NCBI RefSeq assembly: GCF_025245835.1
Contig: NZ_JAOBWS010000001.1
Coordinates: 806,001-870,000 of the forward strand
Source: Rheinheimera sp. 4Y26
GTDB lineage: Bacteria; Pseudomonadota; Gammaproteobacteria; Enterobacterales; Alteromonadaceae
Reading direction: 5' to 3'
DNA: 64,000 bases
The stretch's first letter is position 1. Each line of letters starts with the position of its first letter. Under the pieces are notes generated by a model that was given only the letters and a program-made list of their open reading frames with translations, did not search any database and was not told the DNA's origin. Positions 1-64,000 of the stretch are shown piece by piece. Both the position numbers and the translations under genes were made by a program.

Positions 1-2
1 CC

Positions 3-602
3 AGCCCTGAGCGTGAACAGCAGTTAAAACCGGTGCGTATTCCGATCGACCGTGGTCTGATGGGCTGGCGCTTGCTGGTGATCCGTCAGCAGGATGACGC
101 CAGATTCCGCAGCCTGGCCACAGCCGAACAGTTGAAGTTGTTATTAACAGTGCAGGGCATCGACTGGCCGGATTATCAAATTCTCAAAGCCAATGGTTTT
201 GCCGTGTCTGCCAGCAATCATTTTGATGGCATGTATCACATGTTACGCAAAGGCCGTGTTCAGTATTTTCCGCGTTCTGTCACTGAAATCTGGCCTGAGC
301 TGGCGGCTTTGTCTGGGCCTGAGCTTAGCGTGGCGTCCGACTGGGCACTAAATTATCCAACCGCTTCTTATTTTTTTGTCCGTCACAACGATGTGGAACT
401 GGCCGCAGCCATAGAGCGCGGGTTGGAGCTGGCGCTGGCCGATGGTTCGATGCAGCAGTTGTTTTTGCAGCATTTTTCAGCTGTGTTGCAACAGGCTGAT
501 TTCACAAAACGTCGTGTGATCCAACTCACTAACCCGCTGCTGCCGGCAAAAACGCCGTTGCAGCGCAGCGAGTTATGGTTTGACCCAAACAAGGGCTATT
601 AG
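3..602 (+). CDS. Periplasmic substrate-binding-like protein, 5' truncated by the window edge
   Basis: The reading frame is open to the first bases of the window, so the N-terminus, including any signal peptide, is missing. What remains (about 199 residues) resembles the C-terminal part of a type 2 periplasmic binding protein of the SBP_bac_3 kind: a GL-MGWRLLVI strand, a segment around ILKANGFAVSAS, a lobe with a GMYHML helix, and a late helix AAAIERGLELAL. A GTG codon at position 33 lies inside this frame and is not the real start. The stop codon directly abuts the ATG of the sensor kinase gene that follows, so the two are probably cotranscribed and the binding protein may present a ligand to that kinase. 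The ligand is unknown. Confidence 0.75.
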   Translation, partial: SPEREQQLKPVRIPIDRGLMGWRLLVIRQQDDARFRSLATAEQLKLLLTVQGIDWPDYQILKANGFAVSASNHFDGMYHMLRKGRVQYFPRSVTEIWPELAALSGPELSVASDWALNYPTASYFFVRHNDVELAAAIERGLELALADGSMQQLFLQHFSAVLQQADFTKRRVIQLTNPLLPAKTPLQRSELWFDPNKGY

Positions 603-2123
603 ATGAAAAACTATCTGAATATCCGGCAGTGGCTGCGACAAAGTATTGCCGCCAGACTGGCCATGGTATGTTTTGGCTGGAGTTTGCTGGTGGCAGGGCT
701 GGTGACTTTATGGTTGGTGCTGCATGAAAAAAAAGAAGCCTTGCAGCATGCCGAAGCTGAACTGCATAAGATTTCACAAAGTTATTTGCCGGTACTGAAC
801 GACGCACTCTGGACTCTGGACCCACAACGGCTGCAATCGCAGTTGGATGCACTGCGTCAGTTTCCTGAGCTGGCACGGATTGAGCTGACCAACGACAGCG
901 GCGAGCTGACCCGGATAGAGCTGCGTCCGCTTGAACAGTTATTGCTGGAGCGGCGTTATCCGCTGGAAATCGAGATCGAGGGCCAGCGTTACCCACTTGG
1001 CGAGCTGCATTTAATGATTGATGCCGCCAGCTTAAATGAACAAATGTGGGAAACGGCGCAGGCTGGTTTAATTACGTCGTTTTCCACGTTGTTTTTCAGC
1101 AGTTTATTATTGCTGTTGTTATTTCAGCGTTGGGTCAGCCGTCAGCTGCATCAGCTGGCGCTGTATGCCAGGCAACTGAACGCGGACAATCTGTCGGCCA
1201 GCCCGGTCTGGGCCGGTGCCGATTTTTATGCCGACGACGAAATAGGTGCCATAGTGGAAGCTTTTAGCGGCATGCAACAACGGCTTGGCAAAGAGCTAAA
1301 ACACAGGGCTTTGGTGGAAGCTGAGCTGAAGTCTTATCAGAGTGAGCTGGAGCTGATGGTGGAGCAGCGCACAGCTCAGCTGGCGGCGCAAACCCAGCGG
1401 CTGGGGCTGCAGTCGCAGCAGTTGCAGGAGCAAAACGACGACCTGAATGCTTTTGCTCACACCGTTGCTCATGACTTAAAACATCCGTTAACCAGCATGA
1501 TTGGCGTGGCCACTTTATTAACCCAGACGGGCGATGCGCTGAGTCCGGCGCAACAACAAAACTTTTTACAACAAATTTTGCAGTCGTCGCAAAAAATGAA
1601 TTTGATGATCAATGCCTTGTTGCAGTTGGCAGCGCTGCGGTCTGATGAAGAACCGGAAAAAACCGAAGTGCAGGTAGAGCACAGTATTCAGGAAGCATTA
1701 CAACATTTGCAGCCGCTTTTGGATGAAAACCACAGTCAGGTCAGGTTATGCGGGCCTTTTCCCAAAGTGCTGGCGCAGCCACAGTGGCTGATGGAAATCT
1801 GGTTAAATTATCTGTCCAATGCGGTGAAATATGGCGGCAAGCCAGCGCAGATTGAAGTGGGGCTGGATACTCTGACCGATAACAGCAACTGCTGGCGGTT
1901 TTGGGTCAGAGACCATGGTAGTGGTGTGCCGGCCGGGCAAAAAGACAAATTATTTGTCGAATTCTCCAGGCTGCATCAGATGCGCAGCGACAGTCATGGT
2001 TTGGGGTTGTCGATAGTCCGGCGTATTTGTCAGAAGTTAGGTGGCAACTGTGGTTACGAAAGTACAGTCGGAGGGGGCAGTACTTTCTGGTTTACCTTAC
2101 CTTTAAGCCGGCCGATGGCCTGA
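603..2123 (+). CDS. Membrane sensor histidine kinase
   Basis: A 506-residue hybrid-free sensor kinase. A first membrane segment lies at about residues 18-40, a periplasmic sensor of about 110 residues follows, and a second membrane segment is near 153-175. A HAMP-like linker and a glutamine-rich coiled coil (about 235-285) lead to the HisKA domain, where the motif AHDLKHP places the phosphorylated His at about residue 290. The ATPase domain has the N-box NYLSNAVKYGG, a G1 motif DHGSGVP and the G2 motif SHGLGLSIV. All catalytic boxes are present, so it should be active. It starts one base after the stop of the binding-protein gene. No response regulator adjoins it, so the partner is unknown. 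Confidence 0.93.
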   Translation: MKNYLNIRQWLRQSIAARLAMVCFGWSLLVAGLVTLWLVLHEKKEALQHAEAELHKISQSYLPVLNDALWTLDPQRLQSQLDALRQFPELARIELTNDSGELTRIELRPLEQLLLERRYPLEIEIEGQRYPLGELHLMIDAASLNEQMWETAQAGLITSFSTLFFSSLLLLLLFQRWVSRQLHQLALYARQLNADNLSASPVWAGADFYADDEIGAIVEAFSGMQQRLGKELKHRALVEAELKSYQSELELMVEQRTAQLAAQTQRLGLQSQQLQEQNDDLNAFAHTVAHDLKHPLTSMIGVATLLTQTGDALSPAQQQNFLQQILQSSQKMNLMINALLQLAALRSDEEPEKTEVQVEHSIQEALQHLQPLLDENHSQVRLCGPFPKVLAQPQWLMEIWLNYLSNAVKYGGKPAQIEVGLDTLTDNSNCWRFWVRDHGSGVPAGQKDKLFVEFSRLHQMRSDSHGLGLSIVRRICQKLGGNCGYESTVGGGSTFWFTLPLSRPMA

Positions 2124-2161
2124 GCCAATTTTTCGGCGGCTATAGAGTTGAACTTCTGCTG

Positions 2162-2962
2162 TTAAGGCAGTAATTCAGGCGGTAAATAATATTCCTGAAG
2201 CACCATTTTGAGTTTGCCCTGTTTGTGATAACGCTGAATAGCATTTTCAATTTGGGCAAAAGCACTTTTATGCTCCGGATGGCAAATCAGATTGTCGCGG
2301 ATAGTGGCTGGTGTATAACGCTGGTCATAGGGAAATTGTTCCTTAAGGCCAAGCTCACGGTAAGCGGCCAGCACATCCGGATAAAACACCAGGCTGTAAT
2401 TGACCCGGCCGGACATCAGCATTTGCAGATTTTCCAGTTCACTGCCGACAGTATAAAAATGCTGGGCGTTATCTAAAATGCGCTGCATCTGCGGGCTGAC
2501 GGGCACACCACGCACAATACTGATCTGATCTTTGGTGGTGACATCAGCAGCGCTTTTCACCAGCGGTGCGCCGGGCCTGCTGATCACTTTGACCATGGCA
2601 TAATTAAAGGGCGTGCTGCTGAGTAGTTCACTGCTGAGTAACGACCGTTCCGGCGCATCAAAGGTATCCAGCCCTGGTGCATAACAGGCAAAAAGCCCAC
2701 GGGCAAAATCGGCTTTGGCTCTTTTCATCGGCAGCACCACCAGCTGATAACGGCTGGCAAGGCCGGTTTCCTGCAAAATTTGCGACAGCAGCTGATAATA
2801 GACGCCACTTTGAGCCTGGTTCTGTGCAGAGCTGGCCGGTGCGTCAAACAAACCGCTGAGTTCAGCAGCCGCTATCTGAAATTTCTGCGCCGGCTGCGCC
2901 TGTGCCGGCACCATACCGCTCAGGGTAAAAAACAACAGAAAATACCGATAAAACAACAACAT
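2162..2962 (-). CDS. Periplasmic solute-binding protein (SBP_bac_3-like)
   Basis: A 266-residue protein with a clear signal peptide (MLLFYRYFLLFFTLSG followed by an AQA-type cleavage region). The mature part has the two-lobe pattern of family 3 extracellular solute-binding proteins: a GVYYQLLSQILQETGL helix, the strand YQLVVLPMKRAKADF, and a C-terminal helix ending in KQGKLKMVLQEYY. No permease or ATPase genes are adjacent. Many proteins of this type in related bacteria are orphan receptors or enzyme-like binding proteins rather than true transport components. It converges with the upstream kinase gene and is divergent from the DMT exporter. The ligand cannot be told from sequence. Confidence 0.8.
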   Translation of the reverse strand: MLLFYRYFLLFFTLSGMVPAQAQPAQKFQIAAAELSGLFDAPASSAQNQAQSGVYYQLLSQILQETGLASRYQLVVLPMKRAKADFARGLFACYAPGLDTFDAPERSLLSSELLSSTPFNYAMVKVISRPGAPLVKSAADVTTKDQISIVRGVPVSPQMQRILDNAQHFYTVGSELENLQMLMSGRVNYSLVFYPDVLAAYRELGLKEQFPYDQRYTPATIRDNLICHPEHKSAFAQIENAIQRYHKQGKLKMVLQEYYLPPELLP

Positions 2963-3172
2963 CTTAGTCAGCTCCCTGCAGGTTTTGTGGTGATAACCAC
3001 CAAAACAGCATAATCCCCTTATTGAAACTAAGGAATATAGCAGCGGAATATATTGCCAACTTTGTTGAAGTTGTCCGTGATTTTTGGTCTGTGGCAGGTG
3101 ATGATTGTGGTACTCCCAGCTATGGCCACTGGGGGGATTTGATGCAAAACAAGCGGCCTGAAAGGGTGCAGG

Positions 3173-4159
3173 ATGATGATGTCATTAAAAGATAAGTTTT
3201 TAGCGCTCTGTGTGGTGGTGGTCTGGGGGCTGAATTTTGTGGTGATTAAGATTGGTGTGGAGCAGATGCCGCCGCTGTTACTGGCCGGTTTACGTTTTGT
3301 GCTGGTGGCATTTCCGGTCATCTTTTTTGTAAAACGCCCGCAGGTGCCGCTGCGCTGGCTGATTGCTTATGGCATGACCATCAGCTTTGGTCAGTTTGCA
3401 TTTTTGTTTTTTGCTATCAAGCTTGGCATGCCGGTTGGTCTGGCCTCGGTAATGCTGCAGGCGCAGGTGTTTTTTACCATCTTGCTGGGGGTATTGCTGC
3501 TGTCGGAAAAGTTGTACTGGTACCATATCGCCGGCATGGCGGTGACTGTGCTTGGCATGGTGATTCTGGCAACTGCCGGTATGCCAGGCGATGCCATACA
3601 AGCTGAACTTGCTCATGGCCAGCTTGCGCTGGGTCAAAACACTTCAGGTCAGGTCGCTCTGGATCAAAACAGTGCGGGCATCACGCTCACGACGCTGATT
3701 GTGATTCTGGCCGCGGCGCTGTCCTGGGGGCTGGGTAATATCAGCAATAAAATGATTATGCGTGACCATCAACCCGCTGTGATGTCGTTGGTGGTATGGA
3801 GTGCGCTGGTGCCGATAGCGCCATTTTTTGTCTGTTCCTGGTTATTTGACGGTACTGCAGTGATGACCGCAAGTTTGGTCAATATCCAACTGCCAACAGT
3901 GCTGGCACTGTGTTACTTAGCCTATATCGCCACTTTTGTAGGTTATGGCATTTGGGGTTACCTGCTTAGCCGCTACGAAACCTGGCGTGTTACGCCACTC
4001 TCACTACTGGTGCCTGTGGTGGGTATTTTCAGCGGCGCGCTGATCCTGGGCGAGCGGTTGGCCCCCCAACAAATGCTCGGTGCGCTGGTGATTATTATTG
4101 GCCTGCTGGTCAATGTGTTTGGTGGAACGCTGCAACAGCGATGGTTGCAAAGGGCATAG
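3173..4159 (+). CDS. EamA/DMT-family membrane transporter
   Basis: About 328 residues with ten predicted hydrophobic segments arranged as two EamA repeats (about 5-135 and 180-325), the architecture of YdcZ/RhaT/YedA-type metabolite exporters. Three ATG codons stand in a row at 3173, 3176 and 3179; the GCAGG just upstream fits the third best. Between the halves is an unusual hydrophilic loop (about residues 143-170) built from two near copies of a GQxALxQN motif, longer than is usual for the family. The substrate is unknown; amino acids or their derivatives are common for the family. It stands alone, followed by accessory island 1. Confidence 0.88.
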   Translation: MMMSLKDKFLALCVVVVWGLNFVVIKIGVEQMPPLLLAGLRFVLVAFPVIFFVKRPQVPLRWLIAYGMTISFGQFAFLFFAIKLGMPVGLASVMLQAQVFFTILLGVLLLSEKLYWYHIAGMAVTVLGMVILATAGMPGDAIQAELAHGQLALGQNTSGQVALDQNSAGITLTTLIVILAAALSWGLGNISNKMIMRDHQPAVMSLVVWSALVPIAPFFVCSWLFDGTAVMTASLVNIQLPTVLALCYLAYIATFVGYGIWGYLLSRYETWRVTPLSLLVPVVGIFSGALILGERLAPQQMLGALVIIIGLLVNVFGGTLQQRWLQRA

Positions 4160-4251
4160 CTGTTGCTTTATGCCTTTTAGCCGAAGCCTGCGACATGGCG
4201 CGGCATATTAGTTTTTAGTTTTCAGCTTGCAGCTGCTGGCGCTTTTGAAAC

Positions 4252-4475
4252 GGGGACTCGCCCCCGCGGGCGAGTCACTTTTTGTATCGACAAAAAGTGA
4301 CGCAAAAAACGACCCCGGTAAGCCTTCGAAAGCCCGCTAAAAATCAAAAGTTTGAGGCGCCGCCTGCTTTTTAAAACCACGGGGCAGCGGCTGCTAGCGT
4401 CAGCCGCTTCAAACAGTTGGCGTCTTAAAACCTCAAACTTTCAATTTTTATCGGCTCGGCTTAAAGGGGAGGGGT
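4252..4475 (+). repeat. Structured dispersed repeat, copy 1 (left boundary of island 1)
   Basis: This is one of four copies in the window. The outer end is a hairpin (GACTCGCCC pairing with GGGCGAGTC), followed by a second hairpin with arms GTCACTTTTTGT and ACAAAAAGTGAC. A long-range stem pairs AAGTTTGAGG with CCTCAAACTT and encloses a hairpin with 7-bp arms GCGGCTG/CAGCCGC around the loop CTAGCGT. The inner end reads CGGCTCGGC and then a G-rich run. The core from the CTTCGAAAGCCCGCT block to CGGCTCGGC is nearly identical to the copy at 56366-56600, apart from the changes that preserve pairing. Confidence 0.9.
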
Positions 4476-4559
4476 TTGATTCGAGAATTTAATTTTTTCT
4501 ATTATTTTTCAAGCGGGTATGTTTTGGCAAAAACCAAGATCTGACTCTGGTGCCTTTTG

Positions 4560-4769
4560 TCACTTTGCTTCTCGAAGACGGGGATACCGCCCAACGATGC
4601 CAAGAAGTAGCAACAGAATACAAGCCAGGCCTGCCAGGAGGATAAATGGTGGCGGAAAGTCCTCGCCTGACTGAGCCAGTTCCACCAGCCACCAGGTGAC
4701 AGCGAAGAACCCAACACCAAGTATCATGCTGATAAGGCGCAAAACCATTGCCATTTGTACCCATTTCAT
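4560..4769 (-). CDS. Small membrane protein in cassette 3 of island 1
   Basis: A 69-residue hypothetical protein that I do not recognise. It has two hydrophobic segments (about residues 8-29 and 40-58) with a short acidic/proline-rich loop between them, and a basic C-terminus. The chosen ATG has a GGAGG site 8 bases upstream; a TTG five codons earlier overlaps that site and is rejected. It is the last of three same-strand genes in island 1 and follows an attC-like site. No attC-like site follows it, so the cassette may have lost its end before the boundary repeat. Confidence 0.6.
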   Translation of the reverse strand: MKWVQMAMVLRLISMILGVGFFAVTWWLVELAQSGEDFPPPFILLAGLACILLLLLGIVGRYPRLREAK

Positions 4770-4846
4770 CCGTTGAGCCTCCAAACCCGATGTACCGAGA
4801 TTCTATTGTGACCTTGCGAAACGACTCTTATATGGTCGCTTCTGAT

Positions 4847-4902
4847 GCTTAACGTTTAAAGTAAGCGAAGGGTACGCGTTGCGTTGCCTTTGTTTGTTAT
4901 GT
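4847..4902 (-). other. attC-like recombination site between cassettes 2 and 3
   Basis: Read on the minus strand it starts with ACATAAC directly after the TAA of the 202-residue gene and ends with GTTAAGC, a perfect match to the GTTRRRY core consensus of integron attC sites. The 56 bp are short for an attC but near the lower limit. The start of the preceding cassette carries GTTATGT, the exact complement of this ACATAAC, as expected when each cassette's own attC halves are rejoined in a circle. Confidence 0.65.
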
Positions 4903-5511
4903 TTATTTTCGCCTAACCTTTGGACTAAAGAAATTTTCTATACTGTTGACCGATTCGGCAATTTGCCTACTAAAATCATCGTTCTCTGACGAGAAGTAGA
5001 CTATTTTGTCGTTTTCTATGACGCGCTGACGATTGTTGTCGACATTAGCACCCGGCCCAGCATAGGCTCCTTTCAGCCAGAAATGTAGCCATATAGCGCC
5101 TCTTATTTCACCGATTCGCTCTTGCAGACCATTAAAAATATCGTGCGCTTCGTTAGACCAGATAACTTTAGTTTCAAGGCGAATCGTTTGTAGTTCAGCC
5201 CATTTTTTATAAAGATGATTTAAACGTTCTTCGTAAATCCGTTGTTCTTCTTCCAGCCGGCGACCTGCTTCGACTTCCTCTTTACTAAGATATAGCATTG
5301 GGTTTCTTACTGACTGAAGGGCTTGCTGAACCCCATAGGTACCAAGGATCGCCTTTTTCGCTAGTTCGTATTCACTTGTACCTTTAAGCTGTCTACTCCA
5401 AGTAAACAAACCCAGCCCACCAATAATCAAAGCGCCTAAAGTGCCAATAATTGAAATGACATCTTTCGTAAGCGACCAATTAATTTCGCTAATTGTTACG
5501 CAGAGATTCAA
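4903..5511 (-). CDS. Hypothetical membrane-anchored coiled-coil protein, cassette 2 of island 1
   Basis: A 202-residue protein with one membrane helix near the N-terminus (about residues 16-38, an IIGTLGALIIGGLGLF stretch) and a cytoplasmic, charged helical region (about 45-130), rich in Glu, Arg and Leu and probably coiled coil. No catalytic motif is visible. The start is TTG, chosen because AGGAG lies 7 bases upstream and no in-frame ATG occurs before residue 70. Its cassette is bounded by GTTATGT upstream and the complementary ACATAAC right after the stop. Codon use is visibly more AT-rich than in the surrounding genes, in keeping with acquired DNA. Function unknown. Confidence 0.65.
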   Translation of the reverse strand: MNLCVTISEINWSLTKDVISIIGTLGALIIGGLGLFTWSRQLKGTSEYELAKKAILGTYGVQQALQSVRNPMLYLSKEEVEAGRRLEEEQRIYEERLNHLYKKWAELQTIRLETKVIWSNEAHDIFNGLQERIGEIRGAIWLHFWLKGAYAGPGANVDNNRQRVIENDKIVYFSSENDDFSRQIAESVNSIENFFSPKVRRK

Positions 5512-5526
5512 ACATTACTCCTATAA

Positions 5527-5613
5527 ACATAACGCTCGCCGCACAGGCCGAAACCCGCTCTGCGGTTGAGGTCTAGGCCACGCAGTCGCCGATTGTGACT
5601 GCGCCTGTTAAGT
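5527..5613 (-). other. attC-like recombination site between cassettes 1 and 2
   Basis: On the minus strand the site runs from ACTTAAC, a perfect RYYYAAC core that overlaps the stop codon of the 148-residue gene, to GTTATGT just before the ribosome binding site of the next gene. The 87 bp between contain nested inverted repeats, including arms CGCAGTC/GACTGCG, typical of the folded bottom strand recognised by integron integrases. Position, length and cores all fit an attC site. Confidence 0.7.
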
Positions 5614-6054
5614 GCGTTGTTTGGCATATAGCTCCCTCGCTTTTTGCAACCGCTTCACGATGGCCTGATATGTTGGACCTTTTCTAACGTCAGCAATACC
5701 TGCTGTACCATTCTTCAAATAAAACGCTTCAACTTTTTCAATGTACTGCGCACAGTAGAATATCTCTTGTTCGTAATTTTTTTCTTTCCTAGATAGAATT
5801 GCCACGCGCTCAAAGTAATAAGGTGCTGGAACCATACCAGCTTTTTCCATTGTCTTTAGTTCTGCATCGCAGCAGTGAATCATTGCATCGATGTCATGCT
5901 TCTTCTCATCAACCAGCTCCCAAGTTTGTTTGCCATCGACCAAATTAACCCCGTCCGTTACCTCTGCGATTAACTCGCCACTGGTTTTAGGAGTTCCATC
6001 TTTTTTGTGCATTGAAGACTGCTTTTTTTTAAACAAGAAACTTAAAATACTCAT
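5608..6054 (-). CDS. Hypothetical cytoplasmic protein, cassette 1 of island 1
   Basis: A 148-residue soluble protein that I do not recognise. It starts with a short hydrophobic and lysine-rich segment (MSILSFLFKKK), followed by an acidic central part and a C-terminal helical region with YYFERVAILSRKEKNYEQEI, which has the look of one or two TPR-like helical pairs. The second of two nearby ATG codons is taken as the start because GAGGG lies about 7 bases before it. The stop codon overlaps an attC-like core. It is the first gene of the array on the minus strand. Function unknown. Confidence 0.6.
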   Translation of the reverse strand: MSILSFLFKKKQSSMHKKDGTPKTSGELIAEVTDGVNLVDGKQTWELVDEKKHDIDAMIHCCDAELKTMEKAGMVPAPYYFERVAILSRKEKNYEQEIFYCAQYIEKVEAFYLKNGTAGIADVRKGPTYQAIVKRLQKARELYAKQRT

Positions 6055-6300
6055 CTGCATCCCTCAGCACTTAATAACTTAATCAATGGGGCAACCCTCG
6101 TTTTAAATCGTGGCTCGTCCCTTTTTTCTTTTAACGATGTTTTGAAGTTATACAGAAATATGATTTACGACAAGTGGTTATCAAGGCATTAGTTTTTGGT
6201 GAGCGTGAAAGTGGGGATAAACCCGGATAGTTAAATCATTGCTAACAACTTAAAAGATTCCTACTGCGCTGCTGTTGTTTAAACCCACAATCCTCCTGCC

Positions 6301-6521
6301 AGCGCTTTTCCTCCCCGTAAAGTGAGCCGTGGTTTTGGCCGGTTTTGAGGTTTTAAGCCGACAACTGTTTGAGGCAAGCGACGGTAGCGCTTGCCGAGTT
6401 TTGGCGGCGCCTCAAAATCGAGTCAAAACCACGGGCTTTCGAACGATCCCGGGGTGATTTCTTTGCGTCTCTTTCTTTGTCAGCAAAGAAAGAGACTCGC
6501 CTGCCGGGGCGAAACCCGGCA
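6301..6521 (-). repeat. Structured dispersed repeat, copy 2 (right boundary of island 1)
   Basis: The reverse-strand copy of the repeat seen at 4252-4475, so island 1 lies between inverted copies with the same end inward. It keeps the central hairpin (GCAAGCG/CGCTTGC around CTACCGT) and the GTCTCTTTCTTTG/CAAAGAAAGAGAC hairpin. Its long-range stem has changed to TTTTGAGG/CCTCAAAA, extended outward by CCGTGGTTTTG/CAAAACCACGG, so pairing is conserved although the sequence is not. The inner end shares GGGGAGGAAAAGC with the copy at 56366-56600. A 66-codon open frame within it is not a gene. Confidence 0.9.
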
Positions 6522-6648
6522 TAACACCCTTAGCTGCCAGCTAAACCAAAACCAGCGCCATATCAGCAAATGCAACATAAACCCGGCATAGCACCCTTAG
6601 CTGCCAGCTAACCCCCACCCCCGCATAGCTCCATCAGCTGCCAGCTAA
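6515..6648. repeat. Three spaced repeats with a 15-bp palindrome, outside island 1
   Basis: A unit of about 30 bp made of CCCGGCATA, a short CACCC spacer and the perfect palindrome TTAGCTGCCAGCTAA occurs at 6515-6544 and 6582-6611, with a decayed third unit at 6621-6648. The first unit continues directly from the outer hairpin of the boundary repeat. The equivalent position at island 2 holds a different palindrome family, so the position rather than the sequence is shared. Confidence 0.75.
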
Positions 6649-6936
6649 ACCAAAACCATTGCCCCTGTTGCAGAAACAGCCGCAAATCAACATCCCGTTT
6701 TACACGCTGTTATTCCTGTTTTCTAACCTGCACGTTGAGAATATTGTATACAGTATGTAGTATCGGTTTTGTCTAAAACAACAAGGCTTAACAGGCTGTG
6801 ATTGGCAGGCAGGAACAACGTAGGGCTAAAGTGGGAACCCAGGCTTACAGCTACGGCAAACCCAGTGTTACAGCTGCGCTGCAAAATCTGCCATGGCTAT
6901 ACAACCAACAATAAAGGGCCATCCAGGAGGCAAGCG

Positions 6937-7824
6937 ATGCAAGAATGGTTACAGCGCATTATTTTTGACTACAGCAGCCCGTTAACCCGCCAGGGCAACG
7001 AAGATAAGTTTGGTTTTCGTATTCACAGCCCCGACGTGATGCCGCACAGCCACTGGCATGGCCATATTGAAGTGAATTTCCTGTTTAACTGCGAAGCCGA
7101 ATATTTAATGAATGGTCGCAAGATTTATCTGCCACAAGGGCGGATGATCCTGTTTTGGGCGTCCATTCCGCATCAGATGACAGCCAGTTTTGGCGACGGT
7201 TATATGGTGAATATTTATATTCCGCTGCAGGCCTTTCAGCAGTGGAAGTTTCCCAGCGAGTTTATTGGCGCTTTATTAAGAGGCGAAGTACTGGTGGCTG
7301 AGCAAAGCCATGCCGCCGATGTGGCGTTGACCCAACTCTGGGATAAAGATTTAGCGCAAAAAAACGACGCTTTAACAGCGCAGGTGGTCAGTGAAATCCG
7401 CAGCCGTATCCGCCGTATGTCGGTGGAAGGCTATCAGCTGCTTGGCTGTGCTGATAAAACGGTGCGCAAAGAGCAGAAAAATCCGGTGGCGGGTTTGTCG
7501 CATATCGACACTATGCTCAGGTATATCGCCGACCATTATGATCAAAAAATTACCATCAGTGATGTGGCCGCAGTGACAGGGCTGCACCCCAATTACGCCA
7601 TGAAATTATTTCACCGCGTGATGAAAATCTCAATAAAACAATACATTAACCGGCTGCGGTTATTACACGCCCAGGCGCTTTTGGTCGATACCGAACAAGG
7701 GGTGCTCACCATTGCTATTGAAGCCGGTTTTGGCTCTATCAGCAGGTTTTACGATATTTTCCAGCAAGAACTGCAGATGACCCCACAACAATATCGCAAT
7801 AAAACCCAGAAGATCAGCGCCTGA
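6937..7824 (+). CDS. AraC-family regulator, MelR-like
   Basis: A 295-residue regulator with an N-terminal cupin-like sensor domain (about 20-150; HSHWHGHIEVN, then LPQGRMILFWASIPHQ) and a C-terminal pair of HTH motifs (about 185-290; ITISDVAAVTGLHPNYAMKLF and IAIEAGFGSISRFYDIF). The WHGHIEVN, LFWA-PHQ and NYAM-F segments match E. coli MelR closely from memory, and the length is right. The ATG at 6937 has an AGGAGG site 7 bases upstream; upstream in-frame codons lack one. It directly precedes a glycosidase lipoprotein gene in the same direction, so control of that gene by a sugar is a reasonable inference. It is probably not a true melibiose regulator, as no melA or melB is nearby. Confidence 0.88.
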   Translation: MQEWLQRIIFDYSSPLTRQGNEDKFGFRIHSPDVMPHSHWHGHIEVNFLFNCEAEYLMNGRKIYLPQGRMILFWASIPHQMTASFGDGYMVNIYIPLQAFQQWKFPSEFIGALLRGEVLVAEQSHAADVALTQLWDKDLAQKNDALTAQVVSEIRSRIRRMSVEGYQLLGCADKTVRKEQKNPVAGLSHIDTMLRYIADHYDQKITISDVAAVTGLHPNYAMKLFHRVMKISIKQYINRLRLLHAQALLVDTEQGVLTIAIEAGFGSISRFYDIFQQELQMTPQQYRNKTQKISA

Positions 7825-7984
7825 AGCGCGCGGCTTTGCTGTGGGTGCATCAGGCAGCGCCTGTGCTGCTGAGGATCCCGGAATAAATGCTGTGCTTGTG
7901 CTAAGTCAGGCGTGCAAGCGCTGTGCTGCAATAACAGCCAGAACTGCCGGCCCTTGCTCTGGCAGCTGTCTTTGAGGAGTGAAG

Positions 7985-10096
7985 ATGAAAAAACCAAAGT
8001 TACTGGCACTTTGTGCCAGCTTGATGTGCTGTTGTGCAACTTTGTGGTCTTGCACCAGCCAGGAGTCCACCGCTGTGGTGGTTTCAAATGCAAAATTGCC
8101 GGGCAGTGCAAAGGCTGCTGCACACTCAGCTGCAGACACTGATCTGAACCAGCTTGCCAACAGCCTGACCGACCGCTGGCAGCTGCAGCAGGGGGCTATT
8201 CGCTGGCAGGTTCAGGATGCCCATCAGGATCATCTGGAGTTTAGTGGTGAGCAGTTGTCGGCCATTATTTATTATGGTGCTGACCCAAAGGGCGAGTTGG
8301 TATTAAAGCGCAAGCTGGTGTGGCCTATGTTGCGCACCATCCCCAATGACACCCACGCCAGTTTAATCCATCAGTTTGATTTGGCTTTGTCACCTGTGCT
8401 TAGCCTCAAGGGCCAGCAATTGGCAGAGGAGCGTCCGCTTTGGGTGCAATATGATGGTTTGCTGAAAATTCACAGTGCACTGGGCTCTGGCCTCACTTTA
8501 ACCCGAACCTTAACGCCAAGCCCAACCGGTGCTTTTCTGGTGGAACAGCATGAACTGCATAACGAGGGCAGCAGCCCAGTAACCCTTCAGGTAGCGCCGC
8601 TCGACTACCGGCACAGCACAGACGCTGCCAAAGGCGTGGATGGCAGTTATCTGATTCGTGCCCGCAGCGATTATAGCGGCGAAGTCACACTGGCCGCCGG
8701 TGAGCGTTTCAGCTACCAGCTGACCTTCAGTGCAGTGCGGCAGTCGGATGCAGGCTTTAGCATCAGCGCCGCAGAAGCTGCCGATACTTTGCTGCAACGC
8801 CAGTTATATCTGGCCTCTTTGCGGCAAAAGTTGCAGCTGGAAACACCGGATCCTGTGCTGAATCAGATGTTTGAATTTGCCAAACTGCGTGCGGCCGAAA
8901 GTATTTACCGCACCAAAGGTGGTTTAATGCATGGCCCTGGTGGCGGCCGTTATTATGCGGCCATCTGGGCCAATGATCAGGCCGAATATGTGAATCCGTT
9001 TTTTCCGTTTTTGGGTGATGCCAATGGCAACGAATCGGCACGGGTCAGCTTTTTTCATTTTGCCCGTTTTATCAATCCGCAGTTTAAACCTTTGCCTTCC
9101 TCTATTGTGGCCGAGGGCCTGGATATCTGGAATGGGGTAGGAGACAGGGGCGACTGCGCCATGGTGGCTTATGGTGCCAGCCGTTACGCACTGGCCTCGG
9201 GTGATGCAGAGCAGGCACAACAACTGTTGCCTTTGATCCAGTGGTGTCTGGACTACAACAAGCACAAAATGACCAGCGATGGGGTGATAGCCTCAGACAC
9301 TGACGAGCTGGAAAACCGCTTTGAAGCAGGTGAGGTGAATTTAAGTACCAATATGCTGGCCTATGGTGCTTTGGTGTCATCGGCGCATTTATATCGGGCA
9401 TTGGGAGACACCGTCAAAGCGACCGCACTCAATGCCGATGCGGCAAAGCTGCGCACTGCCATTCACAGTTATTTTGCCGGTGAAGTGGAAGGTTTTCATA
9501 CCTACCGTTATTACGACGGCAATACCAAACTGCGGGCCTGGATAGCGCTGCCACTGGTGATGGGGTTTGCTGAACAAAAACAAGGCACGCTGGATGCTTT
9601 GTTGTCGCCACAGCTTTGGACTGAAAACGGTATTTTAACTGAGTCCGGCGCTAAGACCTTCTGGGACAGAGCCACGCTGTATGCATTTCGTGGCATTTTT
9701 GCCGCAGGTGAAACCGACACCGCAATGAAATACCTGAAATATTACAGCCGTAAACGCCTGCTGGGTGAACATGTGCCATTTGCAGTCGAAGCCTGGCCGG
9801 AAGGGGATCAACGCCATCTGTCGGCAGAAAGCGGACTTTATGCCCGTGTTATCACTGAAGGTTTATTTGGCATTGAGCCTACAGGTTTTAAAAACTTTAC
9901 TGTAGCACCCAGATTGCCAACCGGTTGGGATCAGATGTGTTTGCGGCAAATCCGCGCTTTTGCCAGCAATTTTGACCTTTGTGTGGTGCGGCAGTCTTCG
10001 GTGGATAAACCTTATCTGCTTGAGTTCACAGTGCAGGGGCAGGGCAGTCGTCAATACAGCTGGGATGGCATCGCGCCATTGAGTTTACAGCTGTAA
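7985..10096 (+). CDS. Six-hairpin glycosidase-like lipoprotein
   Basis: About 703 residues. The N-terminus has a lipoprotein signal peptide (LLALCASLMCCCATLWSC) with several candidate lipidation cysteines near residues 16-23. A beta-rich N-terminal domain (about 50-270) is followed by an (alpha/alpha)6 toroid domain (about 290-640) with the motifs GPGGGRYYAAIWANDQAEY, GVGDRGDCAMVAYGASRY, and FWDRATLYAFRGIFAAGETDTAM, as in six-hairpin glycosidases. The family number is not certain from reading alone. ATG 7985 is preferred over the GTG at 7979 because GAGGAG lies 5 bases upstream of it. It probably acts in the periplasm or at the outer membrane on an oligosaccharide, controlled by the upstream MelR-like regulator. 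Confidence 0.8.
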   Translation: MKKPKLLALCASLMCCCATLWSCTSQESTAVVVSNAKLPGSAKAAAHSAADTDLNQLANSLTDRWQLQQGAIRWQVQDAHQDHLEFSGEQLSAIIYYGADPKGELVLKRKLVWPMLRTIPNDTHASLIHQFDLALSPVLSLKGQQLAEERPLWVQYDGLLKIHSALGSGLTLTRTLTPSPTGAFLVEQHELHNEGSSPVTLQVAPLDYRHSTDAAKGVDGSYLIRARSDYSGEVTLAAGERFSYQLTFSAVRQSDAGFSISAAEAADTLLQRQLYLASLRQKLQLETPDPVLNQMFEFAKLRAAESIYRTKGGLMHGPGGGRYYAAIWANDQAEYVNPFFPFLGDANGNESARVSFFHFARFINPQFKPLPSSIVAEGLDIWNGVGDRGDCAMVAYGASRYALASGDAEQAQQLLPLIQWCLDYNKHKMTSDGVIASDTDELENRFEAGEVNLSTNMLAYGALVSSAHLYRALGDTVKATALNADAAKLRTAIHSYFAGEVEGFHTYRYYDGNTKLRAWIALPLVMGFAEQKQGTLDALLSPQLWTENGILTESGAKTFWDRATLYAFRGIFAAGETDTAMKYLKYYSRKRLLGEHVPFAVEAWPEGDQRHLSAESGLYARVITEGLFGIEPTGFKNFTVAPRLPTGWDQMCLRQIRAFASNFDLCVVRQSSVDKPYLLEFTVQGQGSRQYSWDGIAPLSLQL

Positions 10097-10167
10097 CCTA
10101 TGACCATCCAAGCGCCCTCAGGTTTTGCTCTGGGTTTGCTCAGGGCTTGGCCGGGGCGCTAAGGCTG

Positions 10168-10998
10168 TTATTTTCTCAGACTGCTGTCTGGCTTTTGTTC
10201 AGGCTGTATTGCCGGGCTCTGTTGATTGCGCTTGGTTTGAACGGCCATGTTTTGGTGCTCAGGCTTTGGCAAAGGCGGGTAAGTAGCCAGCACTTTTTCG
10301 ATTTGTTCCGCCACCAGCGGTGCCAGCTGGCGGTGCTGATGGTGCAGCATATGATAAAACGGCAGTGGCCTGTGGGCGATTTCAAAACGTTGTGGGCTTA
10401 CCTGCAAAGTGGTGTGAAAACGAGCGCCATCCACCATTAAAAAGCGGTCGACCTTTTTTTGCTGATATAAATCCACTAACTGCTGCCAGCTGTTCACTTC
10501 GTAGGTTTTGGCCAGTACCTGCAGCTTAATCAGTTGCCGTGCAGTTTTAACCACAGGGGTAAATATCAGCAGATTGGGATCGTTAATATCGGCGGCTTTG
10601 CAAGGCACCAAAGCACTGCAATGGTAACTGACCTGCATCTGATCGAGCTGGTGCACCAGCACCAGCTGTGGCAACAGCCGGCTGAGTGCGTCAATACGGG
10701 CAATGTCGCCATCAATTTTGCCTTGCTGATATAACTGGATAAAACGCTCCGGAGCAGCTTCGACCAGCTGTATTTCAATGCCAAGATTCTGATATGCCTG
10801 CAGCACTATAGGTAAATAATATTGTTGCATTGTTGGGTGATTGCTGTAACTGAGCACCAGCACTCTGGGCAAAGTACCTTTAGCTGCCGCAACACCCGGC
10901 AGACAGCTATAACAACAGAGCAGCAGTAGCCAGAGCTGTGTTTTAACACCACAAAAGATGCGCAAGGCAATATCCGTAAAAGGCCTGTTGTAGGGCAC
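10168..10998 (-). CDS. Periplasmic binding-protein-like protein
   Basis: A 276-residue exported protein. After a basic start there is a hydrophobic segment (LWLLLLCCYSCLPGVAAA) that fits a signal peptide, then a segment around VLVLSYSNHPTMQQYYLPIV and VLQAYQNLGIEIQLVEAAPERF typical of the first lobe of family 3 solute-binding-like proteins. The last 40 residues are rich in Pro, Gln and Lys and look disordered. No transporter partners are adjacent. It is the third binding-protein-like gene in the first 11 kb, and none sits with a permease, so roles in sensing seem as likely as transport. Confidence 0.7.
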   Translation of the reverse strand: MPYNRPFTDIALRIFCGVKTQLWLLLLCCYSCLPGVAAAKGTLPRVLVLSYSNHPTMQQYYLPIVLQAYQNLGIEIQLVEAAPERFIQLYQQGKIDGDIARIDALSRLLPQLVLVHQLDQMQVSYHCSALVPCKAADINDPNLLIFTPVVKTARQLIKLQVLAKTYEVNSWQQLVDLYQQKKVDRFLMVDGARFHTTLQVSPQRFEIAHRPLPFYHMLHHQHRQLAPLVAEQIEKVLATYPPLPKPEHQNMAVQTKRNQQSPAIQPEQKPDSSLRK

Positions 10999-11184
10999 TG
11001 TTTTATCCTGTGTTGGCGCTGCTGTAATTGTGTTGCTGTCATCCTGTCAGGGCGCAGCTTAATGCTGGTACTGCATTTGTAAGAGCTTCGCCATGATTAT
11101 GGCGCAACCTTCAGAGTTATAGCACTGATTTTTAAAAGAAAGCTGTATTTTTCAACTTTTGCAGTTCATCTTTTAGCACAGGCA

Positions 11185-11208
11185 AAAGGCAGCAATGCTG
11201 CTGCCTTT
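11185..11208 (-). terminator. Hairpin downstream of the peptidase gene
   Basis: Perfect 10-bp arms AAAGGCAGCA/TGCTGCCTTT around ATGC, 26 bp after the stop of the minus-strand peptidase gene. The T-tract on that strand is short, so this may be a weak terminator or only a transcript end stabiliser. Confidence 0.55.
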
Positions 11209-11233
11209 ATTACGCGTTCAGAGCAGGGTTGTG

Positions 11234-12760
11234 TTATCTCGGGCCGTAAGCCTGCAAAAAGTTGCGTTTAGCAGCTGCAGTGGCTTGCTGATCGGGCCTG
11301 ATATCAGCTTCTTCAACAAAATGGCTTAAAGTCAGGCCCATTCTGGTGAGATAAGGCGTAATATCCAGATATTCGTTGCCACTGACATAACGGCGGAAAA
11401 ATTCGGTCATATCCACGCCGCTCACCAGCTTCACATGGCGGATAATATCGGCGCTGCTATAACCTTTGGGCTGCTGGCCTTTTTCGGTGGTGCCAAATTC
11501 GCTGAACATAGAGCGCATCAAGTCGGCTACACCTTTTTCACCGTCTGTGGCGTCCCGCATTTCTGCTTCCATTGCCATCGCCACTAAAGCACCACCACCA
11601 TAGACCAGGGTTCGCAGCGGTTGTTTGTCGTGACCAGCCTGCTGAAAACTGGCTTGAGAGCGCTGATAATAACGGCCAATGGCATGGCGGCTGTACATGG
11701 TTTCAAAACGTTTGAGCAGCCAGGCCTGGTCAAACTGACCACCACGGTGCAGCAAGACTGCAGTCAGGTAATCGGTAAAACCTTCTTTAAACCATTCTTC
11801 GTCCACTGAAGCCGGCACCATCGACAGGCCATTCCAGAAATGCAGCAGCTCGTGTGCCATCACATTACCCCAGACGACGCGGTTGGCCTCAGTAGCAGGG
11901 CCTTTAATCAGCTGACTAAAACTGCCTTCAAAAGCACCGCCATCGGCAAAACCTTCGTTCACCACTATCAGATATTGTTTCCGGTTTGGTGTGCTGCCAA
12001 ACATAGTGCTGGATTGTTGCAGCATGCTTTGCAGCAGGCTGGTAAAACGCTGGCTGTCTTTGGCATAAGGAGCGCCCAGCACTAAATCCAGGCTGTAGTC
12101 CTGATGTTGAATTTGCTGGTGTTGAGCCGTGCCAAAAAACATCACGTTGGATAAAAGTTCGCGGCGGCTGCTGGCGTTAAAGCTGTTGTCAGCCGTTTTT
12201 GGCCAGGGTGTATACGCCTGCCAGCCTTTGGGCAATTCAAACTGCACTTTGATATTGGGGTCCATTTTGTCGGCCGGCACGACAAATAAAGCGTAACCGG
12301 TAAAAAATAAACCTTCGTCAGTTTTATAAGCCACTTCTTCCACCCCGGCCGGCCACTGATAAGCGCCATGGCCGGTTTCTACTTTATAACGTACCCGCAC
12401 AGGCTGATCGCCAACCGGCAATACCCAGTCGCCGTCCGGTGTGGTGCTAAAACTGATGTTTTTGCCCTGGCTGTCTTCAACTTGTAAATCTTTGATAAAA
12501 GCCGTTTGTCCTGCGGGTAAACCCACAGCACCCATCACATTAAACAAAGCCAGTGTATTGCCATGCAGCTGATAGCGGGCGTCCACTTCCAGCCCATCCG
12601 GTTGTACTTTCACATAAATTGCCGGCGCTAACTGAGCTTGTGCAGCTGCTTGTGACACTGGTGCAGCTTGCACTGGCGCGCTGGCAAGGGCTGCGCCGGT
12701 ATAACAGCTCAGCAGCAGGCTGGCGGTATAACAAAAAGTGATTTTGGTTAATTTAAACAT
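11234..12760 (-). CDS. M61-family-like metallopeptidase
   Basis: A 508-residue exported protein with a signal peptide (to about residue 26, ending GAALAS). The N-terminal half is beta-rich, as in M61 glycyl aminopeptidases. The zinc-binding motif is HELLHFWNG (an HExxH motif), followed by the third-ligand segment EEWFKEGFTDYLT and a helical C-terminal domain with a GGGALVAMAME helix and a PDZ-free end. All catalytic residues expected of gluzincins (HExxH plus a downstream Glu) are present. It probably cleaves N-terminal residues from peptides in the periplasm. A hairpin lies just after the stop. It is monocistronic. Confidence 0.85.
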   Translation of the reverse strand: MFKLTKITFCYTASLLLSCYTGAALASAPVQAAPVSQAAAQAQLAPAIYVKVQPDGLEVDARYQLHGNTLALFNVMGAVGLPAGQTAFIKDLQVEDSQGKNISFSTTPDGDWVLPVGDQPVRVRYKVETGHGAYQWPAGVEEVAYKTDEGLFFTGYALFVVPADKMDPNIKVQFELPKGWQAYTPWPKTADNSFNASSRRELLSNVMFFGTAQHQQIQHQDYSLDLVLGAPYAKDSQRFTSLLQSMLQQSSTMFGSTPNRKQYLIVVNEGFADGGAFEGSFSQLIKGPATEANRVVWGNVMAHELLHFWNGLSMVPASVDEEWFKEGFTDYLTAVLLHRGGQFDQAWLLKRFETMYSRHAIGRYYQRSQASFQQAGHDKQPLRTLVYGGGALVAMAMEAEMRDATDGEKGVADLMRSMFSEFGTTEKGQQPKGYSSADIIRHVKLVSGVDMTEFFRRYVSGNEYLDITPYLTRMGLTLSHFVEEADIRPDQQATAAAKRNFLQAYGPR

Positions 12761-13086
12761 CAGTTGCAGTTCCTAAGGGGCAGCCTGTACGTGCAGGTTG
12801 CTTATGATTGTCAGTGATAAAATTGGCCTTATCAGTATTGCAGTGAAGTTGCTGACCGGGCCTGCTGGGGCGGGATTATTAAAAAATTTGTTTAGCGATG
12901 CGACTTAGCATTTGTATCAGAATATTCAGATATGTCAGGCTTAAAAAATATCTTATTGCTTTTCATAAGCTTAACTTTAGCAACTTATGTTATAGGCACA
13001 AAAATTCTGCCTGGGCGGGCAAAAAAAGCCCGGCATGAAGGCCGGGCTTTGCTGCAATCACGACGACTGTGGTAGGCGCAGGTTGA
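12761..13086. other. Intergenic region upstream of the peptidase gene
   Basis: About 326 bases without a gene. The part nearest the peptidase is AT-rich (12880-13000) and must hold its promoter; I could not fix the boxes with confidence. The far end holds the terminator of the GH97 gene, reported separately. Confidence 0.5.
13019..13050 (-). terminator. Rho-independent terminator of the GH97 gene
   Basis: Ten-bp arms AAAGCCCGGC/GCCGGGCTTT with the loop ATGAAG, followed on the minus strand by a run of T residues. It lies 36 bases after the stop of the glycosidase gene. Confidence 0.88.
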
Positions 13087-15105
13087 TCACAAAGGCGTTA
13101 AAATAGCGGCAAAACCACCACCGGCCACCATTGGGATATCCAGTGTATCGCCGGCTTTAACCACACGTTTTTCCAGTTTGTAATCTTCAGCATGACGGTC
13201 AGCATTGATGCCGTCTTTAATCAGCTCGAGCTGATAAGAGCCTTTTGGCAGAAAATCCAGTTTGACCGGAAAAGTGCGTGGCTGGTCATTCGTCATGCCC
13301 GCTACATACCAGTTGTTGCCGTTTTGCCTTGCCAGCAACAGGTATTCGCCGATATTGGCGTGCAACACTTTAAAGTTATCCCACACTGTTGGAATTTTGC
13401 TGATAAAAGCCGGAATTTCAGGCTCTGCCAGATAGCTGTTCGGCGTGTCGGCCAGCATTTGCAGCGGGCTTTCATAAAGTACAAACATCGCCAGCTGATG
13501 AGCGCGGGTGCCCAGGCTCATAGGGCGGGAAAACACCGCATTAAAGTCTTTGCGATGGGCATTACGCATAGCGCCAGGCGTGTAATCCATCGGCCCTGCA
13601 ATCATGCGGATAAAAGGCAAATGCAGGTTGTGTGCTGGGGTTATCGCATCTGACCATTTATGGTTTTCCAGCCCTTTGACACCTTCGCGGGTCAGCACAT
13701 TAGGGTAAGTGCGGTGTATACCGGCCGGTTTATAAGAGCCATGAAAATTCACCATCAGCTGATATTTGGCAGCCATAGCGGCGGCGCGCCAATAAAAATT
13801 CACCATGCTTTGGCTGTCGCTGTTCATAAAATCGATTTTAAGGCCGGTGATGCCCCATTTTTTATACAACGCCATGGCCGCTTCCATGTTTTTATCCAGG
13901 CCGCTCCAGGGCACCCACAGCTGTACGTCCACCCCTTGTTTTTTAGCATGGGCAATAATGGCTTTTACATCAATAGTGGGCAGCACTGTCAGCACATCGT
14001 CGTGGGTCGACCAGCCATCGTCGATCAGAATATTTTCAATGCCAAATTTGGCTGCAAAATCAGCGTAATACTTATAGGTTTCGGTATTGATGCCGGCTTT
14101 AAAATCCACATCTTTAAAGTTGTTTTCGTTATACCAGTCCCAGGCGATCTGGCCCGGTTTTATCCAGCCTGGCGCGCCGATTCGGGAAGGCTCTGCCAAT
14201 AAGTAACTCAGCTGAATATTCAAAAGCTCCGCATCAGAACGCGCCACACCAATAATGCGCCAGGGGTAACTGCGCTCACGCGACACTTTGGCAACATGGG
14301 CGGTAAATTCGCCGGTTTGTTCCGGGTTTTGCGGGTTCTGTTTGCTCAGATCCAAATCTTTGGGATGCACACCATAGATGCTGCCATCGCCTTTGCCTTG
14401 TAACCAAAGGCCGGGGTAATCCTGTAAATCGGTTTCGGTTAATAATAAATTCACGCCTTTGGCGACAAAAAGCGCCGGCAGGCTGCCAAGCTCATCCCCA
14501 TCAATATTTTTTGCCGGCAACGGGGTAAAAGTAGGCTGGGTGGCGGTGCGGAAGTTTTTTTCAAAAGGGAAATAACTGTAAGTACCGGCAACAAAATTAA
14601 ACTCGGCCTGTTCTTGGGTAAGCTCCGCTTGATCGGCTTGTTTGCCTTCAAAACGATAAGCTGCACCTTCATTAAAAAGGCGGAAGTTCAGGCTGAAATT
14701 CTGTTTAAAATCAATAATAAGTTCGTTGTAGTGATTCTGAATCACCGCGGTGCGCACCTTCACTTCCGGCCGGAGCTGTTCATTGACTGTTTTTTGTTGT
14801 TGGCCTTGCACCACCAGTTGCTTGCCAATATGCATGCCGTCGGCAAATTGCAGGCCAATGGCGGAAGGTTTGATCAGCACTTCACCATCCACTTTAAGCT
14901 GATACTGCAGTTGGGGGGTGGTATGGACTGTGATCTCCAGTCTGTTGTCCGGTGAGTGCAGGGTAAAAGTTTCGGCTTTGAGCGCCGGAGCCAGGCTGAT
15001 TGCCAGCAGCAGTAACGTTTTGCGCAGCAACATGGCAGGCGCTGGCCGGAGCTGTTGCTCGTCTGCGGTTGTGGCCCGACAAGGGATGGGGGCATGTTGA
15101 AACAT
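13087..15105 (-). CDS. GH97-family alpha-glycosidase
   Basis: About 672 residues from the chosen start. A signal peptide core (LLRKTLLLLAISLAPALKAE) lies about 25 residues in, giving an unusually long leading n-region. The alternative ATG at 15033 would give a normal signal peptide but has no ribosome binding site, while ATG 15105 has GGAGA 8 bases before it. The N-terminal beta-sandwich (about 45-300) is followed by a TIM barrel with IDDGWSTHDD, GLKIDFMNSDSQ and NFHGSYKPAGIHRTYPN, then TREGVKGLE, and a C-terminal beta domain. These are hallmarks of GH97 enzymes such as SusB relatives. The Asp in KIDF suggests the retaining subgroup, but that is an inference. It should act on alpha-glucosides or galactosides in the periplasm. 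Confidence 0.9.
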   Translation of the reverse strand: MFQHAPIPCRATTADEQQLRPAPAMLLRKTLLLLAISLAPALKAETFTLHSPDNRLEITVHTTPQLQYQLKVDGEVLIKPSAIGLQFADGMHIGKQLVVQGQQQKTVNEQLRPEVKVRTAVIQNHYNELIIDFKQNFSLNFRLFNEGAAYRFEGKQADQAELTQEQAEFNFVAGTYSYFPFEKNFRTATQPTFTPLPAKNIDGDELGSLPALFVAKGVNLLLTETDLQDYPGLWLQGKGDGSIYGVHPKDLDLSKQNPQNPEQTGEFTAHVAKVSRERSYPWRIIGVARSDAELLNIQLSYLLAEPSRIGAPGWIKPGQIAWDWYNENNFKDVDFKAGINTETYKYYADFAAKFGIENILIDDGWSTHDDVLTVLPTIDVKAIIAHAKKQGVDVQLWVPWSGLDKNMEAAMALYKKWGITGLKIDFMNSDSQSMVNFYWRAAAMAAKYQLMVNFHGSYKPAGIHRTYPNVLTREGVKGLENHKWSDAITPAHNLHLPFIRMIAGPMDYTPGAMRNAHRKDFNAVFSRPMSLGTRAHQLAMFVLYESPLQMLADTPNSYLAEPEIPAFISKIPTVWDNFKVLHANIGEYLLLARQNGNNWYVAGMTNDQPRTFPVKLDFLPKGSYQLELIKDGINADRHAEDYKLEKRVVKAGDTLDIPMVAGGGFAAILTPL

Positions 15106-15443
15106 CAAGGGTTCTCCATTCATGATAAAAACCCATTGCAGCAGCTCAAACACTTTGCTGGCGCATGTTTTTGCCGCTGTTGTTTCCCGGAAAATAACTC
15201 CTGTCGTGCTCGCTTAGCACTGAGCTGTGCGCTACGCCAACGGCTGGCGCTCTTGCGCCTGATGGGTGGCTTTGGACAAAAAAGCAAAAACAACTAAGGT
15301 TGAGGGTGCTGGCCCTGGTTTTATCTGATGTGCCGGCACACCTGTTTTCTTGTGAACAGCCAGATTGTGGAGATTGTTGGCGCGAGCTGTGGTTCAGGCT
15401 TTGTCCTTGTGGTGTTTCCATTCATCGTTATGGAGGATCGCAA
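15106..15443. other. Divergent intergenic region
   Basis: About 338 bases between the GH97 gene and the lysozyme-like gene. It has several short hairpins, including CGCCAACGGCTGGCG near 15236, but no clear coding signal. Open frames here lack ribosome binding sites and run as extensions of the neighbours. Confidence 0.45.
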
Positions 15444-16307
15444 ATGACCTACCCTAAATTAGTGCAGGGCGATAAAGGCAAAGATGTCAGTGCTTTACAG
15501 ACATTATTAAACAAAGTGGGCGCCATGCTCAGAGTGGACGGTGATTATGGCCCCGGCACCACAGCAGCCATTCGTTATGCGCAGGATGTGGCAAGACAGC
15601 AGGTAACAGGCATTGCCGATGCCACTTTATGGGACTTTTTGCAAAAGCAGCCACAACCTTTTGCCCCGCTTGACACCAATGGTGTGGCTTTTATTGCACT
15701 GGAAGAAACCGGCGGCCTGGCTTATTACCAGCGAGTGACCCGGTTCCCGCATTATCCGGGCGGGGAAAGTGGCATCACGCTCGGAGTAGGTTATGACTTG
15801 CGTTTTCACAGTGTGGATGAGTTTTACAACGACTGGAGTGATTATTTAGCCAAAACCACATTGCAGGAACTGAGCAACGATATTGGCAAACAAGGCAGCC
15901 CACAAAGGGCAGAGGCACTGAAAAATCAGGGCATTGAAGTGCCTTTTTATGCGGCCTGGCAGGTGTTTGTGCGTAAAACCCTGCCCGGTTTTTATAAAAA
16001 AACACTGGTGGCTTACCCATCGCTTGGCGCTTTGCCCGGGCTTTGTGCTTCGGTACTGGTGAGCCTGGTGTATAACAGGGGGCCGGCACTCAGTGGTAAA
16101 AACAGGGAAGAAATGGCCAATATCCGCCGTATTCTCGACCAGGCGGAACAGGCCAGGCAACAAGGCAAATCGGCTACAGAGCTGAACCAGTTGTTGCTGC
16201 CAGTGGCTGATGAATTGCTGGAAATGAAAAAATACTGGCCTGTGACTTCAGGTGTGGTAAAAAGGCGGCAGCTGGAAGCCAATTTATGGCGGGAAAGTTT
16301 GGTCTGA
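15444..16307 (+). CDS. Peptidoglycan-binding lysozyme-like protein
   Basis: A 287-residue protein. Residues about 5-65 form a PG_binding_1 domain (GDKGKDVSALQTLLNKVG, DGDYGPGTTAAIRYAQ). The rest resembles phage-type or pesticin-like muramidases: ALEETGGLAYYQR supplies a Glu and SGITLGVGYDL matches the loop with the catalytic Thr of T4-type lysozymes, and a C-terminal helix resembles VYNRGPAL-type segments. The ATG at 15444 is preceded by GGAGG at 5-7 bases; an open frame upstream lacks such a site. No signal peptide is present, so release or export is unclear. No phage genes surround it, so it may be a domesticated endolysin or an effector. Confidence 0.78.
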   Translation: MTYPKLVQGDKGKDVSALQTLLNKVGAMLRVDGDYGPGTTAAIRYAQDVARQQVTGIADATLWDFLQKQPQPFAPLDTNGVAFIALEETGGLAYYQRVTRFPHYPGGESGITLGVGYDLRFHSVDEFYNDWSDYLAKTTLQELSNDIGKQGSPQRAEALKNQGIEVPFYAAWQVFVRKTLPGFYKKTLVAYPSLGALPGLCASVLVSLVYNRGPALSGKNREEMANIRRILDQAEQARQQGKSATELNQLLLPVADELLEMKKYWPVTSGVVKRRQLEANLWRESLV

Positions 16308-16423
16308 CAGCGAAATGGCAGTTTAAAGATGCAGTGCGGTCAAGCCGCGCTGCGTCTGTTGGTCGCTGACCAGAGCCTGTTGAAAAATGCCTGGGAGATA
16401 CCCTCAGTTATTGTTTTTCTGCA

Positions 16424-17314
16424 TTAACTCAATTGCAGATGCTGTTGTAAAAAACGGATAAAAACGTTGATACGGCCGGATAACGCCGTATTGCGATAAT
16501 ACACCGCATGAATATCTTCCCTTGGATGCGGGCTTTGTAACTGCCCCGGCAATACTTCTATCAGTGCACCACTCTGGCGCAGATCCTGGGTCATAAAATC
16601 GGACAACAGTGCTATGCCATGGCCCAGTCTGCACAGCTGCAACAAGGTTTCGCCGCTGCTGGCGCTGATAAACGGCTGAATATGGATAGGGTCTGGAAAA
16701 TGCCAGTGGTTAAGTTTACTGGGTTCGTTAAAACCTAATAACCTGTGTTTTACCAGGTCGCTGCTCTGTGCCGGTACGCCATATTGTTGTAAATAACTTT
16801 TGCTGGCCAATAAGCGCAGCGGGCTTTTGCCAAGTTTGGTGGCATGCAAGTTGGAGTCCTGCAAAGCGCCTATCCTGATGGCAACATCGGTCCGTTTTTC
16901 AATCAAATCAATAAAGTTCTCACTGGAAATCAGCTCAAGCTTCACCCTTGGATACTGCCGCTGAAACTCGCCAACCAACCCCACCAACTGGTGCAAAATA
17001 AAAGGGCTGGCGGCGTCGACCCGCAATAAACCCACAGCTGTACCACGACTGAGTCTGAGTTGCTCTTCAGCCAGCGCCAGCTGCTGCAAAGCGGGGCGTA
17101 GCTGGTTGATAAAAAGCCGGCCCTCTTCGGTGGCTTCTACCCTGCGGGTGGTACGGTTAAATAAAGTCACCGCCAGTTCCTGTTCCAGCCGCTGTACCGC
17201 ACGGCTGACTTTGGCAACAGGGCAGTCTAATAAACGGGCGGCGGCACTAAAGCTGCCGCTGTCATACAAAGCCAACAGCATTTCAAGATCAGTGGTTTGC
17301 GAGATTATGGTCAT
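16424..17314 (-). CDS. LysR-family transcriptional regulator
   Basis: A 296-residue regulator with an N-terminal winged HTH (about 8-66; GSFSAAARLLDCPVAKVSRA, LEQELAVTLFNRTTRRV) and a C-terminal co-inducer domain (about 90-290). It is divergent from the MFS transporter gene with only a short gap, so control of that gene is likely, as is common for LysR/MFS pairs. The inducer is unknown. Confidence 0.92.
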   Translation of the reverse strand: MTIISQTTDLEMLLALYDSGSFSAAARLLDCPVAKVSRAVQRLEQELAVTLFNRTTRRVEATEEGRLFINQLRPALQQLALAEEQLRLSRGTAVGLLRVDAASPFILHQLVGLVGEFQRQYPRVKLELISSENFIDLIEKRTDVAIRIGALQDSNLHATKLGKSPLRLLASKSYLQQYGVPAQSSDLVKHRLLGFNEPSKLNHWHFPDPIHIQPFISASSGETLLQLCRLGHGIALLSDFMTQDLRQSGALIEVLPGQLQSPHPREDIHAVYYRNTALSGRINVFIRFLQQHLQLS

Positions 17315-17403
17315 AAATGAAAAAGTAATTTACTGTTTATGCTGTTTTTCGAAATAGTAGCAAGGCTCATACTGCGCGGCAATTGTTCAATCAGGAGAAT
17401 ATG

Positions 17404-18594
17404 ATGCCACTTGCGTTATGGGCGCTTACCTTAAGTGCTTTTGCTATCGGAACCACCGAGTTTGTCATAGTCGGGCTTATCCCAACTTTGGCGCAGGATT
17501 TGGGGGTGACTATTCCATCGGCTGGCCTGTTGGTCAGTTTATATGCGCTGGGTGTTGCCATTGGTGCTCCGGTGTTAACCGCTTTAACCGGCCGTTGGCC
17601 GCGGAAAAAATTGTTGCTGGCACTGATGGCACTGTTTACCACCGGCAATGTGTTGGCTTATCTGGCGCCAGGTTACGAAAGTTTAGTGGTAGCCCGCGTG
17701 CTGACAGGTCTGGCGCACGGTGTATTTTTTTCCATTGGTTCCACTATTGCCACCAGTCTGGTCAGTAAAGACAAAGAAGCCAGCGCCATAGCGCTGATGT
17801 TCACAGGTTTAACAGTTGCACTGGTGACAGGAGTGCCGCTTGGTACCTGGATAGGTCAGTTGTTTGGTTGGCGGGCCACCTTTTTAATAGTGGCTTTGTT
17901 AGGTTTTATGGCCTTTATTGGCAGTGTTTTTTTGGTGCCCAATAACCTGAAACAAAATAAAGCAGCGCCGCTTCGTAACCAGTTGCAGGTCTTCACCGAA
18001 CCAAGGTTATTGCTGGTGTACGCCATGACAGCCGTTGGTTATGGCGGCACTTTTGTGGCTTTTACTTATCTTGCGCCCATTTTGCAGCAGGTTTCTGGTT
18101 TTGACGCCGGCGCTATCAGTTTGATTTTATTGGTGTATGGCCTGTCTGTTGCCATTGGCAATATCTGGGGTGGCAAGCTTGCCGATAAACTGGGGCCGGT
18201 CAAAGCGCTGAGTATTATTTTTGCTGGTTTGGCTTTGGTATTGCTGACTTTTACTTTTACCGCCGTACATCCGCTGTTAGCAGTGCTGACGGTATTTATC
18301 TGGGGTGGTTTTGCTTTTGGCAACGTGCCTGGTTTACAGGTCTATGTGGTGCAGCTGGCTGGCAAATATCGTCCCGGAGCTGTGGATGTGGCTTCTGGTT
18401 TAAATATTGCTGCTTTTAATATGGGTATTGCGATAGGTGCAGTGATAGGGGGTATGGTGGTGGCAAAAATGCAGCTGATTGACACCGCCTGGATAGGTTC
18501 CCTGATAGTGCTGCTGGCTTTGGGTCTTACCCTGTTGTCGGCGGTACTGGAGAAAAAAGAACCATACAAAGTTCAGCCCTGTGTTGCAGACTGA
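17404..18594 (+). CDS. MFS transporter, DHA1 type
   Basis: About 396 residues with 12 hydrophobic helices. The start ALWALTLSAFAIGTTEFVIVG and the loop between helices 2 and 3 (LTGRWPRKKLLLAL) are typical of DHA1 drug or sugar efflux proteins related to AraJ/YdhP. Two ATG codons are in a row at 17401 and 17404; AGGAG lies 6 bases before the second. It is divergent from a LysR gene that probably controls it. A small GC hairpin with a T-run follows the stop. The substrate is unknown. Confidence 0.9.
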   Translation: MPLALWALTLSAFAIGTTEFVIVGLIPTLAQDLGVTIPSAGLLVSLYALGVAIGAPVLTALTGRWPRKKLLLALMALFTTGNVLAYLAPGYESLVVARVLTGLAHGVFFSIGSTIATSLVSKDKEASAIALMFTGLTVALVTGVPLGTWIGQLFGWRATFLIVALLGFMAFIGSVFLVPNNLKQNKAAPLRNQLQVFTEPRLLLVYAMTAVGYGGTFVAFTYLAPILQQVSGFDAGAISLILLVYGLSVAIGNIWGGKLADKLGPVKALSIIFAGLALVLLTFTFTAVHPLLAVLTVFIWGGFAFGNVPGLQVYVVQLAGKYRPGAVDVASGLNIAAFNMGIAIGAVIGGMVVAKMQLIDTAWIGSLIVLLALGLTLLSAVLEKKEPYKVQPCVAD

Positions 18595-18620
18595 ACAGGT
18601 AAAATAACATCATTATTCGC

Positions 18621-18648
18621 GGGCTGCACTTGCAGCCTGCGTCTTTTT
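18621..18648 (+). terminator. Probable terminator of the MFS gene
   Basis: Arms GGCTGC/GCAGCC with the loop ACTT, followed by CTTTTT, 27 bases after the stop codon. The stem is short, so confidence is moderate. Confidence 0.5.
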
Positions 18649-18831
18649 GCCGACGGATAAGCTGTCGTTTTACAGATAAAATTGCATCAGTGCTGTCGGT
18701 TTAGGTGTCTGAAAAGAATTGGCACCTTGTTGAATTATTTTGATATTTTATAAATAAGCGCCTTAGTAAATTTTGCACAAAAGCACATTTACAGCTATTT
18801 ATAAACACAGCAAAGCTGGCGGGATATCAGC

Positions 18832-19467
18832 ATGACGAAGGCACTACGGATTTTACTGGCGGAAGATGATATGTTGCTGGCGCAACTGATGTTATTGCAA
18901 CTGCAGGATGCGGGCCATCAGGTTGAGCTGGTTGCCGAAGGTGAAACTGCCGTTTCTGCTGCGTTAAGTTATGCTTTTGATTTGGTATTGCTGGACTGGC
19001 AAATGCCCGGGATGGACGGACTAGCGGCCGCAGCCATGTTGCGTCAGCTGGGTTATAACAGGCCTTTAGTGTTATTAAGTGCTGATACTGTCGAGTCCTC
19101 TTTGTTTGATGCATGTTTACAAAAACCATTTCAGCCGGATAGCTTCCTGGCGATGTTGCGGGCTGTGCTTGGTGCTGATTTACCGCCACAGTTTAACTTG
19201 GCTGTAAGTCCGGAGCTCAAACAGCAATTTAAGCTGGCGTTAGCGGATATTCAGCAGCAATTACTGCGGGCTTGTCAAAGCCGGGATGAGGCCACAATGA
19301 GGGCTATAACACATCAGTTAAAAGGCAGCGCCGAAAGTTTTGGTGCCGCAGCTTTAACAGCAGAAGCAGATAAATTACAACGCCTCTGGCAGACCCAGCC
19401 AGTCCAGCAAGATCAGTTAGTGCTGTTGTTACAGCAAATAGCATTGGAGCTACAAAGTGCCCCGTGA
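18832..19467 (+). CDS. Response regulator with C-terminal Hpt domain
   Basis: A 211-residue protein with two phosphorelay domains. The receiver (about 5-115) has the acidic pocket EDD near residue 12, the phosphoacceptor Asp in LLDWQMPGMDG (residue 55), and a conserved Lys in LQKPF. The C-terminal Hpt domain (about 125-205) has the phosphorylated His in THQLKGSAESFGA (residue 161). Fusion of REC to Hpt lets a phosphate be stored or passed on to another receiver. The next gene overlaps by 11 bases and encodes a single receiver, the natural partner. No kinase is adjacent, so the input kinase must be elsewhere. Confidence 0.88.
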   Translation: MTKALRILLAEDDMLLAQLMLLQLQDAGHQVELVAEGETAVSAALSYAFDLVLLDWQMPGMDGLAAAAMLRQLGYNRPLVLLSADTVESSLFDACLQKPFQPDSFLAMLRAVLGADLPPQFNLAVSPELKQQFKLALADIQQQLLRACQSRDEATMRAITHQLKGSAESFGAAALTAEADKLQRLWQTQPVQQDQLVLLLQQIALELQSAP

Positions 19468-19885
19468 ATGGAAAATTCTGTTGGTTGATGATCAGGACTA
19501 CACCCGGCAGCTGCTGCGTAATTTGCTGATGTCGGTGGCTCCTGAGCCAAAACTGGTGCAGCGCCGTTATAGTTTTTTGCAAGCTTCTACCGCGGCGCAG
19601 GCCAGTTATGCCTTTAACCTGTACAGGCCGGATTTAGTATTTCTGGATATTGATTTACCCGACGGTAATGGTCTGGAATTGTTACATCAATTAAAAGAAA
19701 GCCGCAAAGACTGTTTTATCGTGATGGTGAGTGGTGTCAGCACACTGGATAATGTCAAAAGTGCCATCAGTGAAGGTGCCGCTTCTTTTATTGTAAAACC
19801 TTTTAATGGCGACAAAATTTTTGCGGTGATGCAACTGTTTGATCAATTTATTGAAGAGCAAAGTGTGGCTAAAAAAATGACATGA
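19457..19885 (+). CDS. Single-domain response regulator (REC only)
   Basis: A 142-residue receiver with DDQD near residue 11, the phosphoacceptor Asp in FLDIDLPDGNG (residue 64), Ser/Thr in VMVSG and Lys in VKPF. No output domain follows. The start is GTG, with GGAG 7 bases upstream inside the preceding gene, so the two are translationally coupled. It may act as a phosphate sink or relay for the REC-Hpt protein, or by protein-protein contact. Confidence 0.88.
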   Translation: MPREWKILLVDDQDYTRQLLRNLLMSVAPEPKLVQRRYSFLQASTAAQASYAFNLYRPDLVFLDIDLPDGNGLELLHQLKESRKDCFIVMVSGVSTLDNVKSAISEGAASFIVKPFNGDKIFAVMQLFDQFIEEQSVAKKMT

Positions 19886-19992
19886 GTCCGTTGTTTTGCT
19901 GTCGTCACTGATGTCGTGTTTATCTTGCGGTACTTTTTGCAGTGTTATCAAGCCTACAAAACATGACTGCTAACACAGCACTGCTATTGATC

Positions 19993-20025
19993 AAAAACGG
20001 CAAGGATAAGTTGTTATCCTTGCCG
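19993..20025 (-). terminator. Terminator downstream of the VOC gene
   Basis: Twelve-bp arms CGGCAAGGATAA/TTATCCTTGCCG with a 4-base loop and a T-run on the minus strand. It lies 35 bases after the stop of the VOC gene and may also end the convergent plus-strand transcript. Confidence 0.85.
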
Positions 20026-20059
20026 CTGTGATTTTGACGTTAATGTGCAGATGCCTGCA

Positions 20060-20473
20060 TTATTGTGCTGGCTGACTGTTATCCATCCAGAACAACTCCC
20101 AAACATGGCCGTCCGGGTCGCTCAGGCTACGGCTATACATAAAACCATGATCCTGAAGCGGATTTACATCAATCACACCACCTGCTTTTTGTACCCTTGC
20201 CAGCATGCTGTCTACTTCAGCGCGGCTTTGGCAAGACAGCGCCAGCATTACTTCACTGCTGTTTTGCGCCGGTATAGGTCTGCTGGTAAAACTGCGCCAT
20301 TTGTCGTGGGTTAATAACATCACATAAATACTTTCGCTCCACACCATACAAGCCGCGGTGTCGTCGGTATATTGTGGATTATTGTCAAAACCCAGTGCCT
20401 GATAATAGGCCATGGCAGTTTTCAGGTGATTGACCGGTAAGTTAATAAAGACCATCCGTTGTTGCTGTTTCAT
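20060..20473 (-). CDS. VOC-superfamily protein (glyoxalase/bleomycin resistance-like)
   Basis: A 137-residue protein with the paired beta-alpha-beta-beta-beta fold signature: MVFINLPVNHLKTAMAYYQ at the start, IYVMLLTHDKW, and the late SLSDPDGHVWELFWMD with a metal-ligand Glu. The chosen ATG has AGGAG 8 bases upstream; a longer open frame extends upstream but overlaps the PepSY gene and lacks a site. Members close to this type are often annotated as lactoylglutathione-lyase-like, but function is not known. Confidence 0.85.
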   Translation of the reverse strand: MKQQQRMVFINLPVNHLKTAMAYYQALGFDNNPQYTDDTAACMVWSESIYVMLLTHDKWRSFTSRPIPAQNSSEVMLALSCQSRAEVDSMLARVQKAGGVIDVNPLQDHGFMYSRSLSDPDGHVWELFWMDNSQPAQ

Positions 20474-20532
20474 CCTTTGGCTCCTGCTGGATAATTTAAA
20501 AAGTGAGGTTGGCCCCGCAATCGGGATTTTTA

Positions 20533-21582
20533 CTATGGGTGATGAGCGGGATTTTTGCCAGTGCGCTGACGCCAGCCCAAACCCAATAACCATAACAATA
20601 ACGGTAATATTCCGGCTATTGCCAATAACCAACGATAAAAAGTGCCGCCCACAGCAGCGGTATGCAGCGGGTAAATCAGCTGGCTGATGCGCTGCCCTGT
20701 GGCCGCTTTGGTGGCATCCTGCAGTGTGAGCACTGCTGCTGTAGCTGCGGAGATTTGTACCACAGAGCGGCCATTCGGATGCCATTCTGCAGCTTGTTGC
20801 AGTCTGAATGAAACAGGGGCAGTATCGGATTGACGAAAGCTGGCCAGTCTGATTTTTGCCTGAGGTAAGCTTTGTTGTGCTTTGGGTAACCAAAGTTGCC
20901 ACTGGCTTTGGCTTAAAGCTACAGCGCTCTGGGGTGGTACAGCGGGGCTCGGTTGAGGTTGGTCGGAAAATACCAAGCTAAGTGCCTGTTGCACCGCGCT
21001 GTGATAGGACATGGCAGTGCCGGTCAGCACCACCCAGACCAATAAAGGCAAGCTGAATAATCCCAGCAAAAAGTGCCATTGCCGGTATTGTTGCAGTTTG
21101 CTCTGGGCAAAAGGCAATCGCAGCCACTGTGCTCTGAAACGTCTGGGCCAGTTGCTGGCCAGACCCGTCGCTAACAACAGCAGGCTGAGTATCCCCACAA
21201 CACCGGGCAGCTGATGTTTTAACGGTTTGACCAGCAGATACAGGTGGAATTGATAATTCCAGTCGATCCAGTCACAAAAGGGCGCCCGGCTTAATAACAA
21301 CCGGCCATCAGCACTGCGATATTCCAGAGTACCATCATGGCGCGACAACTCCAGCCAGGGCCTGTCGGGCTGTGGCAAACGCACAAATGCATAGTCTTGT
21401 TGCGTAAGCTGATCCAGGCTGCGGCCCAGTAGAGCTAAGTCGGTTACCAGTGGGGTATCGAGCTGCGGGTATTGCCATTGCAACAACGGATTTTTAAATA
21501 ACAAGATGCTGCCGCTGGCGCAAAGCAACAGCAGGATAAAGCCAAGCCAGAGCCCCAACTGGCGGTGGATGTTTTTTAGCAC
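20533..21582 (-). CDS. PepSY-associated membrane protein
   Basis: A 349-residue protein with an N-terminal helix (IHRQLGLWLGFILLLLCASG) and three further membrane helices near 130, 180 and the C-terminus, with PepSY-type periplasmic parts between. This is the PepSY_TM family often found beside TonB-dependent siderophore receptors, where members take part in reduction or release of iron from siderophores. It lies downstream of the TonB receptor on the same strand, 143 bases apart, and is probably cotranscribed. Confidence 0.85.
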   Translation of the reverse strand: MLKNIHRQLGLWLGFILLLLCASGSILLFKNPLLQWQYPQLDTPLVTDLALLGRSLDQLTQQDYAFVRLPQPDRPWLELSRHDGTLEYRSADGRLLLSRAPFCDWIDWNYQFHLYLLVKPLKHQLPGVVGILSLLLLATGLASNWPRRFRAQWLRLPFAQSKLQQYRQWHFLLGLFSLPLLVWVVLTGTAMSYHSAVQQALSLVFSDQPQPSPAVPPQSAVALSQSQWQLWLPKAQQSLPQAKIRLASFRQSDTAPVSFRLQQAAEWHPNGRSVVQISAATAAVLTLQDATKAATGQRISQLIYPLHTAAVGGTFYRWLLAIAGILPLLLWLLGLGWRQRTGKNPAHHP

Positions 21583-21725
21583 TTCGCCTGACTCCGCACT
21601 GGGAACATAAAGCGCATCATCAGCAACTTTTCAGGTGCACAGCAGTCGGCGTGAAGCCGACGCGCTGTGACAATGGACCAGGCGCTCCTGTCAGCAAAGT
21701 TCACAGCGAATGCAGTAAGCACAGC

Positions 21726-23816
21726 TTAAAACCCATATTGCCAGCTCAGCGACAAGGTACGGCCCATACCGGCAAAGTAGCTGCCGGCGGCAGGCGTAGT
21801 TTGCGAATAATAGGTAATGTATTGTTTATCAAGTAAATTCTCTGCACCTAAGGTCCAGGTTCCCAGTTCGTGATGCTGGTAACTGACCGAAGCATCCATG
21901 GTCTGATAACCGTCAAAATGACTGCCATCGTTATAGCTGATATCAAATAACCGGCTTAATTGCAGACGGCTGCTGACTTGCATCGGCCACTGCGCCAGCC
22001 AATACAGATTCAGCCGCTCTGGTGCCATGTTAACACCGCCTAAGTCTTTATCGGTTTGGCCGTCGTTGTTGCTGTCGTACTGACCCTGACTGCGCGCATA
22101 GGTCAGGCCAAGGCTGGCTTCGGTGCTGTAATTCCACTGGGCTTCAGCTTCAAAACCGGTAATTTCGGTTTTTTCCCGCATCACACTGTAAATGCCGTCT
22201 TTGTCAGCCTGTAACCTTGAACCTAAATCAGAATCCGAAGTGAAATAGCTGCTTTGCAGCCGGTAGTGTTCATTCGCAAATTCAATACCGATTTCGGCGT
22301 TGTCTGACACCACAGGCTGTAAATTCAGAAAAGACGCCACCGACTGATTGGGTTTATTAATGGCTCTGAGCACCCGGCCTACGTCCGGCATGCCAAACCC
22401 CTGATTGTAACTGGCATAGGCCCGGATATTGTCGGTCAGCTGATGCACAATACCAAAGTTGTGCAGCAATTCGTTAAAGCTTGGCTCGCCGCCTTTGACA
22501 AAACTGCTTTTACTGGAGGCCAGGGTGGTGAAATCATCGACCTGCAGCTGACCGTATTCGTAACGGGCACCGCCGCTGAAGGTCCAGTTTGGCAGGCCGT
22601 CATATCTGAGCTGCACAAAAGGGGCATAGTTATGAAATTCAGTTTCCGGCACCCAGTTGCGGTCGGTCAGCACCAGCTCCTGATAAGTCAGATCCTTTAG
22701 CCAGTCCAGGCCAGTGCTGACATCCAGCGCAGTACCGGCCAGGTTTGAGCCAAACCAGGTGACACGGGAGCCGACTTTTTCTGAGATATTTTGTGACTGA
22801 TCAAAAATATTGTTGCCGTATTTTGGATCCTGAAAAGTTGCGGCGCGACTGCCGCCAAACATCGACGAAAAATCCTGGGCAAACAGCTGCCAGCTGAGCT
22901 GACCGCCCAGCAGTTGTTGATGCTGATAATCCAAAGATGCTGAAGTTACTTTATTCTGCGCGCCATAACCTTCGGTTTTTCCTGGAACTGACGTGGTGGG
23001 AATCCCCAGCGCTGGCTTGCCATCAACCGGCTTATAGTCATTATTCCCTTCTAAATCAAAATGGTTCACCATCAGCTGCAGGCTCTGTTCGGCTGAAAAC
23101 TGCCATTTTGTTTTTAAAAACAGGTCAATAGCATCTGAGTTCATGGTGTCACCCTGAGTGGTGTCGACGCCAATCAGCTGGCCATTGCCATCCAGATAAA
23201 CCCCGGTTTTATTCAGGGCAACACCAGCGACCACAGACACTGTATCCATTTGCTTTGAATACAGATAACTGCCTCTGTAGCTTTGTGTGTCGCTGCCGCC
23301 TGTGGCAGGCGCAGAGGCAGTCAGTTTCAGTTGATGCTGCTGCTCGCCCGGCGATTTGGTAATGATATTAATAATACCGCCACTGGCGCCCATGCCCTGA
23401 ATAGCATTGGCTCCGCGGATAATTTCAATACGTTCGATCATGGCCGGATCGATAGTGTTGCCATCACGTGAGCCGTTACGCAGTGGCGTAGATTGTGGCA
23501 CGCCATCAATCATGTACAGCGGTTCGCGGCCACGTAAGGTTTCACCATTGGCGGTGAGCTTTTGCCGGCTGGGCGAAAATGCCGGCAACAGATTACCGAG
23601 AATTTGTGAGATATCCTGGGTTAATGCCAGCTGTTGTTTCAGCTGTTCCTGATCAATCACTGTAATAGTGGCAGGCACTGTGCTGACCGGATAAGAAGCG
23701 CGCATCGACGAGACCGAAATACGTTCAATCTTTTCGGTGCCGTTATCGGCCAATACGGCAAAAGACATCAAAGCACCGGAAACAGTTAAAGCCAGCATCA
23801 GTTTGGACAAATTCAT
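21726..23816 (-). CDS. TonB-dependent receptor, probable siderophore receptor
   Basis: A 696-residue outer membrane receptor. A signal peptide ends near residue 23. The TonB box-like region is followed by a plug domain (about 45-160; LYMIDGVPQSTPLRNG, MIERIEIIRGANAIQGMG, GGIINIITKSP) and a 22-strand barrel ending in the aromatic residue F of WQYGF. The PepSY protein downstream supports a role in iron-chelate uptake. A 20-bp palindrome lies 29 bases upstream, possibly an iron regulator site. The ligand is unknown. Confidence 0.93.
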   Translation of the reverse strand: MNLSKLMLALTVSGALMSFAVLADNGTEKIERISVSSMRASYPVSTVPATITVIDQEQLKQQLALTQDISQILGNLLPAFSPSRQKLTANGETLRGREPLYMIDGVPQSTPLRNGSRDGNTIDPAMIERIEIIRGANAIQGMGASGGIINIITKSPGEQQHQLKLTASAPATGGSDTQSYRGSYLYSKQMDTVSVVAGVALNKTGVYLDGNGQLIGVDTTQGDTMNSDAIDLFLKTKWQFSAEQSLQLMVNHFDLEGNNDYKPVDGKPALGIPTTSVPGKTEGYGAQNKVTSASLDYQHQQLLGGQLSWQLFAQDFSSMFGGSRAATFQDPKYGNNIFDQSQNISEKVGSRVTWFGSNLAGTALDVSTGLDWLKDLTYQELVLTDRNWVPETEFHNYAPFVQLRYDGLPNWTFSGGARYEYGQLQVDDFTTLASSKSSFVKGGEPSFNELLHNFGIVHQLTDNIRAYASYNQGFGMPDVGRVLRAINKPNQSVASFLNLQPVVSDNAEIGIEFANEHYRLQSSYFTSDSDLGSRLQADKDGIYSVMREKTEITGFEAEAQWNYSTEASLGLTYARSQGQYDSNNDGQTDKDLGGVNMAPERLNLYWLAQWPMQVSSRLQLSRLFDISYNDGSHFDGYQTMDASVSYQHHELGTWTLGAENLLDKQYITYYSQTTPAAGSYFAGMGRTLSLSWQYGF

Positions 23817-23844
23817 CAGTCACACCAAGGTTGAATAAAAATGG

Positions 23845-23864
23845 TTCGCATTTATAAATGCGAA
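23845..23864. promoter_or_regulatory. Perfect 20-bp palindrome upstream of the TonB receptor gene
   Basis: The sequence TTCGCATTTATAAATGCGAA is its own reverse complement and lies 29 bases before the receptor start, followed by AATAGTTCTTAAG. Position and AT-rich core suggest an operator, and the flanking ATAAATGCGAATAGTTC has some likeness to Fur sites of related bacteria, but the match is not good enough to name the regulator. Confidence 0.55.
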
Positions 23865-23967
23865 TAGTTCTTAAGTCAATACTGATATAACAAAACTTTT
23901 ATAACAAAACTTTGGGGGTAGATGTTGAGAACCGGTTTGCTGTTTTTATGGTGACTGACCCTTTTGC

Positions 23968-24873
23968 TTAGACCTCCTGCATTTTTTCGTAACGCTCTGC
24001 CAGATAATCAATCAGGCTGCGCACCGAAGGTAATAAACCACGCCGGCTTGGGAACACCAGATGAATCATCTCCCGCCTTGGCGTCCAATCGGGCAGCAGA
24101 TTAATCAATTGACCCGAGGCCAGATAAGGGCCAACCATCAGTTGTGGTAATTGCACCACCCCGACACCTGCCAGCGCCGCTGACAATAAAGTAGCCATAT
24201 CTGTGGTGATCAGCCTCGGCTGGTAATCGACTTTTTTGATTTCACCATCAGTATGATGCAGGCACCACTGCTGGGGTTCATTGACTCTGGTTCGGCTCAG
24301 CGCCGGCAAGCCTGCCAATTGTTCAGGCTGTTGTGGCAGACCTTGCTGCTGCACCAACGAAGGGCTTGCCACCAGACACTGGCCGCGGTCAGATAAAATC
24401 CGAAGCACCAAATCTGAATCTTCCAGCGGCGTTGGCCGAACCCGGACTGCTAAATCAAAACCTTCGGCCAATACATCCACTCTGCGGTTGGTGGCTTCGA
24501 GGTGGATCTGTACCCCCGGATACAACAACATAAAATCAGCCAGCATCTGCGCCAGATGAAAATGCAACAAACCAACAGGACAGCTGAGCCGGATAATACC
24601 TTTGGGCTCATGGGTCAGACGGTCAATGGCCTGCTGCGCCGCTTCAGCCTCCACCAGCATGGCTTTGCAGTGCGCCAGATAAATTTGCCCAAGCTCAGTT
24701 AACACAAAATGCCGGGTGGACCTTTGAATAAGCCGCACCGTCAGTTGCTGTTCCAGTCTGGCAATACGGCGGCTCAAGGTAGATTTAGGCAGCTGTAGCT
24801 GCCGGCTGGCCGCGGCAAAACCTCCGGCTTGTGCTACCTGGGCAAATAAATACAGGTCATTCAGGTCCGGCAT
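23968..24873 (-). CDS. LysR-family transcriptional regulator
   Basis: A 301-residue regulator with an N-terminal HTH (about 3-60; AGGFAAASRQLQLPKSTLSRRIARLE, split here as GGFAAASRQLQLPKS and TLSRRIARLE) and a substrate-binding domain (about 88-295) of the CrgA/DsdC-like group. It is divergent from the YcaC-type hydrolase gene across about 210 bases, a common pairing, so it probably controls that gene. Confidence 0.92.
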   Translation of the reverse strand: MPDLNDLYLFAQVAQAGGFAAASRQLQLPKSTLSRRIARLEQQLTVRLIQRSTRHFVLTELGQIYLAHCKAMLVEAEAAQQAIDRLTHEPKGIIRLSCPVGLLHFHLAQMLADFMLLYPGVQIHLEATNRRVDVLAEGFDLAVRVRPTPLEDSDLVLRILSDRGQCLVASPSLVQQQGLPQQPEQLAGLPALSRTRVNEPQQWCLHHTDGEIKKVDYQPRLITTDMATLLSAALAGVGVVQLPQLMVGPYLASGQLINLLPDWTPRREMIHLVFPSRRGLLPSVRSLIDYLAERYEKMQEV

Positions 24874-25084
24874 CTTGATTGTTCCAAATTTAAAACGATG
24901 AGTGCCAATTTAACCATCTACCGAAGTATTGTGCCACTGGCTAGCATTGTTTTGCCTTCTTGAGGCCGCAGTGCTGCGCTGCAGCGCAGGTCCCCGGGCA
25001 ATTGGCACTACAATTGTTCTGTGCTTTAAAGCACAGGGCAGAACAAGGCAGGCCAGGCCTGTCTGAACAGCAAGGAGATGAACA

Positions 25085-25771
25085 ATGAGCAACACTTATA
25101 AGCGTTTGGATAAAAACAATGCGGCAGTACTGCTGGTGGACCACCAGGCCGGTTTATTGTCGCTGGTGCGCGATATTGAACCTGACAAGTTCAAGAATAA
25201 CGTGTTGGCACTGGCTGATTTGGCAAAATATTTTGCCCTGCCAACCATTTTAACCACCAGTTTTGAACAAGGTCCGAATGGGCCGCTGGTGCCTGAGTTA
25301 AAACAAATGTTCCCCGAAGCGCCTTATATTGCGCGTCCGGGCCAGATCAATGCATGGGACAATGAAGATTTTGTCCGTGCTGTTAAAGCAACTGGCAAAA
25401 AACAACTGATTATTGCCGGTGTAGTCACCGAAGTTTGTGTGGCATTTCCGGCTTTATCGGCGCTTGAGGCTGGTTATGACGTCTTTATTGTTACCGACGC
25501 TTCCGGCACATTTAATGCCATGACCCGCGATGCCGCCTGGCAGCGCATGAGCGCAGCAGGCGCACAGCTGATGACCTGGTTTGGCACCGCCTGTGAGCTG
25601 CACCGCGACTGGCGCAACGACGTGGAGGGTTTGCGCATTATTTCTGTCCTGTGCTGTTGTGACTCTATGGCTTCCCTTAGCTCTGATGCAGGATTTATCC
25701 GAACATTTTGTTTACTGACAAGCTGTTACATCATGCAACCACATCTCTGCTTTGCCTTGACTGGCCGTTAA
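25085..25771 (+). CDS. ycaC: YcaC-type isochorismatase-superfamily hydrolase with an altered C-terminus
   Basis: A 228-residue protein whose first 180 or so residues match E. coli YcaC very closely, including Asp19 in LLVDHQAGLL, Arg84 and Cys118 in TEVCVAFPALSA. AAGGAG lies 8 bases before the ATG. After HRDWRNDVEGL the usual tail (about 25 residues with a SNHIPDYRNL motif) is absent; instead there are about 50 unrelated cysteine-rich residues. Reading the +1 frame at that point gives Ala-Leu-Phe, as in the family, then diverges too, so the 3' end seems to be deleted or replaced. The enzyme may be damaged. The divergent LysR gene is the likely regulator. Confidence 0.85.
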   Translation: MSNTYKRLDKNNAAVLLVDHQAGLLSLVRDIEPDKFKNNVLALADLAKYFALPTILTTSFEQGPNGPLVPELKQMFPEAPYIARPGQINAWDNEDFVRAVKATGKKQLIIAGVVTEVCVAFPALSALEAGYDVFIVTDASGTFNAMTRDAAWQRMSAAGAQLMTWFGTACELHRDWRNDVEGLRIISVLCCCDSMASLSSDAGFIRTFCLLTSCYIMQPHLCFALTGR

Positions 25772-25852
25772 TAAAAACTAAGGTGTATACATCAAAGGAA
25801 CTTATTGGCCGGTATCCACTTTTGCCGGCAGCTGCAGTGGCAGGGAGGCAAC

Positions 25853-28552
25853 ATGAAGTTTCGCCAGGCGCATATTCTGGTCCTGACCGATGAGGTCACA
25901 GACTGTACTACACTGCTGCAGCTGTTGCGGGATGCGGACTTTAGTGTTGTGCTGGCCAGGAGCGAAGCAGAAGCGCTCGAGCTGGTGCAGCAGCACAATC
26001 CGGCGCTTATTCTTTGTGATTGTCAGCTGTCTTCGCTCTGGTGTTATCAGTTGTGTGCCAGGCTGAAACAACAACAAAAAACGGCGGGTATAGTGTTGTT
26101 GCTGGCCAGCTATTTTGACTCTGAGGAAAGGCTGATTCAGGCGCTGTATTGTGGCGCCGATGGCCTGATTGGCAAGCCTTATCAGCAAGCTTATTTGTGC
26201 TCCCGTCTTGAATATTTTCTGCAGTTACCGAAGCCGCGTCCTGAACAGGCACAAATGGCAATTGAGCTTCAGTCAGACGGTGACAGCCATTTTATTACTG
26301 CGGGCAGGCGGCAATTATTAGCGTTATTGCACAGCACTTATCAGCAGCTGATGCTGCAACCACAACACAGCATCCCTGAGACGGTGATCGCCATTCCCGC
26401 CACTGAGCAACAGGTGCAGATGCGTATTCAGACGCAGGCGATGCATGCCAGTGTGAATGCCGTGATCATTACCGACAATCAGGCGCCTGATCAGCCCATT
26501 ATTTATGTGAATCCGGCTTTTGAGCAGCTGACAGGTTACAGTGCGGCTGAAGTGCTTGGCAAAAATTGCCGTTTTTTGCAGGGCTCAGCGCAGCATCAGC
26601 CGGGTTTGGATTTGATCCGCCGTGCCATCCGGTATCAGGACAAAATCACCGCTGAACTGCTGAATTACCGCAAAGATGGTTCCAGCTTCTGGAATGAGCT
26701 GACACTGGCGCCCGTGCTCGATGAGCAGGGCAAGGCCAGTCATTATGTGGGCATGCTGCGCGATGTGACCGAAACTAAAAACTACCGGCAGGAGCTGGAA
26801 TATCAGGCCAATTACGACAGTTTAACCGGCTTGCCCAACCGCAATCTGCTGCACGACAGGCTGCAGCAGGCCATTGCTTATGCCAAACGCAACCGTCGCT
26901 CCTTTACGCTGGCCTTGCTGGATATTGACCATTTTAAAGTGATCAATGACAGCCTTGGCCATCAGGCCGGGGACGAATTATTGCAGCAGATAGCACAACG
27001 TTTGACCGCACAACTGCGCGATACAGACACTGTAGCCCGCTCCGGTGGCGACGAGTTTGTGCTGGTACTGACCGACCCTATGGGTTTTGCCAGTCATGTC
27101 CGGCGGCTGGAACGGCTCAAACGCCAGTTGTTGCTGCCGGCCAATGTGGCGAAACAGGAGCTGGTGGTGAATTTTAGTATGGGCGTTTGTCGTTACCCAC
27201 AGGACGGCGACTCCTGTACCACCTTGTTACGCCATGTTGATACGGCTTTATTTGAAGCCAAACAACTGGGCCGTAACCGCATCTGTATGTTTAAGCCCGA
27301 AATGAACCAGATAGTGCAACAAAGATTGCAGATGGAGCAGGCCATACGGCAGGGCTTATTAAATCAGGAGTTTTTGGTGTATTACCAGCCGCAGGCTGAC
27401 TTAAATACCGGCCGGCTTAGTGGCCTGGAAGCTTTGGTGCGTTGGTCGCATAACCGTCAGATGATAGCCCCAGGCGCTTTTATTTATATTGCCGAACAAT
27501 CGGGGTTAATCACCGAATTAGATTTTTTTGTGTTTGGCAGCGTCTGCCGGCAAATCAGTCAGTGGCAGCATGAACTAAAAGGTTTAGTGGTGGCGGTTAA
27601 CTTTTCGGCATTAAGTTTTATGGATGCGCAGTTTGTCGCCAGAGTACGTTCTGCCTTGCAGCAATATCAGGTAGCTCCCGCAGCTGTGATGCTGGAAATG
27701 ACTGAAAGCACCCTGATGCATGATGCTGACGAGGCGCTGCAAAAAATGCAGGAGCTCAAAGCTTTGGGGATCCGCTTTTCAATTGACGATTTTGGGACCA
27801 GTTATTCTTCTTTAGCTTATTTAAAACGTTTTCCTTTTAGCCAGCTGAAAATTGACGGTAGTTTTATCACTGATGTACACACTGAGCCGGACAGTGCCGC
27901 TTTGGTGAAGTCAATGATTTCGATGGCGCATAATCTGGGGATCCGGGTGCTGGCGGAGGGGGTGGAAACTGTGGAACAACTGGGCTTTTTATTAAAGGCA
28001 GGTTGTGACGAAATGCAGGGTTATTTTTATGCGCAGCCACAGCCGGCGGCTCATTGTACAGAGCTTTTGCAGCATAAACAGCAGCTGCAGTTACCCCCAG
28101 AGTTATATGCCAATGGCCGTCGTTGCCTGTTATTGGTCGACAGCGAGCAGAATGTGTTAAGTGCGTTAAAACGGGAGCTGCGCCCGCTGGGTTATCAGCT
28201 GCTGCTGGCTCAGTCAGCAGAGCAGGGCATGGCTTATCTGGCCACTTGTCCTGTCGATGTGGTGTTAACTGATTTGCGGCTTTGTGACACTACAGGCGTG
28301 GAATTTTTGCAAAAAGTGCGGGCGCTATATCCGGATGTGGTTCGTATGGTGTTAAGTGCCACCACCGAAATCAGCGGCATTCTAAAAGCAGTGAACGAAT
28401 GTGTGATTTATCGTTTTATTACCAAACCCTGGGAGCCCACTGAGCTGAAAATCCAGCTGGCGGAAGCCTTCCACCTCAGAGCGCTGCAACTGGACAATGA
28501 AAGAATGAAGGCGCAGCTGCGTGCGCCCGGCAGTGCCGGTTTTTATGATTAG
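25853..28552 (+). CDS. REC-LOV-GGDEF-EAL-REC c-di-GMP signalling protein
   Basis: About 899 residues. Domain order: receiver (about 5-120, phosphoacceptor Asp56 in ILCDCQ), a PAS domain of LOV type (about 185-305), GGDEF (about 315-475), EAL (about 485-735) and a second receiver (about 752-870, Asp807 in VLTDLRL). The LOV signature GKNCRFLQG carries the flavin-adduct cysteine at residue 239, and NPAFEQLTGY and NYRKDGSSFWNE agree with LOV domains. GGDEF is intact (398-402) as are EAL (526-528) and DDFGTSYSSL, so both synthesis and breakdown of c-di-GMP are possible. The ATG is chosen for GGGAGG 5 bases upstream. It converges with, and overlaps by 4 bases, the kinase gene of a split phosphorelay. 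Confidence 0.92.
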   Translation: MKFRQAHILVLTDEVTDCTTLLQLLRDADFSVVLARSEAEALELVQQHNPALILCDCQLSSLWCYQLCARLKQQQKTAGIVLLLASYFDSEERLIQALYCGADGLIGKPYQQAYLCSRLEYFLQLPKPRPEQAQMAIELQSDGDSHFITAGRRQLLALLHSTYQQLMLQPQHSIPETVIAIPATEQQVQMRIQTQAMHASVNAVIITDNQAPDQPIIYVNPAFEQLTGYSAAEVLGKNCRFLQGSAQHQPGLDLIRRAIRYQDKITAELLNYRKDGSSFWNELTLAPVLDEQGKASHYVGMLRDVTETKNYRQELEYQANYDSLTGLPNRNLLHDRLQQAIAYAKRNRRSFTLALLDIDHFKVINDSLGHQAGDELLQQIAQRLTAQLRDTDTVARSGGDEFVLVLTDPMGFASHVRRLERLKRQLLLPANVAKQELVVNFSMGVCRYPQDGDSCTTLLRHVDTALFEAKQLGRNRICMFKPEMNQIVQQRLQMEQAIRQGLLNQEFLVYYQPQADLNTGRLSGLEALVRWSHNRQMIAPGAFIYIAEQSGLITELDFFVFGSVCRQISQWQHELKGLVVAVNFSALSFMDAQFVARVRSALQQYQVAPAAVMLEMTESTLMHDADEALQKMQELKALGIRFSIDDFGTSYSSLAYLKRFPFSQLKIDGSFITDVHTEPDSAALVKSMISMAHNLGIRVLAEGVETVEQLGFLLKAGCDEMQGYFYAQPQPAAHCTELLQHKQQLQLPPELYANGRRCLLLVDSEQNVLSALKRELRPLGYQLLLAQSAEQGMAYLATCPVDVVLTDLRLCDTTGVEFLQKVRALYPDVVRMVLSATTEISGILKAVNECVIYRFITKPWEPTELKIQLAEAFHLRALQLDNERMKAQLRAPGSAGFYD

Positions 28553-29652
28553 GGTTGTTGCCGGGGTAACCAGATTTTAAAACTGCTGCCACAACCAGGG
28601 GTTGAATTCACTTCAATCCGGCCATGATGGCGCGCTATGATGTTCTGACAAAGCGCCAGGCCAAGCCCGGTGCCTTTGCCCACCTCTTTGGTGGTAAAAA
28701 AGGGGTCAAATATTTTCTCAAGATGCTCCGGGGCTATGCCGGCACCATTATCCTCTACTTCAATCCAGATTTGACTGGCATCACTGCCGCTTCGCACCAC
28801 AATCAGGCCATTGTCGCTGATGGCATGACCGGCATTGACCAGCAGGTTCAGCACCACCTGAAAAATCTGTGATGGAATACATTCAATCTGTGGCAGTTGC
28901 GTCAGCTCCTGTTGCAGCCTGGCTTTATATTTCAGGTTATTCTGCACAATCAGTATGCAGGACTGAATGCCGGTCTGAATATCGGCCAGCTGAAAATGCA
29001 GCTCATCACTGTGTGATAAATCTTTTAGTGCGGCAATTTGTGTCAGTACCTGGGAAAGGCCAAAACCAGATTCCTGCAACAAAGACTGTAAATCGCTCTT
29101 CAGATAGTCAAAATCAAACTCGGCCTGAATGGCCTGCACCTCAGCAGAGTTTGCCACTTCTGCCAGGGCTTCAATCATTTTGATCAGATCAGTACTGTAG
29201 TCGGTCAGGGTTTGCATATTGGAATAAACGTAAGCAATGGGGTTGTTAATTTCATGGGTAATGCTGGTAGTGAGCTGGCCAAGCACCGCCATTTTTTCCG
29301 AGTGGTACAGCAGATTCTGCAGATGCTGCAGTTGTTGTTGTAATTCCAGGGTTGCATCTGCGGGTTGAAACACCAGGCAAACACCGTTGAAACTGCCATG
29401 TTGAACTGCAATTTGCCGGTAATAACAAGAGCCTGCCGATGGTAACAACACTGGCCCCCAGAGCCTGTTGCTGCTCTGCTGCAGCTCTTGAGGTGGCATT
29501 GGCAGTTGCGGCAGCACATCGGTTAGTTGTTTGTCCAAAAAAGCAGCGGGAAGCTGAGCCGACACAAAACGGATCACGCCTTGCGGGTCTATCAAAAGTG
29601 TCGGGTAGATTTGTGTTAACACTGTGCTCAGTACAACATCCATGGTCTGCAT
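28549..29652 (-). CDS. Soluble PAS sensor histidine kinase
   Basis: A 367-residue kinase without membrane segments. A PAS-like domain (about 10-100) is followed by a short coiled coil, a HisKA domain with His133 in ITHEINNP, and an ATPase domain with [16 protein letters not shown] and [10 protein letters not shown]. It is the last gene of a four-gene minus-strand group (receiver, Hpt, receiver, kinase) and probably phosphorylates one or both receivers of that group. Its stop overlaps the stop of the convergent LOV-c-di-GMP gene, which also has receivers and may be another target. Confidence 0.9.
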
Positions 29653-29718
29653 AAAAATCCCTGGTCCTGTGTTTCCGGTGATATTGCCTGTTTTAATTCG
29701 GGGCTATTGATCTGTAAA

Positions 29719-30120
29719 TTAAGCTTGTTGCCGCTTTGTTGATAAACAGCTGTCGATCTGGTTAATCAGCTCAGCTTTGGTGCAGGGTTTGTGCAGCACT
29801 GCATCCACTAAACCAGCGCTGGTCAGCTCTTTGCCCAGCACTTCGTTGCTGCCACTTAATAAAATGCGTTTAACCCCGCTGAATTTTCCGGTCAGGGAAC
29901 GATAAAACTCCAGTCCCGTACCTTCGGTTAAATAATAGTCGCAAAGGATCAATCGTACCGGATATAACTCCAATAACTGCCTTGCTTCCAAAGTGGTGGT
30001 ACAAAATAAACAACGCCACTGTGACTGACGGAACATACGCTGATAAGCATTTAATAAAAATTGCTCATCATCAATAAACAACAACACAGGTTTTTGGTCA
30101 TTGAGCATCTGCAGCATCAC
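29719..30120 (-). CDS. Single receiver-domain response regulator
   Basis: A 133-residue receiver with DDE at residues 17-19, phosphoacceptor Asp61 in LILCDYYLTEGTG, a Ser in LLSGS and Lys in LHKPCTKAE. No output domain. The start is uncertain: GTG at 30120, ATG at 30117 or ATG at 30108, all inside the end of the Hpt gene, so translation is coupled. It lies between the Hpt gene and the kinase gene. Confidence 0.85.
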   Translation of the reverse strand: MMLQMLNDQKPVLLFIDDEQFLLNAYQRMFRQSQWRCLFCTTTLEARQLLELYPVRLILCDYYLTEGTGLEFYRSLTGKFSGVKRILLSGSNEVLGKELTSAGLVDAVLHKPCTKAELINQIDSCLSTKRQQA

Positions 30121-30502
30121 CTTGTGCTGTCAGCAGATGCAGGTCCAGTTGTTGTAAGGTGTCCAGCCAGACTTTTTCAAATAAACCGTAAGTGCGTCTG
30201 GCTTCCACCACATCTTTGGCTCTGAGCTGGCGCTCCAGCATCCGGCACACCCGCGACATTTTTTCCGCCCCCACCATTGCTGTCATGGTTTTCAGGCTGT
30301 GTACATAACGCACAACATCCTCGGCAGCGCCTGTGTGCCAAATCAAAGCAATCTGACTGACATAACCCTGGGCTTCGGTTTGAAATTGTTGTAAGGTCTC
30401 CAGAATTAGTTCAGGGTCCGATTCGCCATAAATCAGGCTGACAGCCTCAATATTCAGCAAAGGCAGTTTTGATAGAGGTATCAGTATTTTAGCGTTATTC
30501 AT
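30098..30502 (-). CDS. Stand-alone Hpt phosphotransfer protein
   Basis: A 134-residue helical protein with the Hpt motif VRYVHSLKTMTAMVGA, placing the phosphorylated His at residue 68, followed by the helix VCRMLERQLRAK. The ATG at 30502 overlaps the stop region of the upstream receiver gene by 8 bases, which is why it is preferred to a TTG ten codons earlier. It overlaps the next receiver gene by about 23 bases. The arrangement indicates a relay in which phosphate moves from a receiver to this protein to another receiver. Confidence 0.85.
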   Translation of the reverse strand: MNNAKILIPLSKLPLLNIEAVSLIYGESDPELILETLQQFQTEAQGYVSQIALIWHTGAAEDVVRYVHSLKTMTAMVGAEKMSRVCRMLERQLRAKDVVEARRTYGLFEKVWLDTLQQLDLHLLTAQGDAADAQ

Positions 30503-31478
30503 TCTGATCTGACTCGTCCACTGAGCGCACAAAAGGCCGGCTGATGGTTTGTACCCACCAGTTGGACAGACGTTTTAAATGCGGATTGAGCTGCGCCTGA
30601 TATCTTGGATTTATTTTGGCCAGACTCTGACCCAGTTCAGTCAGCTTGGCCACTCTGTCATTAAACACTGTCCAGAACATGCCCTGATGGTAAGCATGGT
30701 TCTGCAGTTTTTTGCCAACAAACAACAGATAGTCAATGGCATCACAGATCCGCTTTAATTCTGCCGCTATGGCAATTGGTTTGCTTTGTTTCAGTGTCAG
30801 GTTATAAAACGAATTGATCCGCTGTGCCAAAATCTGCATGCGCCTGTCCAGCTGATGAAAACCTGTGGTGGAATTATCTGGCCAGGTGACCAGCACCGCA
30901 GGTTCGGCTTCGCTGCAGTCTTCATGCAGCTGCAACGGCGCTTTGGTTTCAGCTACCGGCACAGTGCGTACTATCGCCACATGGCTTTTGTAACTTTCGG
31001 TGTGTGCGGGGGCTTCTGTGGTTTTGGCTTCTTTTTTCTCCGGCACATACTGAATGTTTTTGTAGTATTCAGGGTCGCGGATCTGTTTTTCGTTTTGTAA
31101 GTGAAACAGCACCTTTTTCTTTAAACCGTCGGCGGATAAGGGTTTCGCCAAAAAGTCATTCACGTCGTAGCTCAGGCTCTCCAGCACCATGTCTTTATAG
31201 GTATTGCCGGAAAACATCAGCACCGGAATATCATGGGCACTGTTCAGTGCTCCACATCTTAATCTTTTCAGCAGTTCCAGCCCATTCGGGGCTTTCATCT
31301 CAATGTCGGTGATCAGCATATCGATGGTTTCACTGGCGAGAATTTCAATAGCTGTGCGCCCATCATTGGCTTTATGTACTTTGCAATTTTTAATACTGCT
31401 GATGACTTTAAATAAAAAGTCACACATCAGCACAACGTCATCTACTACCAGGATATGGAAGGTTCGGGCAGGTATCAA
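30495..31478 (-). CDS. Response regulator with uncharacterised C-terminal domain
   Basis: A 327-residue protein. The N-terminal receiver (about 7-128) has DD at 13-14, phosphoacceptor Asp58 in LITDIEMKAPNG, and Lys in LAKPL. Residues 130-200 are a low-complexity linker; the C-terminal part (about 200-315) is helical with no recognised domain. The start is TTG with AAGGAG 7 bases upstream. It is the first gene of the REC-Hpt-REC-kinase group, each gene overlapping or closely following the last. Confidence 0.85.
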   Translation of the reverse strand: MIPARTFHILVVDDVVLMCDFLFKVISSIKNCKVHKANDGRTAIEILASETIDMLITDIEMKAPNGLELLKRLRCGALNSAHDIPVLMFSGNTYKDMVLESLSYDVNDFLAKPLSADGLKKKVLFHLQNEKQIRDPEYYKNIQYVPEKKEAKTTEAPAHTESYKSHVAIVRTVPVAETKAPLQLHEDCSEAEPAVLVTWPDNSTTGFHQLDRRMQILAQRINSFYNLTLKQSKPIAIAAELKRICDAIDYLLFVGKKLQNHAYHQGMFWTVFNDRVAKLTELGQSLAKINPRYQAQLNPHLKRLSNWWVQTISRPFVRSVDESDQNE

Positions 31479-31694
31479 TGCAACACTCCTTTGTCTTGAG
31501 GTTCAGTCCTCTGTGACAGCATTCAGCCACTTAACATGAATTTTAGACCTGGATTTGTGGCCTTGCCTGCTTTGAAGTGAGTTTGTGGTGATTTTAGTGA
31601 AGGGTACAACAGCAGATGACAGCTCCGGCAACCGCGCTGTGGCTAGCTGCGCGGTATCGTCGTCATCAAGTTGTAATATTTTGATTTGTATATG

Positions 31695-32150
31695 TTATTC
31701 GTCTAAGTCCCAAAGTTCATCGTCGCTGGCCCAAAGCTGTAACAACTGTGCCTGACGCGCCAGCTGTCTGGCTTGTTGTGTCAGATCGCCGTCAAGCGCC
31801 GGACTGCCCGGCCAGGCTTGTCCTTTCGCCGCTGCGGCGGCAAGTTGTGCCCACTTTTTCGCAAAAGCGGCCATGGCCTCTCTGGGCTCTGTAATGTCTG
31901 TAGCTGGTAAATGGTCAAAAGGCACCGGTTGTTGCTGGCTGCCACTGCTATCGCCACACAATATCCAAAAACCAACATAACCCGGGTCTGCCACATCTTC
32001 CACCGCCCAAAGCGCCACATAAGGTGCGGTAAACCACTCTGGGCTGTCACAAATCACCCCATGGGGTAATTGTTGTGCCTTTACATAAGCTTGCACTGCA
32101 GCAAGCTGGCTGTCACACCAGGCCCAGTCTTGTGCGTCATCAAAATCCAT
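31695..32150 (-). CDS. DUF4826-like hypothetical protein
   Basis: A 151-residue acidic protein. The segment YVALWAVEDV, GFWILCGD and DHLPATDITEPREAM resembles a family of gammaproteobacterial proteins that I recall as DUF4826, of unknown function; the assignment is from memory. The ATG at 32150 is preferred to an upstream TTG as it gives a normal start with TAGG about 7 bases before. A short alanine-rich stretch lies in the middle. It sits between the phosphorelay group and a TPR gene. Confidence 0.65.
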   Translation of the reverse strand: MDFDDAQDWAWCDSQLAAVQAYVKAQQLPHGVICDSPEWFTAPYVALWAVEDVADPGYVGFWILCGDSSGSQQQPVPFDHLPATDITEPREAMAAFAKKWAQLAAAAAKGQAWPGSPALDGDLTQQARQLARQAQLLQLWASDDELWDLDE

Positions 32151-32222
32151 ACAGAACCTATCCGGCAAAAAATTGTATTGTCGCTGCCGGCACGCTGCAG
32201 GGCAAGCTGGTTCGATCGCCGG

Positions 32223-33188
32223 CTATCTGGTTGTGCCCGCCAGCTTGTCAGGCTGAACAGGTGCCAATGCTGGGGTTTCACTCAGTTGCAGCTCACGGCT
32301 GAGTTGTTGATAAAGCTGAAGATGGCTATCTGACAACTTCAGCCGATTTACTTTGGCCAGATAAAGCCGGGCATTGGCGCTGTCCTTGAGTTGCCAATAA
32401 ATTTCCGCCAGTCGCAGCTGATAAATAGCCGCCATAATCAGGTTATTTTCCGCCTGCAGATAGGGCAACGAAGCCAGATATAAATCCCGTGCCTGCTCCA
32501 GTTGTCCCAGCAACTGGTAAGTGCGGGCCAGATTACCGTAGGCCACTATTAATTTGCCGTTATGGCCAAGCGAGAGTGCGGCTGTCAGTGACAGTTGACG
32601 CTCTGTCGCCGCTTGCTGCAGATTGCCGGCGGCGTGGCTTAATAAAGCTTTAGTGGCGTTTAGTTCAAAGCGGAATAATGGATCTTTGCTTTTGGCAAAA
32701 CGCTGTTCGGTATAAGTTAAAATTTCGGCGGCTTTATCTGAGGCACCAAATTGATGCTGCAGATTGGCCAACTCCAATAACCGGAAAGGTTCGCCAAACA
32801 TCTGATAAATCTGATCCAGTTCAACCATCGCTTTGTTGGCATATACCTTTGCCTCATCGCGTCTTTTCAGTCGGTTTAAGATTTTGGCGTAATAAAAATA
32901 AAGTTGTACGGCAAAGCTTTGCGGCAACCGCTTTTCGGCTAACAACAATTCGATGTTGCGTTGCAGCTCATCAAATTCGTGGTGGTCGTAAAAATAATCA
33001 AGTTGATAGGCGGTGATTTTGTACCACTGTGCTGAATAAGGTTTCGTTCCTGCCAGCTGTTGCTGCAGATACAAATCACAGCTGATGCTTTTATCATTGG
33101 CACAAAAACTTTCATGATCACTCATATGTTCCGAGCCAAAACCCGGCGCTGTATAAAACAGCAACAACAGCAGAAAAAATAAATGCAT
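32223..33188 (-). CDS. Exported TPR-repeat protein
   Basis: A 321-residue protein with a signal peptide (MHLFFLLLLLFYTAPGFGS) and a string of helical pairs spaced by about 34-40 residues, with TPR-like features such as AVQLYFYYAKILNRLKRRDEA and GNLARTYQLLGQLEQARDLY (the latter being the clearest TPR). No enzymatic domain. Its length matches the sensor-type TPR front ends seen in related bacteria but no kinase or GGDEF follows it in frame. It probably holds a periplasmic complex together. Confidence 0.75.
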   Translation of the reverse strand: MHLFFLLLLLFYTAPGFGSEHMSDHESFCANDKSISCDLYLQQQLAGTKPYSAQWYKITAYQLDYFYDHHEFDELQRNIELLLAEKRLPQSFAVQLYFYYAKILNRLKRRDEAKVYANKAMVELDQIYQMFGEPFRLLELANLQHQFGASDKAAEILTYTEQRFAKSKDPLFRFELNATKALLSHAAGNLQQAATERQLSLTAALSLGHNGKLIVAYGNLARTYQLLGQLEQARDLYLASLPYLQAENNLIMAAIYQLRLAEIYWQLKDSANARLYLAKVNRLKLSDSHLQLYQQLSRELQLSETPALAPVQPDKLAGTTR

Positions 33189-33517
33189 TTAAATACTCAT
33201 CAGGACAAAAGGCAGGTAAGGCTTCTGCATTACAGTTTGGTCTGGCCACTTTGTTTTAAGCACTATGCCTGCTGGGATTTTACGTGGCAACAGGGGGCAG
33301 ACTGAAAATTAGCAGGTACTAAAGATCACAGTAGCTGGCTGATTAAGAGCGCAGTAAAAAATATACCGCTTAAAGGTTGATCGTTTTGCAGACGGACGCG
33401 TAATCAATTTAATACAGGCTGGCATTGCGGGTTGTGTCGGCTGCAAATGCCCGGCCCAGCCATAACAAAAATCGGCAGTTCTGCACCACAGTTCTTAACT
33501 TCTCAGGGAGGGTGAAT
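33189..33517. other. Intergenic region before the PAS-GGDEF-EAL gene
   Basis: About 329 bases with no credible gene. The open frame that runs into the next gene from 33425 lacks a ribosome binding site. I see no clear promoter boxes. Confidence 0.4.
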
Positions 33518-35575
33518 ATGCGCGATACACTCGACAATCTTTACACTCTCGACACGCTCGCGACATTTACGCCAGGTGTGTTTTACCAGTTCCTGATGAC
33601 TAAAACCCAACAGTTTCGTTTTGTGAAGCTCGGTGAACGTTTCAGTAGTATCTGCGGATTACCTGTGGCGGCTTTACTGCATGATGCCAGCCTGCTGTTT
33701 AACTGCATGACGGCCGAACAGCGTGACGAGTTGATCTGCGATATTTTGCATTCAAGCCAGCATTTAACCGAGTTTTACGGTTGTATTGCATTAACTAAAC
33801 CGGACGGAAAGCAAATCTGGCTGGAAGCGCGTTCTTCACCAGAAGCCATGCCGGATGGCGATATTGTCTGGACAGGTTTTGTTTATGATGTAACAGCAAG
33901 GGAGCAGGCGCTGGCGCAACTGGCCAAATCCTCTGAGCTGTCGCGCACTATTCTGGACAATATGCTCGACTCCGTTGTCAGTATTAACGAGCAAGGCATT
34001 GTAATTTATGCCAATCAAACAGCACTAAGTTTATTTGGTTATCAGGCTGAGGAATTAGTGGGCAAAAATGTCAGCTGCCTGATGGGGGCGCATCATGCCA
34101 GCCAGCATGATCAGTATCTGCAACATTACGCCAACACAAAAGAGCAACGTATTATTGGCAGCAATAGAGTGGTGCAGGCCAAACATAAAGATAATTCGCT
34201 GATCCCGGTGGAGCTGCGGATTTGCGAACTCGACAACGCCCATGGCCGCAGTTATCTGGGCGTGATGCGCGATTTAAGCCACAAGCTGATGCAACAACAG
34301 GCCATTGACCAGCTAACGTTACAAGATGCGCTGACCGCTTTGCCAAACCGCACCGCGCTTAATCGCAGAATTAACCAATGTATTGATAATCTTGCATTAA
34401 ATCCCACTCAGTATTGCCTGATTTGCCTTGATGCCGATGATTTTAAGCTGATCAATGAAGGTTATGGTTTTGAGCATGGTGATGAGTTTTTACGCCAATG
34501 TGCCCGGGTGCTCAGCGACTTTGGTTTGTATTTTCTGGCAAGAACAGGTGAAGACGAATTTGCGGTCTTGCTGGAAACCAGTGAAGGACGACCGTCACTG
34601 GAGCAACAGCTGGGATTGATAGTACAGGCTCTGGCTAAACCGCAACAGGTGTTTGGGGATCTGATCAGTTGTAACTTCACCGCCGGTGCTTTTTGTTTTT
34701 CGACCGCCGATTTCACTTATTCAGATGTGGTGCGCAGCGCTGAACTGGCGCTGCATTATGCAAAATCCGGCGGTAAAGGCCGTATTGCTTTTTATGACCA
34801 TCGCCTTGATCAGCATCAGCGGCAACATGCGCTGCTGGATCAGTACTTAAGAACACCCGACATTTTGTCGCAGTTCTATTTGGTCTATCAGCCACAATAT
34901 GACGTTGCCGGTCACTTATTAGGCTTTGAAGCCCTGATGCGCTGGCGTCATCAGGAGCAGGCCATTGCCCCTGACGTGTTTATTCCGTTGGCGGAGCGTA
35001 ATGGCGCCATTTTTATGCTGGGCAAGTGGTTGTTACAGCAAGCTTGTCAGTTTATCCGGCAGGCGCAAAAAATTCCTGCGCTGGCGCATTGCCGGGTGTC
35101 TCTGAATATCAGCGCCCGCCAGTTTGCCAGCGCACATTTTACCGACGAAGTGCTGACTGAAATCCGGCGCTCTGGCATTACCCACAGCCTGCTGCATCTG
35201 GAGCTGACAGAACGTTTGCTGTTGGAAAATCCCAAAGATGTGGTTGCCAAGATGCAGCTGCTGAATCGTTGTGGCATTACCTTTTCGCTGGATGATTTTG
35301 GTACCGGTTATTCTTCTTTGGCTTATCTGAAACAGCTGCCTTTGCATGAGCTGAAAATTGATAAATCTTTTGTGCGTGATTTGCCCGTCAACAGCTCGGA
35401 TCGCAGCATTGTCAGCGCTATTTTACTGATGGCGGGTGGACTGGATCTGGAAGTGATTGCCGAAGGGGTTGAAACCGAATTACACCGGCAAAGTTTGCAG
35501 CAGCTTGGCTGCCGGCGTTTTCAGGGCTATTTGTACGGCCAGCCGATGCGCGCTGAACATTGGTTGCAACACTAA
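33518..35575 (+). CDS. PAS-PAS-GGDEF-EAL c-di-GMP protein, probable phosphodiesterase
   Basis: A 685-residue protein, start chosen for GGGAGG 5 bases upstream of ATG 33518. Two PAS domains (about 5-125 and 135-255) precede GGDEF (about 265-420) and EAL (about 435-680). The second PAS resembles the haem PAS of FixL and DosP: QHDQYLQHY would hold the proximal His, then RIIGSNRVV follows, as in FixL. The GGDEF site reads GEDEF (344-348) and is probably inactive for synthesis. The EAL site (471-473) with DDFGTGYSSL and KIDKSF is complete. The overall plan matches E. coli DosP, so oxygen-linked control of c-di-GMP breakdown is a fair guess, not shown. Confidence 0.9.
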   Translation: MRDTLDNLYTLDTLATFTPGVFYQFLMTKTQQFRFVKLGERFSSICGLPVAALLHDASLLFNCMTAEQRDELICDILHSSQHLTEFYGCIALTKPDGKQIWLEARSSPEAMPDGDIVWTGFVYDVTAREQALAQLAKSSELSRTILDNMLDSVVSINEQGIVIYANQTALSLFGYQAEELVGKNVSCLMGAHHASQHDQYLQHYANTKEQRIIGSNRVVQAKHKDNSLIPVELRICELDNAHGRSYLGVMRDLSHKLMQQQAIDQLTLQDALTALPNRTALNRRINQCIDNLALNPTQYCLICLDADDFKLINEGYGFEHGDEFLRQCARVLSDFGLYFLARTGEDEFAVLLETSEGRPSLEQQLGLIVQALAKPQQVFGDLISCNFTAGAFCFSTADFTYSDVVRSAELALHYAKSGGKGRIAFYDHRLDQHQRQHALLDQYLRTPDILSQFYLVYQPQYDVAGHLLGFEALMRWRHQEQAIAPDVFIPLAERNGAIFMLGKWLLQQACQFIRQAQKIPALAHCRVSLNISARQFASAHFTDEVLTEIRRSGITHSLLHLELTERLLLENPKDVVAKMQLLNRCGITFSLDDFGTGYSSLAYLKQLPLHELKIDKSFVRDLPVNSSDRSIVSAILLMAGGLDLEVIAEGVETELHRQSLQQLGCRRFQGYLYGQPMRAEHWLQH

Positions 35576-35844
35576 TTTTTGCTTTTAAATCATAAATATA
35601 TGGAATAAAAAACACAATCAGACATCTGACAGACTACAGTTTGTTACAAGCTGTGAAGTTACCAAAGTATCGGGCATGCTGCTTGTGCTGCTGGCCATGA
35701 CGTAGTTATTGCCTTAAAACGAGCAAAGTGCCAAGGCAAGGCGCGAAAAAACAAATCAATACAGAAGTGTATAGCGGGCAAAGGCATGCAGCGGCAGTTG
35801 ATAGTGAACTCTGTTCTTAACCATGTACGAGAATGAGGATTTTT

Positions 35845-37428
35845 ATGCTTTCAATCATCACTTTATTACAAAACCTGAGTATCAGAATCAAACTTCTTGT
35901 CGGTTTTGGCTTAGTGCTGTTGATCCTGTTGTTTATCTCTGCGCTGAGTTATCAATCATTACAAGGCTTAAGTGCCCGCTTTGAAATGGTGAGTAAAGTC
36001 AGTGAAACCAATCTTTTGATCAGTGAAGCCAGGCAGCAGGAGAAAAACTTTTTGTTGCGTAATGACCGTAAGTATTATCAGGCAGCGCAAGACATTAGCA
36101 ATAAAGCCAAACAACTGGGTGAAACCAGCCTGACCTTATTCACCACAGCAGAAAGCGCCAGCTTAATGCGTGAGTTATTAAGCCAGCTGGATGCCTATCA
36201 GCGGTTGTTATCGGAGCTGGCAGCCATTGACACCCAAAACAATAAAGAAGCCGCCCTCGCCGTTGAGGAGAAAATGACCACTGCAGCCCGGGCGGCTGAT
36301 CAGGCGGGTACCCGTTCGGTGGAGCGGCAGCTGGAAATCATGCGCCAGGAAGTGCGGAATAAAGAGTGGTTAATTATTGTTTGTGCTGTGGTTGCTCTCG
36401 TTATTGGTATGTTGGCCGCTTCGGTGATCACCAGTATGGTGGTAACCCCAATTCAGCAAGTGGTCCAGGTGGCCGAAAAAATTGCTGGCGGCGATTTAAG
36501 TGCCAATTTACCGACAGACCGGCTGGATGAGCCAGGTCAGCTGATGCAAGCCATGCAAAAAATGACGGTGAATTTGCGGGTGCTGATCAATAGCCTCACT
36601 GCCGGTATCGCCCAGCTGGCGGCGGCCACTGAAGAAATGGCGGCGATTTCAGAGCAAAACTCTGCCGGTGTTTGCCAGCAAAAAGAAGAAACCGAGCAGG
36701 TGGCAACAGCGATGAATGAAATGGCAGCTACAGTGCAGGACGTTGCCAAAAATGCCGAAGAAGCTTCAGCTTCAGCCACTGAGTCGGCACAGCAAGCGAC
36801 GCAGGGCGAAAAAGTCGTGCAAAAAACTACCCATCAGATTAAAGCGCTGGCGCACGAAGTGGCTAGTTCTGCCAAGGCGATAGTGGAGTTAAAAGATCAG
36901 AGCAACAATATTGGTGCTGTGTTGGATGTGATTAAAAGTATTGCTGATCAGACCAACCTGCTGGCACTCAATGCTGCCATTGAAGCAGCAAGGGCAGGGG
37001 ATGCCGGTCGTGGGTTTTCAGTGGTTGCTGACGAAGTGCGGGCGCTGGCATTCAGAACTCAGGAATCAACAGGCCAGATTGAACAACTGATCAGCAATCT
37101 GCAGCAAAAAGCTGAGGCTGCGGTGGCCAATATGCATAAAAGCTCAAACCTGGCCGATGATACATTACAAAGCGCTGACGAAGCCGGTGATGCTATTAAC
37201 GCCATCAATCATGCCATTAGTAGTATTCAGAATATGAACCAGCAAATTGCCGCAGCTGCGATGCAACAGGCAACAGTGGCCGAGCAAATTAACCGCAGTA
37301 TTTACAGTATCCGCGACGTGGCTGAACAATCCGCAGTCGCCAGCGAACAAACCGCCACTGCCAGCACCGACTTAAGCCGGCTTGGTACCGAACTGCAACA
37401 ACTGGCGGCGCAGTTTAAAGTCGCCTGA
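35845..37428 (+). CDS. Methyl-accepting chemotaxis protein
   Basis: A 527-residue chemoreceptor. ATG 35845 (with TGAGG 6 bases upstream) is preferred to the ATG four codons before. A membrane helix at about 18-38, a periplasmic four-helix-type sensor (about 39-175), a second helix (about 180-200) and a HAMP domain lead into the signalling hairpin, whose tip reads [21 protein letters not shown] and then [14 protein letters not shown] (shown as two parts; tip near residue 390). No CheB/CheR binding pentapeptide is at the C-terminus. It is monocistronic. Ligand unknown. Confidence 0.92.
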
Positions 37429-37457
37429 CGCTGTATTCTGCACTTAAACAACAACCG

Positions 37458-37478
37458 AACCGCCTTTTACCGGCGGTT
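37458..37478 (+). terminator. Hairpin after the chemoreceptor gene
   Basis: Arms AACCGCC/GGCGGTT with a 7-base loop, 30 bases after the stop. The T-run is interrupted, so it is a weak candidate. Confidence 0.4.
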
Positions 37479-37522
37479 TGCTTGTTGTTGGTCGCTTTGT
37501 CGGCATGTTGCGGATAGCCGGG

Positions 37523-38980
37523 TCACCTGTCTTTCGGGGGCTGGCCAGGTTTGTGACTGCTTTGGTTGACCAGATAAATGCTGATAAGCGACAGAACAAG
37601 CACAGCAGCGCTCAGGGTAAAGCTGGTGGTTAACGCAATACCTAATTGTGCTGGTGTTGCCTCGGCCATCGCAGTGTTTTGTAACGCCGCACTAAATACA
37701 GCGCTGAGCATTGAAGCGCCTGTCATCAGTCCCAGATTTTTTGTCAGGTTCAGCAGGCCGGACGCAAGGCCTTTGTCTTTTTCACAGACGCTGTTCATCA
37801 CATAAGTATTGTTTGCATTCAGGAAAAACTGCCGGCCAGGCGTCATCACAAGCAGCGCTGCAATATAACCGTAAACCCCAAATAATACCGGCAGATAAGC
37901 AAAACAAAGCGCGCCGAGACTCATCAGCAGCAGACCCAAAAACATCATATTTTTTTCCCCTATTGCATCCACTAATTTTCCGGCCGGATAACCGGCGCAG
38001 GCCGAAGCCAGCGGCCCAACCGACATCAGTAAACCCACTTGCAGTGGCGATAGTAAGAGGGCATAAGTCAGGTAAAAAGGCCCAATCAGCAGCGTCGACA
38101 TGGCAATTGCATCTACCATAAAACCTGCAGCTAAAGTGACATTGCGCAGCGGCTGACAAAAGAAGGCCAGATCAATCAGCACAACAGGGCGCAGATGCTG
38201 GCTGAGCAAAAAAAGCATAAATGCGCCAATAGCAAGGAGCGCCGGGTTTAGCGGCAATGCCTTGCCAAGCTCCGGCGAAGTGACCGTTATCGCATAAAAC
38301 AAGCAGCTGAGCGCCAGTAATAAGGTGCCTGGCAGATCAAAGTGTTTCCCGCTTTTGAGCACGTTGATTTTATCTCTGGCAATAAATTTGGCGCAAAAAA
38401 GAAAGCTGATACTGCCAAGCAGTGCCATCAACCCGAAGATCGATTGCCAGCCAAAAAAGTTGAGCAAGGCGCCGCCGGCCACAGGCCCAAGGGCTGTGCC
38501 AATGGCTGCAGTGGTGCTCATTAAACCTATGGCCGCACCTAAACGGTTTTTCGGCATCACTGAGCTGACAAGGGCAAAGCTTTGCGACAGGATAAAAGTG
38601 GCGCCAAGCCCCTGTAGCAGCCTGGCCAGAATCAACATCCACAGGTTCAGCGACAAGGCGCACATGACGGACGCGCAGGAAAAAATGCCGATGCCAAGCA
38701 GCAGCATCAGTTTTCTGCCGAGCAGATCTCCCAGCACACCGGCTCCCATCACAAAAGTAACCAGGGCAATTAAATAAGCAATGACCACCCAGTTCACTGC
38801 CGGCATTGCGGCGTTAAAACTTGCTGCCAGAGTGGGTAGAGCCACATTGGCAATACTCATGGCCAGTGCCGGCAGCAGGATAGCAACAGCGAGGCTTAAT
38901 AAAGCTGCGGATTGCGCCTTTGATAAAGGCTGCTGTTCAGCTGGTTTGTTACATTGGGTTGCGAGCGGATCAGACATCAT
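37523..38980 (-). CDS. MFS transporter, DHA2 type (14-helix drug efflux)
   Basis: A 485-residue transporter with about 14 hydrophobic helices. The conserved segments GVLGDLLGRKLMLL (loop 2-3) and a motif C-like LGPVAGGALLNFFGWQ are typical of DHA2 H+ antiporters such as SmvA/EmrB relatives. Two ATG codons stand in a row; GAGG lies 4 and 7 bases upstream. It is divergent from a MerR gene, and its promoter (39039-39069) has the 19-bp spacer typical of MerR-activated promoters, so induction by the MerR ligand is expected. Confidence 0.92.
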   Translation of the reverse strand: MMSDPLATQCNKPAEQQPLSKAQSAALLSLAVAILLPALAMSIANVALPTLAASFNAAMPAVNWVVIAYLIALVTFVMGAGVLGDLLGRKLMLLLGIGIFSCASVMCALSLNLWMLILARLLQGLGATFILSQSFALVSSVMPKNRLGAAIGLMSTTAAIGTALGPVAGGALLNFFGWQSIFGLMALLGSISFLFCAKFIARDKINVLKSGKHFDLPGTLLLALSCLFYAITVTSPELGKALPLNPALLAIGAFMLFLLSQHLRPVVLIDLAFFCQPLRNVTLAAGFMVDAIAMSTLLIGPFYLTYALLLSPLQVGLLMSVGPLASACAGYPAGKLVDAIGEKNMMFLGLLLMSLGALCFAYLPVLFGVYGYIAALLVMTPGRQFFLNANNTYVMNSVCEKDKGLASGLLNLTKNLGLMTGASMLSAVFSAALQNTAMAEATPAQLGIALTTSFTLSAAVLVLSLISIYLVNQSSHKPGQPPKDR

Positions 38981-39038
38981 AGAACCTCAGGTATAAGGCA
39001 AACACAGGCTGCGGTTGCACAAAGATGACAGTTTTTGT

Positions 39039-39069
39039 AATGTACAACTTGAAGTTAACTTGAAGTCAA
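39039..39069 (-). promoter_or_regulatory. MerR-type promoter/operator of the DHA2 gene
   Basis: Read on the minus strand: -35 TTGACT, a 19-bp spacer and -10 TACATT. The spacer holds a GTTAAC-centred dyad with CAAG arms. The long spacer is the hallmark of promoters that MerR-family activators untwist. A near copy is found upstream of the cupin gene at 40202-40232. Confidence 0.82.
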
Positions 39070-39079
39070 GGCCGCCATT

Positions 39080-39511
39080 ATGGGTTCTATCGATATTTCG
39101 CAACTGGTCAAAAAATCGGGCATTCCTGCATCGACCATCAGGTATTACGAAGAAAAAGCCTTGATCAAATCAGTGGGCAGAGTGGGCTTAAAACGCTTGT
39201 TTGATACCAAAGTGCTGGACCAACTGGAATTTATTGCGCTGGGACAAAGGGCGGGTTTTGCCCTCGGGGACATTCAGTCGATGTTGACGACTCAGGGACG
39301 ATTTGAAGTCAATCGGGATGTGTTATTGGAAAAAGCCGATGAGATTGCCAAAAGTGTGAAGCAGCTGGTGGCGATACAACGTTGTCTGGAGCATGCGGCA
39401 AAATGCACGGCCCCCAGCCACAGTGAATGTCCGAAGTTTCAGCAGTTATTAAGAATTGCCGGCAAAGACCAGGCCCGGAAACACAAAGTTGCAAACCCTG
39501 GCCGCGGCTGA
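39080..39511 (+). CDS. MerR-family transcriptional regulator
   Basis: A 143-residue protein with the N-terminal winged HTH (about 5-70; VKKSGIPASTIRYYEEKALI) and a dimerisation helix (about 75-115). The C-terminal part has three cysteines (RCLEHAAKC then SECPKF), which could bind a metal or be redox-sensitive, but the spacing is not that of SoxR or of the CueR/ZntR groups. It is divergent from the DHA2 transporter, and two MerR-type promoters in the window suggest a regulon of that transporter and a cupin protein. Confidence 0.9.
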   Translation: MGSIDISQLVKKSGIPASTIRYYEEKALIKSVGRVGLKRLFDTKVLDQLEFIALGQRAGFALGDIQSMLTTQGRFEVNRDVLLEKADEIAKSVKQLVAIQRCLEHAAKCTAPSHSECPKFQQLLRIAGKDQARKHKVANPGRG

Positions 39512-39657
39512 ACGGGCAGAGCAGAGTGCTGCGCGGGTTATTCGGGCAAGAGAGCTCCGTCAAGACAGTACCATCATGACAGAAGCGTTAGCACAGAACA
39601 GGCAAAACAGGGCAGTCAAAGGTTCTGTGTCACTCTGACTGCACCTTCATCACTGTT

Positions 39658-40170
39658 TTAGCTGCCAAATCTGACCAAACGGCCTTCCTGCATTTCTTTA
39701 CTAAAATCGGTGCTGGTTAGCCGCAATTGTACAAAACCTTCTGACAAACAGCGGGTATCGTGAATATCTCCAGGTAAAAATACCCGGCACTGGCCAGCTT
39801 GCATCAGATCTGTCCCTCTGGACACCAAATGGGTTTCCCCATTCACTGTGGTCACTTGCTGATAGGTGTTCATTGCCATTTCACCGGACAACACGGCATA
39901 AAACACCCAACCGGCACCGTGGTTATGCGGCTGGCGGTAGGTGCCTTTTTCTTCAGTGTGCGCCAATAAGATAAAACCCTGTTCAGGGTCCCGGTACAGT
40001 TCTTTAGCGGCAGGTTTTTCGCTGATAATGTCTTTCAGCCATGGCTCATCTTTGGCGGCCCTGGTGAAATCCACCAGCAGTTGTCTGACCGCGCCGACAG
40101 TCTCTGTGTTCAGCCCGGACCAGGCCTTTCTGACATTAACAATAAAGTTATCCAGTGTTGTTTGCTGCAT
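39658..40170 (-). CDS. Cupin protein, cysteine-dioxygenase-like
   Basis: A 170-residue protein with a single cupin barrel. The first cupin motif is PHNHGAGWVFYAVLSGEM (two His and a later Glu as metal ligands), the second is LPGDIHDTRCL with the third His. Helical N-terminal residues 1-60 are like those of cysteine-dioxygenase-type proteins, but no Cys-Tyr crosslink pair is evident. GAGGTG lies before the ATG. Its promoter at 40202-40232 has the same MerR-type layout as that of the DHA2 exporter, so both should respond to the adjacent MerR protein. Confidence 0.82.
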   Translation of the reverse strand: MQQTTLDNFIVNVRKAWSGLNTETVGAVRQLLVDFTRAAKDEPWLKDIISEKPAAKELYRDPEQGFILLAHTEEKGTYRQPHNHGAGWVFYAVLSGEMAMNTYQQVTTVNGETHLVSRGTDLMQAGQCRVFLPGDIHDTRCLSEGFVQLRLTSTDFSKEMQEGRLVRFGS

Positions 40171-40201
40171 TTTTTCACCTCAAGGATTAAAGTTCAAAAG
40201 C

Positions 40202-40232
40202 AGCATAAATCTTCAAGTTAACTTGAGGTCAA
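40202..40232 (-). promoter_or_regulatory. MerR-type promoter/operator of the cupin gene
   Basis: Read on the minus strand: -35 TTGACC, a 19-bp spacer, -10 TATGCT. Sixteen bases around the GTTAAC centre are the same as, or one base from, those in the promoter at 39039-39069. It lies 32 bases before the cupin start. Confidence 0.82.
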
Positions 40233-40436
40233 GCGGGAATTTCAGATAAACATCAAGTGAAAGATTGCCGCTTGAGAGGCGGAACAACAACCAATAATCA
40301 ACAGTGTTTAAGGCCTGGGCGGCAGAAAGGTTTTAACCATCGGCAGCGCAACTGAATTGAATGTCTCAGGGCAACACAATGGCGATTTAAACACCATAAA
40401 ATTAATGGGGAATTTATAAAGATATGTATTGGTATT

Positions 40437-40523
40437 TGGTGCCTGGGGTCGGACTCGAACCGACACGCCATTTCTGGCGGCGGATTTTGAATCCGCTGCG
40501 TCTACCGATTTCGCCACCCAGGC
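40437..40523 (-). tRNA. tRNA-Leu (anticodon CAA)
   Basis: On the minus strand an 87-base cloverleaf runs from GCCTGGG to CCCAGGC plus A-CCA, which is encoded. The anticodon stem GCGGA/TCCGC encloses TTCAAAA, giving CAA. A long variable arm and GGTTCGAGTCC in the T arm confirm a class II leucine tRNA. Confidence 0.95.
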
Positions 40524-40768
40524 ATTGAGGGGGTCTTCTGGGGTAAACAGCGCTGATTATACAAAGCTGGGCTGGCTTCGCAAGCAAAAAATCAATGGCA
40601 ACAGTTAATTGCGTAATTTTTAAGCGTGGCAGGTTCTGGCTTTGGCTGTTGTTGCTGCGCTTGGCCATGTTAAACTGCGGTTTTTCCGGCTTGGGCCGGC
40701 GAAGTGCTGGCCAGAATAAGTTGGGCCCAGACAAAAAATTTCGCCCGGCATGAAAAACGAGAGTTCAG

Positions 40769-41269
40769 ATGATGTTTGCAGATACGCCAAGGGCGGGGCT
40801 GGTGCGCAGATTAGGCGTGCTGCTGTATGATTTTATGACGTTGATTGCGTTGTTAATGCTGGCGATGTTGCTGGCGCTGGCGCTGGTGGCTGGCCTGGAA
40901 AAAGCCGGTTTATTATCGCTGGTGGGTTATCAGGACGCTGCTGAATATATTCAGCGCCATGCCATTTGGTTTCAGTTGTATCTGCTGTTTTGGGTGTTGT
41001 GGTTTTACCTGTATTTCTGGTGTAAAGCCGGCCAAACCCTGGGCATGCGTGCCTGGCGGTTGTTGCTGGTGCAGCAAAATGGCCAGCCCGTCACCTTTAA
41101 ACAAGCGCTGATCCGTTTATTTACTTCATTGGGTGGCCTTGGCAATTTGTGGCTGCTGCTGCGCTGGAAACAAAAACTGGCGCTGCAGGACCAACTCTCC
41201 GGCACTATGGTGCTGGTGTTAAGCAAAGAGCAAAGTCAGCAGTTAAATTTACACCGTCAGGCACGTTAA
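40769..41269 (+). CDS. RDD-family membrane protein
   Basis: A 166-residue protein with three membrane helices (about 17-45, 68-88 and 108-128). The RDD features are present: an Arg near the start (LVRRLGVLLYDFMTLI), then an Asp in the first helix, and LGMRAWRLLLVQQNGQPV. Two ATG codons are adjacent at 40769 and 40772. Family members are of uncertain role; some have been linked to ion transport. A strong hairpin lies about 40 bases downstream. Confidence 0.88.
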   Translation: MMFADTPRAGLVRRLGVLLYDFMTLIALLMLAMLLALALVAGLEKAGLLSLVGYQDAAEYIQRHAIWFQLYLLFWVLWFYLYFWCKAGQTLGMRAWRLLLVQQNGQPVTFKQALIRLFTSLGGLGNLWLLLRWKQKLALQDQLSGTMVLVLSKEQSQQLNLHRQAR

Positions 41270-41689
41270 TTTTCCAATCTCCGCAGTTGTTTTAGCTGCC
41301 GTCACAGAGCCGTCAACAAGGCTAAACATCACTTTTAGCCCTGTTGATGGTGTTTTTGCTAAAGAACAGGTAAAACAGACAATAAACTGCTGATGTGGCC
41401 CCTGTTTTAGTCTGTGTTTTTTACTCCACTGCTGAAAATTACAACACTACTGTTTTAACCTGAGCTGTTGCTGACTGCCCCGGGCGCAACTTTGCCCCTG
41501 AGTTTTTTCTGCTGCATTTGTGAGCAACAAACGCCGGCAAGCCAAGGCTGGCAAGGGGAGTAGCCTGTTGTCTGTTGCTGGTGCCGCTTTGCGGGCTTAG
41601 CCTTTTTGTTGTTTTAGTCAAAACAAATCTCAAGTTTTTCCGTGGGCGCCCGATATAAAAGTATCAGGAATCAGTTACGGGACTACATC
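41270..41689. other. Intergenic region after the RDD gene
   Basis: About 420 bases. It holds one strong hairpin with a T-run (reported as a terminator), and a stretch rich in CTG/GTT words without a credible gene. A minus-strand open frame at 41439-41633 has no ribosome binding site and no recognisable product. Confidence 0.45.
41312..41357 (+). terminator. Terminator of the RDD gene
   Basis: Arms of 15 bases (GTCAACAAGGCTAAA with TTTAGCCCTGTTGAT, one mismatch) around a 7-base loop, followed by GTTTTT. Confidence 0.7.
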
Positions 41690-42034
41690 ATGCAAGAACA
41701 TCAACGCCTGCAAAAAATTCGCGAAATAGGCATTCGTTTGCATGAACTTGGTCTGGTCAGCAAAAAAGCTGAAACCTCTTACGCATCACTGGCGATTAAC
41801 TACTTGTTTAGTTTGTATAAAATGCCAAAACCAACAGGCGTGTCGCTGCAGGAAACTTTGCAGTTATTAGCTGAAGCTGTAGTGCTGGAGCATAAACTGG
41901 CGTACCGCCGGTTAAGTGCAGACTCTGTACTGGAGTTTTTCAGTCACAGATATCAGGTGTCTGCGGCATCACCTTTGGTGCATCCTTCTTATCGTCGTCG
42001 TAATACGGCTGCGGCTGGTCTGCAATTTGCCTGA
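41690..42034 (+). CDS. Hypothetical helical protein
   Basis: A 114-residue protein that I do not recognise. It is basic, mostly helical by composition (RLQKIREIGIRLHELGLVSKK, then SLQETLQLLAEAVVLEHK), with no signal peptide or membrane helix. The ATG at 41690 gives a compact start; a GTG 16 codons upstream is possible but has no site. It stands alone. The absence of Cys and the short basic tail (SYRRRN) could fit nucleic acid binding, but that is speculation. Confidence 0.55.
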   Translation: MQEHQRLQKIREIGIRLHELGLVSKKAETSYASLAINYLFSLYKMPKPTGVSLQETLQLLAEAVVLEHKLAYRRLSADSVLEFFSHRYQVSAASPLVHPSYRRRNTAAAGLQFA

Positions 42035-42256
42035 GCCAAAAGCGCTGTTTTGTGGTAAATGGTTGCAAACGGCAGCAAATAGCCAGTAATAACCGGCATT
42101 TTTCCCGATAAAAAAAGCGGAAAATATCAGCCTCTGCAGCAAAACTTACCGCTGCAGATGTTGGCTGGGGTGGGACAGGAACCCCGGGCAGGAACACCAG
42201 ACTGATATTTTCCAAAGCAGGAATTTAAGCCCGGCCTGAACCCGGGCAATAAAAAG

Positions 42257-43741
42257 TTAAGTTAAATCAATACCTCCGGCAAAGCTGCGATACAAAGCCA
42301 CCAACAGCTGAAAATTCTGCTGACTTAATCTGGCTTGTTCATCCCGCGCCGCCAATAACTCACGTTCTGCATCCAATAACTCCAGAAAATCGGCATTGCC
42401 TGCTTCAAACCTGGCTTTGGAAAGCGCAACAGCAGTGCTGGTGGCCGCCACTTGTTGCTGCTGGATCAGTTGCTGACGCCGGCTTAAGTTGTAACTTTCC
42501 AGGCTAAATTGCATATCGCGAAGCGCGTCCAGCACTTGCTGGCGAAATTCAGCCAGCGCCATTTGTTCACTGGCTTTGGCGCCTTTAATTCTTGCTTGCA
42601 CTGAAGTCCAGTCGGCACCTTGCCAACTTAAACTTGGCGCCACACTCCAGGCGCGTTGATCGCTGCCCAAAGTTAAACCCGGCGCTGAGATAAAACCCAA
42701 AAAGCCGCTGACCGAGACATTGGGATACAGATCTGCGGTGGCAACGCCAATCTCGGCAGTGCTGGCGGCTAATTGCCGCTCCGCCTGCGCTATATCTGGC
42801 CTGTGTCGCAGCAGATCTTTGCTGACTGCTACGGCTTGTGGCTGTTTCAGCTCAGGCAAAGCCTGTTTGCCTGCTGCAATTTGTGGTAATTGCAGCTGCT
42901 GCGGGCTGAAACCCACAAGTGCCGCCAGGGTAGTAAAAGCGCGGCTTTTATCGGTTTCAAACTGTGGCAAACTGGCTTCCAGCTGATAAAGCTGCGCTTT
43001 AATGCGGGCCAGCTCTAAATCTGATGCCATACCAGCGTCGCGTCTGGCCAAAATCAGCTGCTCAGTTTGCTGCATATTGGTGAGGTTTTGCCGGGCAACC
43101 GCCAGGCGCAGTTCTGCGCCGCGGTAATCACCATAACTTTGTGCCACCTGGGCAATAATACTGATTTGGGCATCCTGCCAGGCAAATACGGCACTTTCCG
43201 CTCTGGCATTGGCCGCTTCGCTGGCGCGTTTTAATTTGCCGGCTAAATCTAAGTCCCAGCTGAAGCTGCCGCGCAGTTGTGAGCTGCGGTTATATTGTGC
43301 TTTGCCATCCACACTATTGGCGCTGCCAGCCACTTCAGCCGGTGTGCGGCTGTTTTGCTGGCTGCTGTCAATTGCCGCTTTTGGCCAGAGATTGTCGTCG
43401 CTGTCGGCAAATACCGCATAAGCCCTGGCCACATTCGCCTCTGCTTTGGCCAGCTGCTGGTTTTGCTCAATTGCAATTTGGATAAGCCGGTTAAGCTCCT
43501 GGTCCTGAAACTTTTGCCACCATAAAGTGGCGCTGTCAGGAAGCGCCAAGTTGCTTCCCACTTCAGGCATCTCCATGCTGACGTTGAGCGAGGTTGGCGC
43601 CTGATAATCAGGGCCAACTGCGGCACAACCCAGTAGCGCGCTGACCACAAAAGCCAGCAGCGCCAAACGGGGTTTTGGCAGCAGGTTATTGCTTGCCATA
43701 TTAAAATTTGTGTTGAATTTTGTATTAAAAAGCTTAGCCAT
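42257..43741 (-). CDS. RND efflux outer membrane lipoprotein (NodT/OprM type)
   Basis: A 494-residue TolC-family protein. The N-terminus has a lipobox (SALLGC) at about residue 39, preceded by a long polar start. Two outer membrane efflux repeats (about 60-260 and 275-480) with long helical hairpins follow, ending with SRQNFQLLVALYRSFAGG-type sequence. The ATG overlaps the stop of the RND pump gene by 8 bases, so translation is coupled. With the pump and adaptor it forms a complete tripartite efflux system. Confidence 0.92.
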   Translation of the reverse strand: MAKLFNTKFNTNFNMASNNLLPKPRLALLAFVVSALLGCAAVGPDYQAPTSLNVSMEMPEVGSNLALPDSATLWWQKFQDQELNRLIQIAIEQNQQLAKAEANVARAYAVFADSDDNLWPKAAIDSSQQNSRTPAEVAGSANSVDGKAQYNRSSQLRGSFSWDLDLAGKLKRASEAANARAESAVFAWQDAQISIIAQVAQSYGDYRGAELRLAVARQNLTNMQQTEQLILARRDAGMASDLELARIKAQLYQLEASLPQFETDKSRAFTTLAALVGFSPQQLQLPQIAAGKQALPELKQPQAVAVSKDLLRHRPDIAQAERQLAASTAEIGVATADLYPNVSVSGFLGFISAPGLTLGSDQRAWSVAPSLSWQGADWTSVQARIKGAKASEQMALAEFRQQVLDALRDMQFSLESYNLSRRQQLIQQQQVAATSTAVALSKARFEAGNADFLELLDAERELLAARDEQARLSQQNFQLLVALYRSFAGGIDLT

Positions 43742-46700
43742 GAGTCAGCTCCTGCGCGGTGGCTGCAGTGGTGCGCCCGGCTCTTTTGGCCAGCACATAA
43801 TAAAACAGTGGCGTTAAAATCAGACCAAAGATAGTGACGCCAATCATGCCGGCAAACACCGCCACACCCATGGCCTGACGCATTTCAGCACCAGCGCCGG
43901 TGGAGAACACCATAGGCACCACACCCATAATAAAAGCGATGGACGTCATCAGAATGGGGCGCAGTCTTAAGCGCGCCGCTTCTAAAATGGCCGCCAGCGG
44001 TGCCATGCCGTGGTCTTGCTTTTCCTTGGCAAATTCCACCATCAAAATGGCGTTTTTAGTGGCAAGGCCAACCAGCACTATCAGGCCAATCTGGGTGAAA
44101 ATATTGTTGTCACCGCCGTACAGCAGCACACCGCTGATAGCAGAAAGTAAGGTCATAGGCACAATCAGAATAATGGCCAGTGGCAGGCTTAAACTTTCGT
44201 ATTGGGCGGCCAGCACCATAAACACCAGCAGCACCACCAGCGGGAACACCAGATATTCGGCATTACCGGCCAGAATTTGCTGATAAGACAGTTCTGTCCA
44301 CTCGTAGGTCATACCGGCTGGCAGAGTTTCGGCCAGAATTTTTTCAATAGCGGCTTGTGCTTCGCCTGAGCTAAAGCCTGGCGCCGGGCCACCGTTAATT
44401 TCAGCTGTGGTGTAACCGTTGTAGTGCATCACGCGGTCCGGGCCAGCGCTGTGTGCAACCTTCACAAATGAACCCAGCGGTATCATATCACCTTGATTAT
44501 TCACAACTTTCAGTGCTGCGATTTGCGATGGATCTTGCCGGAAGCTTTCATCAGCCTGCACATTCACCTGATAGGTGCGGCCAAACTGGTTAAAGTCATT
44601 GGCATAGGTGGTGCCTAAATAACCCTGCAAGGTCTGGAATAAGGTGTCTAAAGAAACGCCCTGGGCTAAGGCTTTAGTGCGGTCTACGTCTAAATCCAGC
44701 TGCGGCACATTTACCTGATAGCTTGAGAAAACCCCAGCCAATTCAGGCGTTTGCCAGGCTTTCATCATCACTTGTTGCGTCACTTTAGCAAGTTCGACAT
44801 AACCTAAGTTGGCTCTGTCCTGAATTTGCAGCCGGAAGCCACCAATGGTGCCTAAACCCTGCACCGGCGGCGGCGGGAATATTGCAATAAAAGCGTCCTG
44901 AATACCGGCAAATTTGGCATTTAAATCTGCGGCTATCGCATTGGCAGCAAGCTCCGGGCTTTGGCGCTCATCAAAGTCTTTCAGTGGCGTAAACACAATG
45001 CCGCTATTGGGGCTATTGGTAAAACCATTGATGCTAAGGCCAGGAAAAGCCACTGAGTTGGCAACACCAGGGTGTTCCAGCGCAATACGCGACATTTCTT
45101 TGATCACAGCTTCAGTGCGCTCTAAAGACGCCGCATCCGGCAACTGGGCAAAAGCCACCAGATATTGTTTGTCCTGACCTGGCACATAACCTGTGGGCGT
45201 GCTGTGAAATAAGCCTGCGGTTAAGCCCAGCATACCAATGTAGATAATGCCAACCAGAGCGCCAAAACGAATCACTTTACGCACCAGTAAACCGTAGCCA
45301 GCTGAGGCTTTTTGAAAAGCGCGGTTAAATGGCTGGAACAACCAGCCGCCCAGGGCTTTGTCCATCACGCGGGTCAGTTTGTCTTTCGGGGCGTCATGTG
45401 CTTTGAGCAACAAGGCTGAAAGCGCCGGGCTTAAAGTTAAGGAGTTTAGGGCCGAGATAAAGGTCGAAATAGTGATAGTGAGCGCAAACTGCTTATAAAA
45501 CTGACCGGTTAAACCTGTCATAAAAGCAGTAGGAATAAACACCGCTGCCAATACCAGCGTGGTGGCAACAATGGGGCCTGTCACTTCTTTCATCGCTTTT
45601 TGTGTGGCTGCAAGCGGGCTTAAACCATCGGCAATATTGCGCTCAACGTTTTCCACCACCACTATGGCGTCGTCCACCACAATACCAATGGCCAGTACCA
45701 AACCAAATAAACTTAAGGCGTTGAGCGAAAAACCCATTAAGTGCATAAAAGCAAAGGTACCGACCAGCGACACCGGCACTGCCACCAGCGGAATAATAGA
45801 AGCACGCCAGGTTTGCAGGAATAACACCACCACCAGCACCACCAACAGCACAGCTTCGAGCAGGGTTTTTACCACAGCTTCAATAGAGCCACGCACAAAA
45901 ACCGTTGGGTCGTACACGATGTCGTAATTTAAACCCTGCGGGAAACTTTTTGACAGTTCCGCCATTTTGGCGCGCACATCATCCGAGATTTGAATGGCAT
46001 TCGAGCCAGAGGCCTGAAACACCGGAATAGCCACAGCGTCTTTATTATCCAATAAAGATTTCAGCGCATAAGTGCTGGCACCCAGTTCTAACCTGGCCAC
46101 ATCTTTGAGCCGGCTGATTTCACCCTGAGCACCCACTTTAATAATGATGTCACCAAATTCTTCGACCGAAGTCAGCCGGCCTTTGACGTTGATCAGGAGC
46201 TGAAAATCGCTTTCGCCTGAAGGCTGCGCACCTAAACTGCCGGCCGCTGCCTGTTGGTTTTGTTCACGAATAGCGGCCACTATCTGTTGTGGTGTCAGGC
46301 TCAGCGCCGACACTTTATGTGGGTCCAGCCACACGCGCAGGCTGTATTCACCGGCACCAAATAACCGCACCGCACCAACACCTTCAATACGGGCCAGCTC
46401 GTCTTTGACGTTTTGCGCCGCATAGTTGGACAAATACAACATGTCGTAGCGGTTATCGGGCGAGGTTAAATGCACCACCATGGTTAAATCCGGCGAGGAT
46501 TTTTCGGTGACAATCCCCAGGCGCTGCACTTCTTGTGGCAACCTTGGTTTGGCGCGGTCGACCCGGCTTTGCACTTGTGTCTGAGCGCGGTCAACATCGG
46601 TGCCAATGGCAAAAGTAATGGTTAAGGTCATGCGGCCATCAGAAGTGGCCTGGGATGACATATACAACATGTTCTCCACACCGTTAATTTCCTGCTCCAG

Positions 46701-46895
46701 TGGCGAGGCAACTGTGTCGGCGATGACTTTTGGGTTAGCGCCAGGGTAGTTGGCGGTAACCACTACTGTGGGCGGCACTACTTCAGGATATTCGGTAATA
46801 GGCAGTTGCCACACGGCAATGGCGCCACTGATAAAAAACAGCAGCGACAATACAGCGGCAAAAATCGGTCTTTTAATAAAAAATTGCGAAAGCAT
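43734..46895 (-). CDS. RND multidrug efflux pump (AcrB/HAE1 type)
   Basis: A 1053-residue inner membrane pump. It has 12 membrane helices, two large periplasmic loops, and the proton relay Asp pair in GIVVDDAIVVVENVER near residue 405. The length and the start MLSQFFIKRPIFAAVLS are those of AcrB-like HAE1 transporters. It lies between the adaptor gene and the outer membrane channel gene, all on the minus strand, and is probably repressed by the divergent TetR protein. Likely substrates are hydrophobic drugs and similar compounds. Confidence 0.96.
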   Translation of the reverse strand: MLSQFFIKRPIFAAVLSLLFFISGAIAVWQLPITEYPEVVPPTVVVTANYPGANPKVIADTVASPLEQEINGVENMLYMSSQATSDGRMTLTITFAIGTDVDRAQTQVQSRVDRAKPRLPQEVQRLGIVTEKSSPDLTMVVHLTSPDNRYDMLYLSNYAAQNVKDELARIEGVGAVRLFGAGEYSLRVWLDPHKVSALSLTPQQIVAAIREQNQQAAAGSLGAQPSGESDFQLLINVKGRLTSVEEFGDIIIKVGAQGEISRLKDVARLELGASTYALKSLLDNKDAVAIPVFQASGSNAIQISDDVRAKMAELSKSFPQGLNYDIVYDPTVFVRGSIEAVVKTLLEAVLLVVLVVVLFLQTWRASIIPLVAVPVSLVGTFAFMHLMGFSLNALSLFGLVLAIGIVVDDAIVVVENVERNIADGLSPLAATQKAMKEVTGPIVATTLVLAAVFIPTAFMTGLTGQFYKQFALTITISTFISALNSLTLSPALSALLLKAHDAPKDKLTRVMDKALGGWLFQPFNRAFQKASAGYGLLVRKVIRFGALVGIIYIGMLGLTAGLFHSTPTGYVPGQDKQYLVAFAQLPDAASLERTEAVIKEMSRIALEHPGVANSVAFPGLSINGFTNSPNSGIVFTPLKDFDERQSPELAANAIAADLNAKFAGIQDAFIAIFPPPPVQGLGTIGGFRLQIQDRANLGYVELAKVTQQVMMKAWQTPELAGVFSSYQVNVPQLDLDVDRTKALAQGVSLDTLFQTLQGYLGTTYANDFNQFGRTYQVNVQADESFRQDPSQIAALKVVNNQGDMIPLGSFVKVAHSAGPDRVMHYNGYTTAEINGGPAPGFSSGEAQAAIEKILAETLPAGMTYEWTELSYQQILAGNAEYLVFPLVVLLVFMVLAAQYESLSLPLAIILIVPMTLLSAISGVLLYGGDNNIFTQIGLIVLVGLATKNAILMVEFAKEKQDHGMAPLAAILEAARLRLRPILMTSIAFIMGVVPMVFSTGAGAEMRQAMGVAVFAGMIGVTIFGLILTPLFYYVLAKRAGRTTAATAQELTHG

Positions 46896-46904
46896 AAGGG
46901 CTCC

Positions 46905-48212
46905 TTAACCGCGGCTGTTGCTGCTTTGGCTGGCTTTGCTGTGATCAGCAGCGCCGGCAGAGGCTGGCTGTTTTTCCTGCTGGGCGGTCAGCGCAGGTGT
47001 TGGTGCTAACAACTGAGCTGTGGTCTCGTCCAATTGGTGCTGCGTGGTTTTTAGCGCCTGCAAGGTTTCAGCGGATGTCATAGCCACAGGGTTAGGTGTG
47101 ATTTGCATGGTCGGGCGTACCCGCTGCAGGCCGTTGACGACGATAGTTTCATTGGCGGTCAGCCCTTGTTTGATAATGCGCAGGCCACCGATTTTTTCGC
47201 CTAAAGTCACAGCGCGGTATTGCAGCTGCTGTTTGTCGTCTACCACCAGCACATACTTGTTATTCAGATCGGTGCCTACAGCTTTGTCATCGATCAAGAT
47301 GCCTTTGTAACTGGCACTGCCCATCAGTTTGATATTGGCAAAAAGCCCCGGGATCAACAGGTTATCTTTGTTATCAAACACAGCTCGGGCGCGGATGGTG
47401 CCGGTTTGCGGGTTGATGCTGTTATCGAGAAAATCCAGCTCGCCACTAAAGCGGTAGTTATTGTCGGACGCCAGCGCCATCTGTACCGGAATTGGCGCTC
47501 GGCTGTCGGCGCGTTCGCCTTTAGCGGCCAGCGCCACATATTTCAGGTAACTTTGTTCGTCAGCGTCAAAATACGCATAAATTTTGTCGGTAGATACAAT
47601 AGTGGTGAGCTGGCTTTGACCGGCATGCACAAAGTTGCCGCTGGTGATCAGTGCATTAGACACTCTGCCGCTGATCGGGGCTGTCACTTTACTGTGGGAT
47701 AAATCCAGTTGTGCTTTATCCAGAGCGGCGCTGACGGCTGCCAGTTGGGCTGCACTTTGTTCCATTCGCGCGCGGCGGGCGTCCAGCAGCTCTTCGGCAA
47801 TAGCGTTTTGCTTACGTAATTGTTCGGCGCGTTTTAAGTCATTTTTTGCCAGCTGCAGCTGACTTTTAGCCGCTGTGAACTCGGCGCTCAGCCGTTTGAC
47901 TTCAGCGACAAAAGCACGGTCATCAATCTGAAATAACAGGTCGCCCTGTTGCACCAGTTGGCCTTCCTGAAACAGTACCTGGGTCAGATAACCTGATACC
48001 CGCGGCACTAAAGCCACAGTTTGTGGCGCCTGCAGGCGGCCGGTAAATTCGTCCCATTCGGTAATGCGCTGCTGCACCACAGTGGCCACATCAACAGCAG
48101 GGCCAGCCTGTGACGCTGCCGGTGGCGCCGCTTCAGGTTGGCTGCAGGCAGCAATAACCGCCGCCGTGAGGCTGGCGAGCAAAAAGTTTCTGGCCGGATG
48201 TAATTTGCGCAT
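46905..48212 (-). CDS. RND efflux membrane fusion lipoprotein (AcrA type)
   Basis: A 435-residue adaptor. ATG 48212, with AAGGA 7 bases upstream, gives a lipoprotein signal (LASLTAAVIAAC, Cys at about residue 23). Then come the barrel-sandwich lipoyl half-motifs (GYLTQVLFQEGQLVQQGDLL; VTAPISGRVSNALI), a helical hairpin between them (about 100-160), and beta-barrel and membrane-proximal domains. The last 60 residues are rich in Gln, Thr and Ala. It is the first gene of the operon; three operator-like sites lie upstream. Confidence 0.94.
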   Translation of the reverse strand: MRKLHPARNFLLASLTAAVIAACSQPEAAPPAASQAGPAVDVATVVQQRITEWDEFTGRLQAPQTVALVPRVSGYLTQVLFQEGQLVQQGDLLFQIDDRAFVAEVKRLSAEFTAAKSQLQLAKNDLKRAEQLRKQNAIAEELLDARRARMEQSAAQLAAVSAALDKAQLDLSHSKVTAPISGRVSNALITSGNFVHAGQSQLTTIVSTDKIYAYFDADEQSYLKYVALAAKGERADSRAPIPVQMALASDNNYRFSGELDFLDNSINPQTGTIRARAVFDNKDNLLIPGLFANIKLMGSASYKGILIDDKAVGTDLNNKYVLVVDDKQQLQYRAVTLGEKIGGLRIIKQGLTANETIVVNGLQRVRPTMQITPNPVAMTSAETLQALKTTQHQLDETTAQLLAPTPALTAQQEKQPASAGAADHSKASQSSNSRG

Positions 48213-48267
48213 AACAAGGTCCTTATAAGCTGAGCAGGCAGCAATCACTTCAGATTGCTGAATTCTG

Positions 48268-48346
48268 TACTGACTGGTATATTGTACTGGTCGGTAAATA
48301 TATAGGATGTTGTTTTGCAGTCAACCTTTATTTGTACTAATCGGTA
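48268..48346. promoter_or_regulatory. Three TetR-type operator half-palindromes
   Basis: Three related 12-bp sites, TACTGACTGGTA (48268-48279), TACTGGTCGGTA (48285-48296) and TACTAATCGGTA (48335-48346), each preceded by TTG or CTG, lie between the efflux operon and the tetR gene. All are imperfect palindromes of the form TACnnnnnGGTA. The first two are 17 bases apart centre to centre, about one and a half helical turns; the third is 50 bases further. They are the likely sites of the divergent TetR protein. Confidence 0.75.
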
Positions 48347-48596
48347 AAAAACTAAAGACGATTTTCTGCTAAGCACAATGCAATTTGGTTCTATTAAAAA
48401 CCGACAGTCTGAAGCCTGGAGCTATAACTGTCTGAAATGCCTTATAGTTCATGGCGGGTCTTGGCGCTTCTGCCACTGCTGGCAATATTTCTGTACCGGT
48501 TGGTAGGTATCGCTGACTTTACAAGGCTTGTAAAGCTGTTTACTCTGTCGGCATTAAATTACCTTGTTGTAGTTATGGTTATTGAGGAGTTTTGTG

Positions 48597-49214
48597 ATGT
48601 CAGACAGCCAGACTCAGGTAGGACGCCCACGCGCATTTGACCTGGATAAAGCTTTGCAAAAAGCCCTCGAAGTGTTCTGGGAAAAGGGGTATGAAGGCGC
48701 GTCGCTGCCGGATCTCACCGAAGCCATGGGCATTAACAAACCCAGTTTATATGCCGCTTTTGGCAATAAAGAGCAGTTGTTTTTAAAGGCGGTCGAGCTT
48801 TATGAAAACCGCCCTTGTGCTTTTTTTAAACCCGCTTTATTACAGCCAACCGCTTATCAGGTGGCTGAGCATATGCTGTTTGGCGCTGCTGCTGCCAATG
48901 CCGATCCAAGTCATCCCAAAGGTTGTGTGGTGGTGCAGGGCGCTTTGTCGTGCAGCGACAGCGCCAATAATGTGAAACAGGCGCTGATAGAAAAGCGCCG
49001 TAACGGCGAGCTGCAGTTGCAGCAAAGGCTGGAACAGGCCAAAGCCGCAGGCGAGTTGCCGGCCGACGCCGACTGTGGCGCGCTGGCAAGTTATCTGGTA
49101 GTGCAAATCCAGGGCATGTCGATTCAGGCTGCAAGTGGCGCCAGTGCTGAGCGATTACAGCAAGTGGCCGCTATTGCATTGCAGGGGTTTAAGGCCATGT
49201 TGCAACCAGGCTGA
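48597..49214 (+). CDS. TetR-family transcriptional repressor
   Basis: A 205-residue regulator. The N-terminal HTH (about 8-60; ASLPDLTEAMGINKPSLYAAF with GNKEQLFLKAVELY) is typical, and the C-terminal ligand domain is helical with a GCVVVQGALSC segment, as in AcrR/TetR_C proteins of the YxaF group. GAGGAG lies 7 bases before the ATG; a TTG codon upstream is in that site and is rejected. It is divergent from the RND operon and probably represses it. Confidence 0.92.
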   Translation: MSDSQTQVGRPRAFDLDKALQKALEVFWEKGYEGASLPDLTEAMGINKPSLYAAFGNKEQLFLKAVELYENRPCAFFKPALLQPTAYQVAEHMLFGAAAANADPSHPKGCVVVQGALSCSDSANNVKQALIEKRRNGELQLQQRLEQAKAAGELPADADCGALASYLVVQIQGMSIQAASGASAERLQQVAAIALQGFKAMLQPG

Positions 49215-49247
49215 GGTGTTCAGCCTCTGCCTTTTATGCTGTTTTCT

Positions 49248-49484
49248 TTAAGCCGGCCGCTTTTGCTCAAGGGGTTTTGCACTCTGGCGGTTTGCCTGTT
49301 TACACTGACCCGCACTTGGGAACCTGCCCGCCAGCTGTAACCAGCCTTCTCCCGGGCTGTGCTGGGCACAAATGACACCCCCTGTTATTTTGCTTTGCCA
49401 TAAATACCAGGGCGCCGGTGCCGCCACACTCTGGCTGCTACAGTAAAACACCAGTAATATCAGTAGTTTGAAACGGATTTTCAT
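49248..49484 (-). CDS. Small exported hypothetical protein
   Basis: A 78-residue protein with a signal peptide (MKIRFKLLILLVFYCSSQSVAA) and a short mature part with two cysteines (VICAQHSP and GQCKQ), which may form a disulphide. AAGGGAG lies before the ATG. I do not recognise the family. It is monocistronic, between the tetR and the diguanylate cyclase genes. Confidence 0.6.
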   Translation of the reverse strand: MKIRFKLLILLVFYCSSQSVAAPAPWYLWQSKITGGVICAQHSPGEGWLQLAGRFPSAGQCKQANRQSAKPLEQKRPA

Positions 49485-49758
49485 CTGAACTCCCTTATGC
49501 AGGCCTTCGTTGTTGCAGCCTTTGCGCCACAAAACTGCGCTGATATTCGTTAGCAAAGCCAGTGCCAGTTCGCAGCGTCAATTTTTCGTGATAGCGCTGC
49601 CTGACGACGTTTTGGCTGTTTTGCCGGTAAATTGAACCTGCACTACAACTTTGCAGTCAGATAAAGACATGCGTCAGTTGAGCTGTGGTTTTCACCTGTG
49701 GTAGAGAAGACCTGATTGCACGCGTGACACCTGAGAGCAACACAAGGAGTCACACGCT

Positions 49759-50724
49759 ATGTATCATGCCACTATCCCCGACAATGAGCCGATGCGGCTT
49801 GCCACTTTACACACTTCACAATTACTGAATTGCCGTGGTAGCGAGCAGTTTAACCGCTTGATCCGGCTTGGCAGGCGCTTATTACAAATGCCGATGTGCG
49901 CCATTCATCTGGTGGATGCCGAGCAAATCCGCGTATTGGCGGCACAGGGTTGCAATTTATCCGGCAGTGCGCGGCAAAGTTCCTTTTGTGGTCACACCAT
50001 TTTGGGCGATGAGGCTTTAGTGATCCAGGATACCCGCCATCATCCCTACTTCTTTGACCATCCGTTGGTGCAGGGGGCCGATGGCATCCGCTGTTATGTT
50101 GGCGTACCGTTGCGGGCTTTTAATGGCTGCAAAATTGGCACCTTATGTTTGATGGACAAAATACCCCGGGAAATTTCGGCTGATGACTTAGCTGCGCTTA
50201 GAGATCTGGCGCTGTTAACAGAGCAGGAAATGGCTTCCTGTCAGCTGGCCATTATTGACGACTTAACCAGTCTGGTGAACAGAAGGGGTTTTGAAACCAT
50301 GGCCAGGTTACTGCTCAATAGCAGTGAGCGCCAGGGGTTGCCTGCTGTGTTGTTGTATTTTGATTTAGATGGTTTTTCCACACTAAATCATGCTTATGGT
50401 GAAGCCGAAGGTGACAGGGCGTTGATGCGTTTTTCCCGGTTGCTGAAACAAACTTTCAGAGGCAGTGATGTGATAGGCCGTTTGGGTGATGATGAATTTG
50501 CCGTGCTGGTGGCCAACAGCAACGCGCAGCAGGCCGAGCAGATAGTGGACAGGTTACGTCAGAGCACTCAGTTGCAGCAAAGTCAGGAAAGCTGGAGTAG
50601 TCCGCTGCAGTTTAGTGTGGCTGCAGTGCATTATTTGCCGGATCAGGGGCCGAGTCTGGAGCATTTATTAAGCCGGGCCGATCAGCTGATGTATCAGCGC
50701 CAACAAGGCCAGCGTTTGTGCTGA
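49759..50724 (+). CDS. GAF-GGDEF diguanylate cyclase-like protein
   Basis: A 321-residue cytoplasmic protein. The GAF domain (about 25-160; MPMCAIHLVDAEQIRVLA, GVPLRAFNGCKIGTLCLMD) precedes a GGDEF domain (about 165-320). The signature reads GDDEF (243-247): the second Gly is replaced, and the site may be weak or inactive. The metal-binding Asp in FDLDGF is present. AAGGAG is 9 bases upstream. It is followed by a strong bidirectional terminator. Confidence 0.88.
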   Translation: MYHATIPDNEPMRLATLHTSQLLNCRGSEQFNRLIRLGRRLLQMPMCAIHLVDAEQIRVLAAQGCNLSGSARQSSFCGHTILGDEALVIQDTRHHPYFFDHPLVQGADGIRCYVGVPLRAFNGCKIGTLCLMDKIPREISADDLAALRDLALLTEQEMASCQLAIIDDLTSLVNRRGFETMARLLLNSSERQGLPAVLLYFDLDGFSTLNHAYGEAEGDRALMRFSRLLKQTFRGSDVIGRLGDDEFAVLVANSNAQQAEQIVDRLRQSTQLQQSQESWSSPLQFSVAAVHYLPDQGPSLEHLLSRADQLMYQRQQGQRLC

Positions 50725-50760
50725 CCGCCATGTAGTTTCAAAAATCTCTTCGCAAAACAA

Positions 50761-50796
50761 CCATTAAAAAACCACCTGATGGTGGTTTTTTAATGG
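50761..50796. terminator. Bidirectional terminator
   Basis: Perfect 16-bp arms starting CCATTAAAAAACCACC around the loop TGAT, giving T-runs on both strands. It separates the convergent cyclase and sapC genes and can serve both. Confidence 0.92.
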
Positions 50797-50849
50797 TTTT
50801 GTCAGCGCAGTGTGAATACAACATGCTCACTGCGCTTAAATGTAACAGC

Positions 50850-51557
50850 TTAAGCTGCGGTCACCGGCAGCTTTTGAATTAAGGCACCAATGCGGTCCAG
50901 CGAGCTGAAGTGTGCGTAAATAGCGGGTAATACACCAAATTTACGCAGCGACAGGAATTTTTCATCGCTCAGGGCTTCAAACTTTTCACGGTCAATCACA
51001 AAAAAACCATCTAAACGGTGCTGATTGCCGGCGGCGTCTGTGTATTGCAGGCCATCCGCTTTAAATAAGTCCATTTCTTCCATCTGTTTCACGATATTAC
51101 GGCTGACAGTGTTGGAGTCGATATAATCGCGGAAAAACTTATTTACACCGTCGAAAAACTCAGTATTGCTGCCATCTTCGTTGAACATGGCCTGACCTTC
51201 GGTGCGGCTGACGTTGTCTGCTTGTTCGTTGACACAAAGTACCAGTTGATCATCAGCAGCTTGCGCCAGTGTGAATGGGTAAGTGCGGATAGAAGCAGGC
51301 AGATAACCGCCGGTGTAGGTCTCGTTTTCAACAAACAGGTTTTGCTCTTCTTTTAAGCCATACACTGCAACAGCGTTATAACCGCTATTGTCCTGGTTTT
51401 TTAAGAAAAAAATCGGGAAAAAAGGTGCAGCAGCAACAAACTCCTGCAGCATCAGTGGCGCCACATTGCGGCCATTAACGGCTTCTAATGAAAATTTTGG
51501 TAATATTTTTAAGTCTTTGTGAGTTTCATTGCTTAACGGGACTGGCTTAGCGAGCAT
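50850..51557 (-). CDS. SapC-family protein
   Basis: A 235-residue protein matching the SapC family first linked to the Campylobacter S-layer region: KFSLEAVNGRNVAPLMLQEF, AAAPFFPIFFLKN, GGYLPASIRTYPF and LDGFFVIDREKF. AAGGAA lies before the ATG. No signal peptide, so it is probably cytoplasmic. The family often sits next to TonB receptors and tryptophan halogenases in related bacteria; here it stands alone. Function is not established. Confidence 0.9.
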   Translation of the reverse strand: MLAKPVPLSNETHKDLKILPKFSLEAVNGRNVAPLMLQEFVAAAPFFPIFFLKNQDNSGYNAVAVYGLKEEQNLFVENETYTGGYLPASIRTYPFTLAQAADDQLVLCVNEQADNVSRTEGQAMFNEDGSNTEFFDGVNKFFRDYIDSNTVSRNIVKQMEEMDLFKADGLQYTDAAGNQHRLDGFFVIDREKFEALSDEKFLSLRKFGVLPAIYAHFSSLDRIGALIQKLPVTAA

Positions 51558-51949
51558 AATTATTCCTTTAGGATGTCAGGGGCCGGGCAGACAGCGGCTG
51601 AATTCGCAGCGCGCCAGCGCAGCAGGCGTAAGCTGTGGCGCCCTTGCCGGCCTTTTTTTAGATACCGCAGCACCATACTATAAAAATATGACAAAATACC
51701 AGTGCAGTTTTGCAGAAATATGCTAACGAAAACGGCATCATCAGAGCCTGTCAGAACAGGCGCAGAATTAACGATCTGAATTTACAAATGAAAGCCCGGA
51801 CTTCGTGCCGGCTCAGTGCACAACAAAAGTACCAGGCCAGTGCAATAGTCCGGCAAAAGCCGGCGGGATAGCACTTTTAGTGCTTATCACATCAGCCAGC
51901 CTCAGGCCTGGTTCTGGTCAGGATCGGGACAGGTGACTCAGAAGAATTT
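51558..51949. other. Divergent intergenic region
   Basis: About 392 bases between sapC and the sulfatase-fold gene. It holds a few short GC hairpins, for example CCGGC/GCCGG near 51850, and no credible gene. An AT-rich segment at 51650-51720 probably holds the sapC promoter. Confidence 0.45.
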
Positions 51950-53692
51950 ATGAATTTATTGCTAAAACATCGTATGACCTTGCCACTGACGTTGCTGTTG
52001 TTAGTGCTGCTGATTTTATCCCCCCAGCTGTATCTGTTGCTGCACAAAACCACGTTGCCAGTTTTTGTGCAACAAGGGCTGTTACCTGCGCTGTTATTGC
52101 TGTTGTTGCTGCTGTCGGTGAGCCGCAATTTTGCAACCGGTATCTGGTTTTGGTTGCCTTTTGCCTTGCTGGCGCCGCAGGAGCTGTTTTATCTGTCGAC
52201 TTATCAAAAAGTGACAGACGCCCATGCCATGGCCATTATTGCCGAAACTGATTTGGCCGAAGCAGCCGGTTATTTGTCGGGGCTGGGCTGGCTGATTTTG
52301 CCGGCCATTCTGCTGGTATTGATGCTGGTGGCTGTCGCCAGTGCAGTCTGTAAAGTACAGGCGCTGCAGTGGCCCCGTTATGGCCGGCCTCTGGTTTGGC
52401 TGCTGACTTTATGTTGGCTTGGCTGGTTGTATCAGCAGGAGTTGGTGTATCGCGAGTTATACCCGGTGAAAGAAGGCCGTAATGCCACTGAAACTGAGTT
52501 GTCCAAACGACCTTTGCCCAATAGCCATAATTTGTATCATCAGAGTTATCCGCTGAACTTACTGCTGGCCGCCAATGAATTCAGAGTGCAAAAGGCTGCA
52601 CTGGCCGAAGTGGCCGCCACAGTGGCCGATTTTCGGTTTGGCACCAGCCAGCCACAGAATACGGCAGAGCGGCAGATTTATGTGCTGGTGATTGGGGAAA
52701 CCCTAAGGCCGGACCGGCTGCAGTTAAACGGTTATCCGCGCGCTACAACACCAAGGTTGGCAGGCCTTGGCGACGTGGTCAGTTTTACCAATATGGTCAG
52801 CCCCTGGGCCTGGACCCGGATGTCGGTGCCGGTGATTTTGTCGCGTAAGTCGGCGCAGGATCACAGTTATTTCTCGCGGGAGACTTCTGTGGTGGCGGCC
52901 TTTAAAGAAGCAGGTTTTGCCACAGCCTGGTTATCTACCCAAAGCCCGCTCGGTGTACACGACAGCTCGGTGGCGTTACACGCCAGTGAAGCGGATGAAG
53001 TGCAATATTTAAATCCGGTGGGTTATAAAAAAGAAGGTTTTTACGATGATGTGCTGGTGGGCGCTTTTTCGCGGGTGCTGGAAAAAGGCGAAGCTAAACA
53101 GCTGATTGTCTTGCATACCCTGGGCAGCCATTTTAGTTATTCCGACCGTTACCCCGACAGTTTTGATTTATTTCAGCCCTCAGGTAAAGGCGAGGCGCTT
53201 GGCATGCACGACAGAGCCAATAAAGAAAAACTGAATAATGCTTATGACAATACAGTGGCTTATACCGATTATTTGCTGTTTAACCTGATTCGTCAGCTGG
53301 AAAAACAACAGGCCATCAGCAGCCTGTTGCTGGTGTCGGATCATGGTGAAAATTTGTTTGACGGCGACTGTGATAAAAGCGGCCACGGCCACAACACTGA
53401 GTTTGACTACAGAGTAGCGGCCTTGTGGTGGGGCTCGGCGGAGTTTAAGGCAAAGTACCCACAGCAAACGCAGTTGCTGCAGCAGCGGCGTGACGTGCCT
53501 TTAATCACCAGTCAGACTTTTCACACCATGTTGGATTTAGCCCAACTGAGATATGCCGACGAGCGCCTTGCACAAAGTTTTGCCTCGACACAGTTTGTGC
53601 CGCCACAGCGCATTCTGGCCTCCGGCATCGACTTTGATAAGGCGCAGCGCCTTGGCGCATGCAAAGTGTTACCCAATCCGGTGCAGCCCTGA
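51950..53692 (+). CDS. Phosphoethanolamine-transferase-like membrane sulfatase-fold protein
   Basis: A 580-residue inner membrane protein with four or five N-terminal hydrophobic helices (about 10-175) and a large periplasmic alkaline-phosphatase-fold domain (about 235-560). The metal-site motifs LVIGETLRPDRLQLNGYP, the probable nucleophile Thr in SPWAWTRMSVPVILS, LHTLGSHFSYSDRYP and VSDHGENLFDG match EptA/CptA/OpgE-type enzymes, which move phosphoethanolamine to lipid A, core sugars or glucans. The acceptor cannot be told from sequence. Confidence 0.88.
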   Translation: MNLLLKHRMTLPLTLLLLVLLILSPQLYLLLHKTTLPVFVQQGLLPALLLLLLLLSVSRNFATGIWFWLPFALLAPQELFYLSTYQKVTDAHAMAIIAETDLAEAAGYLSGLGWLILPAILLVLMLVAVASAVCKVQALQWPRYGRPLVWLLTLCWLGWLYQQELVYRELYPVKEGRNATETELSKRPLPNSHNLYHQSYPLNLLLAANEFRVQKAALAEVAATVADFRFGTSQPQNTAERQIYVLVIGETLRPDRLQLNGYPRATTPRLAGLGDVVSFTNMVSPWAWTRMSVPVILSRKSAQDHSYFSRETSVVAAFKEAGFATAWLSTQSPLGVHDSSVALHASEADEVQYLNPVGYKKEGFYDDVLVGAFSRVLEKGEAKQLIVLHTLGSHFSYSDRYPDSFDLFQPSGKGEALGMHDRANKEKLNNAYDNTVAYTDYLLFNLIRQLEKQQAISSLLLVSDHGENLFDGDCDKSGHGHNTEFDYRVAALWWGSAEFKAKYPQQTQLLQQRRDVPLITSQTFHTMLDLAQLRYADERLAQSFASTQFVPPQRILASGIDFDKAQRLGACKVLPNPVQP

Positions 53693-53974
53693 TTGTTGTG
53701 GATGGCAGCAGCTTTGCCTGCTGCCATCATCACAAAGAGGATTAACACTGGTCTGCGCTGCTTTGTCATATTGCTGTCATATAAAAGCCATAAAATAGCC
53801 ATCCGAACGACATGATAATGACGCTAAATTGTCATTTTACAGACACTTAACTGTGCTAAAGCGGAAAATTTCCGCACTGTTGCCGGTTTCGCCCTTGAAT
53901 TTTAACCTGAACAGTTATACTCAACGGGTTTAAGCTGTCGAACCTTTTTCCTCAATGCTGAGAAGGATTTACTT

Positions 53975-54925
53975 ATGTTCGCCCACAACGCCTTTGCTAA
54001 AAACGCCTTTGCTAAAAATGCCTTTGTGAAAAACACGCTGTTACTTGCGCTGTTGTCTGGTTTGTCGTTGCCATTACAGGCCGACCCACTGACGGTGTAC
54101 GGCAAAATTAACGTCACAGCCCAAAACTCCGATGAAGGCGAAGGTTCGTTCAGTGAGTTAAAAAGCAACGCCTCCCGTTTTGGCTTAAAAGGTGATTATG
54201 CGCTGGATGGCGAACTGACGCTGGTGTATCAGCTGGAGTGGGAAGTAGACCCATCTGATGAAGCCAACGAAAAAAATATCAAAGCCCGCGACCAGTTTAT
54301 TGGTATTAAAGGCAGCTTCGGTACCATTAAAGCCGGCCGTAACGACACAGCGCTGAAGCTGTCTCAAGGCAAAATGGATTTATTTAACGACTACGAAGCC
54401 GACATTAAAACCCTGTGGCGTGGTGAAAACCGCATGAGCAATTCTTTAGCTTACGTCAGCCCGTCTTTTAATGGTTTTTCGCTGCAGGTGAGCCATGTAA
54501 TGGAAGACTCAGCTAAAGGCCAGGATGGTCAGTCGGTGGCGCTGATGTATGGTGATGATGGTTTAAAAGACAGCGCCATTTTTGCATCAATCGCAATGGA
54601 CAACGATATCAGCGGTTATGACACCAGCCGTGCTTTTGTACAAACCAAACTGGCCGGTTTTAAACTGGGCGCAGGTGTGCAGCAGCAGGAACCTGTGGCC
54701 GGTGGTGCCAAAGATGACGGTTGGCTGGCAAACGTTGCTTATCCAATTGAAAAATATGAATTAAAAGCACAGTTCCAGACACTGGAAGAGCATGAAGGCT
54801 ACAGTCTGGGGGCCGACTATAAACTGGGTAAGGACACCAAGTTATTCGCCTGGTACTCCAGCTTTGATTTTGACAACAAAGCCGACAGCGATTATCTGGC
54901 CATTGGTTTAGAGCACAAATTTTAA
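53975..54925 (+). CDS. Gram-negative porin
   Basis: A 316-residue outer membrane porin with LTVYGKINVTAQ at the mature start and a C-terminal aromatic residue (GLEHKF), typical of general bacterial porins (OmpC-like 16-strand). The signal peptide has an odd front: three to four copies of a 15-bp unit encoding NAFAK (MFAHNAFAKNAFAKNAFVKN) precede the hydrophobic core, which lengthens the n-region. AAGGA lies before the ATG. A good terminator follows. Confidence 0.9.
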   Translation: MFAHNAFAKNAFAKNAFVKNTLLLALLSGLSLPLQADPLTVYGKINVTAQNSDEGEGSFSELKSNASRFGLKGDYALDGELTLVYQLEWEVDPSDEANEKNIKARDQFIGIKGSFGTIKAGRNDTALKLSQGKMDLFNDYEADIKTLWRGENRMSNSLAYVSPSFNGFSLQVSHVMEDSAKGQDGQSVALMYGDDGLKDSAIFASIAMDNDISGYDTSRAFVQTKLAGFKLGAGVQQQEPVAGGAKDDGWLANVAYPIEKYELKAQFQTLEEHEGYSLGADYKLGKDTKLFAWYSSFDFDNKADSDYLAIGLEHKF

Positions 54926-54953
54926 TTCAGCGCTGCTGTATTCAGCGAAAAAC

Positions 54954-54982
54954 AAAACCCCACTGCAACGTGGGGTTTTTTG
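54954..54982. terminator. Rho-independent terminator of the porin gene
   Basis: Ten-bp arms AAAACCCCAC/GTGGGGTTTT with the loop TGCAAC, then TT. It may also serve the convergent corA gene, since A-runs lie on the other side. Confidence 0.9.
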
Positions 54983-55007
54983 TTGGATAAATGGCTGCCG
55001 CGGCGCT

Positions 55008-55952
55008 TTACAGCCAACCTTTGCGTTTAAAAAACAAATAAGGTGCCAGACCGGCCATTAACATCAGACCAATAGCCAGCGGGTAACCAAATTGCCAGTT
55101 GAGCTCCGGCATAAACTGAAAGTTCATGCCATAACTGCTGGCCACCAGGGTGGGCGGCAGGAAAATCACCGACACCACAGAGAAAATTTTAATAATGCGG
55201 TTTTGTTCAATATTGATAAAACCCATGGCCGACTGCAGTAAAAAGTTCACCCTTTGTGAAAACGACTCGTTGTGTGGCAATAACGATTCGACGTCACGCA
55301 ATACATCCCGCGCCTGCTCCAGCTGATCTACCGGCAAACGGGCTTTACGCAGCAAAAAACTCACCGCACGCTGGGTATCCATCAGGCAAAGCCGCACTTT
55401 CCAGCTCATATCCTCAAGCTCAGTTAAGCGCGACAAACTGTGTTTAAAGGCCTCATCCTGTTTGCCTTTTAAAATCACCTGGCTGATGACTTCAAGCGCC
55501 AGCGAGATTTCTTCAATAGTATCTGCCAGTTGCTCAATTTTAATTTCAAATAGATCCAGCAGCAGCTCATAAGCATTGCCCACCGACAATAAATGGTTAC
55601 GCGCGCGCATGCGGTACAGCCGGAACACCGGCAACTCACGTTCACGTAAGGTAAAAAGCCGTCCGTCGCGGATGGTAAAAGCCACAGTAGTAGTGCCTGC
55701 TAAAGCTTCCTGATAAAAAAACAAGGAGTGAATATGCAGGCCGTCTTCGTCTTCAAAAAAACGCGCCGACGCTTCAATGTCATCCAGCTCCAGCTTTTCC
55801 GCCAGTTGCTGTCCAAACTGGTCGTTGACAAACTGCCGCTCCTGCAAGTCCGGCTCCTGTAAATCCAGCCAGATAGCCTGTGACACGTCGGCATGTTGTT
55901 GTAATTCAAGCCGTTGTAAACGCTGTTGTTGCAGGTTAAAAATTCTGAGCAT
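55008..55952 (-). CDS. corA: CorA-family divalent cation transporter
   Basis: A 314-residue protein with a large acidic N-terminal cytoplasmic part, a long helix and two C-terminal membrane helices, with the signature [11 protein letters not shown] between them. This is the GMN motif of CorA channels. The tail FKRKGWL is basic. It is monocistronic. Magnesium is the usual substrate, although the ZntB zinc branch has the same layout. Confidence 0.92.
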
Positions 55953-56365
55953 GGCCTTCTCCTGCCAAAGCAGACTCAGCTGGACAAACCCGGTAGTGAT
56001 TTTGATGTGAGAAGAAAAAAGCTCACGCGCCCCGGTCAGGCCGCGTGATGGCTCGGACAGGAGTCAGTTAAAACCAAAAAATTCGACTGGGTATGTCCAA
56101 GGCATGGGTCTCTGAATAAAAAGTTGCGGCGATCATAAGAAGGCGGCTGGTTGCCGTCAAGCTGGAAATACCAGCTGATGGCTGCTTGTAGCAGTTGGCA
56201 CAGGCTAAGCCTTGATGCATATGGCGGGGGATTTGCCTTCACAGGCCAAAGGTTAGTGCCTGGATAGAGGTGGCACTTTAGTTCAACCACAGAGGTGACA
56301 CTGCTGTTTAGCGGCACAGGCTGCATACCAGTCGGTTTTGCTGATGCCTGCGGCATGGCACTTAT
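55953..56365. other. Intergenic region left of island 2
   Basis: About 410 bases without a credible gene. Its right end holds ATGCCTGCGGCAT at 56343-56355, a hairpin that is the inverse of the ATGCCGCAGGCAT hairpins to the right of island 2 (58900-59046), so the inverted symmetry of the island extends beyond the boundary repeats. Confidence 0.5.
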
Positions 56366-56600
56366 GCCGGGTTTCGCCCCGGCGGGCGAGTCTCTTTCTT
56401 TGCTGACAAAGAAAGAGACGCAAAGAAATCACCCCGGTGTGCCTTCGAAAGCCCGCTAAAAATCAAAAGTTTGAGGCGCCGCCTGCTTTTTAAAACCACG
56501 GGGCAGCAAGCGCTACCGTCGCTTGCCTCAAACAGTTGGCGTCTTAAAACCTCAAACTTTCAATTTTTATCGGCTCGGCAAAACGGGGAGGAAAAGCACT
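56366..56600 (+). repeat. Structured dispersed repeat, copy 3 (left boundary of island 2)
   Basis: Same orientation as the copy at 4252-4475. It begins at GCCGGGTTTCGCCCCGGC, then the hairpin GTCTCTTTCTTTG/CAAAGAAAGAGAC, the long stem AAGTTTGAGG/CCTCAAACTT, and the inner hairpin GCAAGCG/CGCTTGC around CTACCGT. It ends in CGGCTCGGC and GGGGAGGAAAAGC. Compared with copy 1 the arms of two hairpins differ on both sides in a compensating way while the loops stay similar. Confidence 0.92.
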
Positions 56601-56925
56601 GAAATTGAGATTGGCTTTATCTGACATATCAAAAGCTAAAAAACGCTACTCCACTGTGCTTCACTCGCCCCAGACTAAAACATCACATAACGACTGAACA
56701 AATAGCCAGTTGTTTGTCATGAGTTTTTTCCGCACAACTTGCATACCAAGTGTATGCATTTTGTGAAGTCAGTATTTATCAGATTTAGAAAAATAAGTTG
56801 AAAAATAGTAACTTAGGCTTTAGCTTGATATGAGTAAAAATCAGAAAAGAAGGCAGGAAAATGTCCGACTTGCGAGCGCTCCACCTTCTATTAAATTGTT
56901 ATGCCTCACATTTAAAGAGATCATC
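56601..56925. other. Leader region of island 2
   Basis: About 325 AT-rich bases. A palindrome TGCATAC/GTATGCA lies at 56740-56758 and could be an operator or terminator. GTTATGC at 56898-56904 marks the probable left edge of the first cassette, since its complement GCATAAC lies at the end of the gene that follows. An upstream ATG at 56830 in frame with the first gene precedes this edge and is judged unlikely as the native start. Confidence 0.55.
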
Positions 56926-57582
56926 ATGACTCAAGAACAACTCACAACTATTAGCATAGCTATAGCCTCACTCAGCTTAGCTATATCTTTTGCGACGCTA
57001 TACTTCTCACAGTTAGCCGGGCCAAATGTTGTCGCAAATATAGGTCCGTATATCAAGGTTTTTAACGGTGATTACGCAAAAGGAATATCAACAGGAATCT
57101 ATGTCCCTGTTTCATTTTTCAACAAAACAGTCAGATCTTCAGTCGTAAAGAAAACAGCTGTTGAGATATTCCTGAAAAAAAACGATCAGAAGCGATATGT
57201 CATTTTTGGAAAACAGTACTCCGAGTTCGACTCATCGTCGAATTCATGGAAAATGCGAGACATTGCATACGCACTTCCGATACTAGGTAAAAGTTCAATC
57301 CAGAAAACAATTAGGTACAATTGGGATATGGAAAACCAAGAGAAATTATTGTTCGAAGAGGGGGTTTACACCTTTAACTTCATGTACTGGATTGAAGGAA
57401 AAGAAAATCCAGAATCACAGTCACATGAATTGGTGTTCGACTCGGCTGCCATTAAAAAATTAGATGAATTCATTAAAAACAAAAAATCGACGACTGTTGA
57501 TGTGATGCTTAACAGGCAAATGCCACTAAATAAATTAATGACAAAGCACGAATCAGAAAGAATGATTGGCAATCAGGCATAA
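56926..57582 (+). CDS. Hypothetical membrane-anchored protein, cassette 1 of island 2
   Basis: A 218-residue protein that I do not recognise. One N-terminal membrane helix (about 8-28, SIAIASLSLAISFATLYF) is followed by a beta-rich domain (about 35-180) rich in Lys and Ser. No catalytic motif is evident. ATG 56926 lies 22 bases after the probable cassette edge, with AGAGA before it. The stop codon is inside the core GCATAAC of an attC-like site. AT-rich codon use differs from nearby chromosomal genes. It has the same general form (one helix plus soluble domain) as cassette 2 of island 1 but no visible sequence likeness. Confidence 0.62.
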   Translation: MTQEQLTTISIAIASLSLAISFATLYFSQLAGPNVVANIGPYIKVFNGDYAKGISTGIYVPVSFFNKTVRSSVVKKTAVEIFLKKNDQKRYVIFGKQYSEFDSSSNSWKMRDIAYALPILGKSSIQKTIRYNWDMENQEKLLFEEGVYTFNFMYWIEGKENPESQSHELVFDSAAIKKLDEFIKNKKSTTVDVMLNRQMPLNKLMTKHESERMIGNQA

Positions 57583-57657
57583 CAAGGCCTTAAACAAAGC
57601 GGCCTTCAGCCGCTGGACTCGCAACAAGTTGCTTGCCGTTTAGGCGGGTCATTATGT
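57577..57657 (+). other. attC-like recombination site between the two cassettes of island 2
   Basis: From GCATAAC, overlapping the stop codon, to ATTATGT, 81 bp. The outer parts pair as in attC (CCTTAAAC left, GTTTAGG right), and an inner hairpin AGCGGC/GCCGCT is present. The right core has A in place of the expected G of GTTATGT, which may reduce activity. The left core is the complement of GTTATGC at the left edge of the cassette. Confidence 0.65.
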
Positions 57658-57681
57658 GTGTTTTGGAACAATGGTAGCTAC

Positions 57682-58560
57682 ATGAATCTAAGTTCGAAGT
57701 CCTTGGAAAAATTGCGCGAACTTATCAATGAGGAGACCGAATACCGTTCAGGCCCAAAACTCGTGCAGTTTTTCAATAATTTGGGCTTCCAAGATTCGTA
57801 TGGCCAAGGATTCCCTTCACGTTGGATGTACACAGACCAGCGCTTAGAAGAAATAAATGGATCGCTCGAACTCGATAAGTGCATTAGGGCTGTTTTTAAT
57901 CCAGCGAATTTTATCGGGAAATTGGCTAATTTAGACGCGCATATTACCTCTTTCAATCAATTCCTCACCTTTGACAAATGGAAAGTTGTCCGTAATGGTG
58001 CGGATATCAATTTCCAAAGACTCGAGAAAGTCGAAATTGACGAACCAACACCAGATGTCAAGGCTGAAACAGAAGACGAATTCCTAAGGCGTGAATTTAC
58101 CCGCGTATCTGTATCCAAGCTCGGACTAGAAGGCACCGTGAGCGGGGTTCTCGACCAACGGATTAGAGAAATTGAGAAGTGTTTCTTCGGAAAAGCATAT
58201 TTGGCCGTAATCCTAATGGCCGGAAGCACACTGGAAGGCGCGTTATTGGGCGTGGCTAACAATCACCCAAGATCGTTCAACTTGGCAAAAGCAGCCCCGA
58301 AGGACGGGGCGGGCAAGGTCAAGCAATTCCACGAGTGGACGCTCAGCGCTTTCATAGATGTCGCGCATGAACTCCGTATTGTTCAGCACGACACACAAAG
58401 ATTTAGCCATACGCTCCGAGATTTTCGGAACTATATACACCCATTTCAGCAAATGAGTTCTGGGTTTAGCCCAACTGAACATACGGCGAAACTATGCCTT
58501 CAGGTTTTGAAGGCTGCGATTTACGAACTAGGCGAAAATCTTGGAAAAGTACGCACATAA
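57682..58560 (+). CDS. AbiJ-like abortive infection protein with a HEPN-type motif
   Basis: A 292-residue soluble protein. The N-terminal 80 residues (LREL-NEETEYRSGPKLVQFF, then SYGQGFPSRWMYT) resemble the AbiJ N-terminal domain 3 that accompanies HEPN toxins. Near the C-terminus RDFRNYIHPFQQ (Arg246 to His253) fits the RxxxxxxH active-site pattern of HEPN RNases within a helical domain. Together they suggest a phage defence protein that cuts RNA on infection; the assignment is from memory of the family. ATG 57682 is chosen although a GTG at 57658 at the cassette edge is possible. The stop lies in the core of an attC-like site. Confidence 0.72.
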   Translation: MNLSSKSLEKLRELINEETEYRSGPKLVQFFNNLGFQDSYGQGFPSRWMYTDQRLEEINGSLELDKCIRAVFNPANFIGKLANLDAHITSFNQFLTFDKWKVVRNGADINFQRLEKVEIDEPTPDVKAETEDEFLRREFTRVSVSKLGLEGTVSGVLDQRIREIEKCFFGKAYLAVILMAGSTLEGALLGVANNHPRSFNLAKAAPKDGAGKVKQFHEWTLSAFIDVAHELRIVQHDTQRFSHTLRDFRNYIHPFQQMSSGFSPTEHTAKLCLQVLKAAIYELGENLGKVRT

Positions 58561-58635
58561 CAAGCGGCCGTTGAGGCCACTGAAAAGTGTGGCGGGACGC
58601 GCAAAAAGCACGCGCCCCAAGGTCGGGCGTTAATT
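58555..58635 (+). other. attC-like recombination site after the AbiJ-like gene
   Basis: ACATAAC, overlapping the stop codon, to GTTAATT, 81 bp, with internal palindromes such as GCGGCCG and GCGC-rich arms (GGGACGCGC with GCGCGCCCC-like pairing). The left core is complementary to the TTATGT edge at the start of this cassette. The right core departs from GTTRRRY at one base. Confidence 0.6.
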
Positions 58636-58682
58636 CCGCAATTCATTTAAACCAGAAAAACTTCAATCACCTCCCACTCTTA

Positions 58683-58893
58683 ACCCCGTCAAGCGAGCCG
58701 TTGTTTTGGCCGGTTTTGAGGTTTTAAGCCGACAACTGTTTGAGCGGGGTGACGCTAGCACCCCGCGAGTTTTGGCGGCGCCTCAAAATTGGTCAAAACA
58801 GCGGGCTTTCGAGCGATCTCGGGGTGATTTCTTTGCGTCTCTTTCTTTGTCAGCAAAGAAAGAGACTCGCCCGCCGGGGCGAGACCCGGCATT
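58683..58893 (-). repeat. Structured dispersed repeat, copy 4 (right boundary of island 2)
   Basis: Reverse-strand copy, so island 2 also lies between inverted copies. Its inner hairpin has arms GCGGGGTG/CACCCCGC around CTAGCGT: a third arm sequence in the family, again fully complementary, with a nearly unchanged loop. The long stem is TTTTGAGG/CCTCAAAA as in copy 2, and the GTCTCTTTCTTTG hairpin is kept. An open frame of 81 codons through it is not a gene. Confidence 0.92.
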
Positions 58894-58899
58894 AGCGCC

Positions 58900-59046
58900 A
58901 TGCCGCAGGCATCAAATACCCCCATGCCGCAGGCATAAAACAAATCAATAATACCCAGAGGTTAGGTGTAGCTGACACTGCTAGTGCAAGACCCGGCATA
59001 CGCGCCATGCCGCAGGTATCAAATAAAACAGCCATACCGCAGGCAT
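58900..59046. repeat. Four short palindromes to the right of island 2
   Basis: ATGCCGCAGGCAT at 58900-58912 and 58924-58936, with one-base variants at 59007-59019 and 59034-59046. Spacing is irregular. An inverted form lies left of the island at 56343-56355. The CCCGGCAT word of the outer hairpin is repeated with the third unit, as it is outside island 1. Confidence 0.75.
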
Positions 59047-59102
59047 CATAAAAAACTCAGTCGCTTAGGCAGCATTCAGCGCCCTTTGCGACGACAGCAA
59101 TA

Positions 59103-59129
59103 AAAAAGCCCCGGCTTTCGCCAGGGCTT
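59103..59129 (-). terminator. Terminator of the large TonB receptor gene
   Basis: Arms AAGCCCCGGC/GCCAGGGCTT (one mismatch) with the loop TTTC and a T-run on the minus strand, 37 bases after the stop. Confidence 0.75.
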
Positions 59130-59165
59130 GTTATTCAGTTACTGCCGCTTAATGCTGCAAAAGCA

Positions 59166-61853
59166 TCAAAACCTTTGGCTATAACTTAACCCCACACTGC
59201 GCCCTTGCTCGCGGCGTTGTAAAATTTCGCCTTGTTGCAGAATTTCCACGTCTTTATTCAGCAGGTTTTTTGCAGACACTTTAATGGTGCCTTCTGGCAA
59301 CACATTGTAAGAGTACACAAAATCCAGTGAGTGGAATGGCTGCTCGTAGGCGTCGTCTTTGCCGTCGATGCCGGCAAAAGCAATGCGCTTGCCAAACACG
59401 TTGTAGGTTAAAGTGGCAGTATGGGCTTCGTTGTCGGAGTCAAAACCCAGCTGCATATTCACTACATATTTGCTGTGGCCGGTCAGCGGGCGCTTCAGGT
59501 TGGTCAGGTTAGTTTCACCGAGCGATTCAATTTCAATTTCGGATTCGCTGTAGGTGAAGTTACTGACCACAAAGAAGTTATCCATCAGCTCGCCAAAACT
59601 GCCTTCAAACATATCGAGTTTTTGCAAAGCTTCAGCTTCCACACCGTACACTTCACCGCCCAGTGCATTTCTGAAGGACATCAACAGGTTACCGTCTGAG
59701 CCTTTCAGTTCCACCGCTTCAATCGGGTTGGTTAAGTCTTTATAAAATACCCCCAGGCTGTAGTTGCTGCCGCTGTCGAGGTATTGCTCCCAGCGTAAGT
59801 CGTAAGCGCTGATGCTGGTGCTTTTTAAGCCGGAAAAACCAATCACTTTAAAGTCGGTAATAGGGTCGATAAAAAGTACAGGCGTCACTTCACGTAAATC
59901 CGGCCGCACTACGGTTTCAGAAAAACCAAAACGGTATTGGTTTTCTTCCGACTGCATCCAGGTTACGGCCAGCGAAGGGTAGAGGTCGTCTTCCTGGCGC
60001 GGGAAGTCAGTCAGATTGCCTTCAATGGCGCCTGTGGCCGGGTTCAGCGGAATAGACACCTGACGGAAATCCTCGTAGCGCACGCCGGCGTTCACGCGCC
60101 AGGTCATGTCGTAAGTGGCTTCCATGCCCACGTAAGCGGCGTCTGTTTGCTGGGCCGCTACATAATCGTCGGCCTGTGCTGTTACATCAGATAATAAAAA
60201 CTTCTTCGCCGGGTCGTTAATATTGGCGTCGGAGAAAATCTCGTGATAACTCTGGCTCAGCGCTTCGTTGCTAAAACCGCGGGTATCCATTTTAAATCTG
60301 TTGGTGCTGGCGTTACGCTGGCGCTCAAAATAGGCATAACCAGTGCTCAGGGTCAGCTCAGTGTCTCCCAAAGTCATGGGATATTTGGCATTCCAGCTGG
60401 CGTTTTCGGTGTTATCTTCCAGGCTGCCAAACTGATAAATAGCGGCGTTGTCGCTGCGGCGCATGGTACGGTTTTGCAGCGTGCCGTCGTTGGCCAGCTG
60501 GCGTACGTAACGGTATTCCACTTCATTGGGCGCGTCACGTTCGGCTTTGGCGTCTGTGTATTGCCAGTCGAAGGCTAAATCATTGAGGAAAGTCAGGGTA
60601 TGGCGGCCACGTACTTGATTGGTCAGCATGGTGCGCTCTTCGTATAACACTGAATAATCTTCGTTTTCGCGGTTTTGTTCGTTGATGGTTTCAATCGAAT
60701 CACCGATTTTTACTTTCAGCTCATCTTTGGTGTCGGCCAGATAAATGCTGGAAGTTTCAAATCTGTGGTTTTCATCCCATTCCAGACCAAAGTTCAGCAT
60801 GCCCGACATTTTTACCTGATGTTCGGTGCCGCGGATATCGTCGTAGCGGTTCAGTGGCGTTAAATTGCTGCCCGAGCTGATGGAATAATAACGTTCCTGC
60901 TCTTTAAAGTTTTCTGCAGATTTGTCGTAGCTGATGCCCGCCATCAGGCCAAATACACTCTGGCCTATGTCAAATCTGTTGCCATAAGACAGGCTGCCGT
61001 CATATTCAGGGCCAATGCTTTTTTGTCTGAAGGTCATGTCGCGGTTCAGTTCAAGGCCCAGGCTGCGGTTAATGGCTTCGGCTTTGGCAAGGTTCTGCGG
61101 TGTTACACCGCCCAGGCCCTGGGCAATTTTTACCACATCCAGCGAGCCGTATTGGTCCAGTGCCTGTTTCAGGCCTGCTGATAAACTGCGGGTGCCGTCG
61201 TCTTTGCCGCGCCAGTCGTCTGAGCCACCGGCGTAATCCAGGCCGTCGTCTGAGCTTAAGCTGTTGTAGCCGGTGCCAATAGAAAAGCTAAAAATTTCTT
61301 CGCGCGGAATGCTGACAGTGCGGATATTGACATTACCGCCACCAAAGGCGGCCGGCAGTTCCGGTGAATAGGCTTTTTGTACCACCATACTTTCAATAAT
61401 ACCGGCCGGGAACATATCCAGCGGCACCACGTTGCGGGTTGGATCCGGGCTTGGCACCTGAGCGCCGTTGAGTAAGGTGGACGAATAACGCTCGCCTAAA
61501 CCACGCACATAAATAAATTTGTCTTTCACCAGAGTAAGGCCTGTGACGCGGCGCAGCGCACTGGCGGCGTTGCTGTCACCGGCACGGGAAATTTGTTCCA
61601 TACCTAAAAGTTCGGCCACATAAGGTTGCTGGCGGCGCTCTTCAGCGGTAGCGGCGGCTGAACTTAATAAGCGGCCTGACACATTAATACGTTCAACCTG
61701 CTCGGCCAGCGGTTGCAGTGCAACCGGCGCGGCTTCGGCCTGGGTTGTTTCGGTAGCAGAGGCGGGCATCAAAACTACGGCAGCGCTGGTGGCTAAAGCC
61801 AAAAGCACACCCAGGTTCACGCGACTGTATTGAAAACTATGCTTGCTGCTCAT
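59166..61853 (-). CDS. TonB-dependent outer membrane receptor
   Basis: An 895-residue receptor. A signal peptide ends near residue 34 (LMPASATET). The plug (about 60-200) has VRGLGERYSSTLLNGAQVPS and GGGNVNIRTVSIP, and the barrel ends with the aromatic LSYSQRF. The RGLGERYSSTLLNG motif and length match a TonB receptor group common in Alteromonadales and Sphingomonadales with unknown ligands. It is downstream of the beta-helix protein gene on the same strand, about 175 bases apart with a terminator between, so read-through or a separate promoter is needed. Confidence 0.92.
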   Translation of the reverse strand: MSSKHSFQYSRVNLGVLLALATSAAVVLMPASATETTQAEAAPVALQPLAEQVERINVSGRLLSSAAATAEERRQQPYVAELLGMEQISRAGDSNAASALRRVTGLTLVKDKFIYVRGLGERYSSTLLNGAQVPSPDPTRNVVPLDMFPAGIIESMVVQKAYSPELPAAFGGGNVNIRTVSIPREEIFSFSIGTGYNSLSSDDGLDYAGGSDDWRGKDDGTRSLSAGLKQALDQYGSLDVVKIAQGLGGVTPQNLAKAEAINRSLGLELNRDMTFRQKSIGPEYDGSLSYGNRFDIGQSVFGLMAGISYDKSAENFKEQERYYSISSGSNLTPLNRYDDIRGTEHQVKMSGMLNFGLEWDENHRFETSSIYLADTKDELKVKIGDSIETINEQNRENEDYSVLYEERTMLTNQVRGRHTLTFLNDLAFDWQYTDAKAERDAPNEVEYRYVRQLANDGTLQNRTMRRSDNAAIYQFGSLEDNTENASWNAKYPMTLGDTELTLSTGYAYFERQRNASTNRFKMDTRGFSNEALSQSYHEIFSDANINDPAKKFLLSDVTAQADDYVAAQQTDAAYVGMEATYDMTWRVNAGVRYEDFRQVSIPLNPATGAIEGNLTDFPRQEDDLYPSLAVTWMQSEENQYRFGFSETVVRPDLREVTPVLFIDPITDFKVIGFSGLKSTSISAYDLRWEQYLDSGSNYSLGVFYKDLTNPIEAVELKGSDGNLLMSFRNALGGEVYGVEAEALQKLDMFEGSFGELMDNFFVVSNFTYSESEIEIESLGETNLTNLKRPLTGHSKYVVNMQLGFDSDNEAHTATLTYNVFGKRIAFAGIDGKDDAYEQPFHSLDFVYSYNVLPEGTIKVSAKNLLNKDVEILQQGEILQRREQGRSVGLSYSQRF

Positions 61854-61989
61854 CTTTATTTATTCCTGTGGCATCTTTTGGTGGCCGGGTATCTTGTGCC
61901 CGGCCAGCGTTAAATTTGTGCTATTGCTGTCGTATGACTGTCTTATCACTGTCTTGCGTTTGTCTTGCCGCTGTCACAACAGGGCGATA

Positions 61990-62023
61990 AAAACAAAGCC
62001 GCCGGCCATAAAGCCGGCGGCTT
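61990..62023 (-). terminator. Terminator of the beta-helix protein gene
   Basis: Perfect 11-bp arms AAGCCGCCGGC/GCCGGCGGCTT with the loop CATAAA and a T-tract on the minus strand. Confidence 0.88.
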
Positions 62024-62028
62024 GTTCG

Positions 62029-63999
62029 TTATTGGCCTAAACCAACAGTCCAGCCTTTAGTCCAGTCGCTGCTGGCATCTACAGCACCCACAGTGGCGGA
62101 TTTGCTGAAGAAGCTGTTTACAGCCGACATATCTTTTGGTGTTGTGGTGTCGATGGTGTAAATACCATTGAGCACTGCTGCCTGATCAGCCGCTGTTTTA
62201 TTGCCGGTCTGGCCTTCAAACCATTGTTTCACCGTTTGGTTGGCAGATACTGTGCCTTTAAACGGCTCAGGGCAGCCAATCACAGAGTGGGTCATCACCA
62301 GGGCACCAGAGGCTGCGAGTGCCTGAGACTGAGCAGTTTCAATTTCCAGACACTCGCCCATACCAGTTGGGCCTGCAATGACAAAGTTATGCAGCTGGGC
62401 GTTGGTGCCAGCACGCAGCAGCACACCTTCAGAGTCTTTTTCGGCCGATTTGTAGGTGTTGCCGATAATGGTCATATTGGCGATGGTTGGGTTAGACACC
62501 GGCGTGGCATCAAACTTAGACGACTGGTTGTCGGCTTCAATACCGCGGTTGGCTTCAGCATTGTTGGCATCGTGTTTCACCAGGAAGTACTGGCCTTTGC
62601 CTGTCCAGCCATCTGCCCAGTCCAGTGAGTCATCACCATTGCTGGTTAAAACCACGTACTTGACGTTGACAGTACCGCCGAAAAACTCCACACCGTCATC
62701 CAGGTTCTGGTGCACCTGAATATGGCTGACGGTTGTGCCGGCACCCACGCCTGCGAAGGTAATGCCGTTTAATTCGTTGTCCTGCAGTACTTCATAACCG
62801 GCGTGTTTTACCCGCACATATTTCAGTACGCCTGAGTTGTCGTTGACATCAGCACCACCGTAAGGGCCGGCGTTGCCTTCAGCTTCAATTTTACAGGCGG
62901 CCAGATTGGCCTGGTCGCACTTGTTGCTTGGTGCTTTACCCAATAACACCATGCCGCCCCATTGACCGGCTGCCGTTGGTGCACCAATCACATCTTGCAG
63001 TGAAGTGAAGGTGATAGGGTTTTGCTGGGTGCCTTCGGCATTAATTTTTGAACCGCGGGTGACCACCAGGAAGTCTGCACCTGAGCGGCCATACACTGTG
63101 ACACCAGGTTGTACTGTTAAAGTGGCAGCTGTGGTGTTGTCCACACCAATGCGTACCCGGCCGTTTAACACATAATCAGCACCGGCTACTAAAGTGACGT
63201 TACTGGTGATATCACCTTTAAGTTCACAGTTTAATTTACCTGTTAAAGAAGCCACTTCAGTGGTGCCGGCAGGGCAGGCTGCAATAGCAGTGGAAGCGTG
63301 CAGGCCAAAAGTCCAGCCTTTGGTCCAGTCAGATACACCGTCAAAAGCACCGATGTAATCGACATCGTCAAACCAGGCATCAACAAAGTTCGACACGTTG
63401 TAACCGTTTTTCAGCGCAGGTGAGGTTGAAGCTGGCATATAACCACCCAGCAGCGCGTCTGTGGTCATATTGCCGCTTTGTGCCATAAACCAGGCTTTCA
63501 CATCCAGCAGGGTATTGCCTTGGGCATCTTTTGGATTTTTAAAGGGTTCTTTACAGTCGATAATAGAGTTGCGCATTAACAAACCGCCGTTTTGCGCCTG
63601 CTGCACTGACTGCTCGGTTTCAATTTCCAGACACTCGCCCATACCGGCCGGGCCTTTGATAATAGTGTTGTAAATTTCACCGGCCGTACCGGCGCGCAGC
63701 AAAATACCTTCAGAGTCGGCGTCGGCAGATTTGTAGTTGTTGCCAAGGATGGTCATGTTGGCAATTTTTGGTTTACTGACCGGGCTGGCAGAAAAGTTAC
63801 CTGACTGGTTGTCGGCTTCAATACCACGGTTGGCTTTAGCGTCGGTTTTGCTGTGCTGAATCAGCACATGTTGCATTTTCCCTGTCCAGCCGTCCGCCCA
63901 GTCTAATGAGTCGTCACGGTTGCCGGTTAACACCACATGCTTGGCATTGACAGTACCGCCAAAAAACTCTACACCGTCGTCCAGGTTGTTATGCACCTG
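62029..63999 (-). CDS. Exported beta-helix protein with tandem duplicated domains, 5' truncated
   Basis: At least 656 residues are coded; the frame is open to the window edge, and the GTG at 63996 is an internal Val, shown by the second copy, which reads QVHQNLDDGVEFFGG where the first reads VHNNLDDGVEFFGG. Two copies of a roughly 310-residue domain are present, each with NLDDGVEFF, DDSLDWADGWTGK, NRGIEADNQS, LLRAGT, MGECLEIET, and SDWTKGWT-GL at the end. These are parallel beta-helix surface or periplasmic proteins, often coded beside a TonB receptor in related bacteria. Function is unknown. More copies may lie upstream beyond the window. A strong terminator follows. Confidence 0.85.
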   Translation of the reverse strand, partial: QVHNNLDDGVEFFGGTVNAKHVVLTGNRDDSLDWADGWTGKMQHVLIQHSKTDAKANRGIEADNQSGNFSASPVSKPKIANMTILGNNYKSADADSEGILLRAGTAGEIYNTIIKGPAGMGECLEIETEQSVQQAQNGGLLMRNSIIDCKEPFKNPKDAQGNTLLDVKAWFMAQSGNMTTDALLGGYMPASTSPALKNGYNVSNFVDAWFDDVDYIGAFDGVSDWTKGWTFGLHASTAIAACPAGTTEVASLTGKLNCELKGDITSNVTLVAGADYVLNGRVRIGVDNTTAATLTVQPGVTVYGRSGADFLVVTRGSKINAEGTQQNPITFTSLQDVIGAPTAAGQWGGMVLLGKAPSNKCDQANLAACKIEAEGNAGPYGGADVNDNSGVLKYVRVKHAGYEVLQDNELNGITFAGVGAGTTVSHIQVHQNLDDGVEFFGGTVNVKYVVLTSNGDDSLDWADGWTGKGQYFLVKHDANNAEANRGIEADNQSSKFDATPVSNPTIANMTIIGNTYKSAEKDSEGVLLRAGTNAQLHNFVIAGPTGMGECLEIETAQSQALAASGALVMTHSVIGCPEPFKGTVSANQTVKQWFEGQTGNKTAADQAAVLNGIYTIDTTTPKDMSAVNSFFSKSATVGAVDASSDWTKGWTVGLGQ

Positions 64000-64000
64000 A

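Follow-up and report, generated by a model that had tools for sequence, protein, structure and literature searches.

The analyzed window (C11:806001-870000, 64,000 nucleotides) lies in a 4.08-Mb genome assembled in 33 contigs and contains two short islands, each of which is bounded by two copies of a structured repeat, here referred to as arms (Table 1). A preliminary description had placed facing copies of about 220 bp at the two ends of island 1, and we confirmed both their positions and their orientation. The second pair that it described about 50 kb away, with other genes, is also real and is located at 56.4 and 58.7 kb. The two arms of island 1 have diverged from each other (70% identity over 186 bases), and the outer 95 bases of the island 2 pair are 97% complementary. 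The GC contents of the cargo are 43.1% and 42.2%, compared with 49.7% for the window.

Table 1. Features of the two islands in the window (shuffles are dinucleotide shuffles reaching the site score)
Feature	Position	Strand	Remarks
Island 1 left arm (structured repeat of ~210 to 220 bp)	4252-4475	+	3' end inward
Possible cassette gene 3, 74 aa	4560-4784	-	Less sure
attC-like site after island 1 cassette gene 2	4847-4902	-	Score 9.6; 1/500 shuffles
Island 1 cassette gene 2, 202 aa	4903-5511	-	
attC-like site after island 1 cassette gene 1	5527-5613	-	Scanner score 9.1; 4/500 shuffles
Island 1 cassette gene 1, 150 aa	5608-6060	-	No family found
Type-2 attI-like dock	6072-6236	-	13-copy alignment; profile 153.8 bits
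Island 1 right arm	6301-6521	-	3' end inward, immediately upstream of type-2 dock
Island 2 left arm	56368-56594	+	
Type-1 attI without intI	56735-56905	+	76% identity over 168 bases to intI-adjacent attI; 30-copy alignment
Island 2 cassette gene 1, 218 aa	56926-57582	+	
Island 2 attC relative	57578-57646	+	90 to 93% to attC sites of own arrays; R' core lost (R' box degraded)
Island 2 cassette gene 2, 300 aa	57658-58560	+	Partial PADLOC Stk2 match, 57 residues
Island 2 attC-like site	58555-58635	+	Score 10.3; 1/500 shuffles
Island 2 right arm	58680-58890	-	

The more unusual part of the layout, which the preliminary description overlooked, is the presence of putative integron cassettes at attI-like blocks, here called docks. 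The integron crossover has the consensus G|TTRRRY. In island 1, the conserved block lies 75 bp inside the right arm, with the crossover GTTATTAA at 6078-6071, and the dock of island 2 has its crossover, GTTATGC, at 56898-56904. Three genes had been assigned to island 1: the 202-aa and 150-aa ORFs indeed lie between att-like sites, whereas the third is less sure, since it overlaps a 91-aa ORF in a different frame. The scan detected no attC in the interval from this third ORF to the left arm. None of the five cargo genes in the window gave a match above the cut-off in Pfam or NCBIfam. A simple consensus scan of positions 56600 to 56960 for the cassette promoter Pc gave 0 sites, compared with 1.1 in shuffles.

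The attC-like sites were identified with our own scanner (not IntegronFinder), which replaced a first version without a central spacer that had reported 4 sites per strand on the cassette array of contig C30. It has a background: five comparison regions of ~79 kb, two of which hold islands, yielded 5 sites with scores of at least 11 and 24 with scores of at least 10, and a score of 10.6 was obtained inside an island 2 gene, above the accepted sites of the window. Five stretches of the window were tested with this scanner: the scores of three were reached by only 1 to 4 of 500 shuffles, one was 93% similar to an array attC and has lost its R' core, and the score of the fifth, the island 1 leader, was reached by 8 of 500. 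Each island contains two attC-like sites and no nearby intI, as judged by a background-prone scanner and with one of the sites lacking the R' core.

A single intI gene above the family cut-off was identified in this genome, on a contig other than that of the window (C30:211621-212565; 469.6 bits). It is adjoined by an attI and by a cassette array with attC sites, and these make up one complete integron. Six weaker intI profile matches occur elsewhere in the genome, none of them at another dock. The window gave no intI profile match within its range and no match at E 1e-25, and at this latter threshold none was detected at the intI-less docks fetched for comparison. Copies of the C30 attI without intI are found at position 56735 of the window, on C33, and at C11:301464. 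In all, the genome has at least nine docks (four type-1 and five strong type-2 docks), eight of them without intI; two weaker type-2 matches, L065:16071 (52.8 bits) and L080:7225 (70.3 bits), were not counted.

Across the genus, the type-1 attI block gave 65 matches in 17 of 22 genomes. By hand comparison with intI matches of E up to 1e-60, 11 of these are within 1.5 kb of intI and 54 are not. Two of the genomes consist of a single contig: G021 carries seven type-1 blocks and gave no intI match, and G016 has one intI and four type-1 blocks, plus a fifth seen in the family search, none of which is near the integrase gene. Docks are also present in G017, again with no intI match, so that the docks of G021 and G017 may be relics. 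The host flanks of some docks (e.g., L239, L251, and L253) are common to several species.

In the alignment of 30 type-1 copies from the genus, of which 7 are adjoined by intI, conservation extends as far as ATTAAATTG|TTA, or a variant that ends in GGATTGTTA, beyond which each copy continues into unrelated sequence. By our reading, the GTT at the core is kept in 22 of the 30 copies and altered in the others. This sharp border at the crossover looks like that of an attI with different first cassettes. Different cassettes are joined at the core in the type-1 blocks, and also in the type-2 blocks if these are taken as attI-like. The type-2 family was recognized because sequences homologous to the stretch between the right arm of island 1 and the first gene of that island occur inside other arms. 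Of 13 aligned type-2 sequences (matches above 1e-4 excluded), 11 share conserved sequence as far as GATTAAGTTGTTA (in the window, GTTATTA) and differ past it; of the other two, one is truncated at a contig end, and the second is a weak copy that lacks the conserved end. The profile was built without the truncated L155 and weak L065:16080 copies. This family was found in 4 of the 22 genus genomes, the match in G003 being short and weak. Type-2 docks could be conserved first attC sites; since they have no adjoining intI and can be drawn either as a long attC or as an attI, "attI-like" is the safe word for them.

Among the 32 intI-less docks with 3 kb available on both sides, a same-strand attC match was obtained within that distance downstream of 18 and upstream of 4. 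The 14 docks without a downstream match include L237, in the genome of the window, and L184.

The arms are numerous. Searches of the genome with the left and right copies of island 1 gave 28 and 29 matches, respectively, mostly at the same places and some of them fragments, and an arm profile recognized 25 copies of at least 100 bp in the regions fetched from this genome. Twenty-six arms fold into a shared predicted structure of 44 pairs, 26 of which have changes on both sides. In this structure, 94.8% of the cells can pair, compared with 78.9% in shuffles and 51 to 53% when the partner is slid by one column. Because the alignment itself served to predict the structure, pairing as such is favored, and the 191 double-change cells, compared with 71.7 in shuffles, are the stronger sign; further pair types show no excess (43 versus 44.5 in shuffles). 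The arms are a separate structured family with strong covariation. A known RNA family was ruled out, as no Rfam match was found in 4150-6700 at E up to 5. A search for plasmid relatives returned a single weak match of 65 bases in Variovorax.

Of 49 arms in G000, G012, and G018, 15 have a dock less than 600 bp away on their 3' side, none has one on its 5' side, and 2 further arms have intI on their 3' side (counting arms of at least 100 bp and docks of at least 35 bits). Conversely, 17 of the 21 docks without intI in these genomes are preceded by a same-strand arm, at a spacing of 185 to 194 bp for type 1 and 54 to 103 bp for type 2; L237, L080, L192, and L155 have none by profile. The arm and dock are homologous together at different loci. 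By our reading, a distal facing arm is present at only three of the eight strong intI-less docks of the genome of the window, and one more reaches a contig end. For attC matches the bias is weaker: within 2.5 kb, they occur 3' of 16 of 45 arms and 5' of 9 of 47. No arms were found in 18 dock regions retrieved from five further species. A truncated arm was observed 3' of intI in G012.

At orthologous sites, the cargo between or beside the arms differs between genomes or is absent. Ten genomes gave a CorA match, and the CorA site of island 2 was viewed in nine of them. Besides the window, it holds a facing arm pair with one attC cassette in G014, an arm and a type-2 dock in G012, an arm or partial arm near a contig end in G018 and G020, ~350 bp without an arm in G003 and G010, and other DNA, without arms, in G005 and G007, suggesting that cargo is attracted to this site whether or not arms are present. 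The comparison is thin for island 1, as the neighboring AraC gene is present in only 3 of the 22 genomes; in G012, the contig ends in a type-2 dock at this site, and G014 has neither an arm nor a dock there. One site with equal flanks (L074, L184, and L167) carries different cargo in three species: in two of them, a type-2 dock is followed by unrelated stretches of 552 and 1,024 bp (with an attC only in the first), and the third has a type-1 dock with another cassette. At the site L070/L187, 14 same-strand attC matches in G000 correspond to a stretch of 440 bp in G018.

Several facing arm pairs hold single genes without attC, and at some sites such genes, too, differ between genomes. At one site, with facing arms both in G000 (L068) and in G012 (L169), one genome has a HEPN-like gene and the other a MerR-like regulator, and the homology stops 8 bp past the left arm and restarts 34 bp inside the right one. 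Another site, represented by L193 in G005 and L198 in G014, also has different genes, one of them a PADLOC candidate (PDC-S31), and the homology stops 27 bp past one arm and restarts 8 bp before the other. A third orthologous site (L173, L180, and L073) has two different genes and a single arm. Global alignments of L070/L187 and L198/L193 were poor in the divergent parts, and block comparisons were used.

Two cases connect the docks with intI arrays. In G009, the array beside intI (L165) and an intI-less dock (L253) share a cassette, attC included, at 100% identity; at the dock, this cassette is in second place. The identity extends from a GTT border to a GTTAG border, and the flanks are unrelated. 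In G017, which gave no intI match, the first 405 bases past a dock match, at 84 to 85% identity, a cassette that G000 and G018 carry in their intI arrays.

The dock blocks, the attC-like sites, their dispersal, and the differing cargo at orthologous sites can be read directly from the sequences, and we consider it likely that both islands are integrase-less integron outposts, each consisting of an attI-like dock and captured cassettes between inward-facing structured repeats and served in trans by a distant intI. The single integrase would act on the docks from its own locus, and cassettes would be captured and released between the G and the TT of the core; such capture in trans is supported by the borders of the blocks and by the one identical cassette. 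If a lone distant intI serves the docks, then the integron is distributed across many loci on a single chromosome. The arms are a separate foldback family that also occurs without docks. In one clade, a dock could have come to lie at a near-constant distance inside the arm, after which arm and dock would have been copied jointly to many loci, and the arms may act as borders for cargo replacement, most likely through homologous recombination in arms and flanks. We think that two processes operate, namely, IntI capture in trans at docks and replacement of whole cargo between arms. The complete scheme, in which one trans-acting integrase serves about ten dispersed attI docks that in one clade multiplied inside a foldback repeat whose arms are still cargo-swap borders, is somewhat less likely than not.

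In Neisseria, minimal mobile elements consist of alternative genes between conserved flanks. The arms could likewise be no more than homology for cargo swap by ordinary recombination, with no site-specific step, the difference being that here short structured arms frame the cargo. This possibility, which we consider less likely than not, accounts for attC-free cargo that differs between species, with breakpoints located at the edges of the arms (as at L068/L169 and L193/L198), but it leaves unexplained the dock blocks that end at the G|TT crossover and the shared GTT-to-GTTAG cassette without flanking homology.

The preliminary description had proposed that the repeat pair is a boundary or mobility device with exchangeable cargo, and the orientation of the copies agrees with a boundary. 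Among 27 neighboring arm pairs at the fetched loci (arms under 120 bp excluded; arms outside G000, G012, and G018 taken from the best 12 scored candidates per genome), 19 are facing, 2 divergent, and 6 tandem, and with gaps under 4 kb the numbers are 18, 0, and 5; arms also occur singly and in tandem. This facing bias and the differing or absent cargo at orthologous sites uphold the boundary part. They would also suit a composite or foldback (MITE-like) transposon carrying any gene, with the transposase provided in trans, as would the terminal inverted repeats that facing arms form, as in MITEs, the six nearly empty pairs with spacers of only 70 to 128 bp, the complementary outer ends of island 2, and the joint homology of arm and dock at different loci. 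Against mobility, the ends of 15 arm pairs have no consistent direct word that could be a target-site duplication, the clean empty junctions that had been anticipated were not found at the compared orthologous loci, the genome has no match to Y1_Tnp/RAYT (PF01797), the transposase family searched for there, and no other transposase was tied to the arms. IS110-family genes beside or inside arms (L072, and L158 by 27% similarity) were considered as movers and are read instead as insertions into a preferred target. Such a transposon is rather unlikely; spread of arm and dock by transposition would agree with the layout, but no target duplication, clean empty site, or enzyme was found for it.

The docks might instead be leftovers of complete integrons that have lost intI, with the arms being unrelated intergenic repeats. 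CALINs have been proposed as degraded integrons in a passage of PMC9024848, and the docks of G021 and G017, in genomes with no intI match, as well as the 14 of 32 intI-less docks with no attC behind them, are what such decay would leave. In contrast, no intI profile match, even a weak one, lies at any dock of the genome of the window except that on C30, nor was one seen at E 1e-25 at the fetched intI-less docks. At least eight separate clean losses would be needed in one genome, and neither the near-constant spacing of dock and arm across loci nor the identical cassette that G009 carries both in its intI array and at a dock is expected from decay, which makes wholesale relics improbable. Least of all do we believe that the arms are just REP-like elements or terminators of the ordinary intergenic sort that happen to lie beside islands, as 34 of 49 arms without a dock within 600 bp and the single and tandem copies might suggest, since the docks lie at a narrow spacing on the 3' side only, no close neighbors diverge, and REP/BIME elements with a RAYT are ruled out by the lack of PF01797 in the genome.

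Integrons are described as consisting of a single integrase gene next to a single attI. In passages of the articles concerned, one attI per integron is stated (PMC3607928), and CALINs are described as cassettes away from intI that occupy conserved positions in Xanthomonas (PMC12444791) and are common in Shewanella (PMC9229058). Like a chromosomal (sedentary) integron, the islands have an attI block, cassettes, attC-like sites, and a G|TT crossover, but they lack intI, and many attI-like docks occur per genome. They share with CALINs the distance of cassettes from intI but begin with a conserved attI-like dock, none being mentioned in those descriptions of CALINs. According to a passage on IntegronFinder 2.0 (PMC9024848), attI sites outside class 1 are not detected, and such docks could therefore be overlooked. 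At attG sites (Loot et al. 2024, as cited in PMC12444791), IntI places cassettes outside the integron; as that passage has it, these are consensus sites that are neither attC nor attI, whereas the docks are homologous blocks of 165 to 200 bp. In Acinetobacter johnsonii, a 439-bp MITE is found at both ends of a plasmid-borne Tn402-like integron (PMC3934969), so that integron cargo lies between two copies of one short repeat as in the islands; here, in contrast, the docks are chromosomal and without intI, the arms are structured, and many loci are involved.

We found no report of dispersed attI docks in the open PubMed Central literature, and we file them, framed in one clade by foldback arms, as a variant of the integron/CALIN kind. 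The islands suggest an integron whose parts are scattered around the chromosome. With many intI-less attI docks, a single enzyme would be able to insert cassettes into many expression contexts, and such docks could explain the fixed positions of some integrase-less cassette clusters. The docks also open the origin of CALINs to direct testing, because a dock leaves a sequence signature that IntegronFinder ignores outside class 1. The arms themselves are a covarying border element, rich in palindromes and unmatched in Rfam, and the cargo between copies of this element is exchangeable.

In a family-wide search of 196 genomes (best four candidates scored per genome), nine genomes gave a match to the dock block, seven of them from this genus and two from one other genus. 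The dock motif was also recovered in 15 stretches of named genomes, comprising 12 from Rheinheimera, 2 from gammaproteobacterial metagenome-assembled genomes, and 1 from Niveispirillum irakense.

At loci L072 and L205, which come from two species, a shared foreign end joins the arm, a structured repeat of ~210 to 220 bp, at the same point of the arm's 3' motif; this would fit the arm being a favoured insertion target. At the CorA site, the chromosomal site of island 2, Rheinheimera genome G007 carries different DNA in which no arms were found, and the site thus looks like a general insertion site. This DNA holds a putative chromate-transporter-like gene, judged by eye.

Coordinates of arm-associated and other features
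Sequence	Positions	Feature
Window	6515-6663; 58879-59025	Repeated short palindromes immediately outside arms, TAGCTGCCAGCTAA-like and ATGCCGCAGGCAT-like
Window	62029-63996	Large ORF; 300-base direct repeat inside (72% identity)
L072	8672-9721	IS110-family transposase gene (Pfam), beside or inside arm
L158	13924-14904	27% relative of IS110-family transposase, beside or inside arm
L205	near 7477	Foreign end abutting arm
L151	8710-11312	G007 DNA at CorA site
L246		1,230-base segment
L248	11226-12455	1,230-base segment
L158	9821-10762	Second intI type
L249	7861-8808	Second intI type
L259	1160-1188	Type-1-dock-like stretch

Near two docks (attI-like blocks, most of them without an adjacent intI) of genome G016 lies a duplicated segment (99.9% identity), possibly an insertion sequence. 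Some members of the genus have a second intI type (45 to 50% identical), which no type-1 or type-2 dock match adjoins in the fetched loci. The type-1-dock-like stretch in a record titled Niveispirillum irakense (an alphaproteobacterium) terminates at GTTAACC, and the DNA that follows is AT-rich.
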